Source: Chlorobaculum limnaeum (GTDB lineage Bacteria > Bacteroidota > Chlorobiia > Chlorobiales > Chlorobiaceae). Taken from it: 64,000 nucleotides of DNA. The stretch is taken from assembly GCF_001747405.1 (NCBI RefSeq), contig NZ_CP017305.1:824001-888000 (forward strand), given 5' to 3'. The notes below the pieces were generated by a model. The model searched no databases. It was not told the DNA's origin and worked only from the letters and a program-made list of their open reading frames with translations. The stretch's first letter is position 1. Every line of letters starts with the position of its first letter. A program made the position numbers and the translations under genes. Shown piece by piece: positions 1 to 64,000 of this stretch.

Positions 1-937
1 TCAGGTTGTCGGTGTCGGTAATTTTCCGGTCGAACCAGAGCTGGCAGTTGGCCACCGGGCTGCCGACGAACTGGTGCAGGTTGCGGAAGTAGTCGTGCTG
101 AAGCCATTCGTTCGGCACGATTTTCTTGACGCTGTGCACCGGCAGCGCGGAGATGTAGGCGTCGGCTTCGATATTGTGGCCGTCGCGCAGCACGGCGCGC
201 TTGATGGTCTGGTCGTCATTCAGCTCGAAGCGCGCCAGGCGGGCGTCGATGAAGATGCGGCCACCCTTGCTCTGAATGTACTGCCGCATCGGCTCGATCA
301 TCGAGTCGCCGGGATTTTTGCGGAAGAAGGCGAATTTCGTGGCAGCGTAGTTCGTGCCGAAATATTTGAAGATCGTGATCATGGGCCGGGCGCTGATGAC
401 GTTCGGCTCGATGAAGTTCATGGCCAGCGCTATCGCCTTCCAGAGCTTCTGGAGCGAGTGCTCCGACGCGCCGTGCAGCCGGTGCCACTCGGAGTAGGTC
501 ATGTGATCCTGGCTGCGGAAATACTCCTCGTTTCCGGCGAGCGCGGGCCAGAGCCCCTTGATGAGCGAAATCTTGTCCCACATGGTGAGGAAGTCCGCCT
601 GCAAGCCGCCGACCACTTCAGCCCAGGGGCTGGGCAGGTTGGCTTTCCTGGAGAAGGACTGCTTGCCGTCCGGCTCGGCGTAGATGAGCGAGTGCTCCTT
701 CCAGAGGTAATTGTCAGCCGCTCCGACCTTTTTCAGGTACTCCTGAAGCTGGGCGTAACCGCCGAAAACGATGTGCAGGCCGGACTCTATCGAGTCGCCG
801 TCATTGTCTTTCCAGACCGAAACTTTTCCGCCGAGCACCTTGCGTTTTTCGTACAGCTCGACGGTATGGCCGCGATCGACCAGTTCGATGGCCGCGCTGA
901 GACCGGCGACACCTGCTCCGAATATGGCTACTTTCAA
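1..937 (-). CDS. crtQ: Carotene desaturase CrtQ-type (zeta-carotene desaturase family), C-terminus cut by window edge
   Basis: About 312 codons are visible, read leftwards, and the gene runs off the left edge. The product opens with KVAIFGAGVAGLSAAIEL, the FAD-binding GxGxxGL fold of amine-oxidase-like carotene desaturases, followed by a second conserved stretch (EKRKVLGGKVSVWKD). Sequence character matches plant and cyanobacterial CrtP/CrtQ enzymes, used by green sulfur bacteria to take zeta-carotene toward lycopene; I favour CrtQ over CrtP from overall resemblance and because crtB is about 31 kb away. No ATG fits the beginning of the fold; I chose TTG at 937-935, giving the start LKVAIFG, without an obvious Shine-Dalgarno. 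Family assignment is strong; the exact paralogue is inferred. Confidence 0.85.
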   Translation of the reverse strand, partial: MKVAIFGAGVAGLSAAIELVDRGHTVELYEKRKVLGGKVSVWKDNDGDSIESGLHIVFGGYAQLQEYLKKVGAADNYLWKEHSLIYAEPDGKQSFSRKANLPSPWAEVVGGLQADFLTMWDKISLIKGLWPALAGNEEYFRSQDHMTYSEWHRLHGASEHSLQKLWKAIALAMNFIEPNVISARPMITIFKYFGTNYAATKFAFFRKNPGDSMIEPMRQYIQSKGGRIFIDARLARFELNDDQTIKRAVLRDGHNIEADAYISALPVHSVKKIVPNEWLQHDYFRNLHQFVGSPVANCQLWFDRKITDTDNL

Positions 938-1051
938 CGTTGCTTGGATGGCTTGTGGTTGGAGATGCTGAAAAATAATGCAGAATATAAGGAATTGGCG
1001 CGCTTTCGCGAAAGGATGACCGGCGTTGTAAGGGAGCGGTTTTCCGGAGGC

Positions 1052-1306
1052 TCACGAAGGATCGTTCGCCTTTACCTCTGCATCTTGCTTTTCAGGCTTT
1101 TTTTCAGGCTCATCCTCCCTGAATTTCTGGAGCATCCTGTCAACCTCGTCGAAAAAACGGAAGCCCAGGTTGAGCGACTCTTTTACCACGAAACGCAGGT
1201 CTTGACACACGGGTCGGCCATCTCTGTCCGGCTGCCGGATCGTTCGATCTGAGGGGTTCAGTTCATCGTTTTCATCAGCGGAGAACTTTCTGGACAACTC
1301 TTTCAT
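1052..1306 (-). CDS. Small hypothetical protein (84 aa)
   Basis: An 84-residue, highly charged reading frame beginning at ATG 1306 and ending about 115 bp before crtQ on the same strand. It has no signal peptide or membrane segment; the C-terminal third is a Glu/Lys-rich probable helix (around FFDEVDRMLQKFRE) with an acidic-basic tail. I do not recognise a family. It is kept because it fills a gap that otherwise holds no gene and its composition looks protein-like, whereas the overlapping plus-strand frame is mainly an antisense shadow of crtQ. No clear ribosome binding site is seen, so it could be spurious. Confidence 0.45.
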   Translation of the reverse strand: MKELSRKFSADENDELNPSDRTIRQPDRDGRPVCQDLRFVVKESLNLGFRFFDEVDRMLQKFREDEPEKKPEKQDAEVKANDPS

Positions 1307-1419
1307 GACGTAACTCAGTCGATAAAGGTGACGGGTCTCTTACTGGTGACTCCGGGAAGGCGCTCCGGCGGCCGTTTCACGCAGAGAAAGCAGTTGAGAG
1401 GCATGGATTATTAACTTAC

Positions 1420-1444
1420 ATTCTTGTCTGTAAATAACAAGAAT
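1420..1444. promoter_or_regulatory. Inverted repeat upstream of the Lrp/AsnC gene, possible operator
   Basis: A perfect 8-bp inverted repeat, ATTCTTGT and ACAAGAAT, with a 9-bp spacer, lies in the 280-bp AT-rich gap between the divergent 84-aa frame and the Lrp/AsnC gene, about 140 bp before the latter. Its symmetry and position fit a transcription-factor site, perhaps autoregulatory. There is no T-run, so it is not a typical terminator. Function is inferred. Confidence 0.4.
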
Positions 1445-1586
1445 TTTATTCAGAGGTTGTTGCTGGTAGTCGAGATCAACTCCTAAAATATTAAGGGAAA
1501 GTGCCGGTAAAAACCATCATTATTTAGAATAAGCTTGTTTATTTCTTAGATTTCATTAATTTCCTACAAAATCGAAGATTCTGCTT

Positions 1587-2111
1587 ATGTCCGGACACCT
1601 TGACCTCATAGACCTGAAGATCATCGAATCCCTTGGCGGCAACGGACGGATACGTCTGAGTGAGCTGGCCGAGGTTGTCGGCCTGTCGATTCCTTCGGTC
1701 AGCGAGCGCCTCGACAAGCTTCAGAAGAACGGTATCATCAAGGGGTTCACGATGGAGGTCGACGAGCGTCAGCTCGGTTTCGACATCCAGGCGTTCGTGC
1801 GCGTCCGCGTCGATTCTTCGAAGCATTACAAGTCGTTCATGGAGCATGTCATGAAAGAGGAGGAGATCATGGAATGCTACTCCGTCACCGGAGAAGGCTC
1901 GCATATTCTCAAGGTCATGACGCATAACACCGCGTCGCTCGAACGCTTCCTGTCCCGCATCCAGAGCTGGCCGGGAGTGCTTGGCACCAATACGAGTTTC
2001 GTGCTTTCGCAGTTGAAGAAGAACAATCGGATCTGCGCCGAAATCGTTCGCAACAACTTGCAGGACAGGCAGGTGCTGATCACCTTCGATGAAAAGAAAT
2101 CGAGAAAATAA
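1587..2111 (+). CDS. Lrp/AsnC family transcriptional regulator
   Basis: A 174-aa protein with the standard two-part Lrp architecture. Residues about 1-60 form an AsnC-type winged helix-turn-helix (DLIDLKIIESLGGNGRIRLS, then a recognition helix around GLSIPSVSERLDKL). Residues about 65-150 form the RAM/AsnC ligand-binding sandwich with YSVTGEGSHILKV, matching the family's VTGxxDYLLKV. It lies 57 bp upstream of glutamine synthetase on the same strand, so control of nitrogen assimilation or of its own operon is a reasonable inference. The last 25 residues are a basic extension. Effector unknown. Confidence 0.92.
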   Translation: MSGHLDLIDLKIIESLGGNGRIRLSELAEVVGLSIPSVSERLDKLQKNGIIKGFTMEVDERQLGFDIQAFVRVRVDSSKHYKSFMEHVMKEEEIMECYSVTGEGSHILKVMTHNTASLERFLSRIQSWPGVLGTNTSFVLSQLKKNNRICAEIVRNNLQDRQVLITFDEKKSRK

Positions 2112-2168
2112 TACACCATCATATTCGCGTTTATCAATCACGTTCAAATCAATGTAAAGGAGGAACTC

Positions 2169-4313
<2,145 letters not shown>

Positions 4314-4331
4314 GGAGAAGCGTGCAAAGCA

Positions 4332-4359
4332 AAAAAGCCCCGGTTTTTCGGGGCTTTTT
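4332..4359. terminator. Bidirectional rho-independent terminator after glutamine synthetase
   Basis: A perfect 11-bp stem (AAAAAGCCCCG paired with CGGGGCTTTTT) around a short T-rich loop. It has A- and T-runs on both sides, so it can end the plus-strand glutamine synthetase transcript and the minus-strand YjbQ-family transcript that converges on it. Confidence 0.92.
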
Positions 4360-4382
4360 GCATTTGGGGGAGAATGTAAGAG

Positions 4383-4400
4383 GTGGACGAAGTGGACGGA
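4383..4400. repeat. Short copy of the GTGGACNNN 9-bp-period repeat
   Basis: Two consecutive units, GTGGACGAA and GTGGACGGA, sit between the terminator and the convergent YjbQ-family gene. The same unit recurs at 11143-11178 and, inverted, at 54136-54199. Confidence 0.5.
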
Positions 4401-4403
4401 AGA

Positions 4404-4820
4404 TTATTCTCCGATGATTTTGATGAGTACCCTTTTTCGGCGGTGGCCGTCGAATTCGCCGTAGAAGATCTGTTCCCAGGGGCCGAGGTGGAGCTGGCTT
4501 TTGGTGACGGCCACCACCACTTCGCGACCCATGATCTGGCGTTTGTGGTGGGCGTCGCCATTGTCTTCGCCGGTGCGGTTGTGGCGGTAGCGCGACGGGT
4601 CGTGCGGCGCGAGATTTTCAAGCCACTGCTTGTAGTCGGCGTGCAGGCCGGGTTCGTCGTCGTTGATGAAGACCGATGCCGTGATGTGCATGGCGTTGAC
4701 CAGGCACAGTCCCTCGCGGATGCCGCTCTCGTCGAGCGCGCGCGAAACGTCGCGGGTGATGTTGACGAAATCCATCCTGGACGGCACCTCCATCCAGAGT
4801 TCCTTGTGATACGATTTCAT
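4404..4820 (-). CDS. YjbQ/UPF0047 family protein (secondary thiamine-phosphate synthase enzyme family)
   Basis: A 138-aa protein of the UPF0047/YjbQ family, some members of which have weak thiamine-phosphate synthase activity; the physiological role is unsettled. Visible family marks are the N-terminal F-N-I-T stretch, the [16 protein letters not shown] segment with the metal-type His, and the C-terminal [15 protein letters not shown] block with HLGPWEQI. I start it at ATG 4820 (MKSYHKELW), because the frame extends further upstream only as residues unlike the family. It converges on the glutamine synthetase terminator. Confidence 0.9.
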
Positions 4821-4922
4821 TGTCTTCCGGTTCTTTTGATTTTGGAACGCCTCTGTGTTTATCGCTCGAAAAGCCGTATTATTGTCGATCAAAGATAACA
4901 CGAAACATCTCAAGGTTCGCTC

Positions 4923-5438
4923 ATGACCGATCTCTTCCAGTACCCGATGTCGTTTCCCGGCTGGTGGCTCAGCAACTACTACTACGTCACCTGGACGCTC
5001 GCCATGCTCTTTCTCGCTGGCGGATGGGCCTTTTTCTACCGGTACGGCAAGTTCAGTTACGGCGTCGATTTCGGCTGTTTCTGGAAAACCGCCCTTCTGG
5101 TCATCATGACCACCATCGCGCTTGGCGGACCGTCGTATTACAACACGAAATTCGTTGCCCAACATGGCAACGACGGTGATTCCGTCGCTCTTTCGCCCGA
5201 TCGCATCGAGTACCGTTACCGCAACGGCGAGAAGAAGATGTTCCTCCTGAAGGACATTGTTTCGATCTATCAGGAGCCTGTCACCTACAATCCGCCACCG
5301 AAGATTTTCATTGTCGCCGACAATGCCGGACTTCGGGATTCAATCTCCGTCACCGAAGGCAAGCATGGTCTTCCGGACGTGGACAAGCTGCTGACGGCAC
5401 TCTCTGAGCGCACCGGTCTGCCGGTCAAGCGCCCCTGA
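4923..5438 (+). CDS. Hypothetical membrane protein
   Basis: A 171-aa protein with two hydrophobic segments near the N-terminus (about residues 20-40 and 55-75) and a soluble C-terminal half. The C-terminal half has the feel of a small beta-rich PH-like domain ([20 protein letters not shown], then IVSIYQEP). I recognise no named family. It is 23 bp upstream of coaX on the same strand and may be co-transcribed with it. The start ATG at 4923 gives a sensible N-terminus; no membrane-protein partner is seen. Confidence 0.8.
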
Positions 5439-5461
5439 TCTCGACATTCCGCGAATTTTCC

Positions 5462-6268
5462 ATGCAGAGTTCCCGGAGCGAATCGCCCGCTGAACTGGCG
5501 CGGCTGGTCGTTGACATCGGCAACACGACCACGACGCTGGCGATTTTCGCTGGTGACGATGAGCCGTTTGTCGAATCGGTGCAGAGTACTCTGTTCGGCG
5601 ATTCCGGCGCGATGCGCGATGTGCTCTCCAAACTGTTCCGCCAACACAGCGCTCCTTGTGCCATCGCGATTTGCAGCGTGGTGCCCGCCGCCGCGGCCAC
5701 CGGATCGGCGCTGCTCGAATCGCTCTTCTCCGTGCCGGTGCTGCATATCGGCGCGACACTCCGCTTGCCGTTCAAGCTCGACTACGCAACGCCGCACACC
5801 TTCGGCGCGGACCGGCTCGCGCTGTGCGCCTGGAGCAGCCATCTCTTTGCAGGAAAGCCGGTGATCGCCGTCGATATTGGCACGGCCATCACCTTCGACG
5901 TGCTCGACGCGGCGGGAACCTACCGTGGCGGTCTCATCATGCCGGGCATCGACATGATGTCGGGAGCGCTCCACTCGCGCACCGCGCAACTGCCTCAGGT
6001 GCGCATCGAGAAACCGGCAAGCCTGCTTGGCCGCTCGACGGAGGAGTGCATTCGGAGCGGCATTTTCTGGGGAGTGGTCAAAGAGATCGAGGGACTTATC
6101 GATGCGATTGCAGACGAGCTTATTCGAGAGGACGGCGCATCGTCGGTTGAGGTGCTCGTCACCGGCGGCAACAGCCACCTCATCGCCCCCGAACTTGGCG
6201 CGGTCAGCCTAATCGACGAACTTGCCGTGCTTCGAGGAACCGATTTGCTGCTGCGGATGAATTTGTGA
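5462..6268 (+). CDS. coaX: Type III pantothenate kinase
   Basis: A 268-aa ASKHA-fold kinase that phosphorylates pantothenate, the first committed step of coenzyme A synthesis. It shows the phosphate-1 motif VVDIGNTTTTLAIF near residue 18, the family TFGADRLA motif, the phosphate-2 region VIAVDIGTAITFDVL, GGLIMPGI with the typical SGALHSRTAQLP, and the adenosine motif VTGGN near the C-terminus. ATG 5462 leaves about 12 residues before the fold, so a slightly later start is possible. It probably shares a transcript with the upstream membrane protein. Confidence 0.95.
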   Translation: MQSSRSESPAELARLVVDIGNTTTTLAIFAGDDEPFVESVQSTLFGDSGAMRDVLSKLFRQHSAPCAIAICSVVPAAAATGSALLESLFSVPVLHIGATLRLPFKLDYATPHTFGADRLALCAWSSHLFAGKPVIAVDIGTAITFDVLDAAGTYRGGLIMPGIDMMSGALHSRTAQLPQVRIEKPASLLGRSTEECIRSGIFWGVVKEIEGLIDAIADELIREDGASSVEVLVTGGNSHLIAPELGAVSLIDELAVLRGTDLLLRMNL

Positions 6269-6335
6269 AGGTGTCGGGGATGTGCGCGGGTAGTTTTTTC
6301 CCTCGATCGAAATCGCATCAAATAACAGGAAAATC

Positions 6336-6364
6336 GTAGGGGCAACCCTTGCGGTTGCCCTTAC
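6336..6364. terminator. Stem-loop between convergent coaX and aroB
   Basis: A 12-bp stem (GTAGGGGCAACC with GGTTGCCCTTAC, one G-T pair) with a 5-nt loop lies in the 154-bp gap where coaX and aroB converge. There is no long T-run, so it may be a dispersed palindromic repeat rather than a classical terminator. The GGGCAACC...GGTTGCCC palindrome type is common as an intergenic repeat in several phyla. Confidence 0.55.
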
Positions 6365-6422
6365 ACGTTTGTGTCGTCACTTCTCGATTCCCGATTTAAC
6401 GCGACGGCAAGCAGACGTTCCC

Positions 6423-7526
6423 CTACCTCTTCATCTCAAACCACCCTTTCGCATCGTCAATTGCCTGAAGCACCGCTTCGTTCGCGATGTCCTGTTCGTG
6501 CAGGAAGGCGTGGCCGATGCGGTCGAGGAGGACGAAGCGCAATTGCTTGTCGATCTTCTTTTTGTCGGAGAGCATACTCTCCACCAGCTCGTCGCGGTCG
6601 AGCGAGAGGAAGCGCTTCTCGACGAGGCCGCGCGGGAAGCGGAAGTGGGCGAGCAGTTCGAGGCCTTCATGCAGCTCCGTTTCGGCGAGGAAGCCCAGCC
6701 GGTGCGACAGGAAGAGGGCGCAGACCATGCCGATGGTGACCGCCTCGCCGTGGCGCAGGTTGCGGTATTCGGCCATCTTTTCGAGGCCGTGGGCGAAGGT
6801 GTGGCCGAAGTTGAGCGTCGCTCGCAGGCCGCTGGTTTCGCGGAAATCCTTTTCCACCACGTCGGCCTTGATGAAGGCGCTGCGGCTGACCGCCTTGGAG
6901 ACCCACGGCTCTTCGAGGCGCACGATCTCGCTCCAGTGCGCGGCGAGCAGGTCGAAGAAGTCGCGGTCGGCGATGAAGCCGTATTTAACTACTTCACTCA
7001 GGCCGCCGTAAATCTCGCGCGAGGGGAGCGTTCGGAGGTAGGCCGGGTCGATCAGCACCAGCTCTGGCATGTGGAAGAAGCCGATGAGGTTTTTGCCGAG
7101 CGGGTGGTTGATGGCCACCTTGCCGCCGATGGAGCTGTCGGTCATGGCGAGCAGCGTCGTCGGGAGCTGCACCACCGGAATACCGCGGTAGTAGCTCGCC
7201 GCGATGTAGCCGCCGAGGTCGCCCACCACGCCACCGCCCGCGCAGACGAGGTTCCAGCTCCGGTCAACGTCGGCCTCGATCATCTGTCCATACAACTTCC
7301 ACGCCGTCGAGACGCTTTTGGAGGTCTCTCGCGCGGGCACGACCAGCTCGACGGTGCGGAACCCCTGCCGGTGCATCGACTCGATGATGGTGTCGCCAAA
7401 GAGCGTGCGGGTGTTTTCGTCGAAGAGCAGCACGGTTTTTTTGCCGAGTCCCCTCGTGGCGCAGAGTTCACCAATCGAATCGATAACCGGCGTTCTGACA
7501 ATGATATGGCTGGCGGGAGTCTGCAT
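6423..7526 (-). CDS. aroB: 3-dehydroquinate synthase
   Basis: A 367-aa enzyme of the shikimate pathway that cyclises DAHP to 3-dehydroquinate using NAD and a divalent metal. The NAD-binding core VCAGGGVVGDLGGYIAASYYRG and the substrate/metal motifs TTLLAMTDSSIGGKVAINHP, LNFGHTFAHGLE and RHGEAVTIG are all present, giving Glu and two His metal ligands. It starts 3 bp after the aroK stop on the same strand, so the two form an aroK-aroB operon for successive parts of the aromatic pathway. Confidence 0.97.
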   Translation of the reverse strand: MQTPASHIIVRTPVIDSIGELCATRGLGKKTVLLFDENTRTLFGDTIIESMHRQGFRTVELVVPARETSKSVSTAWKLYGQMIEADVDRSWNLVCAGGGVVGDLGGYIAASYYRGIPVVQLPTTLLAMTDSSIGGKVAINHPLGKNLIGFFHMPELVLIDPAYLRTLPSREIYGGLSEVVKYGFIADRDFFDLLAAHWSEIVRLEEPWVSKAVSRSAFIKADVVEKDFRETSGLRATLNFGHTFAHGLEKMAEYRNLRHGEAVTIGMVCALFLSHRLGFLAETELHEGLELLAHFRFPRGLVEKRFLSLDRDELVESMLSDKKKIDKQLRFVLLDRIGHAFLHEQDIANEAVLQAIDDAKGWFEMKR

Positions 7527-7529
7527 GTC

Positions 7530-8105
7530 TTACTTGTCGTTAGTGTTGTTTTTCGATGCGCGGCGGATGTGCCGCTCGATTTTGCGCGTCAGCTCTTCGA
7601 CGCTCGCGCCGATCTTTTTGGTGTCGGTGGAGAGCACCAGATCAGCCTTCAGGTATCGCGGCTCCCGTTTTTTCAGAAGCTCCGCGATGCGCTGCTGAAT
7701 CTCCTCCCGCGTCAGCTTCCGTCCGTCCTCGCCTTTCAGCAAGGGCCGGTCGGTCTTGTGCTGGAGCCTGAGCGTGAGGATTTCCGGACTCGACTTGAGG
7801 TAGATCAGGGTGCCGTGCGTCTGGATCAGCTCGAAGCAGCGGTCGTTTTCGAGCACGCCGCCGCCGAGCGAAACCACCATCCTCTCCTGCTGGCCAATCT
7901 TTTCGAGCGTTCGGAGTTCGAGCGCCCTGAAGGCGGCCTCGCCATCCTCGGTGAAGATCCGGTTGATGCTCTTGCCGGCGGCAATCTCAATCTCGCGGTC
8001 GAGGTCGATGAACTCGAAGCCGAGCGAGTTTGCCAGCAACGGGCCGATGGTCGATTTGCCGGAACCGCTGAAGCCGGTCAGAAATATGAGTGAGTGGTGT
8101 TTCAT
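7530..8105 (-). CDS. aroK: Shikimate kinase
   Basis: A 191-aa P-loop kinase that phosphorylates shikimate at the 3-hydroxyl. It has the Walker A motif GFSGSGKST at residues 11-19, the shikimate-binding DLDREIE (DxD), the second binding motif with SLGGGVLEN, and the lid arginine region TDRPLLKG. I start it at ATG 8105 (MKHHSLIFLTGFSG), which places the P-loop at the family-typical distance; an in-frame upstream ATG would add 48 unsupported residues. It is followed directly by aroB. Confidence 0.96.
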   Translation of the reverse strand: MKHHSLIFLTGFSGSGKSTIGPLLANSLGFEFIDLDREIEIAAGKSINRIFTEDGEAAFRALELRTLEKIGQQERMVVSLGGGVLENDRCFELIQTHGTLIYLKSSPEILTLRLQHKTDRPLLKGEDGRKLTREEIQQRIAELLKKREPRYLKADLVLSTDTKKIGASVEELTRKIERHIRRASKNNTNDK

Positions 8106-8254
8106 CCTGTTATTCGGCGGGCAATGGCGGCTCGCTGTTGATTTGCGGCCAATATACGAAAAAAATGAGCGATAACCGGTGCGATGCGATTGTTTCAGCC
8201 CGCGAAAGATGATAGCTTTGCGGCAGCGAATTCGATCATTGGAAATCATCGTTT

Positions 8255-8962
8255 ATGAAAAGTCTGTATATCATCAAGGCCGGGAGCACTTTTGCCACCG
8301 AGGTGGAGCGGCTGGGGGATTTCGAGGAGTGGGTGCGGCGCGGGTTGGGCGACATGCCATGCCCGGTCGCGGTGGTGAACGCCGAGGCGGGCGAGGCGCT
8401 GCCCGCGCCGGAGCGGTGCGCGGGGGTGGTCGTCACCGGTTCGCACGCGATGGTGACCGACAACCTGCCGTGGAGCGTGGCCATCGAGCGGTGGATCGGG
8501 GAGCTGATCGCCGTCCGCGCGCCATTCCTCGGCATCTGCTACGGCCACCAGCTTCTCGGTCGCGCCGCCGGTGGCGAGGTGGGCTACCATCCGCAGGGCC
8601 GTGAGGCGGGCACGGTCGCCATCGAACTGACGCCCGAGGGCCAGCGTGACGCGCTCTTCGACGGAATCCCGCCTCGGTTCGCCGTCCATGCGACTCACTC
8701 GCAGAGCGTCTTGCGGCTGCCCGACGGCGCTCTGCGCCTGGCCTGCAACAGCTTCGAACCGAACCACGCTTTCCGCGTTGGCGAGTCGGCCTGGGGCGTG
8801 CAGTTTCATCCCGAGTATACGCGGGAGATCATGGCGGCCTATCTGCAAGAGGGGAGAGCCGGTTCCGGAGCGTCGCGGAAGGGGAGTGGTGTGTTGGGCG
8901 AGACGCCGCTGGCCGGGCGGGTGCTTACAAATTTTGCCAGCTTTGTTTCCCGGACTCTCTGA
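8255..8962 (+). CDS. Class I glutamine amidotransferase domain protein (GMP-synthase-like, stand-alone)
   Basis: A 235-aa stand-alone triad glutamine amidotransferase. The nucleophile elbow FLGICYGHQLLGRA puts the catalytic Cys near residue 91, and AWGVQFHPEYTREIM supplies the His-Glu pair near residue 175. VTGSHAMVTD matches the GSP-type oxyanion strand of GuaA-like proteins. No synthetase partner domain or neighbour exists, so the acceptor substrate is unknown; proteins of this type are usually annotated as GMP synthase-like. The last 38 bp overlap the 3' end of the convergent recD2 gene. Confidence 0.88.
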   Translation: MKSLYIIKAGSTFATEVERLGDFEEWVRRGLGDMPCPVAVVNAEAGEALPAPERCAGVVVTGSHAMVTDNLPWSVAIERWIGELIAVRAPFLGICYGHQLLGRAAGGEVGYHPQGREAGTVAIELTPEGQRDALFDGIPPRFAVHATHSQSVLRLPDGALRLACNSFEPNHAFRVGESAWGVQFHPEYTREIMAAYLQEGRAGSGASRKGSGVLGETPLAGRVLTNFASFVSRTL

Positions 8963-11126
8963 GCCGCTGTACCAGGCCGGTCAGGCGACGCTTTGACTTG
9001 CAGTTTTTGACCGCCAGCGCGAGCGCTTTGGGTTCGGCCACGATCACCACGAGCTTGCGTCCCCGCGTGACCGCCGTGTAGACGAGGTTGCGTTCGAGCA
9101 GCGTGAAGTGCTGCATGGCGAGGGGAATCACCACGGCGGGGTACTCCGAACCCTGGCTTTTGTGGATGCTCGTGGCGTAGGCGAGCGACAGTTCGTCGAG
9201 GTCGCCGAAGTCGTACTCCACGAGGTGGTGGTCGAAGCGGGCCGTCACCATCTCCGCCTCGGCGTCGATATGCTCGATGAGGCCGATGTCGCCGTTGAAC
9301 ACCTCCTTGTCGTAGTTGTTGACCGTCTGGAGCACCTTGTCGCCCGGCGCGAAGGTGCTGCCGAAGCGCGTGACCGTCGGTTTTGCGGCGGGGTTCAGCT
9401 TCGCCTGAAGCTCGACGTTCAGCGTGTGCACGCCGACGCCCCCCTTGTTCATCGGCGTCAGCACCTGCACGTCCTTCACCGGGTCGAGGCCGAAGCGCTT
9501 CGGGATGCGCTCCGTGACGAGCTGCATCACCTTGGCGTGAATATCCTCCGGCGAGCTGGCCTTGACGATGTAAAAGTCGGAGAGCTTCTCCCCTTCCGCC
9601 GTCAGCGGCATTTCGCCCTGGTTGATGCGGTGGGCGTTGACGACGATCATCGACTCGGCGGCCTGCCGGAAGATTTCGGTAAGGCGCAGGGTGGGAATCA
9701 CCTCCGACGTGATCATGTCCGAAAGCACCGCGCCGGGGCCGACCGAGGGGAGCTGATCGACGTCGCCCACCAGCACCACCGCCGCGCGGTCGGGAATCGC
9801 CGCCACGAGCTTCTGCATCAGCACGATATCGACCATCGAGGTCTCATCGACAACCACGAACGAGGCGTCGAGCGGATTGCCGCGTCCGCGCTTGAAGTCG
9901 AAAGCCTGCGGATCGAATTCGAGCAGGCGGTGGATGGTCTTCGCCTCGATGCCGGTCGATTCGGTGAGTCGCTTGGCCGCGCGTCCGGTGGGTGCGCAGA
10001 GCGCCACGGAGACCTTTTCTCGCTGGAGCACCGAGAGGATCGCCCGCAGGATCGTGGTTTTGCCGACGCCCGGCCCGCCGGTGATGATCGAGACCTTGCT
10101 CGCCAGCACCAGCGTCACCGCGCTGCGCTGCGACGGCGAGAGCTCGAGGCCGGTCTCCTCCTCGATCCACGGCAGCGCCTCGTGCGGGTCGAACGCCTCC
10201 CACGGCAATCCGCCGCGCATCAGGCGTTGCAGGCCTGAGGCCACGCCTGTTTCAGCGCGGTGCAGCGATTCGAGGAAGATGCACGGCACCTCGTCAATTA
10301 TTTCGGCTACGATGCGGCGAGTAAGCTTTTCGTTCTTCACCGCTTCGGCCACGAGCGGGCGGTCGATCTGGAGCAGGCGCGACGCCTCGTCGATGAGCGT
10401 CTCCTCCGGCACGGCGCAGTGGCCGCTCTGCGACAGTTCGCCGAGCACGTGGCTGATGCCAGCTTCGGCCCGCATCAGCGAATTTTTCGCAACGCCGAGG
10501 CTCGTGGCGATAGCGTCGGCGGTCTGGAAGCCGATCCCCTCGATGTCGAGCGAGAGGCGGTAGGGATTCTCCGTGATCGTGGCGATGGCCCGTTCGCGAT
10601 AGCGCCGGTAGATTTTCCAGGAGCGCGCCGCGCCGACGCCGTGTGATTGCAGGAAGAGCATGATGTCGCGCACCGCCTTCTGTTGGCTCCACGACGCCTT
10701 GACCATGTCGAGCCGCCTTTTGCCGATGCCGGGCACTTCGAGCAGCCGCTCCGGTTCGTTCTCGATCACCTCGAAGACCGCGTCGCCGAAATGCTCGACC
10801 AGCTTCTTCGCGAAATAGTTGCCGAGTCCCTTCACCTGCCCCGAGGCGAGGTAACGCTCCTTGCCTTCGAGGGTGGTGGGCTGCACGGGGGTGATCTTCG
10901 AGGCCTTGAACTGCAAGCCGTGGGTGCGGTCGTTCTGCCACTCGCCGACGCACTCCATGAACTGTCCCACGGCGGGCGAGGCGGCGCGGCCCACCACCGC
11001 AACCGGCTCGCGCTGCCCCGCGACGCTCAGGCGAAGCACCGTGAAGCCCGACTCCTCGCTGTGAAAGGTCACCCGCTCGACGGAGCCGGAGAGGCGCTCT
11101 TCGTTGGAGTCGGCGGCTGGTTGCAT
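8925..11126 (-). CDS. recD2: ATP-dependent helicase RecD2
   Basis: A superfamily 1B 5'-3' DNA helicase of about 733 aa of the RecD2/TraA type, which acts without RecBC. The N-terminal OB-like segment (SGSVERVTFHSEESGFTVL) and helix-hairpin-helix region precede the helicase core: Walker A IITGGPGVGKTT, motif II VVDETSMVD, motif III LVGDVDQLPSVG, and C-terminal TSIHKSQGSEYPAV with LVYTAVTRGRK. I prefer ATG 11126 (MQPAADSNEER) because the in-frame extension to 11177 encodes only a Ser/Thr run over a 9-bp DNA repeat. The 3' end overlaps the convergent amidotransferase gene by 38 bp. Confidence 0.95.
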   Translation of the reverse strand: MQPAADSNEERLSGSVERVTFHSEESGFTVLRLSVAGQREPVAVVGRAASPAVGQFMECVGEWQNDRTHGLQFKASKITPVQPTTLEGKERYLASGQVKGLGNYFAKKLVEHFGDAVFEVIENEPERLLEVPGIGKRRLDMVKASWSQQKAVRDIMLFLQSHGVGAARSWKIYRRYRERAIATITENPYRLSLDIEGIGFQTADAIATSLGVAKNSLMRAEAGISHVLGELSQSGHCAVPEETLIDEASRLLQIDRPLVAEAVKNEKLTRRIVAEIIDEVPCIFLESLHRAETGVASGLQRLMRGGLPWEAFDPHEALPWIEEETGLELSPSQRSAVTLVLASKVSIITGGPGVGKTTILRAILSVLQREKVSVALCAPTGRAAKRLTESTGIEAKTIHRLLEFDPQAFDFKRGRGNPLDASFVVVDETSMVDIVLMQKLVAAIPDRAAVVLVGDVDQLPSVGPGAVLSDMITSEVIPTLRLTEIFRQAAESMIVVNAHRINQGEMPLTAEGEKLSDFYIVKASSPEDIHAKVMQLVTERIPKRFGLDPVKDVQVLTPMNKGGVGVHTLNVELQAKLNPAAKPTVTRFGSTFAPGDKVLQTVNNYDKEVFNGDIGLIEHIDAEAEMVTARFDHHLVEYDFGDLDELSLAYATSIHKSQGSEYPAVVIPLAMQHFTLLERNLVYTAVTRGRKLVVIVAEPKALALAVKNCKSKRRLTGLVQRLRESGKQSWQNL

Positions 11127-11142
11127 GGGCGGCGGCGTTGCG

Positions 11143-11178
11143 ATGGACGTTGTGGACGACGTTGACGTTGTGGACAAC
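11143..11178. repeat. Four-unit GTGGACNNN-type 9-bp tandem repeat
   Basis: Four 9-bp units in tandem: ATGGACGTT, GTGGACGAC, GTTGACGTT, GTGGACAAC. It sits between recD2 and the minus-strand four-helix-bundle gene upstream. If recD2 began at 11177, the repeat would be translated as a Ser/Thr-rich leader. Related copies lie at 4383-4400 and 54136-54199. Confidence 0.7.
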
Positions 11179-11195
11179 CGCCCGGATGATTGCGT

Positions 11196-12107
11196 TTACG
11201 GTTTTGCGGCGGCGAGCTTCTGGAGTGCTTCGAGGGCGCGGTCGCACTCAGCTTCGGTCTTGCGCTTGTCGCCGAGCGAGAGGGCGGCGGTGCTCCTGTT
11301 GGTGTTCAGCGTCGAGAGACGCACGATTTCGCTGTTGACGCGCATGAACTCGCCGAAGTCGGTCGTCGCCTCGCGGATGAAGACGCGGCTCTTTTTGCCG
11401 GTCATTTTGTCGAGCGACTTCAATGCCGCGCCGACCTTTGCCTGTTCGGCCTGCATTGATGCTTCGAGCCTCTTCTTGTCGCCGTCAGCGGTGGCGTTCA
11501 CGTGGCGCATCTGAAGGATGGCGATGTTGCGGATGGCGAGTTTCGCGTCCGTGGCGATCTTCTCCATCTGCGCTTTTCGCCACTCCGGCTTGACCTTGGC
11601 TGTCAGCTTGGCGAGGTTGCCGTCGATCTTTTGTTGCAGCTCCGAGCCGATAGTGCCGGACAGGTCGAGCGCCTTGACGTTGGTGTTTTGCATGGCCGAT
11701 TCGAGCAGCCTGCCATCGATCTGTTGAAGCTCAGCCCACGATTTGCCAAAATTTGCGACCAGCTTCTTCTCTTTTTCGGAGCCGCTGCTGGCGACGAGCT
11801 TTTCGAGCTTTTTCAGGTCGCTTCCGATCTCGCTTGCCGCGGCTTTCGACTGCTCGGCGAAGTTGGCGGACTCCTCGTCACTCTCGGACAGGACAGCGCT
11901 TTTCTCCTTTTCAGCCGACCGCGCCAGGCTCACCCGCATCTCCGCGAGCAGCGCCAGTTTCTGCGATCCGGCGGCCCCGCCGCCCATGATCGCGGCGCTC
12001 TGGAACCAGAACGACGCCAGCAGCGTGATGAGCGCCGTCGCCACCAGGCTCGCCGCCCATGCCAGTCCAATGCTTTTGCCCGCCTCTTTCTCGTCTGCTT
12101 TCATCAT
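11196..12107 (-). CDS. Membrane-anchored four-helix-bundle (4HB_MCP-like) protein
   Basis: A 303-aa protein with one N-terminal membrane helix at about residues 15-37 followed by Ala/Lys/Glu-rich helical segments. The pattern resembles the periplasmic four-helix-bundle sensor domain of chemoreceptors (4HB_MCP), but with no second membrane helix, HAMP or signalling domain after it. The protein therefore seems to be a tethered extracytoplasmic helical bundle, not a receptor. Its role is unknown. The stop lies about 70 bp upstream of the recD2 start on the same strand, with the 9-bp repeat between them. Confidence 0.8.
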   Translation of the reverse strand: MMKADEKEAGKSIGLAWAASLVATALITLLASFWFQSAAIMGGGAAGSQKLALLAEMRVSLARSAEKEKSAVLSESDEESANFAEQSKAAASEIGSDLKKLEKLVASSGSEKEKKLVANFGKSWAELQQIDGRLLESAMQNTNVKALDLSGTIGSELQQKIDGNLAKLTAKVKPEWRKAQMEKIATDAKLAIRNIAILQMRHVNATADGDKKRLEASMQAEQAKVGAALKSLDKMTGKKSRVFIREATTDFGEFMRVNSEIVRLSTLNTNRSTAALSLGDKRKTEAECDRALEALQKLAAAKP

Positions 12108-12243
12108 GAGCGCCGTCCCGATGGTTAGCTAATGTTCGGAAAAGTTTATTTTTTAACGATTCGGGGAATATACGAAAGGGCGTACACGATTTGCCGCAAA
12201 AGCTCGCGCCCGATTCAGGAAAATGAAAAAGCGGAGGTCAACC

Positions 12244-12789
12244 ATGATGCAATCCGGTCTTGAAGAGATTTCGATGGTCGATGTGCTGGTCGATCCCTGG
12301 CTGAGGGTAGTCGGGCGCGACTTCGAAGGCTACCGCAACCACTGCCGCCGGGTGTTCATCTTCGCCTGCGAGCTGGTCGAAGCGGAGGGGGAGAGCCGCC
12401 AGAAGATCGCCATCGCCTCCGCGTACCACGACCTCGGCATCTGGGCGGACAAAACCTTCGACTACCTCGAACCTTCGAAGCGCCTCGCCCGCGCATATCT
12501 CGAATCGACCGGCAAGGTCGGCTGGACGGACGAGATCGAAACGATGATCGATCAGCACCACAAAGTCACCCCGTGGAGCTGCAACCCCGGCTGGTTCGTC
12601 GAACCCTTCCGCCAGGCCGACTGGATCGACGTTACCCTCGGCGCGCGGAACTTCGGCCTCCCGCGCCGATTCATCCTCGAAATCCAGCGCCGCTACCCCA
12701 ACGCCGGCTTCCACCTCGCGCTCGTCCGCCTGACCATCGGGCGATTGAAGGAGCATCCGAAGGATCCGCTGCCGATGGTGCGGTGGTGA
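12244..12789 (+). CDS. HD-domain protein (putative metal-dependent phosphohydrolase)
   Basis: A 181-aa protein with an HD-type metal site: an early His in YRNHCRRVFIFACEL, the paired His-Asp in ASAYHDLGIW at about residues 60-69, and later His residues in IDQHHKV. HD proteins of this size usually hydrolyse phosphate esters of nucleotides or related small molecules; the substrate cannot be told. ATG 12244 is chosen because a GGAGG at 12233-12237 sits 6 nt upstream; the in-frame ATG at 12223 lacks such a site. The gene stands alone between divergent and unrelated neighbours. Confidence 0.85.
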   Translation: MMQSGLEEISMVDVLVDPWLRVVGRDFEGYRNHCRRVFIFACELVEAEGESRQKIAIASAYHDLGIWADKTFDYLEPSKRLARAYLESTGKVGWTDEIETMIDQHHKVTPWSCNPGWFVEPFRQADWIDVTLGARNFGLPRRFILEIQRRYPNAGFHLALVRLTIGRLKEHPKDPLPMVRW

Positions 12790-12909
12790 GGAGGTTGTTG
12801 TCGCGAGGAGTAGTGGCAGTGGTACTTCGTCTCATTTCTGTAGTGGTCTTGCCAATCGGTATCGAAATCGATATGTTGAGCGTATGGTAATTTCTATTGG
12901 AAAAATAGT

Positions 12910-13182
12910 ATGAATACCACGCTCATTGATAGCGAACCTTGCGCTCTTCGGGCTTGGGCTGAGGGACGGATAAATTTTCTTGAGCTTTCCGAAGGACGCA
13001 TTATCGGCTTTCAATCGGATCGATTCAGGATTCTGAAAGCGGCCTCGGAAGAGGAGCTGAAAAAGGTAACGGTTGAGGTCAACGGTTTTGCGCTGCGCTG
13101 GGAAGAGCTGGATGAGGATTTGACGGTCGAAGGCATTGTCGCCGGTCGTTTTCAGCTCCCGCTGCCGGAAGTCGCGGCGTGA
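12910..13182 (+). CDS. DUF2442 family protein
   Basis: A 90-aa protein with the layout of DUF2442 proteins: a central LELSEGRIIGFQSDRFRILK block and an ending that describes size and position in the DLTVEGIVAGR style. DUF2442 genes often pair with a DUF4160 gene in what look like toxin-antitoxin-type modules. Here I find no DUF4160 frame in the 120 bp upstream or just downstream, so the gene appears to be an orphan. It borders an AT-rich patch, consistent with mobile small-module DNA. Confidence 0.7.
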   Translation: MNTTLIDSEPCALRAWAEGRINFLELSEGRIIGFQSDRFRILKAASEEELKKVTVEVNGFALRWEELDEDLTVEGIVAGRFQLPLPEVAA

Positions 13183-13304
13183 CGCGTTCTGCAAATAGTA
13201 TGCGGCTACCAACGGTGGATAAAATATCCGTAGCTTTCGCAGATGCAGATTAAAAATCTGGTGTTTTACACGGAAACTATATAATCAATCAAAGTAGGCT
13301 TATT

Positions 13305-14114
13305 ATGATAAAAGATACATTTTCGATAGAAGATCTTTTAGAGATATTCGTATCAGGAGGGATTGTGATGCTTGGCGCATGGTATCTGAATCGAGCAGCA
13401 CTGTTTGAATATTTTCCGGCTATTGCGCAGGACGTCAATTCTATGGGTGATTCAAAGCTTGGTGGTAAGGCAGTAGTCTTTGTTATCTTAGTTATGTTTG
13501 CGGGTGTGATTATTACTCACATCTTTGATGCTGTTCTACCTTTGATTATAGAGAATCATAGAATTCGAAGAACAAAAGGTCTAATAATCAAAAAGCTATT
13601 TTCGTACGCTTTGTTGATAGTTTCGGCACCCACGATGCGTGACCCTCGAGCAATCGCAATAGAACGCTATTTAAATTCGAACCGAAAGGATTGGTTTTTG
13701 AAAATGGTACAGGCTTGGGCACACTCAGATGAACGACGATTAGTGAGCTATGATGAGAAGATTGTTGTGCATCAGCATATAGTTAATCGGCTTCGTGTGT
13801 ATTCGGAAGATTCACGCAAAGTGCTATTAGAATCTTATCAGCAAATGAGCTTTGCTGGCTCTATCTTTATTGCGATACTATTGCTTCTTCCTTTCACATT
13901 AATTGCATTTTGGGCGCAGTCTTTTGTTGATACTACGAAGTACAAAATCTATTCGTATACGCAGTTAATGTTCTTTGCTACCGCAATCTGGCTGTTCTCT
14001 GTCATTAGCTGCTATTCCCTTAAACGCCGCGCTAGAAACTTTTACTCTCAGGTTGTGACGATTGCAATGCATTTTTATGATCAAAGTACAACTGCCCAGA
14101 AGATAGATTCATAA
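13305..14114 (+). CDS. Unrecognised AT-rich membrane protein
   Basis: A 269-aa protein with four probable membrane segments, near residues 12-32, 52-78, 184-206 and 216-236. They are arranged as two hairpins around a soluble middle of about 100 residues rich in Arg/His/Tyr. I recognise no family. Base composition and codon use are far more AT-rich than the flanking genes, which points to acquisition by transfer. A TATAAT-like box occurs just upstream (about 13279), and a small hairpin follows. It lies next to a truncated rimO copy, suggesting the segment arrived or was rearranged as a unit. Confidence 0.75.
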   Translation: MIKDTFSIEDLLEIFVSGGIVMLGAWYLNRAALFEYFPAIAQDVNSMGDSKLGGKAVVFVILVMFAGVIITHIFDAVLPLIIENHRIRRTKGLIIKKLFSYALLIVSAPTMRDPRAIAIERYLNSNRKDWFLKMVQAWAHSDERRLVSYDEKIVVHQHIVNRLRVYSEDSRKVLLESYQQMSFAGSIFIAILLLLPFTLIAFWAQSFVDTTKYKIYSYTQLMFFATAIWLFSVISCYSLKRRARNFYSQVVTIAMHFYDQSTTAQKIDS

Positions 14115-14140
14115 CACTATTCTTGAACTGAATTTTTTGA

Positions 14141-14165
14141 CTTGATTGCTCGATCAAGCTTGTTT
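14141..14165 (+). terminator. Probable terminator of the AT-rich membrane gene
   Basis: A 6-bp stem, CTTGAT and ATCAAG, with a 6-nt loop is followed by CTTGTTTTT, 27 bp after the stop codon. The stem is short, but position and T-run fit rho-independent termination. Confidence 0.5.
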
Positions 14166-14616
14166 TTCAATATTATTCAAGTGTGAGTCGCATTTTTATC
14201 TTCGGTCTATTTTACTATTATTAGTTAAATAGGTTGTTCGTAGAATTTCGTGGATAAGCTCAAGGGGAGTCGCTCAGGCAAATATCAAAGCTACGCAACG
14301 AAATTTACTGAAAAATGCTATAAGTATTAATAAAGCAATAAGATAAATAAACTCTTTATTTGGTGAGCTGAGGCTTGAATGGGTTTTTATGAGGTGCTTT
14401 TGGTCACTCGATTCATCCATATTCACCAATCACCCACGATAATCTGCGAAGAACCATTAAATAAGATATTTGAAGTTAGTATTATCAATACTCAACTTTT
14501 TATATGGTATGGCCTACTTCGTAATGATAATCCTTTAACTGAGGGAGATGTTGCTGACAAGTGTGTCAATATTATAACATGTGAATACGCGACATAACAA
14601 AAAAGTTCTTTGTCAG
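14166..14616. other. AT-rich gene-free stretch
   Basis: About 450 bp of AT-rich DNA between the membrane gene's terminator and the rimO remnant. One 72-codon plus-strand frame (14379-14597) occurs, but it has no ribosome site and no recognisable domain, so I do not call it. No tRNA, hairpin array or IS end was found. Confidence 0.5.
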
Positions 14617-15056
14617 TCAGTTATCGCTAATTCTCCCAAACGACTCGTAAGCCGTCGAATCCTCGATAATCACTTTGCAAAAATCGCCCTCCTCGACAAT
14701 CGTATCGCCAATCTCAATAAGCATGTCGTTGTCCACCTCGGGGGCGTCGTATTCGGTTCGGGCATAGGTTGTTCCATCCTCAATCCGCTCGATGAGCACG
14801 GTGAGCGTCTGGCCTTCGAGCTTGCGGTCGAGGCTGGTGGCTATGCCTTTCTGTAGTTCCATCAGTTCGCCGACTCGTTCCTCCTTCTCGTCGTCGCTGA
14901 CGGTGTTCTTCAGCGCGTAGGCGGGGGCGTGTTCTTCGTGGCGGTAGGGGAAGCAGCCGAGGCGGTCGACGCGCGTTGCATGTACGAAGTTGAGCAGCTC
15001 TTCGAACTCTTCGCGGGTTTCGCCGGGATAGCCGCGATCATGGTGGTGCGGATGAG
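14617..15056 (-). pseudogene. Truncated, frameshifted copy of the rimO 3' end
   Basis: The minus strand encodes a protein closely resembling the last roughly 148 residues of the intact RimO at 25404-26711, including EEHAPA, VGELMELQ, RKLEGQTL, RTEYDAPEVDND and IIEDSTAYE-FGR, then its own stop. Homology begins at the codons for RTTMIA and stops abruptly upstream near 15056. Just inside that edge one G is missing (ATGATCGCG-GCTATC against ATGATCGCGGGCTAC), so the frame is broken as well as truncated. The copies differ at many positions, so this is an old duplication or a piece from a relative. It is not expected to be functional. Confidence 0.88.
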
Positions 15057-15189
15057 GCCTGAAGACAAGAGGTCATGCCCAAAAAAGGTTGGCCCCGGAA
15101 AACCTTTGTGCTGCTGTGTGTTGGTATCTACATGCAGAAAAAATACATTGAACCATTGCCATGATATCCAACCCAGCGACCCGAGTTCC

Positions 15190-17080
15190 ATGAGCAGGCT
15201 TTTTGCGAAGAATCGCTTCAGGCGGCGTATTGCTGTCTTGACCTACCTCATCCTGCGTAAAAGCCGTTACTTCAAGGGTACGTCCCAACAGTTCGTTCGC
15301 ATGACGTGGGCTTCGTTCCTCGCCCAGCTCAACCTCAATCAGGATCTGCCGTTTCTGCTCGTCGCCGTTTTCGTTGGCCTCGTCACCGGTTACGTCGCCG
15401 TCATTTTCCATGAGGCCATCAAGATCATCAGTTCGTACCTTTTTTTACGGCACGACCGCTCTTGGCCTGCCGACCTTCAACAATTATCTCCGTATTTTTC
15501 TGCTTCCGCTGATTCCCGCCCTTGGCGGCCTCGTCGTCGGCCTCTACAATGCCTTCGTCGTCAAAGCCCGACCTGAGCACGGGTTGCCTTCGGTCATCAA
15601 GGCGGTCGCGCAGAAAAATGGCAAGATCCCCAAAAAAAACTGGATTCATAAAACCTTCACTTCGGTGGTGAGCATCGGTACCGGTGGCGGTGGCGGCCAG
15701 GAGGCGCCGATCGCGCAGGTGGGCGCGTCGATTGGCTCGACCGTTGCGCAAATGCTCAAATTTTCGCCGGGGCGCACCCGGACGCTTCTCGGTTGCGGCG
15801 CGGCGGCAGGACTTTCCGCCGTGTTCAACGCTCCTATCGGCGGCGTGATGTTCGCCGTCGAGGTGATTCTCGGCGATTTCAGCGTCCGCACGTTCAGCCC
15901 CATCGTGGTAGCCGCCGTGGTGGGAACCGTGCTGTCGCGAAGCTATCTCGGCAATTATCCGACCTTTCAGGTTCCGGCTTACAGCCTCATCTCTGATACT
16001 GAGCTGGTTTTTTACTTCATTCTTGGTGTACTTGCCGGTCTCACGGCGGTGTTTTTCATCAAGACCTTTTACGCTATCGAAGAGCGGATTCAGAAGATCG
16101 AAAAGCGTTTCCGCATCCCGGCGTGGTCGATGCCCGCCATCGGCGGCCTGTTGTGCGGACTCATCAGCATGTGGGTGCCGGAGCTGTACGGCTTCAGCTA
16201 CGAGGTGATCAACAAGGCGCTGACCGGGCAGGAGAGCTGGGAGAACATGATCGCCGTCTATCTGCTCAAGCCGGTGGTTGCGGCGCTGACGGTCGGCTCA
16301 GGCGGCTCGGGCGGCATGTTTGCCCCAACCATGAAGATGGGCGCGATGCTCGGCGGCATGTTCGGCAAGGTGGTACACGAACTCTTCCCGAACATGACCG
16401 CCGCTTCGGGCGCCTACGCGCTGGTCGGCATGGGCGCGGTGACGGCGGGCATCATGCGCGCGCCGCTGACGGTCATCCTTATTTTATTCGAAATTACCGG
16501 CCAGTACGAAATCGTGCTGCCCATCATGTTCGCGGCGGTCACCTCCGCGCTGGTGGCCCGGCTGGCCTATCCCTACACGATGGAGACCTACGTGCTCGAA
16601 AAGGAGAATGTGCGCGTCGGCTTTGGCATCGCGCTCACGATTGCCGGAAATATCAGCGTGCTTGAGGTGATGCAGCGCAAATTCGTCAAGTTTTTCGATG
16701 TCACCAGGGTCGAAACCATCATCGATGCGTTCCACAACACCCGCGATTCGCATTTTTTCATCACGACCCCAGATGGCGTATTTATCGGCATCATCGGTCT
16801 CGACGAGATGAGCCTCGTGCTGAAGGAGGGCAGTTTTCCCGGCATGATCGCCGATGACCTGGTCAAGAAGAATGTCACCGTGCTCTACGACACCTCCAAA
16901 CTCGACGAGGCGCTCAAGATTTTCGAGATTTCCGGATACTCGACACTGCCGGTGGTCGAACACCATACGGGAAAGCTGCTTGGCATTCTCAAGCAGGACG
17001 AGGCGTTCTCCTATTACCGAAAGCAGATGAACCTCATTGGCGAAGATATCAGCGAACTTGCCCACCATCGGGCGAAGTAA
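15190..17080 (+). CDS. ClC-family chloride channel/transporter with CBS pair, broken by a +1 frameshift
   Basis: Two overlapping frames together encode one ClC protein of about 630 aa. The first (from ATG 15190) gives the N-terminus and first membrane helix through HEAIKIISSYLF. At a run of seven Ts (15440-15446) the frame must shift for the rest (FYGTTALGLP onward) to follow. With six Ts the reading is continuous. The second frame holds the ion-pathway motifs (EHGLP, GGGGQEAP with the gating-type Glu, GGSGGMFAPTMKMG) and two C-terminal CBS domains (about residues 500-620). This could be a sequencing error, a recent mutation, phase-variable slippage or transcriptional slippage. Confidence 0.88.
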
Positions 17081-17293
17081 TCGCTGCTCCGGTGCGGCAT
17101 CAGGTGATGGCGCTTCGTTTGTCACAAGTGTAACAATCCGCTTGCATTTGCGGCGATCGATGCGTATGGTTTTATAACGCCTCGCCTGAACCGCTCATCT
17201 TCAGTGCGAGCGCGTCGAATCAGGAGACTCCCCAAAAAGCGCTTTGTCCCGGCAAGGCGCGATGGCCTTCATGAACCACGATGGAGATGCCTC

Positions 17294-17974
17294 ATGACCC
17301 GTTTCAGGCCGAACTGTTCCGAGCCAAGCCTGCTCGACCTGGTCGCGGCGGGAGAGGGATTGTGCATAGAGTTCAAGCGGCTCATCCACTCCGCGTCCAA
17401 AATCGCCCGTTCGATCACGGCATTCGCGAATACTTCCGGCGGCGTAATCCTGATCGGGGTTGACGATGACCGGCGGATCGTGGGCATCCACAGCGAAAAG
17501 GAGACGCTCGAAATCATCGATGAGGCGATGCGCTTCCACATCGAACCGAAGCCGCGCATCGAGGTGCGTTTCGAGGAGTTCAGGCGGCGCATGGTGCTGC
17601 TCGTCGATATTCCCGAAAGCCCGGAACGCCCTCACTTTCATATCGAACGGCCCGTCCGGCGCGACAGCGGCAAGCGTTGCCTCGAGCGGCGAGTATTCAT
17701 CCGCGACGGCAGCCACAACAAGGCCGCTTCGGATGACCGCATCGAACTCATGCTTTCGTCGAAGGAGCCGGTCAGGGTTTCGTTTACTGACCGCGAGCGC
17801 CGCCTGCTTGACTGGCTGAGTGACCACGGGCGCATCACGGCGGAGCAGTTCGCCGACAGCGCCTGCATTCCGATGAAGGAGGCGCGGCGCATTCTGGTGT
17901 CGCTGGTCAGATCCGGCGCGTTGCGGCTCGACTCCATGAATGGCATCGGCAGCTACGCTTTGGCGCTCCGCTGA
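17294..17974 (+). CDS. AlbA_2-domain (Schlafen-type) putative DNA-binding protein
   Basis: A 226-aa protein whose first 110 residues match the AlbA_2 domain: GLCIEFKRLIHS, then ITAFANTSGGVILIGVDDD and IVGIHSEKE. The remainder carries RRVFIRDGSHNKAAS, typical of these proteins, and a C-terminal winged-helix-like segment (HGRITAEQFADSACIPMKEARRI split around the turn). Proteins with this fold are usually annotated as transcriptional regulators or ATP-binding. ATG 17294 is supported by GGAG at 17283-17286; the in-frame frame upstream adds an unsupported basic leader. It precedes the ATP-grasp trio in the same direction, 133 bp away, so a regulatory link is possible but unproven. Confidence 0.85.
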   Translation: MTRFRPNCSEPSLLDLVAAGEGLCIEFKRLIHSASKIARSITAFANTSGGVILIGVDDDRRIVGIHSEKETLEIIDEAMRFHIEPKPRIEVRFEEFRRRMVLLVDIPESPERPHFHIERPVRRDSGKRCLERRVFIRDGSHNKAASDDRIELMLSSKEPVRVSFTDRERRLLDWLSDHGRITAEQFADSACIPMKEARRILVSLVRSGALRLDSMNGIGSYALALR

Positions 17975-18107
17975 TCGTCAGCCAAAACAGCCTCGTTTAC
18001 CCTACATTTTCGTATTATTATTTTAGGAAATCATCCTAAATAACCGTATTTATTTAAGTCGCAACCGAGTGGTTCGACTCAGTACGCAATCTCTTTTTTT
18101 ACCGGCC

Positions 18108-19556
18108 ATGACCCGTCTGTTCGATCATTACCTTCCGCAATCCGATCGCTTTTTCGACGAGGTAATCGCCCGTGAAGGCGCGCCTCGCTCTCATTACGAT
18201 ATCATGATGCAGCGGTTCAACCAGTTTTCGGCGGCGGATATCCGGGCGAGGCGGGAGCTGGTGAACATCTTTTTCCGCAACCAGGGCATCACTTTCACCG
18301 TCTATGGCGTTGACGAAGGGATCGAGCGCATCTTTCCGTTTGACCTGATTCCGCGAATCATTCCCGGTTCCGAATGGGAGGGGATCGAGCGCGGACTCGT
18401 CCAGCGCATTACCGCTTTAAATCTTTTTCTTTCCGATATTTATCTGAATCAGAAAATCCTGCGCGACAAGGTGATTCCCGCCGAACTGGTGCTTGGCAGC
18501 AAGCACTTCCGGCGCGAGTTCGTCGGCGTGCGGCCGCCGCTCGGCATCTATATCCACGTCACGGGCAGCGACCTCATCCGCGACGCGGCCGGCCGTTACC
18601 TCGTGCTCGAAGACAACCTGCGCACGCCGAGCGGCGTCTCCTACATGTTGCAGAACCGCATCGCCATGAAGCGCGCCTTTCCGGTGCTTTTCGACCGCTA
18701 TACCGTGCGCCCGGTCGAAAACTACCCGCAGCAACTGCTCCGGACGCTTCAGGAGATCAGCCCGACGCCGAAGCTCGACCCGAAGGTGGTGGTGCTCACG
18801 CCTGGCATCTACAACTCCGCCTACTTCGAGCACAGCTTTCTGGCCCGGCAGATGGGCGTGCAACTCACCGAGGGGCGCGACCTTGTGGTCAACAACAACA
18901 AGGTCTACACCCGCACGACCCGGGGCTTGAAAATCGTGGACGTGATCTACCGCCGCGTGGATGACGAATTCATCGATCCGCTCGTCTTCCGGCCCGACTC
19001 GGTGCTCGGCGTGGCGGGCCTCATCAACGCCTACCGCAAGGGCAACGTGACGCTCGCCAACGCCATCGGCACCGGCGTGGCGGACGACAAGGTGATCTAC
19101 AGCTTCGTGCCGCAGATCATCAAATATTACCTTGGCGAAGATCCGATTCTCGACAACGTCGAGACCTGGCTGGCGGGCAATCCGAAGCACCTGAAGTATA
19201 TCCTCGAAAATCTCGACAAGCTGGTGGTCAAGGCGGCCAACGAGTCCGGCGGCTATGGAATGCTGGTCGGGCCGGAATCGACACCGGAACAGCGCGAGCG
19301 GTTCGCCGAGAAGATCGTGGAGAATCCCCGGAACTACATCGCCCAGCCGACCATTTCGCTGTCGCGCCACCCGAGCTTCTTCAACGAAACCGAACTCGCG
19401 CCGTGCCACATCGACCTGCGTCCGTATGTGCTCTACGGCAAGTCGGTCTCCATCGTGCCTGGCGGCCTGACGCGGGTGGCGCTCAAGCGCGGCTCGCTGG
19501 TGGTCAACTCCTCGCAGGGAGGTGGAAGCAAGGATACCTGGGTCATCGATAACTGA
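18108..19556 (+). CDS. Circularly permuted ATP-grasp protein (DUF404/DUF407 type)
   Basis: A 482-aa member of the circularly permuted ATP-grasp family. Visible marks are [19 protein letters not shown] split near residue 35, [35 protein letters not shown] (nucleotide/metal-binding loop, about residue 165), [16 protein letters not shown] (glycine-rich ATP loop, about 375-390) and [17 protein letters not shown] near the end. In bacteria this gene sits with an alpha-E gene and a transglutaminase-like gene, exactly as here, and the trio has been proposed to build a peptide or amide-linked product. The start ATG 18108 is preferred over the in-frame frame opening at 18069. Confidence 0.92.
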
Positions 19557-19578
19557 ACCTTTAACGAACGAATTGCCA

Positions 19579-20643
19579 ATGCTGAGTCGTGTCGCCGAAT
19601 CGCTGTTCTGGATGAGCCGCTACTTTGAACGCGCCGAAAACACCGCGCGCTTTCTCGACGTCAACTTCAACCTGCTGCTCGATCTGGACAGCATTACGCC
19701 GGTCGATCATCCGAACTACTGGAAGCCGCTCATCATGGTGATGTCCGATCCGGAGCACTTCAACAGCCTCTACCAGGAGTACGACGCGCACTCGGTGACC
19801 GACTATCTGGTGTTCAACCGCAAGAACAGCAACTCGATCCTCTCGTCGATCAGCATGGCGCGCGAGAACGCCCGGAGCATCATCGAGAGCATTTCGAGCG
19901 AGATGTGGGAGCAGCTCAACAACCTCTACCACTTCCTGCAAAGCGTTTCGCCGCAGCAGGTGCACAGCGATCCCTACAGCTTTTACAAGGAGATCAAGAA
20001 CGCCTCGCACCTCTTTCAGGGCATCACCGACAACACCTTCTCGCACAACGAGGGGTGGGCCTTCGTGCAGATCGGCAAGTACCTGGAGCGGGCCGACAAC
20101 GCCGCCCGCCTCATCGACGTGAAGTATCACATGCTCACCACCAGCCCGGCAAGGCACTCCGACCTGGTCAGCGGCTCGGTGGACATCATCCAGTGGATGG
20201 CCGTGCTGAAAAGTTGCAGCGCACTCGAAGCGTTCCGGAAGGTCTATCTCTCGAAGATCGATCCCGAAAACATCCTCAGCTTCCTGATTCTCGACCGGAG
20301 CTTTCCGCGTAGCATCGCTTTTTCGATCTGCGCCGCGCAGGAGGCGTTGTGGAGAATCTCCGGCAGCTCGCCTCACCGCTACGCCAACAACGTCGACCGG
20401 CTGATTGGCAAGATGGAGGCGGAGATGAGCTACGCGACCGTCGAAGAGATTCTTCAGCAGGGAGTGCGTCCGTTTCTCGAAGAGATCGAGCAGGGACTGG
20501 CCAGGATCGGCGAGCAGCTCCACCTGCTCTATTTCGCCTATCACACGCCGAAAATCGAGCCTGCCGACATTTCCGAAGCGCTTCCCTTCACCGGCCTTGA
20601 CGGAAGACGGGCGAACTGGAGCCAGTCTCAACAGCAGCAATAA
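19579..20643 (+). CDS. Alpha-E domain protein (DUF403)
   Basis: A 354-aa all-helical protein with the signature start MLSRVAESLFWMSRYFERAENTARFLDVN (split: LSRVAESLFWMSRY then ERAENTARFLD), a repeated WAFVQIGKYLERADNAARLID in the middle, and LDRSFPRSI. The two ERA(E/D)N-type motifs suggest an internal duplication or paired active-site helices. The gene begins 22 bp after the ATP-grasp stop and ends 39 bp before the transglutaminase start, so the three are one operon. Enzymatic role is not established. Confidence 0.93.
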   Translation: MLSRVAESLFWMSRYFERAENTARFLDVNFNLLLDLDSITPVDHPNYWKPLIMVMSDPEHFNSLYQEYDAHSVTDYLVFNRKNSNSILSSISMARENARSIIESISSEMWEQLNNLYHFLQSVSPQQVHSDPYSFYKEIKNASHLFQGITDNTFSHNEGWAFVQIGKYLERADNAARLIDVKYHMLTTSPARHSDLVSGSVDIIQWMAVLKSCSALEAFRKVYLSKIDPENILSFLILDRSFPRSIAFSICAAQEALWRISGSSPHRYANNVDRLIGKMEAEMSYATVEEILQQGVRPFLEEIEQGLARIGEQLHLLYFAYHTPKIEPADISEALPFTGLDGRRANWSQSQQQQ

Positions 20644-20682
20644 CGTTTTAGCGACTCAGTCAACCGGGAACCCATTCAGCGC

Positions 20683-21546
20683 ATGATCCTCAAAGTCGAA
20701 CATTCGACGCTTTTCGAATACGAAGAGCCGATCTACGAAACCGCCACCGAAGTTCGCCTGCATCCGGCAAGCGGCACCGGCTCGCAGCAGTGCGCCAGCT
20801 TCAACCTTCAGGTCACGCCACCGGCGGCGATCTTCGATTACGCCGATTTTTACGGCAATCGCGTGCATCACTTCAACATCCTGCAAAGCCACAAACGGGT
20901 GCATATCGTCGCGACCTCGGTGGTCGAGACCGCCGCGCAGCCGGAGTCCGGCTCGTTCACGGAAGATGAAATTCTTCTGCTCGACCTGCTTGCCGAAAGC
21001 CGCTACGTCCATTTCGACCCCGCGATTCAGGAGCTTGTCACCCGATTCCGGGAGATCGGCGAGCCCTGGCGGCAAGCCACCGAAATTTGCCGGCACATCA
21101 ACGACTCGTTCCGCTACGAGCCGGGCGTGACCGACGTGCACAGCACCAGCGCCGTCGTCATGGCTCTCGGGCGCGGCGTCTGCCAGGATTTCGCTCACAT
21201 CATGCTCGCCGCCTGCCGCCATCTCGGCCTGCCGGCACGGTATGTCAGCGGCTATCTCTATGGCGGCGGAAGCACGCCAGAGGGGCGTGACGAGGCGAGC
21301 CACGCCTGGTGCGAGGTATGGTGCGGGGCGGAGAGGGGGTGGACGGGTTTCGATCCGACGCACAAAACGCTGTTTGTGGACGAGCGGTACATCAAGATCG
21401 GAACAGGGCGGGATTACGGCGACGTGCCGCCGGTGCGCGGCACGTACAAAGGCGCGTCAACCGAAAAACTCGGTGTCTCGGTCAGAGTCAGCTCGCTGGA
21501 ACACGACGGCGAAGCGCTCGAACCCCGGCAACGCCCCCGCGTCTGA
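20683..21546 (+). CDS. Transglutaminase-like cysteine protease family protein
   Basis: A 287-aa protein with the N-terminal beta-domain common to this group (LKVEHSTLFEYEEPIYE) and a transglutaminase-like core. The catalytic triad is readable: Cys in RGVCQDFAHIMLA (about residue 166), His in ASHAWCEVW (about 207) and Asp in GFDPTHKT (about 222). In the ATP-grasp/alpha-E context such enzymes are thought to cut or transfer peptide-like bonds. The protein lacks a signal peptide, so the whole trio should act in the cytoplasm. Last gene of the operon; it converges on the hybrid kinase downstream with only 9 bp between. Confidence 0.94.
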   Translation: MILKVEHSTLFEYEEPIYETATEVRLHPASGTGSQQCASFNLQVTPPAAIFDYADFYGNRVHHFNILQSHKRVHIVATSVVETAAQPESGSFTEDEILLLDLLAESRYVHFDPAIQELVTRFREIGEPWRQATEICRHINDSFRYEPGVTDVHSTSAVVMALGRGVCQDFAHIMLAACRHLGLPARYVSGYLYGGGSTPEGRDEASHAWCEVWCGAERGWTGFDPTHKTLFVDERYIKIGTGRDYGDVPPVRGTYKGASTEKLGVSVRVSSLEHDGEALEPRQRPRV

Positions 21547-21555
21547 TACCGCGCC

Positions 21556-24003
21556 TCACTCTACTTCGAGGGTTTCGCGCACCTTTTCTGCAAGTGCCTT
21601 GAAGGTAAAGGGTTTGCGGATCACGTTCACCAGCGGGTTCTCCACGCCGTGGCCGGCGACCACGTCCGCAGAGTATCCCGACATGAAGAGCACCCGGAAA
21701 CCGGGGCTGATCGCCAAAAGTTTCGAGGAGAGATCGGTGCCGTTCATCTCCGGCATGACCACGTCGGTCAGGAGCAGGTCTATCTTGCCGCTGTTCTCTT
21801 TGGCAAGCACGATCGCTTCGGAGGGGCAGGCTGCGGCATACACCGTGAAGCCCGACTTTTCAAGCATCATCCGGCAAAGATTGAGGATTTCGGGCTCATC
21901 CTCGACAACAAGAATCGTCGTCTGCCCCTCCTCATCGTTCATGGTTTCGTTCCCAGACCCGAAAGCGTCACGCTTTTTTCGGAGCGGCAGATAGATCCGG
22001 AAGGTGCTGCCGTTGCCCTCTTCGCTTTCGAAATCGACAAATCCCCTGTTCTGTTTGACGATGCCATAGACAGACGACAGCCCGAGACCAGTACCCTTGC
22101 CCAGCACCTTGGTGGTGAAAAACGGCTCGAAAATGTGCGGTTTGTGAGTGTCGGCTATTCCCTGGCCGGTATCGGTCACGGAGAGCTGTAGGTAATTGCC
22201 CGGAGGCATGAAGTTTGCGCCACCGTTCTGCGATGCGCCGATTTTGTGGCGCTTCGTTTCGAGGACGATTTTTCCCGCGCCATGCATGGCGTCCCTCGCG
22301 TTGAGGCAGAGATTCATCAGAATCTGGTCAAGCTGCGATGGGTCGATGTGAAGCTTGCACTCTTCGCACCCCGGCTTCCAGTCGATCACGATCTTCTCCC
22401 CGGCCACTCGTTGCAGAATCGGTAACGATTCGCGGATGGTTTCGTCAACATCGATCACTCTTGGCATCGTCGTCTGCTTTCGGGCGAAGGCGAGCAACTG
22501 GCTGGTCATTTCAGCCGAACGCTCGGCGGCCTGATAAATCTCTTGCAGATTCTCCTTCACCGATGCATCCAGATCATCGCTCGACAGCGCCAGTTCTGCG
22601 TTACCGAGGATGACCCCGAGCATGTTGTTGAAGTCATGAGCGATGCCGCCGGCGAGCTGGCCGATCAGCTCGAGTTTCTGGATTTGCAGCAGAATCGACT
22701 GATTGCGCATCTCGGCCTGCGCCGCCCGTTTCCTGACGACAATGTCCCAGACAAGATCGGCAAGAGTGCCTGCCCATTGAGCATCATTGTTGTTGTACGG
22801 GGAGCGCTTGTTGAAGACCAGCAATACGGCGACCACCTTGCTTTGCTCGATGATCGGTACGGAAAGGCTGCTGAAAATTCCTGGATGACGGGACGGGAAG
22901 TCAGCGTGACCCATATCAGGGTATTCGTTGACGATGGCGGCGCGTCCGGAATCAAGAGTTTTTTTCAGGAAAGGTTTTACATCGAACGGGTGATGCACGC
23001 CATGGTCGCTCATCGCTCGCATCTTGTCGCGAACCCGGCTTGACCAGATGCAACCGGAATTGCTCACAGCATCTTCGGAAAGGAAACAGATGAAGCCGAA
23101 CTGGCTGTCGGTGAGCGTTTCGGCCTCATCGAGCGCCTTTTGCAGAATCTCCTCTATTGACGCCGTTTCGGCCTGCTGCAAAAGGCCGAGGCGGAATTCG
23201 GTCAGCGATTCGAGCCTTTTGCGCTCGGTGAGATCGTAGAGCACGCCGATCGCTCCATCGGTACGGTTGTCATGATAACGCTGAAGTTTCAATTCGACGT
23301 AACAGGATGAACCATCCTTTTTGCGAATCGTGATCTCGCTGGCCCTGATGGTCGAAGCGCTTGAAATCACTTCACTGAACATGGACAGGGTCATGCCGCC
23401 CGGCGCGGTTTCATCGCAGAACTGATCGAACGGTCGGGCCTCGCATTCAGCGAATGAGTAGCCCGTCATCTTTTCAAATGCTGGCGAAACGTAGACGATT
23501 GCGCCTTCGGTATCGGTAATGAACACCGGCGCATCGGCCTGCTCGAACATGGAGCGGTAGCGTTGCTCGCCGAGCATCATGGCCATGCCGGCCTTTTTCA
23601 GGCGGGTAATGTCGATGCCTGTGCCGGTTATGAAAGAGCTTCCGTCATGTTCGTAACGGTTCGCCATGAGAAGAAACCAGCGAAAGGCAGGGCCGCCCTT
23701 CAGATATATTCTGACCTCGAGACTGTCCTGAACGCCAAGGTCGAGAATCTTGCGCATCCGTTGCCGAACCAGCCCCCGGTCTTCTGGGTGGATCAGTTCA
23801 AGAAAATCGATCGACGCCATTTCGGTATCGGAGAGTCCGACGATCCGGTCGCGAAACCAGGGACTCCACCGCACCATGCGTCCAGCGTCATCCACCAGAT
23901 ACATGGATTGAGGCAGCACCTCGGCAATATGAGTGCAGCCGGGAAAGGCGGATATCTCTGAATCCGGAAATCCTGACATTTCGATTGTGCTGTTTTCAGG
24001 CAT
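21556..24003 (-). CDS. PAS-GAF hybrid sensor histidine kinase with C-terminal receiver
   Basis: A cytoplasmic hybrid kinase of about 815 aa. Order: two PAS domains (QSMYLVDDAGRMVRWSPWF; then ADAPVFITDTEGAIVYVSPAF), a GAF domain (LADSQFGFICFLSED-like region around residues 300-440), HisKA phosphoacceptor AGGIAHDFNNMLG with the reactive His, HATPase_c (LNARDAMHGAGK, DTGQGI, GKGTGLGLSSVYG), and a receiver with DDE... LLTDVVMPEMNG carrying the phospho-Asp. There is no membrane segment and no neighbouring response regulator. The start is uncertain; ATG 24003 removes 28 residues that look unlike the family. Confidence 0.9.
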   Translation of the reverse strand: MPENSTIEMSGFPDSEISAFPGCTHIAEVLPQSMYLVDDAGRMVRWSPWFRDRIVGLSDTEMASIDFLELIHPEDRGLVRQRMRKILDLGVQDSLEVRIYLKGGPAFRWFLLMANRYEHDGSSFITGTGIDITRLKKAGMAMMLGEQRYRSMFEQADAPVFITDTEGAIVYVSPAFEKMTGYSFAECEARPFDQFCDETAPGGMTLSMFSEVISSASTIRASEITIRKKDGSSCYVELKLQRYHDNRTDGAIGVLYDLTERKRLESLTEFRLGLLQQAETASIEEILQKALDEAETLTDSQFGFICFLSEDAVSNSGCIWSSRVRDKMRAMSDHGVHHPFDVKPFLKKTLDSGRAAIVNEYPDMGHADFPSRHPGIFSSLSVPIIEQSKVVAVLLVFNKRSPYNNNDAQWAGTLADLVWDIVVRKRAAQAEMRNQSILLQIQKLELIGQLAGGIAHDFNNMLGVILGNAELALSSDDLDASVKENLQEIYQAAERSAEMTSQLLAFARKQTTMPRVIDVDETIRESLPILQRVAGEKIVIDWKPGCEECKLHIDPSQLDQILMNLCLNARDAMHGAGKIVLETKRHKIGASQNGGANFMPPGNYLQLSVTDTGQGIADTHKPHIFEPFFTTKVLGKGTGLGLSSVYGIVKQNRGFVDFESEEGNGSTFRIYLPLRKKRDAFGSGNETMNDEEGQTTILVVEDEPEILNLCRMMLEKSGFTVYAAACPSEAIVLAKENSGKIDLLLTDVVMPEMNGTDLSSKLLAISPGFRVLFMSGYSADVVAGHGVENPLVNVIRKPFTFKALAEKVRETLEVE

Positions 24004-24283
24004 GGAGAGGGTTATGCTAAAAGGGGTACTGGATTCAAAATATGCTTTTAGTAAAGTGTATTTATATGGCCAGGTACGATCTTGCATATAAATTTTACTC
24101 GAACAAAATATATGTTAAACTTACAACATTTTTCTGCTTCTATAAAATCTTGCGCCGTTATTTTTAATCGTCATGGTTGGTATGATGGCTTGAAACGCGC
24201 TGATTTTTTTTTATGAATCGCGTTCCCTACTTTCACTCATCGTTTGTCATCCGCATTTCACCATCTGTCACCTGCCCAGCTCC

Positions 24284-25417
24284 ATGAATTTTTCCGTCAC
24301 AGCAAAAGACAGCCGTTCGGCCGCGCGTTGCGGGGTGCTCTCGACCGCGCATGGTGACATTCCAACGCCGATCTTCATGCCGGTCGGCACCAGAGCCAGT
24401 GTCAAGTCGGTGGAGCCTGACGAACTCAAAGCGCTCGAAGCAAAGATCATCCTCGCTAACACCTACCACCTCTACCTCAAGCCGGGCAACGACATCCTGT
24501 TCAAGGCGGGCGGCATTCACCGCTTCATGAACTGGGACGGCCCGCTGTTGACGGATAGTGGCGGCTACCAGGTCTATTCGCTCACCGACCTCAGGAAGAT
24601 CAGCGAGGAAGGAGTGATGTTCAAATCGCATCTCGACGGTTCAAAGTTGCACTTCACGCCGGAAAATGTGGTCGATACGCAGCGCATCATCGGCAGCGAC
24701 ATCATGATGCCGCTCGACGAGTGCCCGCCGTGGCCCGCCGAGCGCGAATACGTGCGGAAGTCGGGCGAGCTGACGCTACGCTGGGCCGAGCGGGCGCGCA
24801 AACATTTCCTTTCGACCCGCCCGCACTACGGCTACGAGCAGTTCCAGTTCGGCATCACGCAGGGCGGCACCTTCGAAGATTTGCGGGCGCATTCGAGCCG
24901 GGAGCTGGTCGATATGGATTTCGACGGCTACGCGGTCGGCGGCATGGCGGTCGGTGAACCGGCGGAGGAGATGTACCGGATGCTCGACCTGTCGCACACG
25001 ATTCTGCCCGAATCGAAGCCGCGCTACCTGATGGGGGTCGGGACGCCCTCGAACATCCTCAACGCCATCGAGCGGGGCATCGACATGTTCGACTGCGTCA
25101 TCCCGACGCGCGAAGGGCGCAACGGGCGCGTCTATACCCGCAAGGGGACGATCAACCTGCGGGCGGGCAAGTATGCCGACGACTTCCGCCCCATCGACGA
25201 AGGGTTCGACAACCACGTCTGCCGCAACTACAGCCGGGCCTACATCCGCCACCTGCTCAACGTCGGCGAAATCCTGGGCCTCAAGCTCTGCACAATGCAC
25301 AACCTCTCGTTCTACCTCTGGCTCACCTCCACGGCGCGCCAGCACATACAGGCAGGCACATTCAAGGACTGGAAAGAGGCTTTCCTCATGGAGTTCAACG
25401 GCAATGACAAGAACTGA
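24284..25417 (+). CDS. tgt: Queuine/preQ1 tRNA-ribosyltransferase
   Basis: A 377-aa TIM-barrel enzyme that exchanges guanine 34 of tRNA for preQ1 in queuosine synthesis. Motifs include VEPDELKAL, NTYHLYLKPG, TDSGGYQVYSL with the first catalytic Asp, QGG, VGGMAVGEP and FDCVIPTREGRNGR with the nucleophile Asp. The zinc site is altered: where many bacterial enzymes carry CxCxxC before RNYSRAY, this one has DNHVC, leaving one of three Cys, although the downstream His in CTMHNL remains. The stop overlaps the rimO start by 14 bp, so translation of the two is probably coupled. Confidence 0.96.
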   Translation: MNFSVTAKDSRSAARCGVLSTAHGDIPTPIFMPVGTRASVKSVEPDELKALEAKIILANTYHLYLKPGNDILFKAGGIHRFMNWDGPLLTDSGGYQVYSLTDLRKISEEGVMFKSHLDGSKLHFTPENVVDTQRIIGSDIMMPLDECPPWPAEREYVRKSGELTLRWAERARKHFLSTRPHYGYEQFQFGITQGGTFEDLRAHSSRELVDMDFDGYAVGGMAVGEPAEEMYRMLDLSHTILPESKPRYLMGVGTPSNILNAIERGIDMFDCVIPTREGRNGRVYTRKGTINLRAGKYADDFRPIDEGFDNHVCRNYSRAYIRHLLNVGEILGLKLCTMHNLSFYLWLTSTARQHIQAGTFKDWKEAFLMEFNGNDKN

Positions 25418-26711
25418 CGAACGGAAACCGTCCATCTTCCTGCTCAGCCTCGGCTGCTCGAAGAACACCGTTGACAGCGAGCGGCTCATGGCGCAAGCGG
25501 TCGCCTCCGGGCTGACCTTCAACGACGAGGTGGACGAAGCGGACATCATCCTCATCAACACCTGCGGCTTCATCGAGGACGCCAAAAAGGAGTCGATCGA
25601 CGAAACTCTCGCCGCCATCGGCAAAAAAGAGGATGGCAGCGTCCGGGAGGTGTACGTGATGGGGTGCCTCGTCGAACTCTACCGCAGGGAGCTGGCCGAG
25701 GAGATGCCGGAGATCGACGGCTTTTTCGGCACGCGCCAGCTCCCCGAAGTGCTCGCGGCCATCGGCGCGAAGTACCGGGAGGAGCTGTTCGACCGGCGCG
25801 AGCTGCTCACGCCGCCGCACTACGCTTTCCTGAAAATTTCCGAAGGGTGCAACCGCCGCTGCTCGTTCTGCTCGATCCCGAAAATCCGCGGTACCTACGT
25901 CAGCCAACCGACCGAGCAGCTCCTGCGCGAAGCCGCGCTGCTCCAGCAGCAGGGCGTCAAGGAGCTGAACCTTATCGCGCAGGACATCAGCGTTTACGGC
26001 TACGACCTCTACGGCAAATCCACGCTCAACGACCTCACGCTCCGCCTCTCGGACATGGGCTTCGACTGGATTCGCCTGCTCTACGCCTACCCGCTCAACT
26101 TTCCGCTGGAGGTGATCGATACCATGCGCGAGCGTGGTAACGTCTGCAATTATCTTGACATGCCGTTGCAGCACATCGATGACCGCATCCTCCGCTCGAT
26201 GCAGCGCGGCATCGGACGCAGCGAAACCATCCGCCTCATCGACGAGATTCGCCAGCGCAACCCGGAAATCCGCCTCCGCACCACCATGATCGCGGGCTAC
26301 CCCGGCGAAACCCGCGAGGAGTTTGAGGAGCTGCTCGACTTCGCGCGCCAGACCCGCTTCGACCGCCTTGGTTGCTTCCCCTACCGCCACGAAGAGCACG
26401 CGCCGGCGTTCATCCTCGACGACACCGTCAGCGACGAAGAGAAGGAAGAGCGAGTCGGCGAACTGATGGAGTTGCAGGAGGGCATCTCGGCCAGCCTCAA
26501 CCGCAAACTCGAAGGCCAGACGCTGAAAGTGCTCATCGACCGCATCGAGGAGAACGTCGCTTACGGACGAACCGAATACGACGCGCCGGAAGTTGACAAC
26601 GACGTGATCATCGAACTCGGCGATACGGTTGCGAAGGAAGGCGAGTTCCGACAGGTAATTATCGAAGATTCGACGGCTTACGAGTTGTTTGGAAGGCTTT
26701 GCGACGAGTGA
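25404..26711 (+). CDS. rimO: Ribosomal protein S12 methylthiotransferase RimO
   Basis: A 435-aa radical SAM methylthiotransferase that modifies an aspartate of ribosomal protein S12. The N-terminal MTTase domain has three cluster Cys (LGCSKNTVDSE, NTCGFIEDAKKES, GCLVELY), the radical SAM loop is CNRRCSFCSIP at about residues 147-157, and a C-terminal TRAM domain begins near EGQTLKVLIDRIE. ATG 25404 lies within the tgt end. A diverged copy of its last third is present at 14617-15056. S12 methylthiotransferase fits over the related MiaB by its length and its short MTTase domain. Confidence 0.95.
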   Translation: MTRTDERKPSIFLLSLGCSKNTVDSERLMAQAVASGLTFNDEVDEADIILINTCGFIEDAKKESIDETLAAIGKKEDGSVREVYVMGCLVELYRRELAEEMPEIDGFFGTRQLPEVLAAIGAKYREELFDRRELLTPPHYAFLKISEGCNRRCSFCSIPKIRGTYVSQPTEQLLREAALLQQQGVKELNLIAQDISVYGYDLYGKSTLNDLTLRLSDMGFDWIRLLYAYPLNFPLEVIDTMRERGNVCNYLDMPLQHIDDRILRSMQRGIGRSETIRLIDEIRQRNPEIRLRTTMIAGYPGETREEFEELLDFARQTRFDRLGCFPYRHEEHAPAFILDDTVSDEEKEERVGELMELQEGISASLNRKLEGQTLKVLIDRIEENVAYGRTEYDAPEVDNDVIIELGDTVAKEGEFRQVIIEDSTAYELFGRLCDE

Positions 26712-26995
26712 GCCGTTCCATCGCGCAGCTACGGAATTATGTGACAGGGCCGTGATCCGACCGGTGCACATGCTCGATGCGCGACAATCCGGCCTGTTCA
26801 TCAAACTACCCCATCTGCTCGAACCTTCGGAGATCGAAATTCTGAGCCGAATAATCTCGTTCATATCTAAACGACTTCAACGTGGCGATGCTTGCCGGTT
26901 TTGGTGGGGCGTCGGCAGGATTTTGCTTGCCGGAACGAAGAAAAACGGAAAACACGGCGTCAAAGGAGCAGAGGAGTTTTCAGGAACACAAACTA

Positions 26996-27289
26996 ATGAA
27001 CGTTATGGAACAAGAATTTATGCGATCCTGGGCCTGGTCAACATCATCTCCAGTGCCGTTTTTTCTGTTGAACGTGTTTCTCTGGGCATTCTACTTTATA
27101 CCCGCGATGATCGCCTGGGTGCGCAAGCACCGGAGCCTGCCCGCAATCATCGCGCTGAACATCCTCCTCGGCTGGACGGGCCTCGGCTGGATCGGCGCGT
27201 TTGTCTGGTCGCTTTCCTGGCCGGGCCACGACAATCCGCAACCGCCGGTTTCAAAGGCCAATTCCCCAGCCGAGCCGGATCAATATTGA
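26996..27289 (+). CDS. Superinfection-immunity-type small membrane protein
   Basis: A 97-aa protein with two hydrophobic helices, about residues 20-42 and 48-68. The core YFIPAMIAWVRKH, then ALNILLGWTGLGWIGAFVW is the pattern of the Imm_superinfect family, named after phage T4 Imm, which blocks entry of DNA from superinfecting phage. Members are also scattered in bacteria without proven function. I start at ATG 26996, dropping an unlikely leader. It stands alone, with 285 bp of gene-free DNA upstream; no phage genes are nearby. Confidence 0.82.
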   Translation: MNVMEQEFMRSWAWSTSSPVPFFLLNVFLWAFYFIPAMIAWVRKHRSLPAIIALNILLGWTGLGWIGAFVWSLSWPGHDNPQPPVSKANSPAEPDQY

Positions 27290-27497
27290 TGAGTGATTGT
27301 CAGATTCAGGTAGTCAGGTCAGGGAGCCGGACCGCTTCTCTGCTGATTGATGTTGTTATTGCTTGATCTGTTCGATAAATTGAAACGTCGAAAGGGAGTT
27401 TTCTTTTTGTTGTTTTTGGTGTTTTGAAAGTTCATGTCTGCGCCTTTTTACGATGCAGTCACTGTAGCTCAAACCTGTCAAACTCAAGGAGGCTTCT

Positions 27498-27845
27498 ATG
27501 AAATGGATCAAGTCAATCTTGTTTTCGGTTCTGTTTTTGCTGCCGTCGGTGGCATTTGCTGATCTTACCGGCACGTGGAGTTGCAATGATGGCGGAAAAT
27601 ATTACGTTCGCCAGATTGGCAAGGAGGTGTTTTGGTATGGCGAACGGTCTGTCACCAATCCATCGTGGTCGAACGTCGCCAATGGAACCGTTGATGGCAA
27701 CAACATCATTCTCCGCTGGGCGGATGTTCCCAAAGGCAGCATCATGGGTGAGGGTATTCTGATCCTGAACATGATTAATCCCAACAAATTCCAGGCAATC
27801 ACCAAAACCGGCGGTTTCGGCGGCTCGATCTGGACTCGCCCGTGA
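27498..27845 (+). CDS. Secreted small protein, function unknown
   Basis: A 115-aa protein with a clear Sec signal peptide (MKWIKSILFSVLFLLPSVAFA, cut after AFA) and a mature domain of about 94 residues. The mature part begins DLTGTWSCNDGGKYYVRQIG, a lipocalin-like or avidin-like strand pattern often seen in small exported proteins. An AGGAGG ribosome site is at 27488-27493 and a strong terminator follows, so it is a monocistronic gene. I do not assign a function. Confidence 0.8.
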   Translation: MKWIKSILFSVLFLLPSVAFADLTGTWSCNDGGKYYVRQIGKEVFWYGERSVTNPSWSNVANGTVDGNNIILRWADVPKGSIMGEGILILNMINPNKFQAITKTGGFGGSIWTRP

Positions 27846-27870
27846 TTTTGTGACTTTCGTGATTTTCAGG

Positions 27871-27905
27871 CGCACATAGCTTTTTAGAGGCTATGTGCGT
27901 TTTGT
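27871..27905 (+). terminator. Rho-independent terminator after the secreted small protein
   Basis: A perfect 10-bp stem, CGCACATAGC and GCTATGTGCG, with a 9-nt loop and a T-run starting at 27900, 26 bp past the stop codon. Confidence 0.85.
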
Positions 27906-27997
27906 ATTTCTGGTATAGTTATGCCACATGTTTCCAGCTATTTTTTGCTTTTGCAATACGTGATGGCGCGTTGAGTGAACGGAATGAGTTTTACTCT

Positions 27998-28216
27998 ATG
28001 ATTACTAAAGAGTTGAAGGCGCAGGTATTGAGCCTTAATCCCATCGATAAAATCGGTCTGGTGGAGATGCTTCTCGAAAGCCTCGATAAGACCGATCCGG
28101 AAATCGAGGCGGCTTGGGTTGCGGAATCTGAACGCAGATATGCTGCTTACAAAAGAGGGGAAATTCAGGGATCGACGTTGGATGAGGTGAAAAAACGCAT
28201 TCGCTTATGCAGTTGA
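27998..28216 (+). CDS. Addiction-module antitoxin component (orphan)
   Basis: A 72-aa protein with the pattern of the small addiction-module antitoxin family (TIGR02574/Unstab_antitox): LKAQVLSLNPIDKIGLVEMLLESLDK, then EIEAAWVAESERRYAAYKRGEIQG, split here to the parts PIDKIGLVEMLLESL and WVAESERRYAAYKRGEI. Normally a RelE/ParE toxin gene follows or overlaps its stop. Here the next 15 bp run into the left end of an ISL3-family element and no toxin frame is seen, nor on the far side of the insertion. ATG 27998 is chosen; an in-frame leader upstream is unlike the family. Confidence 0.8.
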   Translation: MITKELKAQVLSLNPIDKIGLVEMLLESLDKTDPEIEAAWVAESERRYAAYKRGEIQGSTLDEVKKRIRLCS

Positions 28217-28223
28217 TAATATT

Positions 28224-28231
28224 ATAACTCT
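28224..28231. repeat. Left target-site duplication of the IS element
   Basis: ATAACTCT directly abuts the left inverted repeat and is repeated exactly at 29590-29597 after the right inverted repeat. Eight-base duplications are normal for ISL3-family elements. Confidence 0.9.
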
Positions 28232-29589
28232 GGTTCTTCGTAAGATTTAATGGTAACGCTCGTCAGCAATTACGTCAACCGGTAATAGCCATGTTGAGCT
28301 TTCCACAGTAAAACAAAATCCTTATGCGGTAGCTGTGAAAGCTGTGGAACCCACGGGCCGATGCTTTGTACAACTGGATCTTGCTGTTCAGACCTTCGGA
28401 AACTGCGTTGGTCATTTCGTGCTCGAAATAGTTCAGGATGTTGTCGAGATGCCGCTTCAGCAGCTCTTTGACCTTGATCATGGGTTTCAACGCTAACTGG
28501 TCAACGCGTTCAGACCAGTAATCGAAAAAGAAGCTTGCACTCTCTCGACAACCCAGCCGCCAGAACTCCCGAAACATGTTCTTCATCGACCAGGCTTTTC
28601 CGGTTTTCAGCTCACAGGCCATCAATTGATCAAAGCTTGTCCGCTGGCTTTCCGTCATGTTCTCCGGATTGCGCAGCCAGGTGAATTTCGAGCCAATCAG
28701 AGTCCTGTCCCCTGCATGATGAAGTTGACGGGACTCTTGGCGACGAACCGTGTCGACCGCCTCGTTCAGATATTTGCTGATATGGAAACGGTCATGCACA
28801 ATATCGGCCTGCGGCAGATGCTTTTTGGCAGCAATCGCGAAGGGTTTCCACATATCCATCGAGATCGATTTCACACCCTGGCGTTGCGATGCTTCAAAGC
28901 TGAGGAGTAGCGCTTCTGCTCCATCGGTCGTTCGGCTCTGGACCACCTCAAGTACCCGGCCACCTTTCAGGTCGTTCAGGATCGTCACATACTGATGGCC
29001 TGCCCGGAAGCTCTTTTCATCAAGACCAAGATGAGCAATCGCCTCCTTATTCCGGCGGCTCAGGCCTCGCTTAACTGCACGGTTCATGATCTCGTTGGTT
29101 GCATGCCAGTTCAATCGCAAGAGCCTCGATGCCGACTGAATGCTTGAACACTCCTGAAGCAACTCGACAGCAAGCGCTTCAAACTTCAGGGTGTAGCGCG
29201 AATAGCGCGTTGCCCACGGAACTTGAATTGTCTTGATCCTGTGCTCTTTGCACTCACACCGAGGCACCCTGGCTATCAGATGCGTCTCGTACTCCATGGT
29301 ATCCAGATGCCGCCACCGTTGTTCTGGCGCCAGGTCATAAATTCGTCCGGCCTTGCCGCATTCAGGGCATTCGACTTTGGGTCCGATATACTCCAGATGG
29401 ATTTCTATCCGGGGGCCGGACGTCGACAGCCGGACATCAGACACCTTCCATGTTTCTGGTAATCCTAATAACTGCTGGTAATGGGTAATGAGGCTCGGCA
29501 TACGTTGGGGTTAGTGTTTTGGCGTTCTTGGATAAATTACACCAAGCCACTCATTTTTACTACCAGCCCATTAAATTCTGCGAAGAGCC
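28232..29589. mobile_element. Complete ISL3-family insertion sequence (1358 bp)
   Basis: The element is bounded by imperfect 22-bp terminal inverted repeats at 28232-28253 and 29568-29589 (18 of 22 match: GGTTCTTCG... against GGCTCTTCG... on the reverse strand, both ending in TTTAATGG). It carries one complete transposase gene on the minus strand. Perfect 8-bp target duplications flank it, so insertion is recent in this lineage. It landed between the orphan antitoxin and the AT-rich membrane gene that starts at 29601, restoring to contiguous DNA if removed. Confidence 0.93.
28275..29501 (-). CDS. ISL3-family transposase
   Basis: A 408-aa transposase of the usual length for the family. The N-terminal zinc-finger-like Cys pairs (CPECGKAGRIYDL; then CECKEH) are followed by a helix-turn-helix region and the DDE catalytic core: Asp in LGLDEKSFRAG, Asp in VKSISMDMWKPF, and Glu in NAVSEGLNSKIQ near residue 374. 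The frame is intact with all catalytic residues, so the element is potentially active. Confidence 0.95.
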   Translation of the reverse strand: MPSLITHYQQLLGLPETWKVSDVRLSTSGPRIEIHLEYIGPKVECPECGKAGRIYDLAPEQRWRHLDTMEYETHLIARVPRCECKEHRIKTIQVPWATRYSRYTLKFEALAVELLQECSSIQSASRLLRLNWHATNEIMNRAVKRGLSRRNKEAIAHLGLDEKSFRAGHQYVTILNDLKGGRVLEVVQSRTTDGAEALLLSFEASQRQGVKSISMDMWKPFAIAAKKHLPQADIVHDRFHISKYLNEAVDTVRRQESRQLHHAGDRTLIGSKFTWLRNPENMTESQRTSFDQLMACELKTGKAWSMKNMFREFWRLGCRESASFFFDYWSERVDQLALKPMIKVKELLKRHLDNILNYFEHEMTNAVSEGLNSKIQLYKASARGFHSFHSYRIRILFYCGKLNMAITG

Positions 29590-29597
29590 ATAACTCT
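29590..29597. repeat. Right target-site duplication of the IS element
   Basis: ATAACTCT, identical to 28224-28231, immediately outside the right inverted repeat and 3 bp before the next gene's start codon. Confidence 0.9.
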
Positions 29598-29600
29598 TAT

Positions 29601-30581
29601 ATGATGATGAGAAAATGTATAAAATACATCCTGATTGTTATTTTAATTATCTTGATTGCTTTGAGTTTAATGCCATTTTTTATAATGTTCTTGTCTTATG
29701 TTTTTCGATTTTATGGTATTGAGTTTCCGCTTTTTCACTCTATTGTGATATTTAGGGGCTGGACCTGCTCGCTAACTGAAGCCTTCGAAAGAAGTGATAT
29801 GATAGATTTGTTATCCGCAATAGGGACTATAGGAGCTGTTATTGTTGCTATCTTTAAGGATTCGTTTGTTAAGTGGTATAAGAGGCCGAAATTAAATGTT
29901 TCGATTGATGATAATAAAGACGATAGTCCTTGCTATAGAAATGTTCCACAATTTTATGCAGGTCGACGTGATAGTATTTGTAATTCTTTCTTTTTAAGAA
30001 TAAGGGTTAGGAATAAAGGGCTAAGCGTAGCTGAGAATGTTCAGGTTTTTGCAAAGCAAATTAACACTTATTCCTGTGATGGCAGTAAGGAAAAATCAGT
30101 AGATTACTTGGCCATGGATATGGTGTGGGCAAATTCAGGGGATGATTTCTTTCCAAGAATATACCCTGATTCGGAGCGTTATTGTGATATTGCATTAATT
30201 CTTGACCCTGATATAAGGGGTTTTGATAGACGTTATTATTATCATCAGCAATGGTCTGGAAAGTATGAGGAAAAAGAGCCAGCTCTATGCATTCAGGTTC
30301 GCTATCCTTTAGGAAGTGGCGATCATATTAAAGGTCCTGGGAGGTATGGCTTACATGTCGTTGTTTCAGGTAAAGACGTGGAGCCTATCAATAAAGAAAT
30401 TATAATTGATACGTGCGATTTTAAATCTTGGCCTAATCTAGTTAAGAACGCAAAAGAAGAAGAAAAAGAAATAAAAGGAAAGGTTAAATTTTGTGTTTAT
30501 CAAAATTGGTGGCATAAAAATGTTAGAAGGGTAAAAGAGCTGATTAGTAAGGCGCCCTTCAAAATGCAGAGTTGTGATTAG
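29601..30581 (+). CDS. Unrecognised AT-rich membrane-anchored protein
   Basis: A 326-aa protein with a strongly hydrophobic N-terminus (residues about 7-35) and a second probable membrane helix at about 70-90 (LLSAIGTIGAVIVAIF), then a soluble domain of about 230 residues. The soluble part has a beta-sandwich feel (FFLRIRVRNKGLSVAENVQV), as in proteins with an Ig-like accessory domain, and a charged C-terminal tail. I recognise no family. The start at 29601 (first of three ATG codons) excludes the IS end that would be translated from further upstream. Its promoter region is separated from it by the IS, so expression may now depend on the element. Confidence 0.72.
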   Translation: MMMRKCIKYILIVILIILIALSLMPFFIMFLSYVFRFYGIEFPLFHSIVIFRGWTCSLTEAFERSDMIDLLSAIGTIGAVIVAIFKDSFVKWYKRPKLNVSIDDNKDDSPCYRNVPQFYAGRRDSICNSFFLRIRVRNKGLSVAENVQVFAKQINTYSCDGSKEKSVDYLAMDMVWANSGDDFFPRIYPDSERYCDIALILDPDIRGFDRRYYYHQQWSGKYEEKEPALCIQVRYPLGSGDHIKGPGRYGLHVVVSGKDVEPINKEIIIDTCDFKSWPNLVKNAKEEEKEIKGKVKFCVYQNWWHKNVRRVKELISKAPFKMQSCD

Positions 30582-30619
30582 ATATTTTCTCGGTTCGGAT
30601 GTTGCTAAACAAGATCAAA

Positions 30620-30654
30620 AAAAGCCCCGGCACTTCATCCGCGCCGGGGCTTTT
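30620..30654. terminator. Bidirectional terminator between the AT-rich gene and lysS
   Basis: A 12-bp perfect stem (AAAAGCCCCGGC with GCCGGGGCTTTT) with A-run on one side and T-run on the other, 38 bp past the plus-strand stop and 25 bp past the lysS stop on the minus strand. It serves both convergent genes. Confidence 0.9.
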
Positions 30655-30679
30655 GCATTTCATCTCGTCAATCCGTCCG

Positions 30680-32215
<1,536 letters not shown>

Positions 32216-32266
32216 GCTGATGGTCTGAAGTGATAAAAATAAAACGGGTTATGAGAATGCGGAGGT

Positions 32267-33199
32267 TCAGGCCGAGATCATGGTTTTGATCCAGATCGAC
32301 GGCAGGGTGCTCAGTTTCTGGTAAAACGAACGGTAGGCGCGGCGGGTGAAGACGTCGTAACCGTTCTCTTCGATCGCCAGAAGGATGTCGCTGTAGTTGC
32401 GGCTGCTGATGCCGACGGCCAGGCGGCTGTTCTTTTCGAGCATCGGAATGCCGAGGTCAGCCGATGCGTAATAACCGCGAGCGCGTTCGATCTGGAACTT
32501 CATGAGATCGACGAATTTGCCGTTCATCGTGCGGCTCATGAACTCTTCGCGGCTGTAGTCGAAGCGCCGTAAATCTTCGAGCGGCAAATAGATGCGGTTG
32601 CGGTCGATGTCCTCACCGATGTCGCGCAGAATGTTGGTCAGCTGCATGGCGATGCCGAGGTCGATGGCGTGTTGCAGGGCCCTCTTGTTGCTGTAGCCGA
32701 AGATTTCGACCGTCATCAGCCCCACTACTGAAGCGACCTTGTAGCAGTAAACGTAGAGTTCGTCGAAGGTCTCGAAGGTCTTGAAGTCGATGTCCATCGC
32801 AACGCCATCGATCAGGTCGAGCGGCAGTTCGATGGGGATCGAGTAGTTGCACAGGGTATCCTGCCACGCCATGAGGATCGGGTCGTTGCTCGGATTGCCG
32901 TCGTAGCAGGCGTGGAGGCGCACCTTCCAGTCCTCGATGGAATCGTTGATCGCCTGGCGCGTCAACTGGCCGTTGCTGAGCTTGTCCTGCGCAAGATCGA
33001 CCAGATCGTCCACCGTGCGCAACAGCGCGTACATGGCGAAGATCGGATTCTGCTGGCGTTTGGGCAGGAATTTGGTGGCGAGGTAAAAGGTCTTGGCGTG
33101 GTGCCGGGCAATCTGTCGGCAGTATTCGTAGGCGTTCGGGAGCGACAGCTTTTGGCCTGCATCGTGAAGCACCGTCTGTCCGTTGTAGCTGTAGTTCAT
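32267..33199 (-). CDS. crtB: Phytoene synthase
   Basis: A 310-aa squalene/phytoene-synthase family enzyme that joins two geranylgeranyl diphosphates to phytoene, the first carotenoid step. The two aspartate-rich motifs are LRTVDDLVDLAQDK near residue 62 (DDLVD) and NILRDIGEDIDRNRIYLPLED near residue 190 (DIGED). With crtQ at the left edge this gives two carotenoid genes in the window; carotenoids are chlorosome and reaction-centre pigments in this group. Divergent from hflX; lysS lies 51 bp downstream on the same strand. Confidence 0.95.
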   Translation of the reverse strand: MNYSYNGQTVLHDAGQKLSLPNAYEYCRQIARHHAKTFYLATKFLPKRQQNPIFAMYALLRTVDDLVDLAQDKLSNGQLTRQAINDSIEDWKVRLHACYDGNPSNDPILMAWQDTLCNYSIPIELPLDLIDGVAMDIDFKTFETFDELYVYCYKVASVVGLMTVEIFGYSNKRALQHAIDLGIAMQLTNILRDIGEDIDRNRIYLPLEDLRRFDYSREEFMSRTMNGKFVDLMKFQIERARGYYASADLGIPMLEKNSRLAVGISSRNYSDILLAIEENGYDVFTRRAYRSFYQKLSTLPSIWIKTMISA

Positions 33200-33395
33200 G
33201 AAACTCTTACCGCTGGTTTTGCCTGTCTGTTAGCCGGGGCGCCATTCGCCTTGAGGGTAAAACGGCCTGATTTTTGTTTCTGCCAGCTCGTTTTTACGTG
33301 CCGGAGCGGCAAAAAAATGTAACTTTCTGTGGCCGGAATGCGTTATGAGGAACGTGACGGCAAAATAAAATAATGGCTCTAATATCGCAACAGCA

Positions 33396-34766
33396 ATGAG
33401 CTTCGCCGTTATCGCCGGTCACGCGGAGCTGTTGTTTCAGAATTCATTCCAGACCATCCATTTGACGACCATTCCATCACCGGAACCCCGCGAGCGCGCC
33501 GTACTTGTCGGCATCACCTCCACGCCTGACATTCCCCGGCACCTTGTCGAAGAGTATCTCGACGAGCTGAAGTTTCTTGCCGACACGGCGGGAGCCGACG
33601 TTATCACCACCATCATCCAGGAAAAAAAGCAGCCCGATCCGGCCACCTGCATCGGCAGCGGCAAGGCTGAAGACCTGGCCGGACTCATTGAGGAGGAGAA
33701 GATCGACATCGTCATCTTTGACGACGACCTCACGCCCGTGCAGGCCAGGAACCTCGAACGCATTCTCAAGTGCAAGGTGATCGACCGAACCGGCCTCATC
33801 CTGCAAATCTTCGCCATCCGGGCCAAATCTGCGCAGGCCAAAATGCAGGTCGAGCTGGCGCAGCTCGAATATCTTCTGCCGCGCCTCTCCGGCGCATGGA
33901 CGCACCTGTCGAAGCAGAAGGGTGGCATCGGCACCAAAGGCCCTGGCGAAACGCAGATCGAGACCGACCGCCGACTCGTGCGCAACCGCATCGCCGCGCT
34001 CAAGAAGAAGCTTCGCGCCGTCTCGCTCCAGCACGACACGCAGACCCGTGGCCGCGCGACCGTGCCGCGCGTGGCGCTGGTGGGCTACACCAACGCGGGC
34101 AAATCGACGCTGATGAACGCCCTCTGCCCCGAGGCGGGAGCCTACGCCGAGAACCGCCTCTTCGCGACGCTCGACACCAAAACCCGGCGGCTCGAACTCA
34201 GGATCAACAAGCTGGTGCTGCTCTCCGACACGGTCGGTTTCATCCGCAAGCTGCCGCACACCCTGGTCGAGAGCTTCAAATCCACGCTCGACGAGGTGTT
34301 GCAGGCGGACTTCCTTCTGCACGTCATCGACGTAAGCCATCCGGCCTTCGAGGAGCAGATGCAGGTGGTGCGCGAGACGCTCAAGGAGATCGGTGTCAAG
34401 CACGAACACATGATCGAGGTGTTCAACAAGATCGATGCGCTCAGCGACCCGTCGGTGCTTACCGGTCTGCAAGGCAAGTATCCCGACGCGGTCTTCATCT
34501 CCGCCGCGCGCGGCCTGAACCTCACGGCGCTGAAGGAGAGCATCGCCAACCACGTCGCCCGCGACTACAAGACCCGCAAGGTGCGGACGCACGTCTCGAA
34601 CTACAAGCTGATCGGCTACCTCTACGACCACGCCGAGGTGATCGACAAGAAGCACATCGACGAGGAGGTGCAGCTCACCATCCGGGTACATCGCAACAAC
34701 ATCAAGCAGATCGACGCCCTGCTCAAGGCGTCGGCACCGAAGCGCCATGCCACTTCAGATATTTAA
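33396..34766 (+). CDS. hflX: GTPase HflX
   Basis: A 456-aa ribosome-associated GTPase that splits stalled ribosomes. The N-terminal HflX domain (PEPRERAVLVGI and GSGKAEDLAG) leads to GGIGTKGPGETQIETDRR, an HflX hallmark, and to the G domain with G1 VALVGYTNAGKSTL, G3 LSDTVGFI and G4 NKID. The gene overlaps ybeY by 20 bp, so both ribosome-quality factors share an operon. The start is uncertain; ATG 33396 leaves an N-terminal leader of about 30 residues ahead of the conserved part. Confidence 0.95.
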   Translation: MSFAVIAGHAELLFQNSFQTIHLTTIPSPEPRERAVLVGITSTPDIPRHLVEEYLDELKFLADTAGADVITTIIQEKKQPDPATCIGSGKAEDLAGLIEEEKIDIVIFDDDLTPVQARNLERILKCKVIDRTGLILQIFAIRAKSAQAKMQVELAQLEYLLPRLSGAWTHLSKQKGGIGTKGPGETQIETDRRLVRNRIAALKKKLRAVSLQHDTQTRGRATVPRVALVGYTNAGKSTLMNALCPEAGAYAENRLFATLDTKTRRLELRINKLVLLSDTVGFIRKLPHTLVESFKSTLDEVLQADFLLHVIDVSHPAFEEQMQVVRETLKEIGVKHEHMIEVFNKIDALSDPSVLTGLQGKYPDAVFISAARGLNLTALKESIANHVARDYKTRKVRTHVSNYKLIGYLYDHAEVIDKKHIDEEVQLTIRVHRNNIKQIDALLKASAPKRHATSDI

Positions 34767-35160
34767 CACGACCCGGCGTAACATCGACGAGGCGCGTCTC
34801 GCCGAAGCCGTCCGGCTCGTGGTCAGCGAGGAGGGCGGCTCGGTCGGCTCTATCGAGGCGATCTACTGCGGCAACAAAATGATTCGCCGCATCAACCGCG
34901 ACTTCCTCGGCCACGACTACGCAACCGACACCATCACCTTCGGCTACAACGAAAGCGGGGAGGTCGAAGGCGAATTCTACATCTCGCTCGACGTGATCGA
35001 CTCCAACGCCAAATGCTTCGGCGCAACCTTCGACGACGAACTCCTCCGCGTAACGATCCACTCCGCCCTGCATCTGATGGGCCACGACGACGAGACTCCT
35101 GAGCTGCGAGCCGCAATGAGCAGGCGGGAGGATCGGTATATGGAGCAGCTCAGACACTGA
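34747..35160 (+). CDS. ybeY: Endoribonuclease / rRNA maturation factor YbeY
   Basis: A 137-aa metal-dependent protein of the UPF0054/YbeY family, involved in 16S rRNA 3' processing and ribosome quality control. The conserved LGHDYATDTITFGY and HSALHLMGHDDET blocks are present. The usual H-x3-H-x5-H zinc motif reads H-x3-H-x3-H-x-D here: the third His position is Asp, and the preceding Tyr is His. Variants of this site without the third His are also typical of the related Bacteroidetes, so it is probably a clade feature. Overlaps hflX by 20 bp. Confidence 0.94.
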   Translation: MPLQIFNTTRRNIDEARLAEAVRLVVSEEGGSVGSIEAIYCGNKMIRRINRDFLGHDYATDTITFGYNESGEVEGEFYISLDVIDSNAKCFGATFDDELLRVTIHSALHLMGHDDETPELRAAMSRREDRYMEQLRH

Positions 35161-35316
35161 GTTACCTTAGCCCTTCGACACATGATCTTTGCATCGGGGA
35201 TGGATTTTTTTACTAAATTATCCCCATAAATCCCTGCATCGAAGTTCCCTGCGCCGTTCAGCTTTTTGTTGACGGCGAGTGCACGGGGCAAGTGCAAACG
35301 AAAAACCACCACCACC

Positions 35317-36051
35317 ATGAATCTCATTATCAACGACAAACCGGCCCAGTCGAGCGTCGGCCAGACGATCGGCAAGGCCGCGAGGCTCAATCACAGCCAC
35401 GTCGGCTATGTCTGCGGCGGCCACGGCCTTTGCCAGGCTTGCTACATCACCGTTCAGGAGGGAGCTGACTGCCTCGCTCCGCTTACCGACGTCGAGAAGG
35501 CGTTCCTCTCGCCGCGTCAGATCGCCGCTGGTGGCCGCATGGCTTGCCAGGCGACCATCGCTACCGAGGGTACGGTCAAGGTTCTCTCCCGTCCCGAAGA
35601 GGTGCGCCGCATCGTTTTCAGCAATCCGTTTGGCCTCATCGCTTATGCCGCCGACATGGGCAAGGACACCGCGCAGCAGATCGTTCCGGGCGTGCAGAAC
35701 CTCATCGGTCGCATCCAGCGCGGCGAAATGGGCGGCAAGGAGGCTCTCGGCGACATGATGGAGTCCATCCAGGGCGCTGCCGGGCTGGTCGTCGAGGCGA
35801 TTCAGCAAGGGCCGATGGCGCTGCCGATTCCCTTCAAGGATCAGATCGCGGACGTGATCTCCAAGCTTCCGCTGCCCGCTATTTCGCTCCCGCAGATTCA
35901 GCTTCCGCAACTGCCCTCGATTTCGTTGCCGCAGTTGCCCTTCTCGCTGCCGCAGCTTCCTTTTTCGCTCCCGTTCCTGCCGCAGCAGAGCCAGGCTCCG
36001 GCGGCGCTCGAAAAGGTGACGATCACCGTGCAGCCTCCGGCAAAGCCGTAA
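35317..36051 (+). CDS. Chlorosome envelope [2Fe-2S] protein of the CsmI/CsmJ/CsmX type
   Basis: A 244-aa protein that opens with an adrenodoxin/plant-type ferredoxin domain of about 90 residues. Four cluster Cys are readable: YVCGGHGLCQACYIT, then GGRMACQATI. The rest has an amphipathic part (about 90-175) and a Pro/Leu/Phe-rich tail built of repeats such as LPQLPFSLPQLPFSLP. This layout is that of CsmI, CsmJ and CsmX in green sulfur bacteria, thought to shuttle electrons or quench excitation at the chlorosome envelope. I cannot tell which of the three it is. ATG 35317 starts the ferredoxin fold cleanly. A terminator follows. Confidence 0.92.
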   Translation: MNLIINDKPAQSSVGQTIGKAARLNHSHVGYVCGGHGLCQACYITVQEGADCLAPLTDVEKAFLSPRQIAAGGRMACQATIATEGTVKVLSRPEEVRRIVFSNPFGLIAYAADMGKDTAQQIVPGVQNLIGRIQRGEMGGKEALGDMMESIQGAAGLVVEAIQQGPMALPIPFKDQIADVISKLPLPAISLPQIQLPQLPSISLPQLPFSLPQLPFSLPFLPQQSQAPAALEKVTITVQPPAKP

Positions 36052-36092
36052 GCTCTTCTTTTTCGAGCAGATAATTCCGGCTTTATGCGCTT

Positions 36093-36122
36093 TCCCCCGG
36101 TGTTTTGTCCGGGGGATTTTTT
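36093..36122 (+). terminator. Terminator after the chlorosome protein
   Basis: An 8-bp perfect stem, TCCCCCGG and CCGGGGGA, with an 8-nt loop and a seven-T run, 42 bp after the stop. Confidence 0.88.
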
Positions 36123-36238
36123 TGTGAACCCCGCCTTTTAGCGCGCTTTGGAATTTGCTCCGGCGCGTCTTTTTTCCAGTTACAGCCGTCATGGATGCGT
36201 TGCATTTTTCCAACAAACCGTTTGCTCGTTTCTTTTTA

Positions 36239-36258
36239 TTAGATTATATTTTGTCTAA
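36239..36258. promoter_or_regulatory. TTAGA/TCTAA inverted repeat in an AT-rich promoter region
   Basis: TTAGA and TCTAA flank a 10-bp spacer in an AT-rich stretch about 165 bp ahead of the riboswitch-like leader of the first TonB receptor. A related TGTCTAAT string occurs at about 46412-46419 upstream of exbB. It could be a site for an iron-type repressor or promoter DNA; the assignment is weak. Confidence 0.3.
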
Positions 36259-36423
36259 ATAAAATTAACGGGTCTGATACATGTTTTCATGAGTGGGCGG
36301 AGTTCTGACATAGAGCCTCATATCCTTAGCGAGATTATGAGCTGCATTGCCGAGATAGCCTATGGGGAGGTGGTGGTTACCATCCACGACACCAGGGTCG
36401 TTCAGGTGGAGAGGCGTGAGAAG

Positions 36424-36540
36424 CGAAGGTTCGATGCAGTTCCGGCTGGAAAATGCGCTGTTCGCGAAAACCGTGATCGTGACCGGTTGTAAGGGCGATG
36501 ATCGGGGGCGTTGAACCGCAAGTCTGAAAGCCACTGATGG
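36424..36540 (+). ncRNA. Cobalamin-riboswitch-like leader
   Basis: The 563-bp gap between the chlorosome protein and the TonB receptor holds no gene, but its middle resembles a cobalamin aptamer. GGTTCGATGC...GGAAAA at 36429-36453 is followed by a GCG-loop-CGCG hairpin, then GTGACCGGTTGTAA (36480-36492), like the CCGCaACxGTxA core, and AAGTCTGAAAGCC (36520-36532), which matches the first 13 positions of the B12 box (AGYCMGgAgaCC) only in part. The receptor starts 74 bp later. The match is by eye and imperfect; a covariance search is needed. Confidence 0.5.
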
Positions 36541-36613
36541 TTACACGGGTCGCGGCAGTGTGGCGACTTGATGTTCTGTGGGCGTTTTATTATTTAAAAT
36601 AAATCTAAATAGC

Positions 36614-38533
36614 ATGGGGTTTACGTACAGGCGTCTGCCGGGGAGAAAAGAGGTTGGCGTTTTTGCGCTTCTGCTTTCTGCCGGAGTTCCCGTTCAGGCT
36701 GAAGAGAAAAGTTCGTTCACGCTCGATGAAACGGTCGTGACGGCCACGCTTAGCGAAATGGAGGTCGGCAAGGTTTCTGCGGCTGTCGAAGTGATTACCG
36801 CGCGGGAGATTGCTGAAATGGGCGCGGAAACCCTGCATCAGATTCTTGCCGAGGCGCAGAGCGTTACGCTCGAACCGACCAGCGGGCGCCAGAGTACCGT
36901 GCGGCTGAGAGGGCTTGGTAGCGGCTCGGTGCTGGTGCTGCTGGATGGCGTACGGCTGCCGTCAGGGTTTCAGGACAAGGTCGATCTGGTCGAAATTCCC
37001 GCAGGTCTCATCGAGCGTATCGAGATCGTCCGCGGGCCGGGTTCGGCGCTTTACGGCAGCGATGCCATTGGTGGCGTCATCAATGTCATAACGAAAAAGC
37101 CTTCAGGGAAGCCGGCGGCGTGGTTTGGCTCCCGATACGGCCAGAGCCGCCATGGTCAGGCCGAAGAGGCTGTGTTCGATGCCGGGGCCAGTGGTACGGC
37201 CGGCTCGCTCGGCTATGTCGTTGCAGGTTCGTTTTCTGACAAGGGGCGCTTCGATTTCGATGCTTCAGATATGCAGACCGATGGTGACGACATGCGTGTG
37301 GCGTCGGGAGCAGCGAGCCTTCTCTGGCAGGCTGGCGAGCGGACGACTGTCAGCCTTGGCGCGATCTATGCGGAGGTCGAGCGCGAAGGGCTTCGCGCGA
37401 AGAACAAAAGGGAGAATGACTGGAACAACGGTTCCGACCGGTTTACCGGTAATGTCGAGCTGCGGCATGAGCTTGCCGATGATTCCTCCCTGCTCTTCCG
37501 CCTTTCCCGTTCGGAGTATGACTGGGGGTTGAAGCTGACGCCGAAGGATGGCTCGGCTTCGGAGCAGCATGAGGTAAAGCAGGTTTCGACGCAGTACGAT
37601 GGACGCTGGCGCCTCGGCGTTGCCGGTGGCCATGTCGTGACTACCGGCGTGGAGTACCGCGCCGAGGAGCGCGTCGATGATACCGTCGAGAGCGATGCCC
37701 AGAACTTCGCCGTGTTCGTTCAGGACGAAATTTCGGTCACCGAAAAGCTTCAGGCGATTGTCGGTCTGCGTTATGACGAACACTCCGGTTTCGGCTCGGT
37801 GCTGAGTCCGCGAATCAACCTTGCCTGGCGGCTGAACGAGCGGCTGCGCCTGCGGGCCGCTTATGGCGAAGGGTTCCGCGCGCCGACGGCGTTTGAGTTG
37901 TACTCCGGTTCACCCTACACCGTCAACCGGATTCTGTTGCCGAATCCGGAGCTCGAACCGCAACAATCCAGAAGTTGGGAGCTTGGCGCAGATTATGCGA
38001 ACGGAGGGTTTTCCCTTGGTCTGACGGCCTTCAGGAACGACCTCAGGGATATGATTGCCGAGGTCTATACAGGGAAGGATCAGGGAAAGATACGGATCAA
38101 CAGGATGGAGAATATTTCAGATGCCATGACGCAGGGATTCGAGCTGTCCGCTTCGTGGAGGCTTGGCGGTGGATTCGAGCTGTCCGACGAGTTCACGCTG
38201 CTCGACAGCGAGGACAAAGCGAGCGGAGAGGAGCTGCTTCATGTGCCGGATATGGCCAACGTGCTGCAACTTGCCTGGCGCGGTAAAGCGGCGGGTATGA
38301 CCGCGAAGCTCCGGCTGGTCACGACCGGGAGCCGGTCGATTGGCGGCGGAACCAGAAGCACGGGCTACTCAATGGTCAATCTCTATGCGTCGAAGGCGTT
38401 GACCTCCAGTGTCACCCTCTATGCGGGTGCGGACAATCTGTTCGATACAAAGGTGGAAAGCGCTTATGGCAATGTGTACGGGCCGGGCAGTTCCGGTACG
38501 CTCTATTATGGCGGTATCGGACTGAAGATCTGA
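36614..38533 (+). CDS. TonB-dependent outer-membrane receptor (BtuB/CirA-like)
   Basis: A 639-aa outer-membrane receptor. After a signal peptide (to about VPVQA), the TonB box region [12 protein letters not shown] leads to the plug domain ([37 protein letters not shown]) and the 22-strand barrel, ending in an aromatic-terminal strand (YYGGIGLKI). BtuB-like features and the cobalamin-riboswitch-like leader suggest a corrinoid ligand, but haem or siderophore is possible. It is followed 15 bp later by a cytochrome c gene. I start at ATG 36614; the longer in-frame extension adds nothing typical. Confidence 0.9.
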
Positions 38534-38551
38534 AAACGGCATGGAGGTATG

Positions 38552-38977
38552 ATGAAACGGCAAACAGTTTTTCTCGTGGTGGTTCTCTTGTTCTTTTCTA
38601 TCCCGGTGGTCGCTCCGTTTGGCGTTGCCCGAGGGGGGGCTCCCCAGGGCGTTCCGGGCGGAGCGGGGATAGATGGCGAGGCGGTTTACAGGAGCCATTG
38701 CTTGGTCTGTCACTCGCTTGCTCCGCCGCCGAAAGCCGCGCCGCCGATCAAGGGGCTGGCGAAGCACTATCGCGAGGCATTCGCGAGCAGGGAAGCGGGC
38801 GTGGCCTATATGAAAGCTTTCATGAAAAAGCCAGATGCCTCGAAAGCGATTTGCCACAAGGAGGCGATCGAGCGATTTGGGCTGATGCCCGCGATGACTC
38901 TTCCGGATGACGAATTGCAGGCAGTCGCGGCATGGATCTGGGATCAGTTCGATCCGGCGATGACCGGCGGACATTGA
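38552..38977 (+). CDS. Small exported c-type cytochrome
   Basis: A 141-aa class I cytochrome c with a signal peptide (first about 28 residues, VVLLFFSIPVV), one haem site CLVCH near residue 49, and a distal Met candidate in LMPAMTLPDDE near residue 113. It sits 15 bp after the TonB receptor and has GGAGG at 38543-38547. A soluble periplasmic cytochrome next to a receptor suggests a redox step on the imported compound or simply electron transfer. Two ATG codons in tandem precede it; I choose the second. Confidence 0.88.
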   Translation: MKRQTVFLVVVLLFFSIPVVAPFGVARGGAPQGVPGGAGIDGEAVYRSHCLVCHSLAPPPKAAPPIKGLAKHYREAFASREAGVAYMKAFMKKPDASKAICHKEAIERFGLMPAMTLPDDELQAVAAWIWDQFDPAMTGGH

Positions 38978-39269
38978 GCCTTGACTGTGAGTTCAGGCGA
39001 GGGTCGATGGAATCGCGATAACCGTTCTTGGCGTCATAGTCGGCTCAGTGCCTCTCTGGCTGTGGCGTCTTTTCCGGAAAGGAGTGGGCCAGGTTCTCCC
39101 CCCTCCTTTCCGTGTATTTGCAAGGGTACCGCTAAAAACTTATTGCACACTTCGATTGCCGCGGTGGGTAATGCTCGAAATCCTCATGTACGCCGTGTAC
39201 ATTCCGGTTTCTGTGCTCCGTTCGCATTGCATTCGTACTGCTCTCATCACATTTTTTAGCGCTCCCCTC

Positions 39270-39402
39270 AAGGCAGTTCACCTCGCACGGTACGGTTGCG
39301 TAACGCGGCGGTGAATCTGGCGAAGAGAGCTGTTTATCAAGCGCTACTGTACGAGCAGGGCGTCCTCAATCATACCTAACGGGGCTGACGACCGGACAAC
39401 CG
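39270..39402 (+). ncRNA. Second cobalamin-riboswitch-like leader
   Basis: The 454-bp gap before the second TonB receptor contains GGCGGTGAATC (39307-39317), GAGCTG (39326-39331) and GCGCTACTGTACGAGC (39341-39356), resembling the GGTGxxAxTCC / GCxG / CCCGCxACTGTxA core of cobalamin riboswitches. GACCGGACAACCGGAGCC follows at 39389-39406, similar to the B12 box (YCMGgAgaCCkGCC). The receptor ATG lies about 25 bp further. The same arrangement precedes the other receptor. Identification is by eye; short plus-strand frames here (38981-39259 and 39048-39314) look non-coding. Confidence 0.5.
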
Positions 39403-39430
39403 GAGCCTGCTTACAGGAAGTCAACCAGTT

Positions 39431-41257
39431 ATGTGCAACATACGAATCATCCGCAAGAGAAGCTGTGGCGTGCTCATGTTGCTTGCGGCCGTGGGCGCGG
39501 CCATCGAGGCGCGGGCGGAGATGCAAGCGTCGGAGCTCGACAAGATCGTCGTCAGCGCTACCAAAACCCCCCACACACTTGGCGATGTGCCGGTCGATGC
39601 GGAGGTCATTACGCGGGAAGAGCTGCTGCAACGGAACGTCCAGACAGCCCAGCAGGCGCTCGAACAGACGACCGGGCTGTACATTGGCAAAAATGCCAGC
39701 GGCTGGGGCAGCAAGGGTACGGTCGGCATGTACGGACTGGTCGCGAAATACAGTCTCGTGCTGGTCGATGGGCAGCGGCTGCTGGGTGGCCATCAGAACG
39801 CCATCGATTTGCAGCAGATTTCCGTCGAGATGATCGAGAGGATCGAAATCCTCAAGGGCCCTTCCTCGGCGCTCTACGGCAGTGATGCCGTCGGTGGCGT
39901 GGTCAACATCATTACCCGCAAAGGCGCTGACAAGCTGGAGTTTTCAGGATCGCTGGCGATGGGGTCGCGCGGAACGGCGATTGGCTCGATCTCCGGCGGA
40001 GCGGGCAGCGAAAAGCTGAAAACCCGGTTGAACTACACATACCGCGAGTCCGACGGTGTCAACAAACATGCCGACAGCTATGACGAGCACATCCTTCAGG
40101 GCACGATGTCACTGCGTCTTGCCGACAAGGCCGAACTCACCCTCAACCCTTACTATTCGTTTCAGGATATGCCTGATCAACAGACAACGCAGGAGCGCTA
40201 CGGAGTTCATGCGATGCTCGACTGGAAGCCGGACGATGTTTCATCGCTCAAGCTCCGGGGATCGCTGTTCGACTTCAGCTACAAGACCCAAACGGACGAT
40301 ACCGTGCTCGACAACTACGAACTCGAACTGCTCTATTCGCGCCTGCTGCTGGACAGACATCTGGTGACCGGCGGTTACGGGTTCTGGAACGAACGGCGGA
40401 ACTATGTGCCCCGGCCCGCTCAGAACAGCAAGATAGAACAGACCCTGAACAGCTTTTATCTGCAAGACGAGATCGATCTTTCGCCCGTCGTACTGGTGCT
40501 CGGCGCTCGTGTCGATTCTCACGAGCGGTGGGGAGACGAAATCAATCCGAAAGCGAGCGTGATGTACAAGGCCAGCGATGCACTCAAATTCAGGGTTTCC
40601 GCTGGCCGGGCATTCAAGGCTCCAACCCTTTTGAGTCTTTACGATGAGTGGATGATGGGTTCGATCACGGTGCATCCGAATCCCGACCTGAAGCCTGAGA
40701 AATCGGTGGGCTACCAGGCGGGGGTCGAATATGCTTTCAGCCGCGACATCGTCACGAAGGCGACCTGGTTCCGGAACGATCTCGACGATATGATCAAAAG
40801 CACAGTATCGAGACGCGGCGGGGCGATGCACATGGATTACGAGAACATCAACAAGGCGATGACGCAGGGGGTCGAGCTGAATCTCGATGCGCGGTTCAGC
40901 AAGGCCGTTTCTGCGAAGCTCGGCTATACCTGGCTCGATACCGAGGACAAGAACAGCGGCAAGAAGCTGACCTACAGCCCGTCAGGCAAGTTCTTTTCCG
41001 GCCTGGATTTCAGGATCGCGCCAGCTGGTCTTTTGCTCGGTCTGGAGGCCAGTTACACCGGCGAGCGTTATACCGATGCGGCCAATACGGAAAAGCTTGG
41101 CAGCTTCTGGCTCTGCAATGCGTCACTGACAAAAAAGTTTACCGAAAATGCCGAGCTGTTTGTCCGGATCGATAACCTGTTCGGAGAAAAGAATATCACT
41201 GATGAATACGACCTCGATGGAACGGAGTTTCTCGCGGGGATGAGGGTGAAGCTCTGA
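39431..41257 (+). CDS. TonB-dependent outer-membrane receptor (BtuB-like), second
   Basis: A 608-aa receptor with a signal peptide ([16 protein letters not shown]), a TonB box region [16 protein letters not shown], a plug with [16 protein letters not shown] and a barrel ending in LAGMRVKL. It resembles the receptor at 36614 but is clearly a separate, diverged gene; each has its own cobalamin-riboswitch-like leader. The likely cargo is a corrinoid, cobinamide or related tetrapyrrole, energised by the ExbB-ExbD-TonB set 4 kb away. A strong terminator follows. Confidence 0.92.
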
Positions 41258-41283
41258 CAGACGCGTCACCTCTTTTTCCCGTT

Positions 41284-41316
41284 GCCCTGACGCAGGGTGG
41301 TACGTCAGGGCTTTTT
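41284..41316 (+). terminator. Terminator after the second TonB receptor
   Basis: A perfect 9-bp stem, GCCCTGACG and CGTCAGGGC, with a 10-nt loop and five Ts, 27 bp after the stop. Confidence 0.88.
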
Positions 41317-41402
41317 ATTCCGGATACAGGGTAGCGTGGCTAAGCGGAAAGGTTTCTTTTTTTGTCAGTTTTATTCATTGTATAAAATCTCAATAATTGA
41401 TC

Positions 41403-41906
41403 ATGAACAACATTGGAATTTTCTGGGGGTCTGAAACCGGCAATACCCAGGTTGCCGCTGAAATGATCGGCAAATCGCTTGGCTTGCCTTCCAGCAACAT
41501 CCGGAATATCGCCTCCGCGACTCTCGATGATTTTGCCGCTTTCGACGTGCTGATTATCGGCACCTCGACCTGGGGCGCCGGTGAACTCCAGAGCGACTGG
41601 GACTCGTTTTTCCCGAAGCTCCACGGCGCTGACTTCCGTGGCAAAACGGTCGCCTTTTTCGGGCTGGGAGACCAGGTGATCTATGCCGACTATTTTCTTG
41701 ACGCGATGGGTATTCTCTATGACGAGTTTGCGGCCCGAGGAGCAACCATCATGGGCGCATGGCCCGACGAAGGGTACGAATACTCGTATTCAAGAGCCGT
41801 TCGCGATGGCGTTTTCGTGGGCTTGGCCCTCGATGCCGACAATCAGGACGATCTCACGGCCTCCCGCGTAACGACCTGGGCAGACCAGCTCCGTCGCTCG
41901 CTGTAA
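41403..41906 (+). CDS. Flavodoxin
   Basis: A 167-aa long-chain flavodoxin, an FMN electron carrier often used instead of ferredoxin under iron limitation. The phosphate loop GSETGNTQVAAEMIG is at residues about 8-22, the W-aromatic loop LIIGTSTWGAGELQSDW follows, and AFFGLGDQVIYADYFLDAMG carries the second FMN-aromatic loop. An in-frame TTG 6 bp upstream is possible. Its place between TonB receptors and their energising operon suggests iron control or a reductive step on the imported compound; that is inference. An AT-rich promoter region lies ahead. Confidence 0.95.
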   Translation: MNNIGIFWGSETGNTQVAAEMIGKSLGLPSSNIRNIASATLDDFAAFDVLIIGTSTWGAGELQSDWDSFFPKLHGADFRGKTVAFFGLGDQVIYADYFLDAMGILYDEFAARGATIMGAWPDEGYEYSYSRAVRDGVFVGLALDADNQDDLTASRVTTWADQLRRSL

Positions 41907-42022
41907 AGCCTTTTGGTGCGACTTTTTTCGCTTTTTCCGTTTGATCTCATTCAACCTTTTTCTGATTCAGGAGGTGATGCCACAAATCGCTGTTGTTCTG
42001 CTGTTCGAATTGACGATGTGGC

Positions 42023-42066
42023 AAAAGCCTCCGACATTTCTCCTTTGTGTCGGGGGCTTTTTTTAT
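42023..42066. terminator. Terminator between flavodoxin and the cbiX operon end
   Basis: A 13-bp nearly perfect stem (AAAGCCTCCGACA with TGTCGGGGGCTTT) and a T-run, placed between convergent flavodoxin and cbiX-1. Strong in the plus direction; the A-run on the other side may let it work both ways. Confidence 0.85.
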
Positions 42067-43016
42067 TTGCGCAGTTGTTTCTTGCGGATGCCGTCGGCAA
42101 GCGTTCCGGCGGTGCTGATGATCCAGGCTTCGAGATCGGGATCGGGGAGGATCGCGTCTGGCCGGTAGCGAACGTGCTTGCCGGTTTCCACCACTGACGC
42201 GACACCCCTGCCGATGATGTCGATCTGGAAGCGCTCGCTGAAAGAGACCAGCAGCGGAATGACGATGGCGCGATCATGCTGCTTCAGGATCCTTCCGATG
42301 GCCGCCGAGGTGCTGTCGGGGCTGTAGTGGGCGACGTGGCCGCACCAGGCGGTCGTAAAGCCTGCGAATCCGCCCTCCGCGCACGCTTTCCGGCCCGTCT
42401 GTTCAAACGTCCGCTCCCATGTTTCCTGGAATGGCTCCGATCCGTAGCCGACAAGCACGAGCCCCTCCCGTGACGGATCGTCCGAGAGCGTTCCGGCTCG
42501 TCTCAGCACGTTGGATGCAAGCAGGCCGGAGAAATCGAGGGGGGCGGCCAAGTGGGTTCGGGCGGCGGGTATGTAGCGCTCGATCCCTTCGAGCCGCATC
42601 TGTTCAAGGGTGGCCGGATTCTCCTTTTTGCCGATGATGGTCGGAATGTCGTCGAACACATGCGCACCGGTCGAGAGGAAAAGCGGGATGACGACGATGT
42701 CCGAATAGCCGTTGCGGTCGAGCGCTTTGAGCGCCGTCGAAATCGATGGCTCGGCGTGCTCCATGAAGGCGGTCGAAAGGGTGTCGATGCCGTCGATGGC
42801 GCGGATTCTGGGCGCGACGCGCCGTTCGAGTTCGAGCAGGTTTCGCTTCCATCCGGATGAGCGCGAGCCGTGATTGATGAGCAGCACGGCGATTTTCTGC
42901 CTGTTCGCGGGTGAATCGCCGGAGGGTTCGGCTCGTCGCTCACTCTCGGTACAGGCCGTGAGGGCGACGAGCAGGAGCGAAAGAAGGTATCGCACCGGAT
43001 GGGTCGGGAGGCGCAT
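42063..43016 (-). CDS. CbiX-like sirohydrochlorin chelatase, predicted lipoprotein (copy 1)
   Basis: A 317-aa class II chelatase. After a lipoprotein signal (YLLSLLLVALTAC, lipobox LTAC with Cys near residue 21), two halves follow: LINHGSRSSGWKRNL with the N-terminal metal-type His, IPLFLSTGAHVFDD, then WCGHVAHYSPDST and IPLLVSFSERFQIDIIG. CbiX/CbiK enzymes insert cobalt, iron or nickel into sirohydrochlorin-type tetrapyrroles, normally in the cytoplasm. A signal peptide points to an outward-facing, membrane-anchored chelatase or metal-binding protein, as with the periplasmic CbiK known in Desulfovibrio. It ends the minus-strand operon, 63 bp after the PepSY gene. Confidence 0.88.
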   Translation of the reverse strand: MRLPTHPVRYLLSLLLVALTACTESERRAEPSGDSPANRQKIAVLLINHGSRSSGWKRNLLELERRVAPRIRAIDGIDTLSTAFMEHAEPSISTALKALDRNGYSDIVVIPLFLSTGAHVFDDIPTIIGKKENPATLEQMRLEGIERYIPAARTHLAAPLDFSGLLASNVLRRAGTLSDDPSREGLVLVGYGSEPFQETWERTFEQTGRKACAEGGFAGFTTAWCGHVAHYSPDSTSAAIGRILKQHDRAIVIPLLVSFSERFQIDIIGRGVASVVETGKHVRYRPDAILPDPDLEAWIISTAGTLADGIRKKQLRK

Positions 43017-43079
43017 TGGCGTGATTCGGTTGTATGCCGGGCGGCGGCATGATTCGTGCACGGATTGTTGCGGTTTTAC

Positions 43080-43643
43080 CTACATCTGCTGCATCACCAG
43101 GGCAATGAGCGGCGGTAGCGCGCCAGCGGCGATGAGCCACTTGCCTCGCCCCGGCAGGCCGTTGCGTCCGCGAAGCATGAGTATGCCGGTTGCCGTGATG
43201 ACGATCAGCATGAGCGCGAAAAGGTCGGAGACCCATTTCCACCACTCCACGCTGTTGCGGTGCAGCACGTTGACCTGGTAAAAGAGCGGGCGTCGCGATA
43301 CCTGCTCGTAGATTCCTTTGCCGCTGCCGAGCTCGAGCAGCATGGTTGCGTTTTTGTAATAGATTTTCACCTGCCGGTCTGAGGGAAAGTCGTAAAGACG
43401 GAACGACTGCTCTCCGGCCAGAGCGCTGAAGCGTTCGATGCTGCTCGCGGTTATCTCGTTTTTCGCGTAACCGCGATCGAGGTTGATCTCTTTTTTGGTG
43501 ACGATGAAATCCGGGTTCCAGTCATCGACATGATTGAGCGCAATGCCGGAGAGGCTGTAGGCGATGATAAGCGCGGCAAAGAAGTAGCCGAGGTCGCGAT
43601 GCAGGATGTTGTTGATTCTCCTTGCGTTATCGAACGGTTTCAT
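43080..43643 (-). CDS. PepSY-associated membrane protein
   Basis: A 187-aa protein with an N-terminal membrane helix ([19 protein letters not shown]), a periplasmic stretch of about 90 residues, and two C-terminal helices ([33 protein letters not shown]). The [17 protein letters not shown] pattern is that of PepSY-TM proteins, several of which are ferric-chelate reductases or accompany TonB systems. Its position between two CbiX genes in the exb-ton operon suggests a reductase or membrane-anchoring role. It begins 11 bp after the cbiX-2 stop. No haem-type His pair can be proven by eye. Confidence 0.85.
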
Positions 43644-43654
43644 GGCGTGGGCGA

Positions 43655-44632
43655 TTATGGTCTGGTTTTGGCGTTCAGGGTTTCGATCTCTGTTTTCACG
43701 GCCTTGACGATCCACTGTTCGATAGCCGGATCCGGCAGCAGGGCGTCGGGCTTGTAGCTGACGCGCTCTTTTCCGCCATCAGCCTTTTCGATGCCCCCGC
43801 CGATGATCCGCACCTGGAAGTTCTCGTCGAAGGCCACCAGCACCGGAATCACGAGCGCCCGCTTTTTGCGTTTCAGAATTCTGTTGATCGCCGCGGTGGT
43901 CGAGTCCGGGCGGTAGCGGACGATATGGCCGCACCAGCCGTGCGTCAGGGCGTCGATGCCGGTTTCCTGCCGCACGGCTTGTCCGACTTTGACAAAGAGC
44001 TCGTTCCACTCTTTTTCGTACTCCTCGTCGCCGTAGCCGATCAGCACGATTCCCTCGTCGGCGGGATGTTTCGACAGCGCCCTTGCCCGGCGAACGACAT
44101 TTTGCCGCAAAGCGTCGCCGAAGTCGAGCAGCGGCGTCATGCGGATGGCCGCTTGCGGCTTGTAGCGCTCGATCTTTTCAAGCTTCAGGGTTTCCATCGA
44201 GCGCGGATCCTCCTTCTGGCCCATGATGGTGGGCAGGTCGTCGAAGGAGTGCGGGCTGACAGTCAGGAAGAGTGGCACGACGACGACGTCGGTGAAGCCT
44301 TCGCGGTCGAACTCCTTCAGGCGTGTGGCGATGGAGGGTTCGGTGTACTCCATGAAAGCGGTTCTGACTGCGGTAACGCTGCCGCTCGTAAGCATTGCAG
44401 GGGCGACCCGCTGTTCGAGGTCGAACAGGGCGTTGCGCCAGCTTTCGGATGGCGAGCCGTGGCTGACCAGCAGCACGGCGGTTTTTCGCGGGCCGCGCGG
44501 GTCGGTCGTTGCCGCCGGATTCTGTTTCCTGGAGCAACCGGCGAGAGCGGTAAAAAGCATCGCGACGAAAAGCAGCAGCCGGGCAGCCGACCCGCGGCCT
44601 GCCGCATGGAGCGTACGCAGTTGATTAGGCAT
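43655..44632 (-). CDS. CbiX-like sirohydrochlorin chelatase, predicted lipoprotein (copy 2)
   Basis: A 325-aa paralogue of the copy at 42063. The lipoprotein signal ends in LFTALAGC (lipobox LAGC), followed by [63 protein letters not shown] and [17 protein letters not shown]. Copy 1 and copy 2 share the motif order and clear residues but are well diverged, so this is an old duplication. Both would be tethered on the outer face of a membrane. The start ATG 44632 (MPNQLRTLH) is preferred to the in-frame 44695. It follows tonB by 78 bp in the same operon. Confidence 0.88.
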
Positions 44633-44710
44633 CGGTGTTTTCAGATGGTTGAATGGATTGATTTGACAGGGTCTGGATTGAACGATGTTGGTCATGATTC
44701 ATCTCGCCGG

Positions 44711-45340
44711 TCAGATGAGCTTGAAGAGCAGCGGAATGTTTACCGTGAGTCTGCCGAGGCCGAAACCGGTTGGCGGCGGAAACGGAGCGGCTTTCCGGAC
44801 AGCGGCGAGCGCAGCATTGTCGAGCGTGGAGAAGCCCGATGACTTGACGATGCTCGTCGAGATGACGGCCCCATCGCTTCCGATGACAACGTTCACGATT
44901 ACCGCGCCCTCCTGCTGGAGGCTGCGGGCGAACGGCGGATAGTGTTTTTTCGCCTCGATCCGGCTTCGCACGATCGACAAATAGTTGCCGGATTGGGAAG
45001 CAGGAATAGCCTGCGGCGTACCGGCGGAGGCGCTTTCCGCCGCAGGTTCCTGCCGGATGCATGGAGGAGGGGCATCCGGTGAGGTTGTTGACACGGTTGT
45101 CGGAACGGGTTTCTGCCACGCCGGTTTCATGGCTTGTTCCTTTCTGACTGGGTGCGGCATGGGCTTTGCGGTTTGCGTCGGCTTTTCGGGGCGCGCAACC
45201 GCCGAGGTCAGCGAAAGATCGATGCTGGGCGCGGTGGGCGCGGTTTCCGTGCGGGTCGTGAACACGAACGGAGTCAGTGCCGCCAGGTGCAACAGAATCG
45301 AGGCGCTGAATACCCCCTGCCGTATCCGTTGCGCGGTCAT
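44711..45340 (-). CDS. tonB: TonB energy-transducing protein
   Basis: A 209-aa protein with an N-terminal membrane anchor (VFSASILLHLAALTPFVF), a Pro/Lys/Thr-rich periplasmic spacer (residues about 40-110), and the C-terminal TonB domain of about 85 residues (IEAKKHYPPFARSLQQEGAV, then NAALAAVRKAAPFPPP). It couples the proton motive force, through ExbB-ExbD, to outer-membrane receptors. The start overlaps the exbD stop by 4 bp, so translation is coupled. It is short for a TonB but complete. Confidence 0.92.
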   Translation of the reverse strand: MTAQRIRQGVFSASILLHLAALTPFVFTTRTETAPTAPSIDLSLTSAVARPEKPTQTAKPMPHPVRKEQAMKPAWQKPVPTTVSTTSPDAPPPCIRQEPAAESASAGTPQAIPASQSGNYLSIVRSRIEAKKHYPPFARSLQQEGAVIVNVVIGSDGAVISTSIVKSSGFSTLDNAALAAVRKAAPFPPPTGFGLGRLTVNIPLLFKLI

Positions 45341-45744
45341 TCGGGTTTACGCTTGTCGGTCACGACGGAAATGCCGGTCGCTCCCGCCTGTTTGGCCTTA
45401 TCCATCACCTCGATGACCCTGCCGAAATCGACCGTTTTGTCCGAAAGCAGATGCACCGTCTTGTCGGCCCTGCCGTCGAGCAGCGATGCGATCTCCGGCT
45501 TGAATCGCTGGCTGGAAACCGGCTGGTTGTTCAGGTAGAGGTGGTTGTTGCCGTCGATGCCGATGGTGATCTCCGGCTCCTCGCTCGTCACAGCCGAGGC
45601 GGATTCCGGCAGCCTGACCGGCAGCACGGGCTTGGCGTAGATCGAGGTGAGCAGGAAAAAGATCAGCAACTGGAACACGATATCGATCATCGGAGTGAGA
45701 TCGATATAGCGCTTTTCCGGGAGGTTTTCACCGAAATCGATCAT
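45337..45744 (-). CDS. exbD: Biopolymer transport protein ExbD
   Basis: A 135-aa protein with a short cytoplasmic N-terminus, one membrane helix with the catalytic Asp (YIDLTPMIDIVFQLLIFFLL, Asp near residue 20), and a periplasmic domain. It is the proton-pathway partner of ExbB. ATG 45744 is chosen; an in-frame upstream region would run into exbB. The start overlaps the exbB stop by 4 bp (ATGA), and the stop overlaps tonB similarly. Confidence 0.95.
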   Translation of the reverse strand: MIDFGENLPEKRYIDLTPMIDIVFQLLIFFLLTSIYAKPVLPVRLPESASAVTSEEPEITIGIDGNNHLYLNNQPVSSQRFKPEIASLLDGRADKTVHLLSDKTVDFGRVIEVMDKAKQAGATGISVVTDKRKPE

Positions 45745-46346
45745 CGCCCGCCTCCAAGGTGCTTGAGGGCCTCCGTGCCGTAGTGTTTCATCTGCCACGC
45801 GAACGACTGGACCCGGTGTTCGAGAAAGTGGTGCGCCACCATTGCCGGAATGGCGATGGTCATTCCGGCGACCGTGGTGATCAGTGCCTCCCAGATGCCT
45901 CCCGCAAGCATCGACGGATCGATGCCGCCGGTCGAAGAGGAGATTTCCCGGAACGCATCGACCAGGCCGAGCACCGTGCCGAGCAGACCGAGCAGCGGGG
46001 CGATCCTGCCAACCAGCTCGATGACGTGCAGGTTCTGGTTGAGCCGTTTGAGTTCGGCTGAGCCTTTCAGGTTGATGACCTCCCCCAGTTGCTCTTTCGG
46101 TGCGCCTGCATGGCGAAGTCCCGCTTCGAGAATGGCGGCGACAGGGCCGGGAGTTGCCGCGGCGAGTTCGAGGGCGCGTTCGGTTTCACCTTTTTCGAGC
46201 AGATCGTGGATGGTTATGGCGCTTCCGGGCCGTCGTCCCGCAAGGAAAAAGAAGATGGTTCGTTCAAGAGCGAAGGCAAAAGCGATGATGGATGAGAGCA
46301 GCAGCGGGTACATGAGCGGCCCGCCTTTTACGAAAAGCTCCGTCAT
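45741..46346 (-). CDS. exbB: MotA/TolQ/ExbB proton-channel family protein (ExbB)
   Basis: A 201-aa three-helix proton-channel subunit. Helix 1 (LLLSSIIAFAFALERTIFF) sits near the N-terminus, and the paired helices (LVGRIAPLLGLLGTVLGLVD; ALITTVAGMTIAIPAMVAH) carry the conserved proline and threonine residues. It leads the operon exbB-exbD-tonB-cbiX-PepSY-cbiX. The AT-rich promoter region lies upstream at about 46400-46450. Confidence 0.95.
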   Translation of the reverse strand: MTELFVKGGPLMYPLLLSSIIAFAFALERTIFFFLAGRRPGSAITIHDLLEKGETERALELAAATPGPVAAILEAGLRHAGAPKEQLGEVINLKGSAELKRLNQNLHVIELVGRIAPLLGLLGTVLGLVDAFREISSSTGGIDPSMLAGGIWEALITTVAGMTIAIPAMVAHHFLEHRVQSFAWQMKHYGTEALKHLGGGR

Positions 46347-46673
46347 GGCAGTCGGTTGTATTGTAACAGTTTATGTTAGCCAATGCGTGCGCGCATGGCT
46401 GGTCGAGTACGTGTCTAATTTACATTTAAATTTATTTAAACAAAATAAAATTAAGCGCCTCATCCAGCATCTTTCTCGACCAGATTCGCTAGTGGCAGGC
46501 GTGAGAGTCATCCCGGCAGCTTGTCACGATCCGGTGCGCATTGCCGGTGAAGCCTTTCAAGGCGTTATATTGCATCCGGCTTCAGGCTGATTTCGCTCAT
46601 CCTTCACCGCAAAGGCGAGGGGTCAGTCGCTGACCGAAGGCGTTTCGCCGTATTGTGGTTCTGAACAGTTTTC
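46347..46673. other. Intergenic region with the probable exbB promoter
   Basis: About 330 bp between divergent exbB and the aminotransferase. The stretch 46405-46450 is very AT-rich and contains TTTAAATTTATTTAAA (an inverted TTTAAA pair around TTTA) and TGTCTAAT, likely the exbB promoter or a metal-responsive site. No gene, tRNA or hairpin array was found. Confidence 0.45.
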
Positions 46674-46694
46674 GTGGATCAATTTTTTTTGCCG

Positions 46695-47855
46695 ATGAAT
46701 CTGAGTCAACGTTGCGGGCTGGTGATGCAGTCCGATATTCGCGCCATGTCGATCGAGTGCGCCCGGATGGGCGGCATCAACCTGTCGCAGGGGATTTGCG
46801 ATACGCCGGTGCCGCCGGTGGTGTTGCAGGGCGCGGCGGATGCCGTCATGCAGGGCGTGAATATTTATACGCACCACACCGGCATCCGCGAGTTGCGCGA
46901 GGCGATTGCGGGCAAGCAGCGGCGCTTCAGCGGCGTGGCGTTCGACGCCGAGCGCGAGATCGTCGTCTCCGCAGGCGCGACCGGTGCGATGTACTGCGCG
47001 TTTCAGGCACTGCTCAATCGCGGCGACGAGGTGATTGTCTTCGAGCCGTTTTACGGCTATCACGTCTCGACGCTCCGGGCGGTCGAGGCCGCGCCGGTGT
47101 TCGTGCCGCTCGATCCGTCGGACGGCTGGTCGTTCATGATCGACGACCTCGAAGCGGCGATCACGCCGAAAACGAAGGCGATTCTCGTCAATACGCCGGC
47201 CAACCCATCCGGCAAGGTTTTCTCGCACGATGAACTGACGCTGCTGGCGGAGTTCGCCATCCGGCACGACCTCTTCGTTTTCACCGACGAGATGTACGAG
47301 CATTTCGTTTTCGACGGCCTTTCGCATCTCTCGATGGCCGCGCTGCCCGGCATGAGGGAGCGGACGATCACCATCTCCGGCCTCTCCAAGACCTTCAGCA
47401 TCACTGGCTGGCGCATCGGCTACGCCATGTGCGACGAGCGTTGGGCGGCGGCCATCGGCTACTTCAACGATCTCTTTTACGTCTGCGCGGCCTCGCCGCT
47501 CCAGGCGGGCGTCACGGCAGGACTTCGCTCGCTTGGCGACGACTACTATCGCGCTCTTTCGACCGAATACGCCGCCCGGCGCGACCGCTTCTGCGCGGCG
47601 CTCTCGGAGGCCGGTCTCGCACCGCATGTTCCGCAAGGCGCGTACTACGTGCTCGCCAGCACCGAGAGATTGCCCGGCGCGACGGCGCGGGAGCGGGCGA
47701 TGCACATCCTGCGCGAAACCGGCGTGGCCTCGGTGCCCGGCTCGGCATTCTACCACGATGGCGGCGGTGAGCGTCTCGTCCGCTTTTGCTTCGCCAAAGA
47801 TGCCCATGTGCTGGAAGAGGCCTGTGAACGTTTGCAAAAACTCAGGTTTTCGTGA
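46695..47855 (+). CDS. Class I/II PLP-dependent aminotransferase
   Basis: A 386-aa fold-type I aminotransferase. INLSQGICDTPVP and YTHHTGIRELREAIA lead to the PLP-binding NTPANPSGKVF, the TDEMYEHFVFD Asp/Tyr pair, and SGLSKTFSITGWRIGY with the Schiff-base Lys. The C-terminal Arg for the substrate carboxylate is in RLVRFCFA. Likely substrates are aspartate, aromatic or kynurenine-type amino acids; the exact one is unclear. ATG 46695 is preferred over a GTG 21 bp earlier. Confidence 0.92.
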   Translation: MNLSQRCGLVMQSDIRAMSIECARMGGINLSQGICDTPVPPVVLQGAADAVMQGVNIYTHHTGIRELREAIAGKQRRFSGVAFDAEREIVVSAGATGAMYCAFQALLNRGDEVIVFEPFYGYHVSTLRAVEAAPVFVPLDPSDGWSFMIDDLEAAITPKTKAILVNTPANPSGKVFSHDELTLLAEFAIRHDLFVFTDEMYEHFVFDGLSHLSMAALPGMRERTITISGLSKTFSITGWRIGYAMCDERWAAAIGYFNDLFYVCAASPLQAGVTAGLRSLGDDYYRALSTEYAARRDRFCAALSEAGLAPHVPQGAYYVLASTERLPGATARERAMHILRETGVASVPGSAFYHDGGGERLVRFCFAKDAHVLEEACERLQKLRFS

Positions 47856-47992
47856 ACTTTCCAGCATTTCGTGAAACATCCTTGCCGCGCCGGTTGTTTT
47901 TCTGAAAGAACCCGCGCATGAATCGTTGTCTGTTCGGCGCTCGGAGTTCAATGCCATTCTTTCCATAACCAAACCCGGTACGGAGGCAGATC

Positions 47993-48184
47993 ATGGAAAT
48001 TGAACAGACAGTGATGGTGCAGTGTCCCTACTGTGCGCAGTCTTTCGAGGTGCTGGTCGATTGCTCGCTCGGACATCAGGAGTATATCGAGGATTGCGAA
48101 GTATGTTGTCGGCCGGTGAGTCTTGTCGTCGATGTCACCGAGGATGGTTCCGTTACGGTTCAAACCAGGGGCGAGGATGTCTGA
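47993..48184 (+). CDS. CPXCG-motif zinc-ribbon protein
   Basis: A 63-aa protein with CPYC in MVQCPYCAQSFEVLVD and CEVC in IEDCEVCCRPVSLVVDV, the two Cys pairs of the Cys_rich_CPXG family. A good GGAGG at 47982-47986 sits 6 nt before the ATG. Its stop overlaps the start of the hybrid kinase by 8 bp, so the two are co-translated; a role as a kinase partner is only a possibility. Confidence 0.9.
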   Translation: MEIEQTVMVQCPYCAQSFEVLVDCSLGHQEYIEDCEVCCRPVSLVVDVTEDGSVTVQTRGEDV

Positions 48185-50903
48185 AAAGCTTGTCGGTGAT
48201 GCTTCGGAACAGGGTGAACTGAACCTCCGGCAAGAGCTTGAAACGGCACGCCGCCGTATCGAGGCGCTTGAGATGGAACTCTCCGGGCAGCAGAGCTTTA
48301 CGGAAACGCTGCTGGAAACGACTCCCGATTTTTTCGCCCTGAAAGATCGTGACTTCGTGTACCGCCGCGTCAATCCTGCATTGTGCCGCTTTCTCGGCAA
48401 AAGCGCCGGGGAGATCATCGGCAAGCGAGACGCGGAGCTGTTTCCGCCAGCAGATGCGGCCCTGCACGTCGCCCTCGATGCCGAAGTCCTGAGGTCACGC
48501 CAATCGCTGGAGGACGATTGGAATATCGACGACTCTGAGGGCAAGGTCTGGTTCCGGGTGAAGAAAGCGCCGGTGTTCGACAGCTCCGGCCAGGTCAGCG
48601 GAATCCTCTGCATGGTGCGGGATGTCAGCCGGGGCAAGCGTGCGGAGATCGAATTCGAACGGCTTTTCAATCTCATGCCGGACATGGCGTGTATCGCCTC
48701 GTCCAGCGGCTACTTCACCAAAGTCAATCCGGCCTGGCGCAAAACGCTCGGGTATTCCGAAAATGAGCTGCTTGTCGCGCCGTTTATCGATCTGATCCAT
48801 CCCGAAGATCTCGAGGCTACAAAAGCCGAGGTCGCCCTAAAGCACTCCGGGCAGGAAGGGACGCTCAATTTCGTCAACCGGTATCGTGCAAAAGATGGTT
48901 CGTATCACTGGTTTGAATGGAACAGCACGCCAATAGAAGAGGGCATTCTGTACGCCATCGCCAGAGATATCACCGCGCGCATCGAGCAGGAGATTCAGAC
49001 TCGCCGCTGGGCCGACGCGTTCAGGCTCTGCGCTCACGGCATCGCCATAGGCGATCCCTACACCAACCAGGTGCTTACCTGCAACGAGGCTTTTGCGCGT
49101 TTGTGCGGCAGGTCTGTCAAGGAGATCGAGGGGATCAGGATTTTGAGTCTCTATTTGCCGGAAGATTATGAAAAGGTGATGAGCAACATCGCAATGGTTG
49201 ACCGTTGCGGTTTTGTCAGTTATCACGCAAGAATGCAGCGCCCCGACGGCAGCAGTTTTCCTGTTCAGATGGATGTGGTCAGCGTCAGGGGTGAAGATGG
49301 GCAGCTCATTTACAGGGTCGCCACCGTACAGGATATCACCGAACGGCTCGAATCGCAAAGAGCCTTGCGCGAGAGCGAGGAGCGCTTCCGCTCGGTTGTG
49401 GAGTCTGCGCCGGACGCCATTTTCATCCAGACCGGCGGTTGTTTCGCTTACCTGAACCGCTCCGCGATCTCGCTGTTCGGAGCATCGAAAACGGAAGAGA
49501 TTCTTGGACGGCGGATCGTCGATCTGATTCATCCCGATTACCGCGATCTTGTTGCCGGAAGAATCCGCCAGCTCAACATAAGCCAGCAGGCAGTGCCGAT
49601 TCTCGAAGAGCGGATTCTCCGTCTCGACGGCAGCGAGGTCTATGTCGAGGTTTCCGCCGTGCCGTTCACCTTTGCCGGTCAGCAAGGCGCTCTGGTCTTT
49701 CTTCGCGACATCGACCGCCGGAAAAAGGCTGAAGAGGAGCGTGCCGGGCTGGAACATCAGCTTTTCCAGTCGCAGAAGATCGAATCGATTGGTCGGCTGG
49801 CGGGCGGCATCGCCCATGACCTCAACAATCTTCTGACGCCGGTGCTCGGGTATTCGGAGATGCTGTCGCACGCTTTTCCGGAGACGGACAGGCTCCACAA
49901 GCGCATCGACGTCATTCACCATGCGGCGCTCAGGGCCCGCGATCTCGTCCGGCAGCTTCTTGCCTTCAGCAGTCGCCAGTCGCTTGAATTCAGGATGATC
50001 GACCTGAACGGGGTGCTCAGGGATTTCGAGCAGTTGCTCCGGCGAACCATCAGGGCCAATATCGATATCCGGTATCATCTGCACGAAGCGGCGCTGGTCA
50101 TCCAGGGAGACGCGAGCCAGCTCGAACAGATCATCATGAATCTCGCGGTCAACGCCGAGGATGCGATGCCGTCGGGCGGCGAACTGCTCATGAACACCTC
50201 CACGCTGGTTATCGAGAAGGGGCAGGAGAGATATTTCGAAGGGTTGCCTGCCGGTAATTATGCCGTGCTGACGGTCACCGATACCGGCACGGGAATTGAC
50301 AGGGAAGCGCGCGCCCACATCTTCGAACCCTTTTTCACCACCAAGCCCAAAGGGCAGGGCACCGGTCTCGGTCTTTCCACGGTTTACGGCATTGTGCGGC
50401 AGCATGGTGGCATCATCCAGGTGAGCAGCGAGCTAGGCGCGAGTGCTTCGTTCAGGATATGTTTTCCTCTCAGCGAGAGCGAACCTGAAGAGGTTCAGCC
50501 GGTCGAAACCAGGCCGCTTCAGGTGGGCAAAGGAGCGAAGGTGCTGGTCGTCGAGGATGACGAGATGGTTCGCAAATTTGTCGTGCAGGCGCTCGCCGAA
50601 GAGGGATTCGACATCCGTGAAGCGGAAGGCGGGGAGGCTGCGCTGGCGCTGCTTGAAAATGGCGCGTTCATGCCCGAACTGTTGCTGACCGATCTGGTCA
50701 TGCGCGGAATAAACGGCAGGATGCTCTATGAAAAGGTGAAAAGCATCATGCCAGGCATCAAGGTGATCTACATGTCGGGCTACACAAGGGATATCATCTC
50801 CCGGCACGGCGTGCTTGACGAAGGGCTGACATTCCTGCAGAAGCCATTCGCGGTTCCGGTGCTTCTCGACAAAGTGCGGGAGGTGCTGCAAAACGGAGGC
50901 TGA
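48177..50903 (+). CDS. Multi-PAS hybrid sensor histidine kinase with receiver
   Basis: A 908-aa hybrid kinase without membrane segments. After an N-terminal coiled coil ([19 protein letters not shown]) come four or so PAS/PAC repeats (for example [57 protein letters not shown] with LIHP). Then the HisKA box [17 protein letters not shown], HATPase_c ([36 protein letters not shown]) and a receiver [13 protein letters not shown] ... [12 protein letters not shown] with the phospho-Asp. The layout parallels the kinase at 21556. No response regulator neighbour, so output is unknown. ATG 48177 follows the small zinc-protein stop. Confidence 0.93.
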
Positions 50904-50923
50904 CGCAGGCGGGACAAAAAAAA

Positions 50924-51341
50924 GCTGAAACCGAAGCTGTAAGCCGAATTCTGTACATCACCATCGAGTGGCGAAGTTGCAGTCATTTATCTGATGCGGC
51001 CTACCCGAAAACTCTGTCCGGAGTGAAACCCTGAACAGTTGGGCGGGCAACCCTTCTTTCCCGGAACCGGGAAAAAGCTTCCATATTTGGCCTTGCTTCG
51101 GGGAGGTTTTCATAGCGCAGGGCATTGCTGACCTGCCTGGTGGTCTCTTACACCCCCTTTTCACCCTTACTCCAGCCTGAGCCGGAGCGGTTCGCTTTCT
51201 GTTGCACTCTCTGTGACGGCCGACTTGCGCCGCCGCCCCCGGCCTTGAACGAGGTTCTCGACCGGCACCCTGCCCTGTGAAGTTCGGACTTTCCTCTGCG
51301 TGGCTTATGCCATGCAGCGACTGCACGCTTGCGGTTTCAGC
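50924..51341 (-). ncRNA. rnpB: RNase P RNA, bacterial type A
   Basis: The minus strand carries all hallmark segments of RNase P RNA: AGAGGAAAGTCCG near the 5' end, ACAGAAAGCGAACCGC, AGTAAGGGTGAAA, GTAAGAGACCACCAG, and ACAGAATTCGGCTTACAG near the 3' end. The ends pair perfectly as P1 (GCTGAAACCG at 51341-51332 with CGGTTTCAGC at 50933-50924), which sets the limits to within a few bases and gives about 418 nt. It sits between two plus/minus protein genes with no coding frame of its own. Confidence 0.95.
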
Positions 51342-51432
51342 AATGTCGATGAACATGAGCCGCGCCTTTACGGGCGGCCATAAAACAGAAACTGCCGATA
51401 GGAGCAATCCGTTCGGCAGTTCACTCTGGTGG

Positions 51433-52245
51433 TTACTGCTGGCCGCTGACCGCAGCTTCTTCGAAGAGCCGCTCGTGCACCACGATGCGGCCGCACGATT
51501 CACAAACGTAAAAGCCGCCCTGCACGATCAGGGTGTGGCGGTTGGTCGGCACCCGGGTGTTGCAGCCGGAGCAGGCCTGGCGATGAAGCTTCACCACGGC
51601 GTTCTGCATCGTGCCACTCTTGAGATGGTCGTATTTGTCGAGCAGGCGCTTTGCCTCCTGGGCGACCACGGCCCTCTGTTCCGCGAGAACTTCCCGGAGG
51701 GTAGTGATCTCTTCAGCGGTTTCGATGACAATGCTCTCCAGCTCCTCCTTTTTCTGGCGCACCTGTTCGGTGAGATCCTGCATCTGCTGCTGCAAGACAT
51801 CGTCGGGCATCATCTCTTCGGAAATCTCGTCGTAACGGTTTTCCGCGATCAGGTCGCGTCCTTTTTTCTGCAACTCCTGCGAGTGGTGCACTGCCTGCGA
51901 AATGTCCTGAAGCTGAATTTCCGCCTGGGCGATCTCCTTCTCTTCATATTCGATCTGCTTGGAGAGGGCGTCGTACTCCTTGTTGTTGCGGGCCAGCGTC
52001 TGCTTTTCCTTGAAAGAACGGATTTTTTCCCTGCTTTCGGCAATGACACCGTTCAGGCGTTCCCGGAGCTTCTGATGATCGTCGGCGATTTTCTTCCGGG
52101 CGTCGATCTGCCTGGAGGTGAATGCGAGATCCTCTTCAAGAGCGGAAATCTCCTCCGGCAGGCCCTTCTGCATACTCATGATGCTTTCGATCATGTTGTC
52201 GATGTGCTGAAGGCGAACGATGAGATTGATTTTTGTATGATCCAC
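51433..52245 (-). CDS. Coiled-coil protein with C4 zinc ribbon (DUF164 type)
   Basis: A 270-aa protein that is almost entirely a long coiled coil (residues about 5-185, heptad Glu/Lys/Leu pattern), then a C-terminal zinc ribbon with two Cys pairs (QACSGCNTRVP; FYVCESCGRIVVH). This matches the widely conserved zinc-ribbon family (zf-RING_7/DUF164), of unknown detailed function, probably nucleic-acid or protein binding. It lies beside rnpB and a tRNA, as ordinary core genes. Confidence 0.9.
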   Translation of the reverse strand: MDHTKINLIVRLQHIDNMIESIMSMQKGLPEEISALEEDLAFTSRQIDARKKIADDHQKLRERLNGVIAESREKIRSFKEKQTLARNNKEYDALSKQIEYEEKEIAQAEIQLQDISQAVHHSQELQKKGRDLIAENRYDEISEEMMPDDVLQQQMQDLTEQVRQKKEELESIVIETAEEITTLREVLAEQRAVVAQEAKRLLDKYDHLKSGTMQNAVVKLHRQACSGCNTRVPTNRHTLIVQGGFYVCESCGRIVVHERLFEEAAVSGQQ

Positions 52246-52390
52246 TACAACACCGGTTTAGAAATTAAAAAGAAGCAAAAAAAGCACCTCTGTGAAAGGT
52301 GCTTGCCTTGTATTCAAAATTATTTCAGAACAACGAACGGGTGAAATTTCTGACTCCGATCTGTTTGCACATGAGATTCTTGCCTATTGT

Positions 52391-52475
52391 TGGTGCCCGA
52401 AAGGAGATTCGAACTCCTACACCTCTCGGCGCTCGCCCCTGAAACGAGTGCGTCTACCAGTTCCGCCATTCGGGC
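52391..52475 (-). tRNA. tRNA-Leu (CAG)
   Basis: Reading the minus strand, a 7-bp acceptor stem GCCCGAA/TTCGGGC encloses a D-arm with GGTAGACGC, the anticodon stem CTCGT/GCGAG around loop TTCAGGG (anticodon CAG), a long class II variable arm, and GTTCGAATC in the T-arm. CCA is encoded. The length of 85 nt and the long variable arm fit leucine. Confidence 0.97.
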
Positions 52476-52532
52476 ATTGACCTTGTCAAAAAGGCTCATC
52501 GGCAAGATAAGCTTTTTTGACAATAATGCTAA

Positions 52533-52715
52533 TTACTTGATCTCTTTGTGCTCGGTGTGCCTTTTCAGGTTCGGATTGTACTTCTTGAGAATGAGACGCT
52601 CCGTTGTGTTCTTTTTGTTCTTGGTGGTGGTGTACCTCGAAACGGGCACCCCTTCCTTTTTCGCTTCGGTGCACTCAAGCGTGATCACGATTCTGTTCTC
52701 TTTACCTTTTGCCAT
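52533..52715 (-). CDS. rpmG: 50S ribosomal protein L33
   Basis: A 60-aa basic protein with the L33 pattern [27 protein letters not shown], and [21 protein letters not shown]. It lacks the zinc Cys pairs of some L33 forms (one Cys only), so it is the C-minus type. It follows no close gene but lies 57 bp upstream of the tRNA-Leu gene on the same strand. Confidence 0.95.
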
Positions 52716-52862
52716 TAGTAGCTTCGGTCAGTTAGTTATTTAAAGAGCAACGAATATACTGCAAGCGACCCTATTATGCAAGCCCCAGCGTTTTTTTGTT
52801 TCGAGATCAGGAAACGCTATTATTGAGTCTTTTCACCCATCACCTAAAAACAAGGGCGCATC

Positions 52863-54113
52863 GTGCTGGATAGTCATTTTTTTTCATTTTCAGACGGAAC
52901 CCTCTGCTGTGAATCGGTCAGACTCGAGGAGCTGGCCGCGCAGTTCGGAACTCCGCTTTTCGTGACCAGTCGGCAGAGCCTGGTCAGTCAGTACCGGGCT
53001 TTCGAGGAGGCCTTCGCCTCTCTGCCGCATTTTACCTGCTACTCGGTCAAGGCAAACTTTAATCTTTCGGTCATCCGCACGTTGGCCGAAAAGGGTTGCG
53101 GCTGCGACGTCAACTCGGGCGGCGAACTCTATCGCGCCCTCAAGGCTGGCGTGCCCGCCGAGAAGATCATCATGGCTGGCGTCGGCAAGAGCGATGCGGA
53201 AATCAAGTACGGCTTGACCTCCGGCGTGATGATGATCAAGGCCGAGTCGATCTCTGAGCTCAAGGCAATCAACAGCGTCGCCGAGCGTCTCGGCAAGGTT
53301 GCACAGGTCGGCGTCAGGATCAACCCGAACGTCACCGCCGAAACCCACCCCTACATCACCACCGGCGACAGCAAGGAGAAGTTCGGCATCGACGAAGCCG
53401 GACTTGGCGAGGTGTTCGAGCTGTTCAAGACACTGCCGAACCTCGAACTGCACGGCCTCGACATGCACATCGGCTCGCAGATTTTCGATCCGGAGTACTA
53501 CGTCGCTGCCACGCAGAAGCTGCTCGAAGTGCTCGAATCGGCGCGGCACCTCGGTTTCGACATCAAATGGCTCGATCTCGGCGGTGGCTTTCCGGTCACT
53601 TACGATCCGCAGAAGCCCGCCACGCCCATCACGAAGTTTGCCGAAAAGCTCATTCCGATGCTCGAAGACAAAGGAGTCACAGTCATTTTCGAACCGGGCC
53701 GGTTCATCGCGGCCAACGCCTCGGTGCTGTTGACCAGAATTCTCTACCGCAAGCGAAACCAGATCGGCAAGGAGTTCTTCATCGTCGATGCGGGCATGAC
53801 CGAGCTGATTCGCCCGGCGCTCTATCAGTCGCACCACGAAGTGCTTGCCGTCACGCAGCATGACAAGAGCGTCGTCGCCGACGTGGTCGGCCCGGTCTGC
53901 GAATCGAGCGATTTCTTCGCCCGCCACCGCATCATCGACGACGCTCCCGAAGGCGAACTGCTCGCCGTGCTCTCCGCCGGAGCCTACGGCTCGGTGATGG
54001 GCACCAACTACAACGGCCGACTTCGCCCTGCCGAAGTAATGGTCGATGGCAACGAGGTCACGCTGACGCGCCGCCGCGAAACCTACGAGCAGCTCGTACA
54101 GAACGAGTTGTAA
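52863..54113 (+). CDS. lysA: Diaminopimelate decarboxylase
   Basis: A 416-aa fold-type III PLP decarboxylase that makes lysine from meso-diaminopimelate. YSVKANFNLSVIR contains the Schiff-base Lys near residue 62; GVRINPNV, HIGSQIFD, LGGGFPV and EPGRFIAANASVLLT bind PLP, and GPVCESSDFF has the active-site Cys of the dimer partner. GTG 52863 is the start, with no strong ribosome site. Downstream, the 9-bp repeat hairpin may terminate the transcript. Confidence 0.97.
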   Translation: MLDSHFFSFSDGTLCCESVRLEELAAQFGTPLFVTSRQSLVSQYRAFEEAFASLPHFTCYSVKANFNLSVIRTLAEKGCGCDVNSGGELYRALKAGVPAEKIIMAGVGKSDAEIKYGLTSGVMMIKAESISELKAINSVAERLGKVAQVGVRINPNVTAETHPYITTGDSKEKFGIDEAGLGEVFELFKTLPNLELHGLDMHIGSQIFDPEYYVAATQKLLEVLESARHLGFDIKWLDLGGGFPVTYDPQKPATPITKFAEKLIPMLEDKGVTVIFEPGRFIAANASVLLTRILYRKRNQIGKEFFIVDAGMTELIRPALYQSHHEVLAVTQHDKSVVADVVGPVCESSDFFARHRIIDDAPEGELLAVLSAGAYGSVMGTNYNGRLRPAEVMVDGNEVTLTRRRETYEQLVQNEL

Positions 54114-54135
54114 AAGTGTGGAGGAAGTGAGCTTT

Positions 54136-54199
54136 GCGGACTTGGTGGACAGCGCGCATTCTTGTCCACTGTGTCCACAAAGTCCACAGCGTCCACCGA
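54136..54199. repeat. Inverted array of the GTGGACNNN 9-bp repeat
   Basis: Two direct units (GCGGACTTG, GTGGACAGC) face four inverted units on the other side of a 10-bp gap (GTCCACTGT, GTCCACAAA, GTCCACAGC, GTCCACCGA), with exact 9-bp spacing. The arms can fold into a long imperfect hairpin between lysA and the Memo-family gene, so it may also act as terminator. It is the most complete of three copies in the window. Confidence 0.8.
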
Positions 54200-54219
54200 A
54201 AGTTTAAAAAGCAACCTGC

Positions 54220-55311
54220 ATGCGCCTCATTGCGTCGATCAGTCTGCTTTTCGCGCTCATGCTCGCAAGCACCCCATTGCCTGCCCGAACTGGCGCTGAA
54301 CCATCGACTCGCGCCCTGGCCGACACTGTCGGGTTTGCGCATCGGGCCTGGCAGATGGATTCCGTGATGGCGCGAATCAAAGCGCTCAATCACGATGATC
54401 TGGTTCGTACGCAGCAGCCAGCGGAAACGGCGTGGCGGGCGGCGATCTGTCCCCACGACGATTACGCATACTCAGGCTGGCTCTATCCGTCGGTGCTGCG
54501 GAACATCAAGGCAAAAACCGTCGTCATCTTCGGCGTGGCGCACAAAGCGTGGCGCTACAACCTCGAAAACCGCCTCGTCTTTGACAGCTTCAGCTCATGG
54601 CGCGGCCCGTACGGAGCGGTAAAAGTTTCTCCGTTGCGGGATGAAATGATCCGCCGTCTACCTGCCGACATGGCTGTTGTGCATGATCCGATGCAGAGCG
54701 AGGAATATTCCGTCGAGGCGATGATTCCGTTTCTGCAACACCAGAACCGCGATGTGGAAATTATCAGCATTCTGGTGCCTTTCATGGATTATGAACGGAT
54801 GCAGACCGTGAGCCAGCATCTTGCCAAAGCTCTGTTTACGGTGATGAAAAAGAATAATTTGCGTTGGGGAAGCGATGTCGCCTTGCTCATTTCATCCGAT
54901 GCCGTGCATTACGGCGATGAGGATTGGGGCGGGCACAACTTCGCCTATTATGGAACAGGCAGTAAAGCCAACGCGCTCGCGGAAGCGCACGACCGCGAAA
55001 TAATCAGCACCTGTTTTGAATCGAAATTGACCGGGAAAAAGATTGCTCAGTTTTATTCCTATACGACCGATCCAGATGATTTCAAAAAAACCCGATGGAG
55101 CTGGTGTGGGCGCTACGCAATTCCCGTTGGTCTGCTGACAGCGCACGATCTCCAGAAGCTCGAAAACAGCGCTCCGTTAATGGGAGTGGCGATTGCTTAT
55201 GCTACAAGCATAAGCCAGCCGCATCTGAAAGTCGATGATTTGGGAATGGGGGAGACGGCGATTGCCACGTTGAGGCATTGGGTTGGTTATTCGGCGATCG
55301 GGTTTCGGTGA
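54220..55311 (+). CDS. Exported Memo-family protein (AmmeMemoRadiSam B type)
   Basis: A 363-aa Memo1-like protein with a signal peptide (LIASISLLFALMLASTPLPA). The Memo core is readable: ICPHDDYAYSGWLYPSV (usual PHAGY changed to PHDDY), VVIFGVAHK, EEYSVEAMIPFLQ and LLISSDAVHYGDED, giving His and Asp metal-type ligands. Bacterial Memo genes often sit with AMMECR1 and radical SAM genes; neither is found here, and this protein looks periplasmic. Recent work implicates eukaryotic Memo1 in copper or redox metal handling; a similar role here is speculation. Confidence 0.85.
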   Translation: MRLIASISLLFALMLASTPLPARTGAEPSTRALADTVGFAHRAWQMDSVMARIKALNHDDLVRTQQPAETAWRAAICPHDDYAYSGWLYPSVLRNIKAKTVVIFGVAHKAWRYNLENRLVFDSFSSWRGPYGAVKVSPLRDEMIRRLPADMAVVHDPMQSEEYSVEAMIPFLQHQNRDVEIISILVPFMDYERMQTVSQHLAKALFTVMKKNNLRWGSDVALLISSDAVHYGDEDWGGHNFAYYGTGSKANALAEAHDREIISTCFESKLTGKKIAQFYSYTTDPDDFKKTRWSWCGRYAIPVGLLTAHDLQKLENSAPLMGVAIAYATSISQPHLKVDDLGMGETAIATLRHWVGYSAIGFR

Positions 55312-55390
55312 GGTTAATTGGATAGTGCTAACTTGAAGTGTTATTATGCGGTGGCTTTAGGCTCTGATTTAATATTGTAAATCTATCATT

Positions 55391-56911
55391 ATGAATAGGC
55401 TGGATTCTGATAGTTCTTATTATCGCTCGCTACGCAAATTAAAGCTTGATGATGCGTTGCGAAACGCTGGTGATTATACTCGAATTATGTTGATCCGCGA
55501 TGAACCGGTGCATGATTTTATTGTTAGAGATAGAATGCTTTTGAAAAAATATAAAATTACAGTGGCTGCATGGAATCTTTCAGAAGTCGCTTATCATGCG
55601 ATAATGACGACGAATGATTATGGTAAGAATAGTAGTGATGATTTTTTGGCCTATGCTGTTAATGAGCATATTTTGTTTCGTGAAGCGATTTCTAAAAGAA
55701 ATTATGATGCGACAAATAGAGAAGATATTTTGATGAGGATACTTGTAGGCTTGTCGCAACAACAGTTTTGGTATCAAGAGCTGTTATGGATAAAAGAGGA
55801 ATTTAATAGGCAGGTAGAGATATTACACAAAATTCCTGAGTCTATATGTGCCTCTAAGTTATTTGGCTTTGAGAGTTTTGATGAAGTATTTAAGGAGGTT
55901 CTTGATATGTCTATAGACGACTTCAGGGCTGTTCTTATGCTGCTTCATGCTTTGAATATGGCTAAGGTTGATCTTTCAAAGGTGTCTCTTCCGCAGGATG
56001 TTATAAAAATTCACCCTTCTTTTACAGATAATAACCTATATAATGTTATTGATTTTTATAGCGCATCCTATAAGGATGTTAGAAGTTCTGGTTTTGGTAT
56101 TAGAGAGAATTACCTTGCTTTGAAGCCAATAATTCTTACGGATCAAAAAGCTGTGGTTATTCCAGACGCTTATTTGATGGCTAAAAAAATGGCTGATGGT
56201 CCCTTGTGGGTTATAAGAGATTATTTTAGGAGTTTGCCTGATAAGAGTAGTCGGAATCGTTTCGTTAATGGATATGGTTATTTGTTTGAACGATATGTTG
56301 ATGATATGTTAAAATCGCAGCTTTCTGATGATAAATATGAAAGGATTGAGGAGGATAAAATCGATAACAGGGCTGATTATTTTATAATGACGAGTAAGTA
56401 TAGGGTTATTGTTGAGTTGAAGTCAGGTATCTTGCCTATGATGGCAAAAAAAATGTATCCGGATATGGCTACTCTGAAAGATTATCTCGAAAAGTTGTCA
56501 GAAGGATTGCGTCAGTTAGATCAGACAGAAAAAGATTTTGTAGATGATAATAGGGAGACTGTTAAGTTATTAGTGCATTATGAAATGTTGTATATGTCTG
56601 ATGTGTTGATTAGACCATATGTCGTAAAAGCATTTTTAGTGGGTGAACTAAATAATGAGAGGAATATATTTTTTTGTGATGTGGGTGAGTTGGAGTGGAT
56701 GGTTTCGGTATTGGGTTCTTCTGAGTCTGAATTTGAAGAGATTCTTGCTCGAAAAATATTAAAGCAAAATGATGGGTTGCATAATATGGAGTTTCGTCAA
56801 ATGATTCCTGAAATCACAGAGATGAATAATAAATATAATCATGAGACACTAAATCATTGGCAGAAGCAAATTCCTAATTTATATGAAAAAGTGAAGAGTT
56901 GTGATCTTTGA
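55391..56911 (+). CDS. AT-rich protein with PD-(D/E)XK nuclease signature, possible defence gene
   Basis: A 506-aa soluble protein of strikingly low GC compared with its neighbours. The first 270 residues are helical and unrecognised. Near the C-terminal third GYGYLFERYVDDML (Glu about 300) is followed by RADYFIMTSKYRVIVELKSG, giving Asp about 329, Glu 342 and Lys 344: the E...D...ExK order of the PD-(D/E)XK superfamily, with GxxFE as in Mrr-like and other restriction nucleases. No methylase or partner is adjacent, so it is a stand-alone gene. A single-gene anti-phage or restriction role is inferred from composition and nuclease motif only. Confidence 0.72.
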   Translation: MNRLDSDSSYYRSLRKLKLDDALRNAGDYTRIMLIRDEPVHDFIVRDRMLLKKYKITVAAWNLSEVAYHAIMTTNDYGKNSSDDFLAYAVNEHILFREAISKRNYDATNREDILMRILVGLSQQQFWYQELLWIKEEFNRQVEILHKIPESICASKLFGFESFDEVFKEVLDMSIDDFRAVLMLLHALNMAKVDLSKVSLPQDVIKIHPSFTDNNLYNVIDFYSASYKDVRSSGFGIRENYLALKPIILTDQKAVVIPDAYLMAKKMADGPLWVIRDYFRSLPDKSSRNRFVNGYGYLFERYVDDMLKSQLSDDKYERIEEDKIDNRADYFIMTSKYRVIVELKSGILPMMAKKMYPDMATLKDYLEKLSEGLRQLDQTEKDFVDDNRETVKLLVHYEMLYMSDVLIRPYVVKAFLVGELNNERNIFFCDVGELEWMVSVLGSSESEFEEILARKILKQNDGLHNMEFRQMIPEITEMNNKYNHETLNHWQKQIPNLYEKVKSCDL

Positions 56912-56960
56912 TGTTGGCTTTCTGATCGTGTCTTAAGGTTTGTCAAAAATAATAAGGATA

Positions 56961-56995
56961 TCAATCCTCTATTAAAGTATGAAGGACAGGATTGA
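56961..56995. repeat. Inverted repeat at the right edge of the AT-rich nuclease patch
   Basis: TCAATCCT and AGGATTGA pair perfectly over 8 bp with a 19-nt loop, 50 bp after the nuclease-like gene and 26 bp before the metF stop. There is no clear T-run. It may be a weak terminator or a boundary mark of the transferred segment. Confidence 0.45.
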
Positions 56996-57021
56996 TGCCA
57001 TAAAAAGTTTAAGCAATAATT

Positions 57022-57894
57022 TCACCCCCGCTTCAGATTCCTGAAAATCTTCAGCGTGGCTTCGGAGAGGTTGAGGGTGTAGAAGTGGATTCCTTTGACT
57101 TTGTGATCCAGCAGTTCCTGCACCTGCTTCGTGGCCCATTCGATGCCGATTTCGGCGACCTCTTTGTCATCCGACGCTTCGAGCACTTTGCGGAGCAGCT
57201 TCGACGGGATTCTTGAGCCGAGAGCGAGTTCGCCCATGCGGATCATGCCTTTCTTCGTCATGACGGGCATGATGCCGGGGATGATCGGCACGGTGATGCC
57301 TGCAAGCTCGCAGCGCTCGACGTAGTCGAAGTAGTCGCGGTTGTCGAAAAAGAGCTGCGTGACGATGTAGTCCGCACCCGCGTCAACCTTCTCCTTGAGG
57401 AATTCCAGCTCCTTCATCCTGTTCGGCGTCTCGGGGTGGCCTTCGGGAAAGCCAGCCACGCCGATGCCCATTTCGGGGAAGTTCGCCTTGATGAATCGCA
57501 CCAGGTCGATGGCGTGCGGGAAATCTTTGATCGCCTCTTCAAGCGTCGGAATGTCGGCGGGCTTGTCGCCCCGGAGTGCCAGTACGTTGGTGATGCCGTG
57601 TTCGCGGTAGAGTTGCAGGACGCCTTCGATTTCGCTCTTCTCCGCGCCGATGCAGGTAAGGTGCGAAACGACCGTCAGGCCGGTCTCCTGCTGGATGCGG
57701 GTGACGAGGTTGTGCGTGCGCTCGCGCGTCGATCCGCCAGCGCCATAAGTGACGCTCACGTACGATGGGTCGAGGGGGCTGAGGTTCGAGATGGTTTCAA
57801 AGAGTTTGTCCCAGTCCTCCTGCTTTTTCGGGGGAAAAAATTCCAGGCTGAATACCGGTTCGGTTCGTGCGTCGAGAATCTCTTTGACAAGCAT
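57022..57894 (-). CDS. metF: 5,10-methylenetetrahydrofolate reductase
   Basis: A 290-aa FAD-dependent TIM-barrel reductase supplying methyl-THF for methionine synthesis. SLEFFPPKK carries the N-terminal Glu, PSYVSVTYGAGGSTRERT binds substrate and FAD, LALRGDKP follows, and VDAGADYIVTQLFFD and PIIPGIMPVM are conserved. Length matches bacterial MetF. It converges on the AT-rich patch and is divergent from comEC. Confidence 0.97.
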   Translation of the reverse strand: MLVKEILDARTEPVFSLEFFPPKKQEDWDKLFETISNLSPLDPSYVSVTYGAGGSTRERTHNLVTRIQQETGLTVVSHLTCIGAEKSEIEGVLQLYREHGITNVLALRGDKPADIPTLEEAIKDFPHAIDLVRFIKANFPEMGIGVAGFPEGHPETPNRMKELEFLKEKVDAGADYIVTQLFFDNRDYFDYVERCELAGITVPIIPGIMPVMTKKGMIRMGELALGSRIPSKLLRKVLEASDDKEVAEIGIEWATKQVQELLDHKVKGIHFYTLNLSEATLKIFRNLKRG

Positions 57895-57992
57895 CCGCGT
57901 AAGATTTTTTGCTGGTTGAACAGGAAATGACCGGAATATACTAAATTATGCTCTTGAATAGCTTCTGAAATAACCGCCATAAACCCCTGATT

Positions 57993-60188
57993 ATGCGGTA
58001 TTTCCTTCCGGCTTATCCCGCGGCGCGTCTGCTCGCTTGCGCCATCGCGGGAATCATGGCTGCCATCTCCATGCCCGTTGCGCCACTTGTCTGGTTTGTC
58101 TCGGCTGTGGGTTTCTGTTTTCTTTCGTTGCTCATGCTGCTTATCGACGCGAAGCGATTCCCGCATGGCAAGCTCTCCGCGTGGTCGGTGATGTGCTACC
58201 TGTCGCTTGTCTTTTCTGCATTCGCGTTTCACGCCTCGGCCTCTTTCCGCCTCACTCCCTCGCCGTCGCTGCTTTCGTGGGTCGGGCGGGATGTGATTCT
58301 GTCTGGCGTCATCGATGGCCGTCCGGTCGAGGGCAATGGCTTGACGACCATGCAACTGCGCGTGAGCGAGGTGTTCGAGAACGGGCGGACGGCGGGCGTT
58401 TCGGACAGGGCGAAGGTTGTCGTCCGGATGCCGGAGGATGAAAAGGCAAGGTTTCAGGAGGGCGATTTCGTAAGGGTGAAGGGTCGGCTCGGGCTGATTC
58501 CGGTGGCGGCGAACCGGGGGGAGTACGATCCGCGATTTCAGAATCGCCTGAAGGGGATTCATGTCCAGATGTTCTGCGCCGGGCCGTGGAAGGTACTCCG
58601 GGAGCCGCCGAAGCCGGGCTTTTCGCCCCACGGCAGCGTGGTCAATCCGCTCCGGCACTACCTCGCCGAGGCGCTCGACCGGCGCCTTCCGGAAGGGGAC
58701 GAGCGGCAGTTCGTCAAGAGCATGATTCTCGGCGAGCGGGATTATCTCTCCGAGGAGCTGAACGACGCCTTCCGCCGCACAGGCACGGCGCATGTGCTGG
58801 CGGTATCGGGGCTGCATGTGGCGCTGCTCGCCTACGCGGTCAATCTCTGCCTGCAACGCCTGAAGGTGACGCCCGCCGGACGGTGGCTGGCGCTGCTCAT
58901 GCTCGTCTCGATCATCGCGCTCTACAGCTTCGTGACCGGCAACGCGCCTTCGATCAAGCGGGCGGCGATCATGTCTGCGATGATGATCGGCGGCAGCACG
59001 CTCGGGCGCAAAAGTTACGCGGTGAACTCGCTGGCGGCATCCGATCTCGTCATTCTGCTGTTCGATCCGTTCGACCTGCTCAATCCCGGCTTCGTGATGG
59101 CCAACGGCGCGGTGCTCGGCATTCTCGCCCTGTTTCGTCCGATCGCCGCTCTCGTGCCGGATGGCAAGGCGCTCTACCGGCGTATTCTCTATCTGGTGTG
59201 GGAGGCGTTCGCGGTGGGCTTGTCGGCGATGATCGGCGTCAGCCCGGTGATCGCGTGGTACTTCGGCACCTTTGCGCTGGCGGGCATCGTGGCGAACCTG
59301 CCGGTGGTGCTCTTCTCGAACCTCGCCATGTACGCGGCGCTGCCGCTTTTCCTGTTTCACGGCATCGGAGGCTGGATCGCATCGCTCTTCGGCGCGACCA
59401 CCTGGTTCTTCGCCCGGCTGACGCTCTTTTTCACGGAGTGGTTCAGCCGGATGCCGTTGGCGAGTATCGACGTGCGGCCCGGTCTGTTCGAGGTGGCGGT
59501 GTTTTACCTGACCTTCGCGTTCGCGTTTCATGCTCTCGTCAACAGGTCGTGGGGGCGAGCGGCTGTCTCGGTGCTTGCCGGATTGAACCTGCTGCTCTGG
59601 CATGGGCTGTTCACGCCGACGCTGCAAGCGCCGCAGGTGGTGACGGTGAACCTAGGTCGGGAGATGGCCGTGCTCTTCTCGTCGGGCGGCGAAACCTGTC
59701 TCATCGATGCCGGACGGCGAGAGGGGAGCTGGGAGCGGCTCCGGCGGCAGGCGCAAAGCTGGGGCTTGGCGACGCCCGCTGCGGCGGCGAGCATCTTTTC
59801 GCCCGATCCGGTGATGCAGCGCCTGCCGGTATCGTTCCTGCCGTCCGGCACGGGTGTCGCCGCACGCCGCACTTTTGTCGTCAGAAAGCTCGACGAGAAG
59901 GCGCTCCGTATCGACAGCAACTCGCGCTCGCTGCTGCTCGTGTCGGGGCTGAAGCGGCTCGAAGCGCAACGGGCGGACGGTGCCGACGTGGTCTTCTGGG
60001 TTCATCGCTTCACCGGCAAGGAGTGGCGGCGGCTCGACACCTGGATCGCCTCGGCCCGCCCGCGCCGGATGCTGCTCGTGCCGGGACCATTCATGACCGT
60101 CGCGCAACGCGAACTGCTGCGCCGCTACGCCGCGTCGAGGCCGCAAATCGAGGTGCGGTCGCGGAGCATGCAGACGGCGTGGTATTGA
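57993..60188 (+). CDS. comEC: ComEC/Rec2 family DNA-uptake channel protein
   Basis: A 731-aa membrane protein with the ComEC layout: N-terminal helices, a DUF4131/OB-type soluble segment (RDVILSGVIDGRPVEG; FVRVKGRLGLIPVAANRGEYD), and the competence domain with TGTAHVLAVSGLHVALLAY and GNAPSIKRAAIMSAMM. The C-terminal 150 residues (from VVTVNLGREMAVLFSSGG) resemble a metallo-beta-lactamase fold but lack a readable HxHxDH motif, so the nuclease part may be inactive. This protein should carry single-stranded DNA across the inner membrane; natural transformation is known in C. tepidum. Confidence 0.92.
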   Translation: MRYFLPAYPAARLLACAIAGIMAAISMPVAPLVWFVSAVGFCFLSLLMLLIDAKRFPHGKLSAWSVMCYLSLVFSAFAFHASASFRLTPSPSLLSWVGRDVILSGVIDGRPVEGNGLTTMQLRVSEVFENGRTAGVSDRAKVVVRMPEDEKARFQEGDFVRVKGRLGLIPVAANRGEYDPRFQNRLKGIHVQMFCAGPWKVLREPPKPGFSPHGSVVNPLRHYLAEALDRRLPEGDERQFVKSMILGERDYLSEELNDAFRRTGTAHVLAVSGLHVALLAYAVNLCLQRLKVTPAGRWLALLMLVSIIALYSFVTGNAPSIKRAAIMSAMMIGGSTLGRKSYAVNSLAASDLVILLFDPFDLLNPGFVMANGAVLGILALFRPIAALVPDGKALYRRILYLVWEAFAVGLSAMIGVSPVIAWYFGTFALAGIVANLPVVLFSNLAMYAALPLFLFHGIGGWIASLFGATTWFFARLTLFFTEWFSRMPLASIDVRPGLFEVAVFYLTFAFAFHALVNRSWGRAAVSVLAGLNLLLWHGLFTPTLQAPQVVTVNLGREMAVLFSSGGETCLIDAGRREGSWERLRRQAQSWGLATPAAAASIFSPDPVMQRLPVSFLPSGTGVAARRTFVVRKLDEKALRIDSNSRSLLLVSGLKRLEAQRADGADVVFWVHRFTGKEWRRLDTWIASARPRRMLLVPGPFMTVAQRELLRRYAASRPQIEVRSRSMQTAWY

Positions 60189-60383
60189 GGGTTTTCGAAG
60201 AAGGGCAGTACCGTCAGGTTGCATCAACAAAAATGTAACGGGAGGAGAGTGCAGGGGCTAATCTGTGTGTTCGCCCTGTTGAGCTGGTGATCAGCGTTGA
60301 CTTGCCGGTAACGAAAAGCGGGCGAATAGTAGGCTTCATGATTGTCAGCCGATCCCGATTTCGAGAAGGAAGATGGAGCCGCG

Positions 60384-60656
60384 TTACCCGTTCTCGCTGC
60401 TGAAGAGATCGGGCACGGCGAGGGTATCGAGGATTTTGACCAACTCCGGCGGGAGGCCGGGCGGGTTGATTTTGCGGAGCACGGCGGCGAGAGTGGCGAT
60501 CTTGCCCTCGATAGGCAGGAACCTGTTGACCACGACGATCTTGTTCTCCTTCACCCGGCAGTCTCCGCCGATGAAGCTGCCTTTTTCATATCTGACCTTG
60601 TGACCGGTTGAGACGATCGCCTCTTCGAGCAGGTCGAGCTGTTTCTGCTTTTTCAT
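60384..60656 (-). CDS. Conserved-looking small protein (90 aa)
   Basis: A 90-aa protein without signal or membrane segment, patterned as a helix followed by strands (GHKVRYEKGSFIGGDCRVKE, then KIVVVNRFLPIEGK) and a helical tail. I do not recognise the family. It begins 13 bp after the NUDIX stop on the same strand and is probably the last gene of that operon. Confidence 0.72.
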   Translation of the reverse strand: MKKQKQLDLLEEAIVSTGHKVRYEKGSFIGGDCRVKENKIVVVNRFLPIEGKIATLAAVLRKINPPGLPPELVKILDTLAVPDLFSSENG

Positions 60657-60669
60657 GCCGCCGGTCAGC

Positions 60670-61230
60670 TTACCCGTTCCGCAGAAGGTACTTGAGCACC
60701 GGGGCGGCGTGCAGCGCCTGGATCATTCCGCCGTCGAACACGATCTCGCACAGGCGGTCGAGCGGCGTCAGGTGCACGGTGATCTCTTCGGTCGCGTCGA
60801 GCCGCTGCGATCCGGCGAGGCTCACCCCTTCGGCGAGAAAGGTGTAGCAGATGTTGTTCTGAAGCGCCGGATTGGCGCTCAGTTCCATCAACGGCGTCCA
60901 CGAGCCGCCGCTGTAGCCGGTCTCTTCGAGCAGCTCCCGCCTGGCGCCGTCGAGCAACGACTCTCCCTCATCGACAACGCCAGCCGGAAGCTCCCACGAC
61001 ACCTCGCCGAGGCCATGGCGGTACTGCCGGATCAGCACGGCCTCGCGCTCCTCCGTTAGAGCCAGCACATTCACCCAGTGGGGAAACTCCTGCACGTAGT
61101 AGTCGTCAATCGTCCGTCCGCTCGTGAGCCGCACCTTGTCTTGTCGCAGGGTGAGCCACGGTCGCCGGTGGAGGTAGACCGATTCGAGCAGCTCCCAGCG
61201 AGCCGGATCGTTGTCGAAGCGCTCCTTCAT
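60670..61230 (-). CDS. NUDIX hydrolase (ADP-ribose pyrophosphatase-like)
   Basis: A 186-aa NUDIX protein. The box G-x5-E-x7-REUxEExGU is complete: GVVDEGESLLDGARRELLEE followed by TGY, at about residues 97-119. The upstream QYRHGLGEVSWELPAG is the ADP-ribose/GDP-mannose type. It should hydrolyse a nucleoside diphosphate linked to another moiety, for housekeeping. ATG 61230 overlaps the stop of the ABC permease (ATGA), so it is the second gene of the operon; a longer frame from 61332 would lie inside the permease gene. Confidence 0.93.
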   Translation of the reverse strand: MKERFDNDPARWELLESVYLHRRPWLTLRQDKVRLTSGRTIDDYYVQEFPHWVNVLALTEEREAVLIRQYRHGLGEVSWELPAGVVDEGESLLDGARRELLEETGYSGGSWTPLMELSANPALQNNICYTFLAEGVSLAGSQRLDATEEITVHLTPLDRLCEIVFDGGMIQALHAAPVLKYLLRNG

Positions 61231-62732
61231 CCGCGCATCCTCGGGTCGAGGGCGTCGCGAATGCCGTCGCCGATCAGGTTGAAGCAGACCACGGTCGAAA
61301 GGATCGCAACGCCGGGGAAGGTCGAAATCCACCAGTGGTTCAAGAGGCTGTCGCGCCCCTCGTTGATGATGTTGCCCCAGCTCGGCGTGGGCGGCTGGAC
61401 GCCGAGGCCAAGGAAGGAGAGACCCGCCTCCGTGAGAATGATGCTGCCGATGCGGAGCGTGGCGGCCACGATCACCGGCGTGAGCGTGTTGGGCAGCAGA
61501 TGGCGGAAGATGATGCGGCCGTTCGAGAGGCCGAGCGACCTGGCCGCGAGGATGAACTCCTGCTCCTTGAGCGAGAGCACCTGGCCACGCACGATTCGCG
61601 CCACGCCCATCCAGCCAGTGAACGAGAGCGTGATGACGATCAGGTAGATCGAGTTGCCGAAGGTGGCGATAATGATGAGAATCAGAAACAGCGCCGGGAA
61701 GGCGATGAGCACATCGACGATCCTCATGAGCGTGTTGTCAATCCAGCCGCCGAAATAGCCCGACGAGATGCCGATCACCGTGCCGAGCGAGACCGAGATG
61801 AGCACGACGAGAAAGCCGATGGAGAGCGAGATTCGCGAGCCGTAGAGCACGCGGCTGAAGATATCACGCCCATATTGGTCGGTGCCGAGCAGGAAGGTTT
61901 TGGTGACGGCGTACTCCGGTTTGGCGCTCGACCCGGAAACATTGACGAGGTCGGCGAGCGGAATGCTTTTCTCCCGCATCCCCTGCCGGTAGAACACCTC
62001 GCTGCCCTCGACGCGGTAGCTGTTGACGAACTTCAGGCTGTGCGTCAGGTTTCGCGCACGGAGCTTCTGGCTGTCGAGAATCAACGTGTTGGCCGCTCTG
62101 GAGGTCATGTCGCTGCCGGGTCTGAGCGGAATGACCACCGTCCGCTGCTGGCGCAATACCAGCGCGTCGAGGCGGGTAAGCGGCGGCTGATAGGCGGTAA
62201 CGAGAAAATCCTGCTGATCATACGGGCTGAACGGCGAGAGCAGCGGCGCGAGGAAGGCGACCGAATAGAGCACGAAGATCACCATCGAGGCCGCCACCGA
62301 AATGCCGTTGCGCTTGAAGGAGATCATGCCGAGCTGCCACAGGCTCGCTTCGCCCGATTGAGATTCATCGTTCTCCCGGAGTGCCTTGTGGTACGAACGC
62401 ACGGAAAAGCGCAGGAGCAGGAATGGAACAACCAGAAGGAAGAGCGCGGCAATCCAGAATTCGAGCGTTTCAGGAGTGAATATCTGGCTCAGATCAGTGC
62501 GCGATAGAAATAGCAGCGTCAAACCGGCGGCCATCGAGCGGAAGCTGATGACGACGAGATCGAAACGCGCGACGAAAAGGGCGAGAAACGCCGCCGTCGC
62601 CAAAAGGTAAAAGAGGCCAAGTGAGCGTTTGCCCGCGCTCAGAAGGCCGAGTCCCGGCACGATGCGGTACATCGCCGGCATGGATGACTTATTCGCTCGT
62701 TGCGCAACCATCGGGAACAGGTGAATTGACAT
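61227..62732 (-). CDS. ABC transporter permease (DppC/OppC family) with N-terminal extension
   Basis: A 501-aa permease, about 200 residues longer than usual DppC. The C-terminal half is standard: LLGTDQYGRDIFSRVLYGSR near residue 285, five helices, and the EAA loop with EFILAARSLGLSNGRIIFRH near residue 395. The N-terminal part has extra helices (residues about 25-120) and a large periplasmic insert with Arg/Gln-rich stretches. The substrate is probably a peptide or nickel-type solute; no ATPase, DppB or binding protein is adjacent. Followed by NUDIX and a small protein in one operon. Confidence 0.9.
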   Translation of the reverse strand: MSIHLFPMVAQRANKSSMPAMYRIVPGLGLLSAGKRSLGLFYLLATAAFLALFVARFDLVVISFRSMAAGLTLLFLSRTDLSQIFTPETLEFWIAALFLLVVPFLLLRFSVRSYHKALRENDESQSGEASLWQLGMISFKRNGISVAASMVIFVLYSVAFLAPLLSPFSPYDQQDFLVTAYQPPLTRLDALVLRQQRTVVIPLRPGSDMTSRAANTLILDSQKLRARNLTHSLKFVNSYRVEGSEVFYRQGMREKSIPLADLVNVSGSSAKPEYAVTKTFLLGTDQYGRDIFSRVLYGSRISLSIGFLVVLISVSLGTVIGISSGYFGGWIDNTLMRIVDVLIAFPALFLILIIIATFGNSIYLIVITLSFTGWMGVARIVRGQVLSLKEQEFILAARSLGLSNGRIIFRHLLPNTLTPVIVAATLRIGSIILTEAGLSFLGLGVQPPTPSWGNIINEGRDSLLNHWWISTFPGVAILSTVVCFNLIGDGIRDALDPRMRG

Positions 62733-62785
62733 GTCTCAAAGTACCTAAAAAACGACACTTGCCGCACGGTTACAAACCGCGATCC

Positions 62786-62819
62786 GAAAAAAAAGCCGCC
62801 TCTTCGAAAAAAGGCGGCT
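62786..62819 (-). terminator. Terminator of rplY
   Basis: On the minus strand an 8-bp perfect stem AGCCGCCT/AGGCGGCT with a 10-nt loop is followed by eight Ts. It is 33 bp past the rplY stop and keeps rplY apart from the ABC-permease operon downstream. Confidence 0.9.
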
Positions 62820-62851
62820 CGATCTCATTTCGCAAACCGTTCGATGGCGAA

Positions 62852-63448
62852 TCAGGCCTCAGCGGCTCCTTCGGCGGAGGCTTCAGCCTCTTTCCTCGGG
62901 GCGGAGACTGAAACCACGGAGGCTTCAGCATCGCCGAGAATCTGGATGCCTTCCGGCGCGACGGCCTGAAGATCGCGGATATGCAGCGTCTGGCCCAGTT
63001 CGAGAGCGGAGACCTCGATGGTGAAGTGCTCCGGCATGGCTTCCGGCCTGCCCTTCAGGGTCAGCGTGTGCACGTTGATCTGGAGCTTGCCGCCGCCGAT
63101 CTTCACGCCGGGGCACTCGCCTTCGATGTGGATCGGAACTTCCATTTCGACCACTTCGTCAGCCGAGAAGAGCTGGAAGTCGGCGTGAATCACGCGGTCC
63201 GACACCGGGTCGAACTGCACCTCCTTGATGAACGAACGGACGCTTTTGCCATCCGGGTACTGAAGGTCGATCAGGTGCGATTCAGACGAGTGGACAAGCT
63301 TGTCCAGGCTGATTTCATCGACGCTGATGGCAACGGTGGCTTCTCCTTTATGGTAAACGACGGCTGGAACCTGGCCCTGGCGGCGCAGCTTTGCAGCTTC
63401 GTTTTTCTTGACTTCGCGAAGGTTGACAGACAATGCTCTTGTTTCCAT
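62852..63448 (-). CDS. rplY: 50S ribosomal protein L25 (Ctc type)
   Basis: A 198-aa L25 with C-terminal TL5/Ctc domain. The N-terminal 5S-rRNA-binding part carries KLRRQGQVPAVVYHKGE and FIKEVQFDPVSDRVIHADFQ; the C-terminal domain (EGECPGVKIGGGKLQIN, EALTLKG-like) ends in an Ala/Glu tail. It is located 38 bp downstream of prs on the same strand, a common pairing. Confidence 0.95.
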   Translation of the reverse strand: METRALSVNLREVKKNEAAKLRRQGQVPAVVYHKGEATVAISVDEISLDKLVHSSESHLIDLQYPDGKSVRSFIKEVQFDPVSDRVIHADFQLFSADEVVEMEVPIHIEGECPGVKIGGGKLQINVHTLTLKGRPEAMPEHFTIEVSALELGQTLHIRDLQAVAPEGIQILGDAEASVVSVSAPRKEAEASAEGAAEA

Positions 63449-63486
63449 GCTTTTCCTCTGGCTCCTTTAACAGTTAACGCTTGTAA

Positions 63487-64000
63487 TTAATGATGATTGG
63501 TGATTTTGTGAGTGATGTTCTTGCTGTCGAACAGGTAGCTGACCGACTCGCCGTCATAGATTCTCTTGATAGCCTCGCCGAACAGGTTGCTGATGGTGAC
63601 GGTCTCGATTTTCGAGCAGTAGTCATGTTCTGAAACCAGCGAATCGGTGACGATCACCTTTTCGAACACCGAGTTGTTGATGCGCTCGATGGCCGGGCCG
63701 GAGAGAATCGGGTGCGTGGCCGCTGCGTAGATTTTCAGGCCGCCGGCCTCCTTGATCGCCTTGGCGGCATTGACGATGGTACCTGCCGTGTCGATCATGT
63801 CATCGACGAGCAGCACGTTTTTGCCCTTCACGTCGCCGATGATGTTCATCACTTCGGCCACATTGGCTTTCGGACGGCGCTTGTCCACGATGACCAGCTC
63901 GCTGCCGAGCTCCGAGGCGAACTTGCGGGCGAGCTTCACGCCGCCTACGTCCGGCGAAGCCACGACGAGATTGTCGGCAATATCCATGTTCTTGACATGG
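63487..64000 (-). CDS. prs: Ribose-phosphate pyrophosphokinase, N-terminus cut by window edge
   Basis: About 171 codons of the C-terminal half of PRPP synthetase, running off the right edge (reading starts beyond 64000). Visible are the domain-linking VVASPDVGGVKLARKFA, VDKRRPKA and the PRPP-binding loop NVLLVDDMIDTAGTIVNAA. It makes PRPP for nucleotide, histidine and NAD synthesis. rplY follows by 38 bp, probably in one transcript. Confidence 0.96.
   Translation of the reverse strand, partial: HVKNMDIADNLVVASPDVGGVKLARKFASELGSELVIVDKRRPKANVAEVMNIIGDVKGKNVLLVDDMIDTAGTIVNAAKAIKEAGGLKIYAAATHPILSGPAIERINNSVFEKVIVTDSLVSEHDYCSKIETVTISNLFGEAIKRIYDGESVSYLFDSKNITHKITNHH

Follow-up and report, generated by a model that had tools for sequence, protein, structure and literature searches.

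The anaerobic release of heme iron in bacteria is an open question, and outside the cytoplasm the main candidate for it is HmuS, a putative heme dechelatase encoded beside HmuY-HmuR in the hmu operons of Bacteroides and Porphyromonas, with the iron then passing to FeoAB (PMC13227078, PMC10100974). FetB/IhtB of Porphyromonas gingivalis, a lipoprotein chelatase from a TonB-linked iron/heme operon, is believed to have heme as its substrate (PMC10913741, PMC13402209). For FetB, the nearest exported lipoprotein chelatase to have been characterised, what is reported is insertion of Mn rather than a proven removal of Fe (PMC13402209).

We analyzed a 64,000-nucleotide stretch of the Chlorobaculum limnaeum genome (the window). 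The minus strand carries, in this order, the genes exbB, exbD, tonB, chelA, pepSY and chelB, at the places that an earlier note on this DNA had stated. The window cluster also holds two TonB-dependent receptors. The features are as follows:

36248..36267, plus strand: second copy of an AT-rich motif, before the DUF2292/TonB receptor operon
36289..36492, plus strand: DUF2292 protein of only 67 aa, lying after the motif and ahead of TonB receptor 1 (PF10055, 9.1e-14)
36614..38533, plus strand: TonB-dependent receptor 1, BtuB/heme-receptor-like (PF00593, PF07715)
38549..38977, plus strand: small cytochrome c (PF13442, 4.2e-9)
39431..41257, plus strand: TonB-dependent receptor 2 (profile match; homologue in relatives)
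41403..41906, plus strand: long-chain flavodoxin, FldA type (TIGR01752, above cut-off)
42063..43016, minus strand: chelB, second lipoprotein CbiX-type protein (PF01903, 6.9e-17)
43080..43643, minus strand: pepSY, a small membrane protein of three helices whose PepSY-like domain is periplasmic (PF16357 PepSY_TM_like_2, 9e-13)
43655..44632, minus strand: chelA, lipoprotein CbiX-type chelatase-like protein (PF01903 CbiX)
44711..45340, minus strand: tonB (PF03544, 1.5e-17)
45337..45744, minus strand: exbD (PF02472, 6.1e-27)
45741..46346, minus strand: exbB, MotA/TolQ/ExbB proton channel (PF01618, 1.1e-31)
46427..46446, minus strand: AT-rich motif ATTTTGTTTAAATAAATTTA, 81 bases before exbB and kept before exbB in 4 Chlorobiaceae loci

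The longest open reading frames of chelA, pepSY and chelB begin too far upstream; homology to relatives places the likely starts at ATG 44632 (MPNQ...), ATG 43643 and ATG 43016 (MRLP...YLLSLLLVALTAC), respectively. The likely start of exbD is ATG 45744, which gives a 4-base overlap with exbB; it was deduced from the MIDFGE... N-terminus, and locus L020 starts there too. With the re-mapped starts, the lipoboxes of chelA (LAGC, Cys codon 44536-44534) and chelB (LTAC, Cys codon 42953-42951) both fall inside short standard signal peptides, indicating that re-mapping leaves them intact. Export signals were predicted by pattern. A simple pattern found a lipobox in 57 of the chelatases parsed, and most of the remainder show a signal peptide, in several cases with an evident Cys that escaped the pattern. 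The lipoprotein signals predicted on both chelatases in the earlier note are therefore upheld as sequence predictions, since they survive re-mapping and a leader is common among relatives.

The precedent originally offered for an exported chelatase, Desulfovibrio CbiK, is a valid one but not the sole nearest, because Porphyromonas FetB/IhtB is close as well (PMC10913741, PMC13402209). FetB/IhtB (9b86) resembles chelA in being an exported lipoprotein of class II fold found with a TonB receptor (Z 15.9), but FetB/IhtB belongs to the CbiK family, in which the C-terminal lobe holds the His pair (PMC7689651), whereas the His pair of chelA lies in the N-terminal lobe. FetB was missed by sequence with the A2 profile, and the iht operon as described has the ABC-type partners IhtC-E rather than PepSY. 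CbiK(P) of Desulfovibrio vulgaris (2xvx/2xvz) is, like chelA, an exported class II chelatase (Z 15.8), but of the CbiK rather than the CbiX family. To our knowledge, neither a lipid anchor nor a TonB/HmuY/PepSY context has been described for CbiK(P). HmuS is CobN-like, with an unrelated fold of class I and a length of about 1450 residues; by contrast, chelA is class II and has about 290. Closest in both sequence and fold are SirB, CbiX-L and CfbA, with the His pair in the N-terminal lobe in CbiX-L as in chelA. These enzymes are cytoplasmic and biosynthetic, whereas chelA is predicted to be exported, is linked to PepSY and uptake genes, and carries an invariant WCGH in its second lobe.

A chelatase gene is adjacent to pepSY in 77 of 82 distinct loci, from Bacteroidota, Nitrospirota and others. 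Two such chelatases together are peculiar to Chlorobiaceae, and a single chelatase with PepSY is the rule elsewhere; a tree places chelB as a long-branch, Chlorobiaceae-only paralogue of chelA. Thus, the conserved core unit is one chelatase plus PepSY, not a chelatase pair. The operon is kept well beyond this strain, but two chelatases are kept only in Chlorobiaceae, and the paired lipoprotein CbiX with PepSY that the earlier note had singled out is not the hallmark of the system. In Nitrospira, a second, distant chelatase-like protein lies nearby. The pepSY product scored 49.1 bits against PF16357 (cut-off 27), and H39, H62 and H152 are nearly invariant (211-aa numbering). Its structural model is modest (pTM 0.54); a fold search with it gave weak matches only (best Z 5.8), none of them to a redox protein.

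We next considered the 53 loci flanked by 5 kb or more of sequence on each side. A TonB receptor lies within 5 kb of the chelatase in 34, HmuY in 28, and neither in 19. The HmuY identity in relatives is confirmed (PF14064, up to 1e-37). Neither the window's genome nor the other Chlorobiaceae carriers have HmuY. Since 132 of the 394 genomes sampled across the phylum encode HmuY, only adjacency is informative, and a genome-level association was set aside. At the level of gene order, HmuY beside the chelatases of relatives points to heme. Receptor 2 has a homologue convergent with chelB in L019, L020 and L022. The TonB linkage proposed in the earlier note is borne out, as is conservation of the neighbourhood. 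In the Chlorobiaceae locus L020 the cluster includes DUF3793 and the gene for a FeoA-fused iron repressor of DtxR type; in L016 these lie near the cluster. Our literature search found no characterisation of DUF3793, and no report tying HmuY or lipoproteins to CbiX in such a way.

The exact AT-rich motif occurs only twice in the window's genome, before exbB and before the first receptor operon, and likewise at two sites in genome G015, before exbB and before a receptor operon. The 19 other genomes of the genus are without the chelatases; 18 of them have no copy of the motif and one has a single site. A DtxR is encoded even in sister genomes that lack the motif. In L020 the motif precedes the DtxR-FeoA repressor gene, and in Chloroherpeton-type genomes, where chel-pepSY is divergent from receptor-hmuY, a close match lies between the two. 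A sigma-70 promoter scan gave hits at chance level.

The explanation we favour, with about an even chance of being right, is iron-linked, TonB-driven uptake of heme or another iron-tetrapyrrole, in which the exported CbiX-type chelatase handles the tetrapyrrole in the periplasm, most likely stripping out its iron by means of electrons that PepSY supplies. Of this, the role in uptake is well supported. Receptors powered by ExbB-ExbD-TonB would carry the tetrapyrrole into the periplasm, where the lipid-anchored chelatase would bind it between its two lobes, in a cleft lined by H79, E116 and H149 on one side and by Y221, C255, H257 and E291 on the other. There it may extract the iron, that is, run chelation in reverse. 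PepSY, which has conserved histidines, probably binds heme and moves electrons across the inner membrane; these would reduce Fe(III) to Fe(II), which could enter by FeoB. We infer that heme is the substrate in C. limnaeum; the direction in which the reaction runs, the transfer of electrons by PepSY and regulation by iron are likewise presumptive. Of insertion, removal and binding, the three roles named in the earlier note, removal is the one we favour. Counting against the explanation are the lack of HmuY in the Chlorobiaceae carriers, the 19 well-flanked loci with neither receptor nor HmuY, receptor models that do not tell substrates apart, the modest PepSY model, the Mn insertion reported for FetB, and the presence of DtxR in sister genomes that lack the motif.

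An AlphaFold2 model of chelA (pLDDT 91.7) has two alpha/beta lobes with the chelatase fold, and matched SirB best (Z 19.4), followed by HemH/CpfC (about 16-17) and CbiK (16.2). H79, E116 and H149 are invariant in 84/84 relatives and kept in both window chelatases, and Y221, C255, H257 and E291 of chelA are also invariant in the 84 (346-aa chelA ORF numbering). A lobe-to-lobe profile alignment for internal symmetry returned nothing. The model, its match to SirB and the 84/84 invariance support the claim of a class II chelatase fold with an intact predicted metal site. Chelatase-fold proteins can bind tetrapyrroles, and it is conceivable, but unlikely, that the exported proteins are heme or porphyrin carriers or capture proteins, whose cleft only holds the tetrapyrrole and passes it to PepSY or an importer with the metal in place. 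The lipid anchor and the HmuY neighbours would suit such a relay; however, seven residues invariant in 84 relatives go beyond what a simple carrier needs, and the His pair is the catalytic pair of CbiX/CfbA-type enzymes (PMC7689651).

Forward chelation outside the cytoplasm, with Mn, Co, Zn or another metal inserted into imported metal-free porphyrin as reported for FetB, seems improbable to us. Class II chelatases are known inserters and not very metal specific (PMC7689651), FetB-dependent Mn-protoporphyrin production is reported in a review (PMC13402209), and chelA has its fold in common with FetB (9b86, Z 15.9). By sequence, however, the family is placed on the CbiX/SirB side, not the CbiK/FetB side. 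PF01903 (CbiX) scored 62.1 and 47.5 bits for the two chelatases against a Pfam cut-off of 22 (E-value 2.4e-12 for chelA), and was matched by 61/61 members of A2; the closest protein by sequence was CfbA (E 1e-12), whose HGS and second His align with H79 and H149. With PF06180 (CbiK), chelA reached 16.6 bits against a cut-off of 26.2, its N-terminal lobe aligning to positions 140-217 of 262, and chelB was not listed. Neither protein matched PF02514 (CobN/Mg-chelatase H-subunit). Orthology to CbiK/IhtB is ruled out by the PF06180 score and the lobe position of the His pair. The genomic setting also argues against insertion: HemH is present in 11 of 12 carriers tested, indicating that the exported chelatase is not needed for making heme, and the context is one of iron uptake, with the DtxR-type repressor and with FeoB in 10 of the 12 (two copies in the window's genome).

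We regard as very unlikely a cobalamin or cobalt-tetrapyrrole system in which the chelatase works on scavenged corrinoid precursors, even though CbiX is a cobaltochelatase family and receptor 1 matched best the B12 receptor model TIGR01779. Receptor 1 scored far below the cut-offs of both TIGR01779 and TIGR01785; all receptor-model matches were below cut-off and did not separate heme from B12 from siderophore. We found no cobalamin riboswitch anywhere in the window, whereas the CobN/TonB-receptor locus of the same genome (L144) has one, and the neighbouring HmuY and DtxR genes speak for heme and iron instead. Siroheme or cobalamin biosynthesis is ruled out by export, by the same riboswitch contrast and by scores far below equivalog cut-offs (best sirohydrochlorin chelatase equivalog, NCBIfam CfbA/CbiX-type, 64.9 bits against 120). 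It is scarcely credible that these are ordinary sirohydrochlorin chelatases of the cytoplasm whose N-termini happen to be hydrophobic: the only four parsed chelatases without an export signal (L078, L088, L094 and L097) do begin directly at the chelatase domain, but they form their own clade without a PepSY neighbour, and nearly all other parsed relatives carry a leader, mostly with a lipobox.

More broadly, and at somewhat less than an even chance, we propose an uncharacterised two-protein machine of exported CbiX-type chelatase and histidine-bearing PepSY membrane reductase that strips heme of its iron reductively on the periplasmic side and takes the place of CobN-type HmuS in many environmental bacteria. 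A CobN/HmuS-type protein is missing in 7 of 8 non-phototrophic carriers tested, and the two CobN copies examined in the window's genome lack membrane anchors. The candidate comes from a different and much smaller protein family, which is linked with heme-uptake genes and with a membrane partner, and the lineages that carry it are mostly without HmuS where tested. Small, soluble once its anchor is removed, and with a clear set of invariant residues, it is directly testable. If the proposal is true, class II chelatases would have moved to the cell envelope on more than one occasion, because the lobe that bears the active His residues is opposite to the one used in the CbiK family, including FetB. 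The occurrence of a chelatase and PepSY beside heme-scavenging genes in many unrelated bacteria suggests an uncharacterised route of extracytoplasmic heme-iron release.

The window genome (2.80 Mb, one contig), which its nearest relatives place in the Chlorobiaceae, encodes two CbiX-type (PF01903) chelatase-like proteins, chelA and chelB, and a genome search recovered no other CbiX-family proteins. On the minus strand the gene order is exbB, exbD, tonB, chelA, pepSY, chelB, with junctions that are small overlaps or gaps of at most ~80 bases. Close by on the plus strand are two TonB-dependent receptors, a small cytochrome c, a flavodoxin and a DUF2292 protein. The DUF2292 protein and two further features of the window are placed as follows:

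36289-36492 (+): small DUF2292 (PF10055) protein, behind a regulatory motif and ahead of the first TonB receptor
35266-36051 (+): 2Fe-2S protein (Fer2, PF00111) with a proline/leucine-rich tail, which we take to resemble chlorosome envelope iron-sulfur proteins
50924-51337 (-): RNase P RNA, class A, also near the cluster in relatives' loci L020 and L022, which suggests conserved synteny

We scanned 84,980 species genomes for relatives using exact peptide patterns, so that the count of at least 154 is a lower bound, and read the best 80 of these loci. The chelatase adjoins PepSY in 77 of 82 loci, each counted once, and the chelatase-PepSY neighbourhood is thus kept far beyond this strain. Both flanks reach 5 kb or more in 53 loci; of these, 34 have a TonB receptor within 5 kb and 28 the hemophore HmuY. 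The HmuY assignment was Pfam-confirmed in Runella, Chloroherpeton-type genomes and a Weeksellaceae isolate, among others. Metagenome bins, which may be mis-assigned, account for some of the more distant hosts (Eisenbacteria, Dadabacteria, Verrucomicrobia and similar groups). The L020 cluster contains a fusion of FeoA with an iron repressor of the DtxR type, followed by DUF3793 (PF12672), and the two genes also lie near the cluster of L016:

L020:7130-8478: DtxR-FeoA fusion, then DUF3793
L016:2507-3798: DtxR-FeoA fusion, then DUF3793

Among 12 genomes searched, DUF3793 scored above the cut-off in six, including Chloroherpeton-type genomes and Chlorobiaceae carriers outside the genus, and was not found in the window genome. 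Three Nitrospira loci (L057:2610-4298, L046:1150, L076:2236) encode a second, distant chelatase-like protein after tonB, beside a normal chelatase-PepSY pair; that of L057 is long (562 aa).

Both chelatases begin with a charged start and a hydrophobic stretch followed by a lipobox (LAGC, LTAC), and this leader is common among relatives, in line with the proposal that they are lipoproteins. A lipobox was found by pattern in 57 parsed chelatases and a signal peptide in most others, those of Nitrospira and Verrucomicrobia mostly having a signal peptide without the Cys. Only four relatives, which form a single clade (L078, L088, L094, L097), start right at the chelatase domain. The PepSY neighbour is missing from these four and from L095, whose contig stops straight after the chelatase. 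Hence, L095 apart, the leaderless chelatases are those without PepSY, indicating that chelatase export and the PepSY partner occur together. The four leaderless relatives are hosted by Chloroflexota and Ignavibacteriales bins, and in L088 the chelatase is followed by a likely FAD-dependent reductase, judged by eye.

The metal-site histidines, whose survival had been in question, are intact: H79 and H149 of chelA (numbered on the 346-aa ORF), together with E116, are invariant across 84 aligned relatives, and in alignment the three residues correspond to the histidines used for catalysis in the CfbA/CbiX/SirB part of the superfamily. As in CbiX-L, the chelA set is in the N-terminal lobe; CbiK carries its His pair in the opposite, C-terminal one (PMC7689651). 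Structural matches to the AlphaFold2 model of chelA (pLDDT 91.7) were led by SirB (Z 19.4, 240 residues, 3.5 A), followed by ferrochelatases, CbiK, FetB (9b86) and periplasmic CbiK. Also invariant, in the second lobe, are Y221, C255, H257 (inside WCGH) and E291, which the model places just after strands, in what look like positions equivalent to the first-lobe set. A profile test for internal lobe symmetry gave no support.

The PepSY partner is a small PF16357 protein with three predicted helices and its domain between helices one and two. H39, H62 and H152 (211-aa numbering) are near-invariant among relatives; by the positive-inside rule, the inter-helix domain, H62 and H152 would be on the periplasmic face. 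A sequence search of solved structures gave no match for PepSY, which may be a heme-bearing electron carrier.

Upstream of exbB, four Chlorobiaceae loci share a conserved region that includes TTTGTYTAWWTAAWWWTA. Exact copies of this motif occur at only two places in the window genome, upstream of exbB and of the DUF2292/receptor operon; a backward-read control pattern gave zero matches there. Chelatases were found in 2/21 genomes of the genus, the window genome and G015, and both have two sites in the same two places; among the other genomes, the motif is absent from 18/19 and present once in 1/19. Because the motif definition came from the region before exbB, the site there cannot test it independently; the second site and the motif's absence elsewhere in the genus can. 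In L016 and L017, where chel-pepSY and receptor-hmuY diverge, variants of the motif sit between the two operons; L020 has variants upstream of exbB, of chelA and of the DtxR gene. Together, these sites link the chelatases, TonB engine and receptor within one regulon. DtxR is a candidate regulator; sister genomes lacking the motif carry one too. A weaker copy (3 mismatches; 36585-36604, minus strand) lies ~10 bases upstream of the likely ATG (36614) of TonB receptor 1.

In the tree, chelB forms a long-branched clade restricted to Chlorobiaceae, and Chlorobiaceae chelA does not cluster with chelA of Chloroherpeton-type genomes, although deep forks are weak. Transfer between lineages is likely.

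Genomic context supports well a role for the operon in iron-tetrapyrrole uptake, with heme the most likely substrate. We found no PF02514 proteins, the family of the putative heme dechelatase HmuS, in 7/8 non-phototrophic carriers searched. Five such proteins are encoded in the window genome. HmuS is described as having terminal membrane anchors (PMC13227078), and neither of the two CobN-type copies examined has them; the remaining three are taken to be BchH-type. HemH is present in 11/12 carriers and FeoB in 10/12, indicating that most carriers are able to synthesise heme themselves and to take up Fe(II). Since the chelatase site is intact, an FeoB route exists and HmuS is missing from most tested carriers, the most economical function would be iron removal, with the exported chelatase taking iron out in the periplasm. 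Metal insertion, reported for FetB (PMC13402209), is a less likely alternative that the sequence also allows, as is a carrier function without metal chemistry. FetB/IhtB of Porphyromonas gingivalis already provides a case of a TonB-linked heme/iron operon with an exported chelatase; the chelA system differs from it in the chelatase family, the His-bearing lobe and the PepSY partner.
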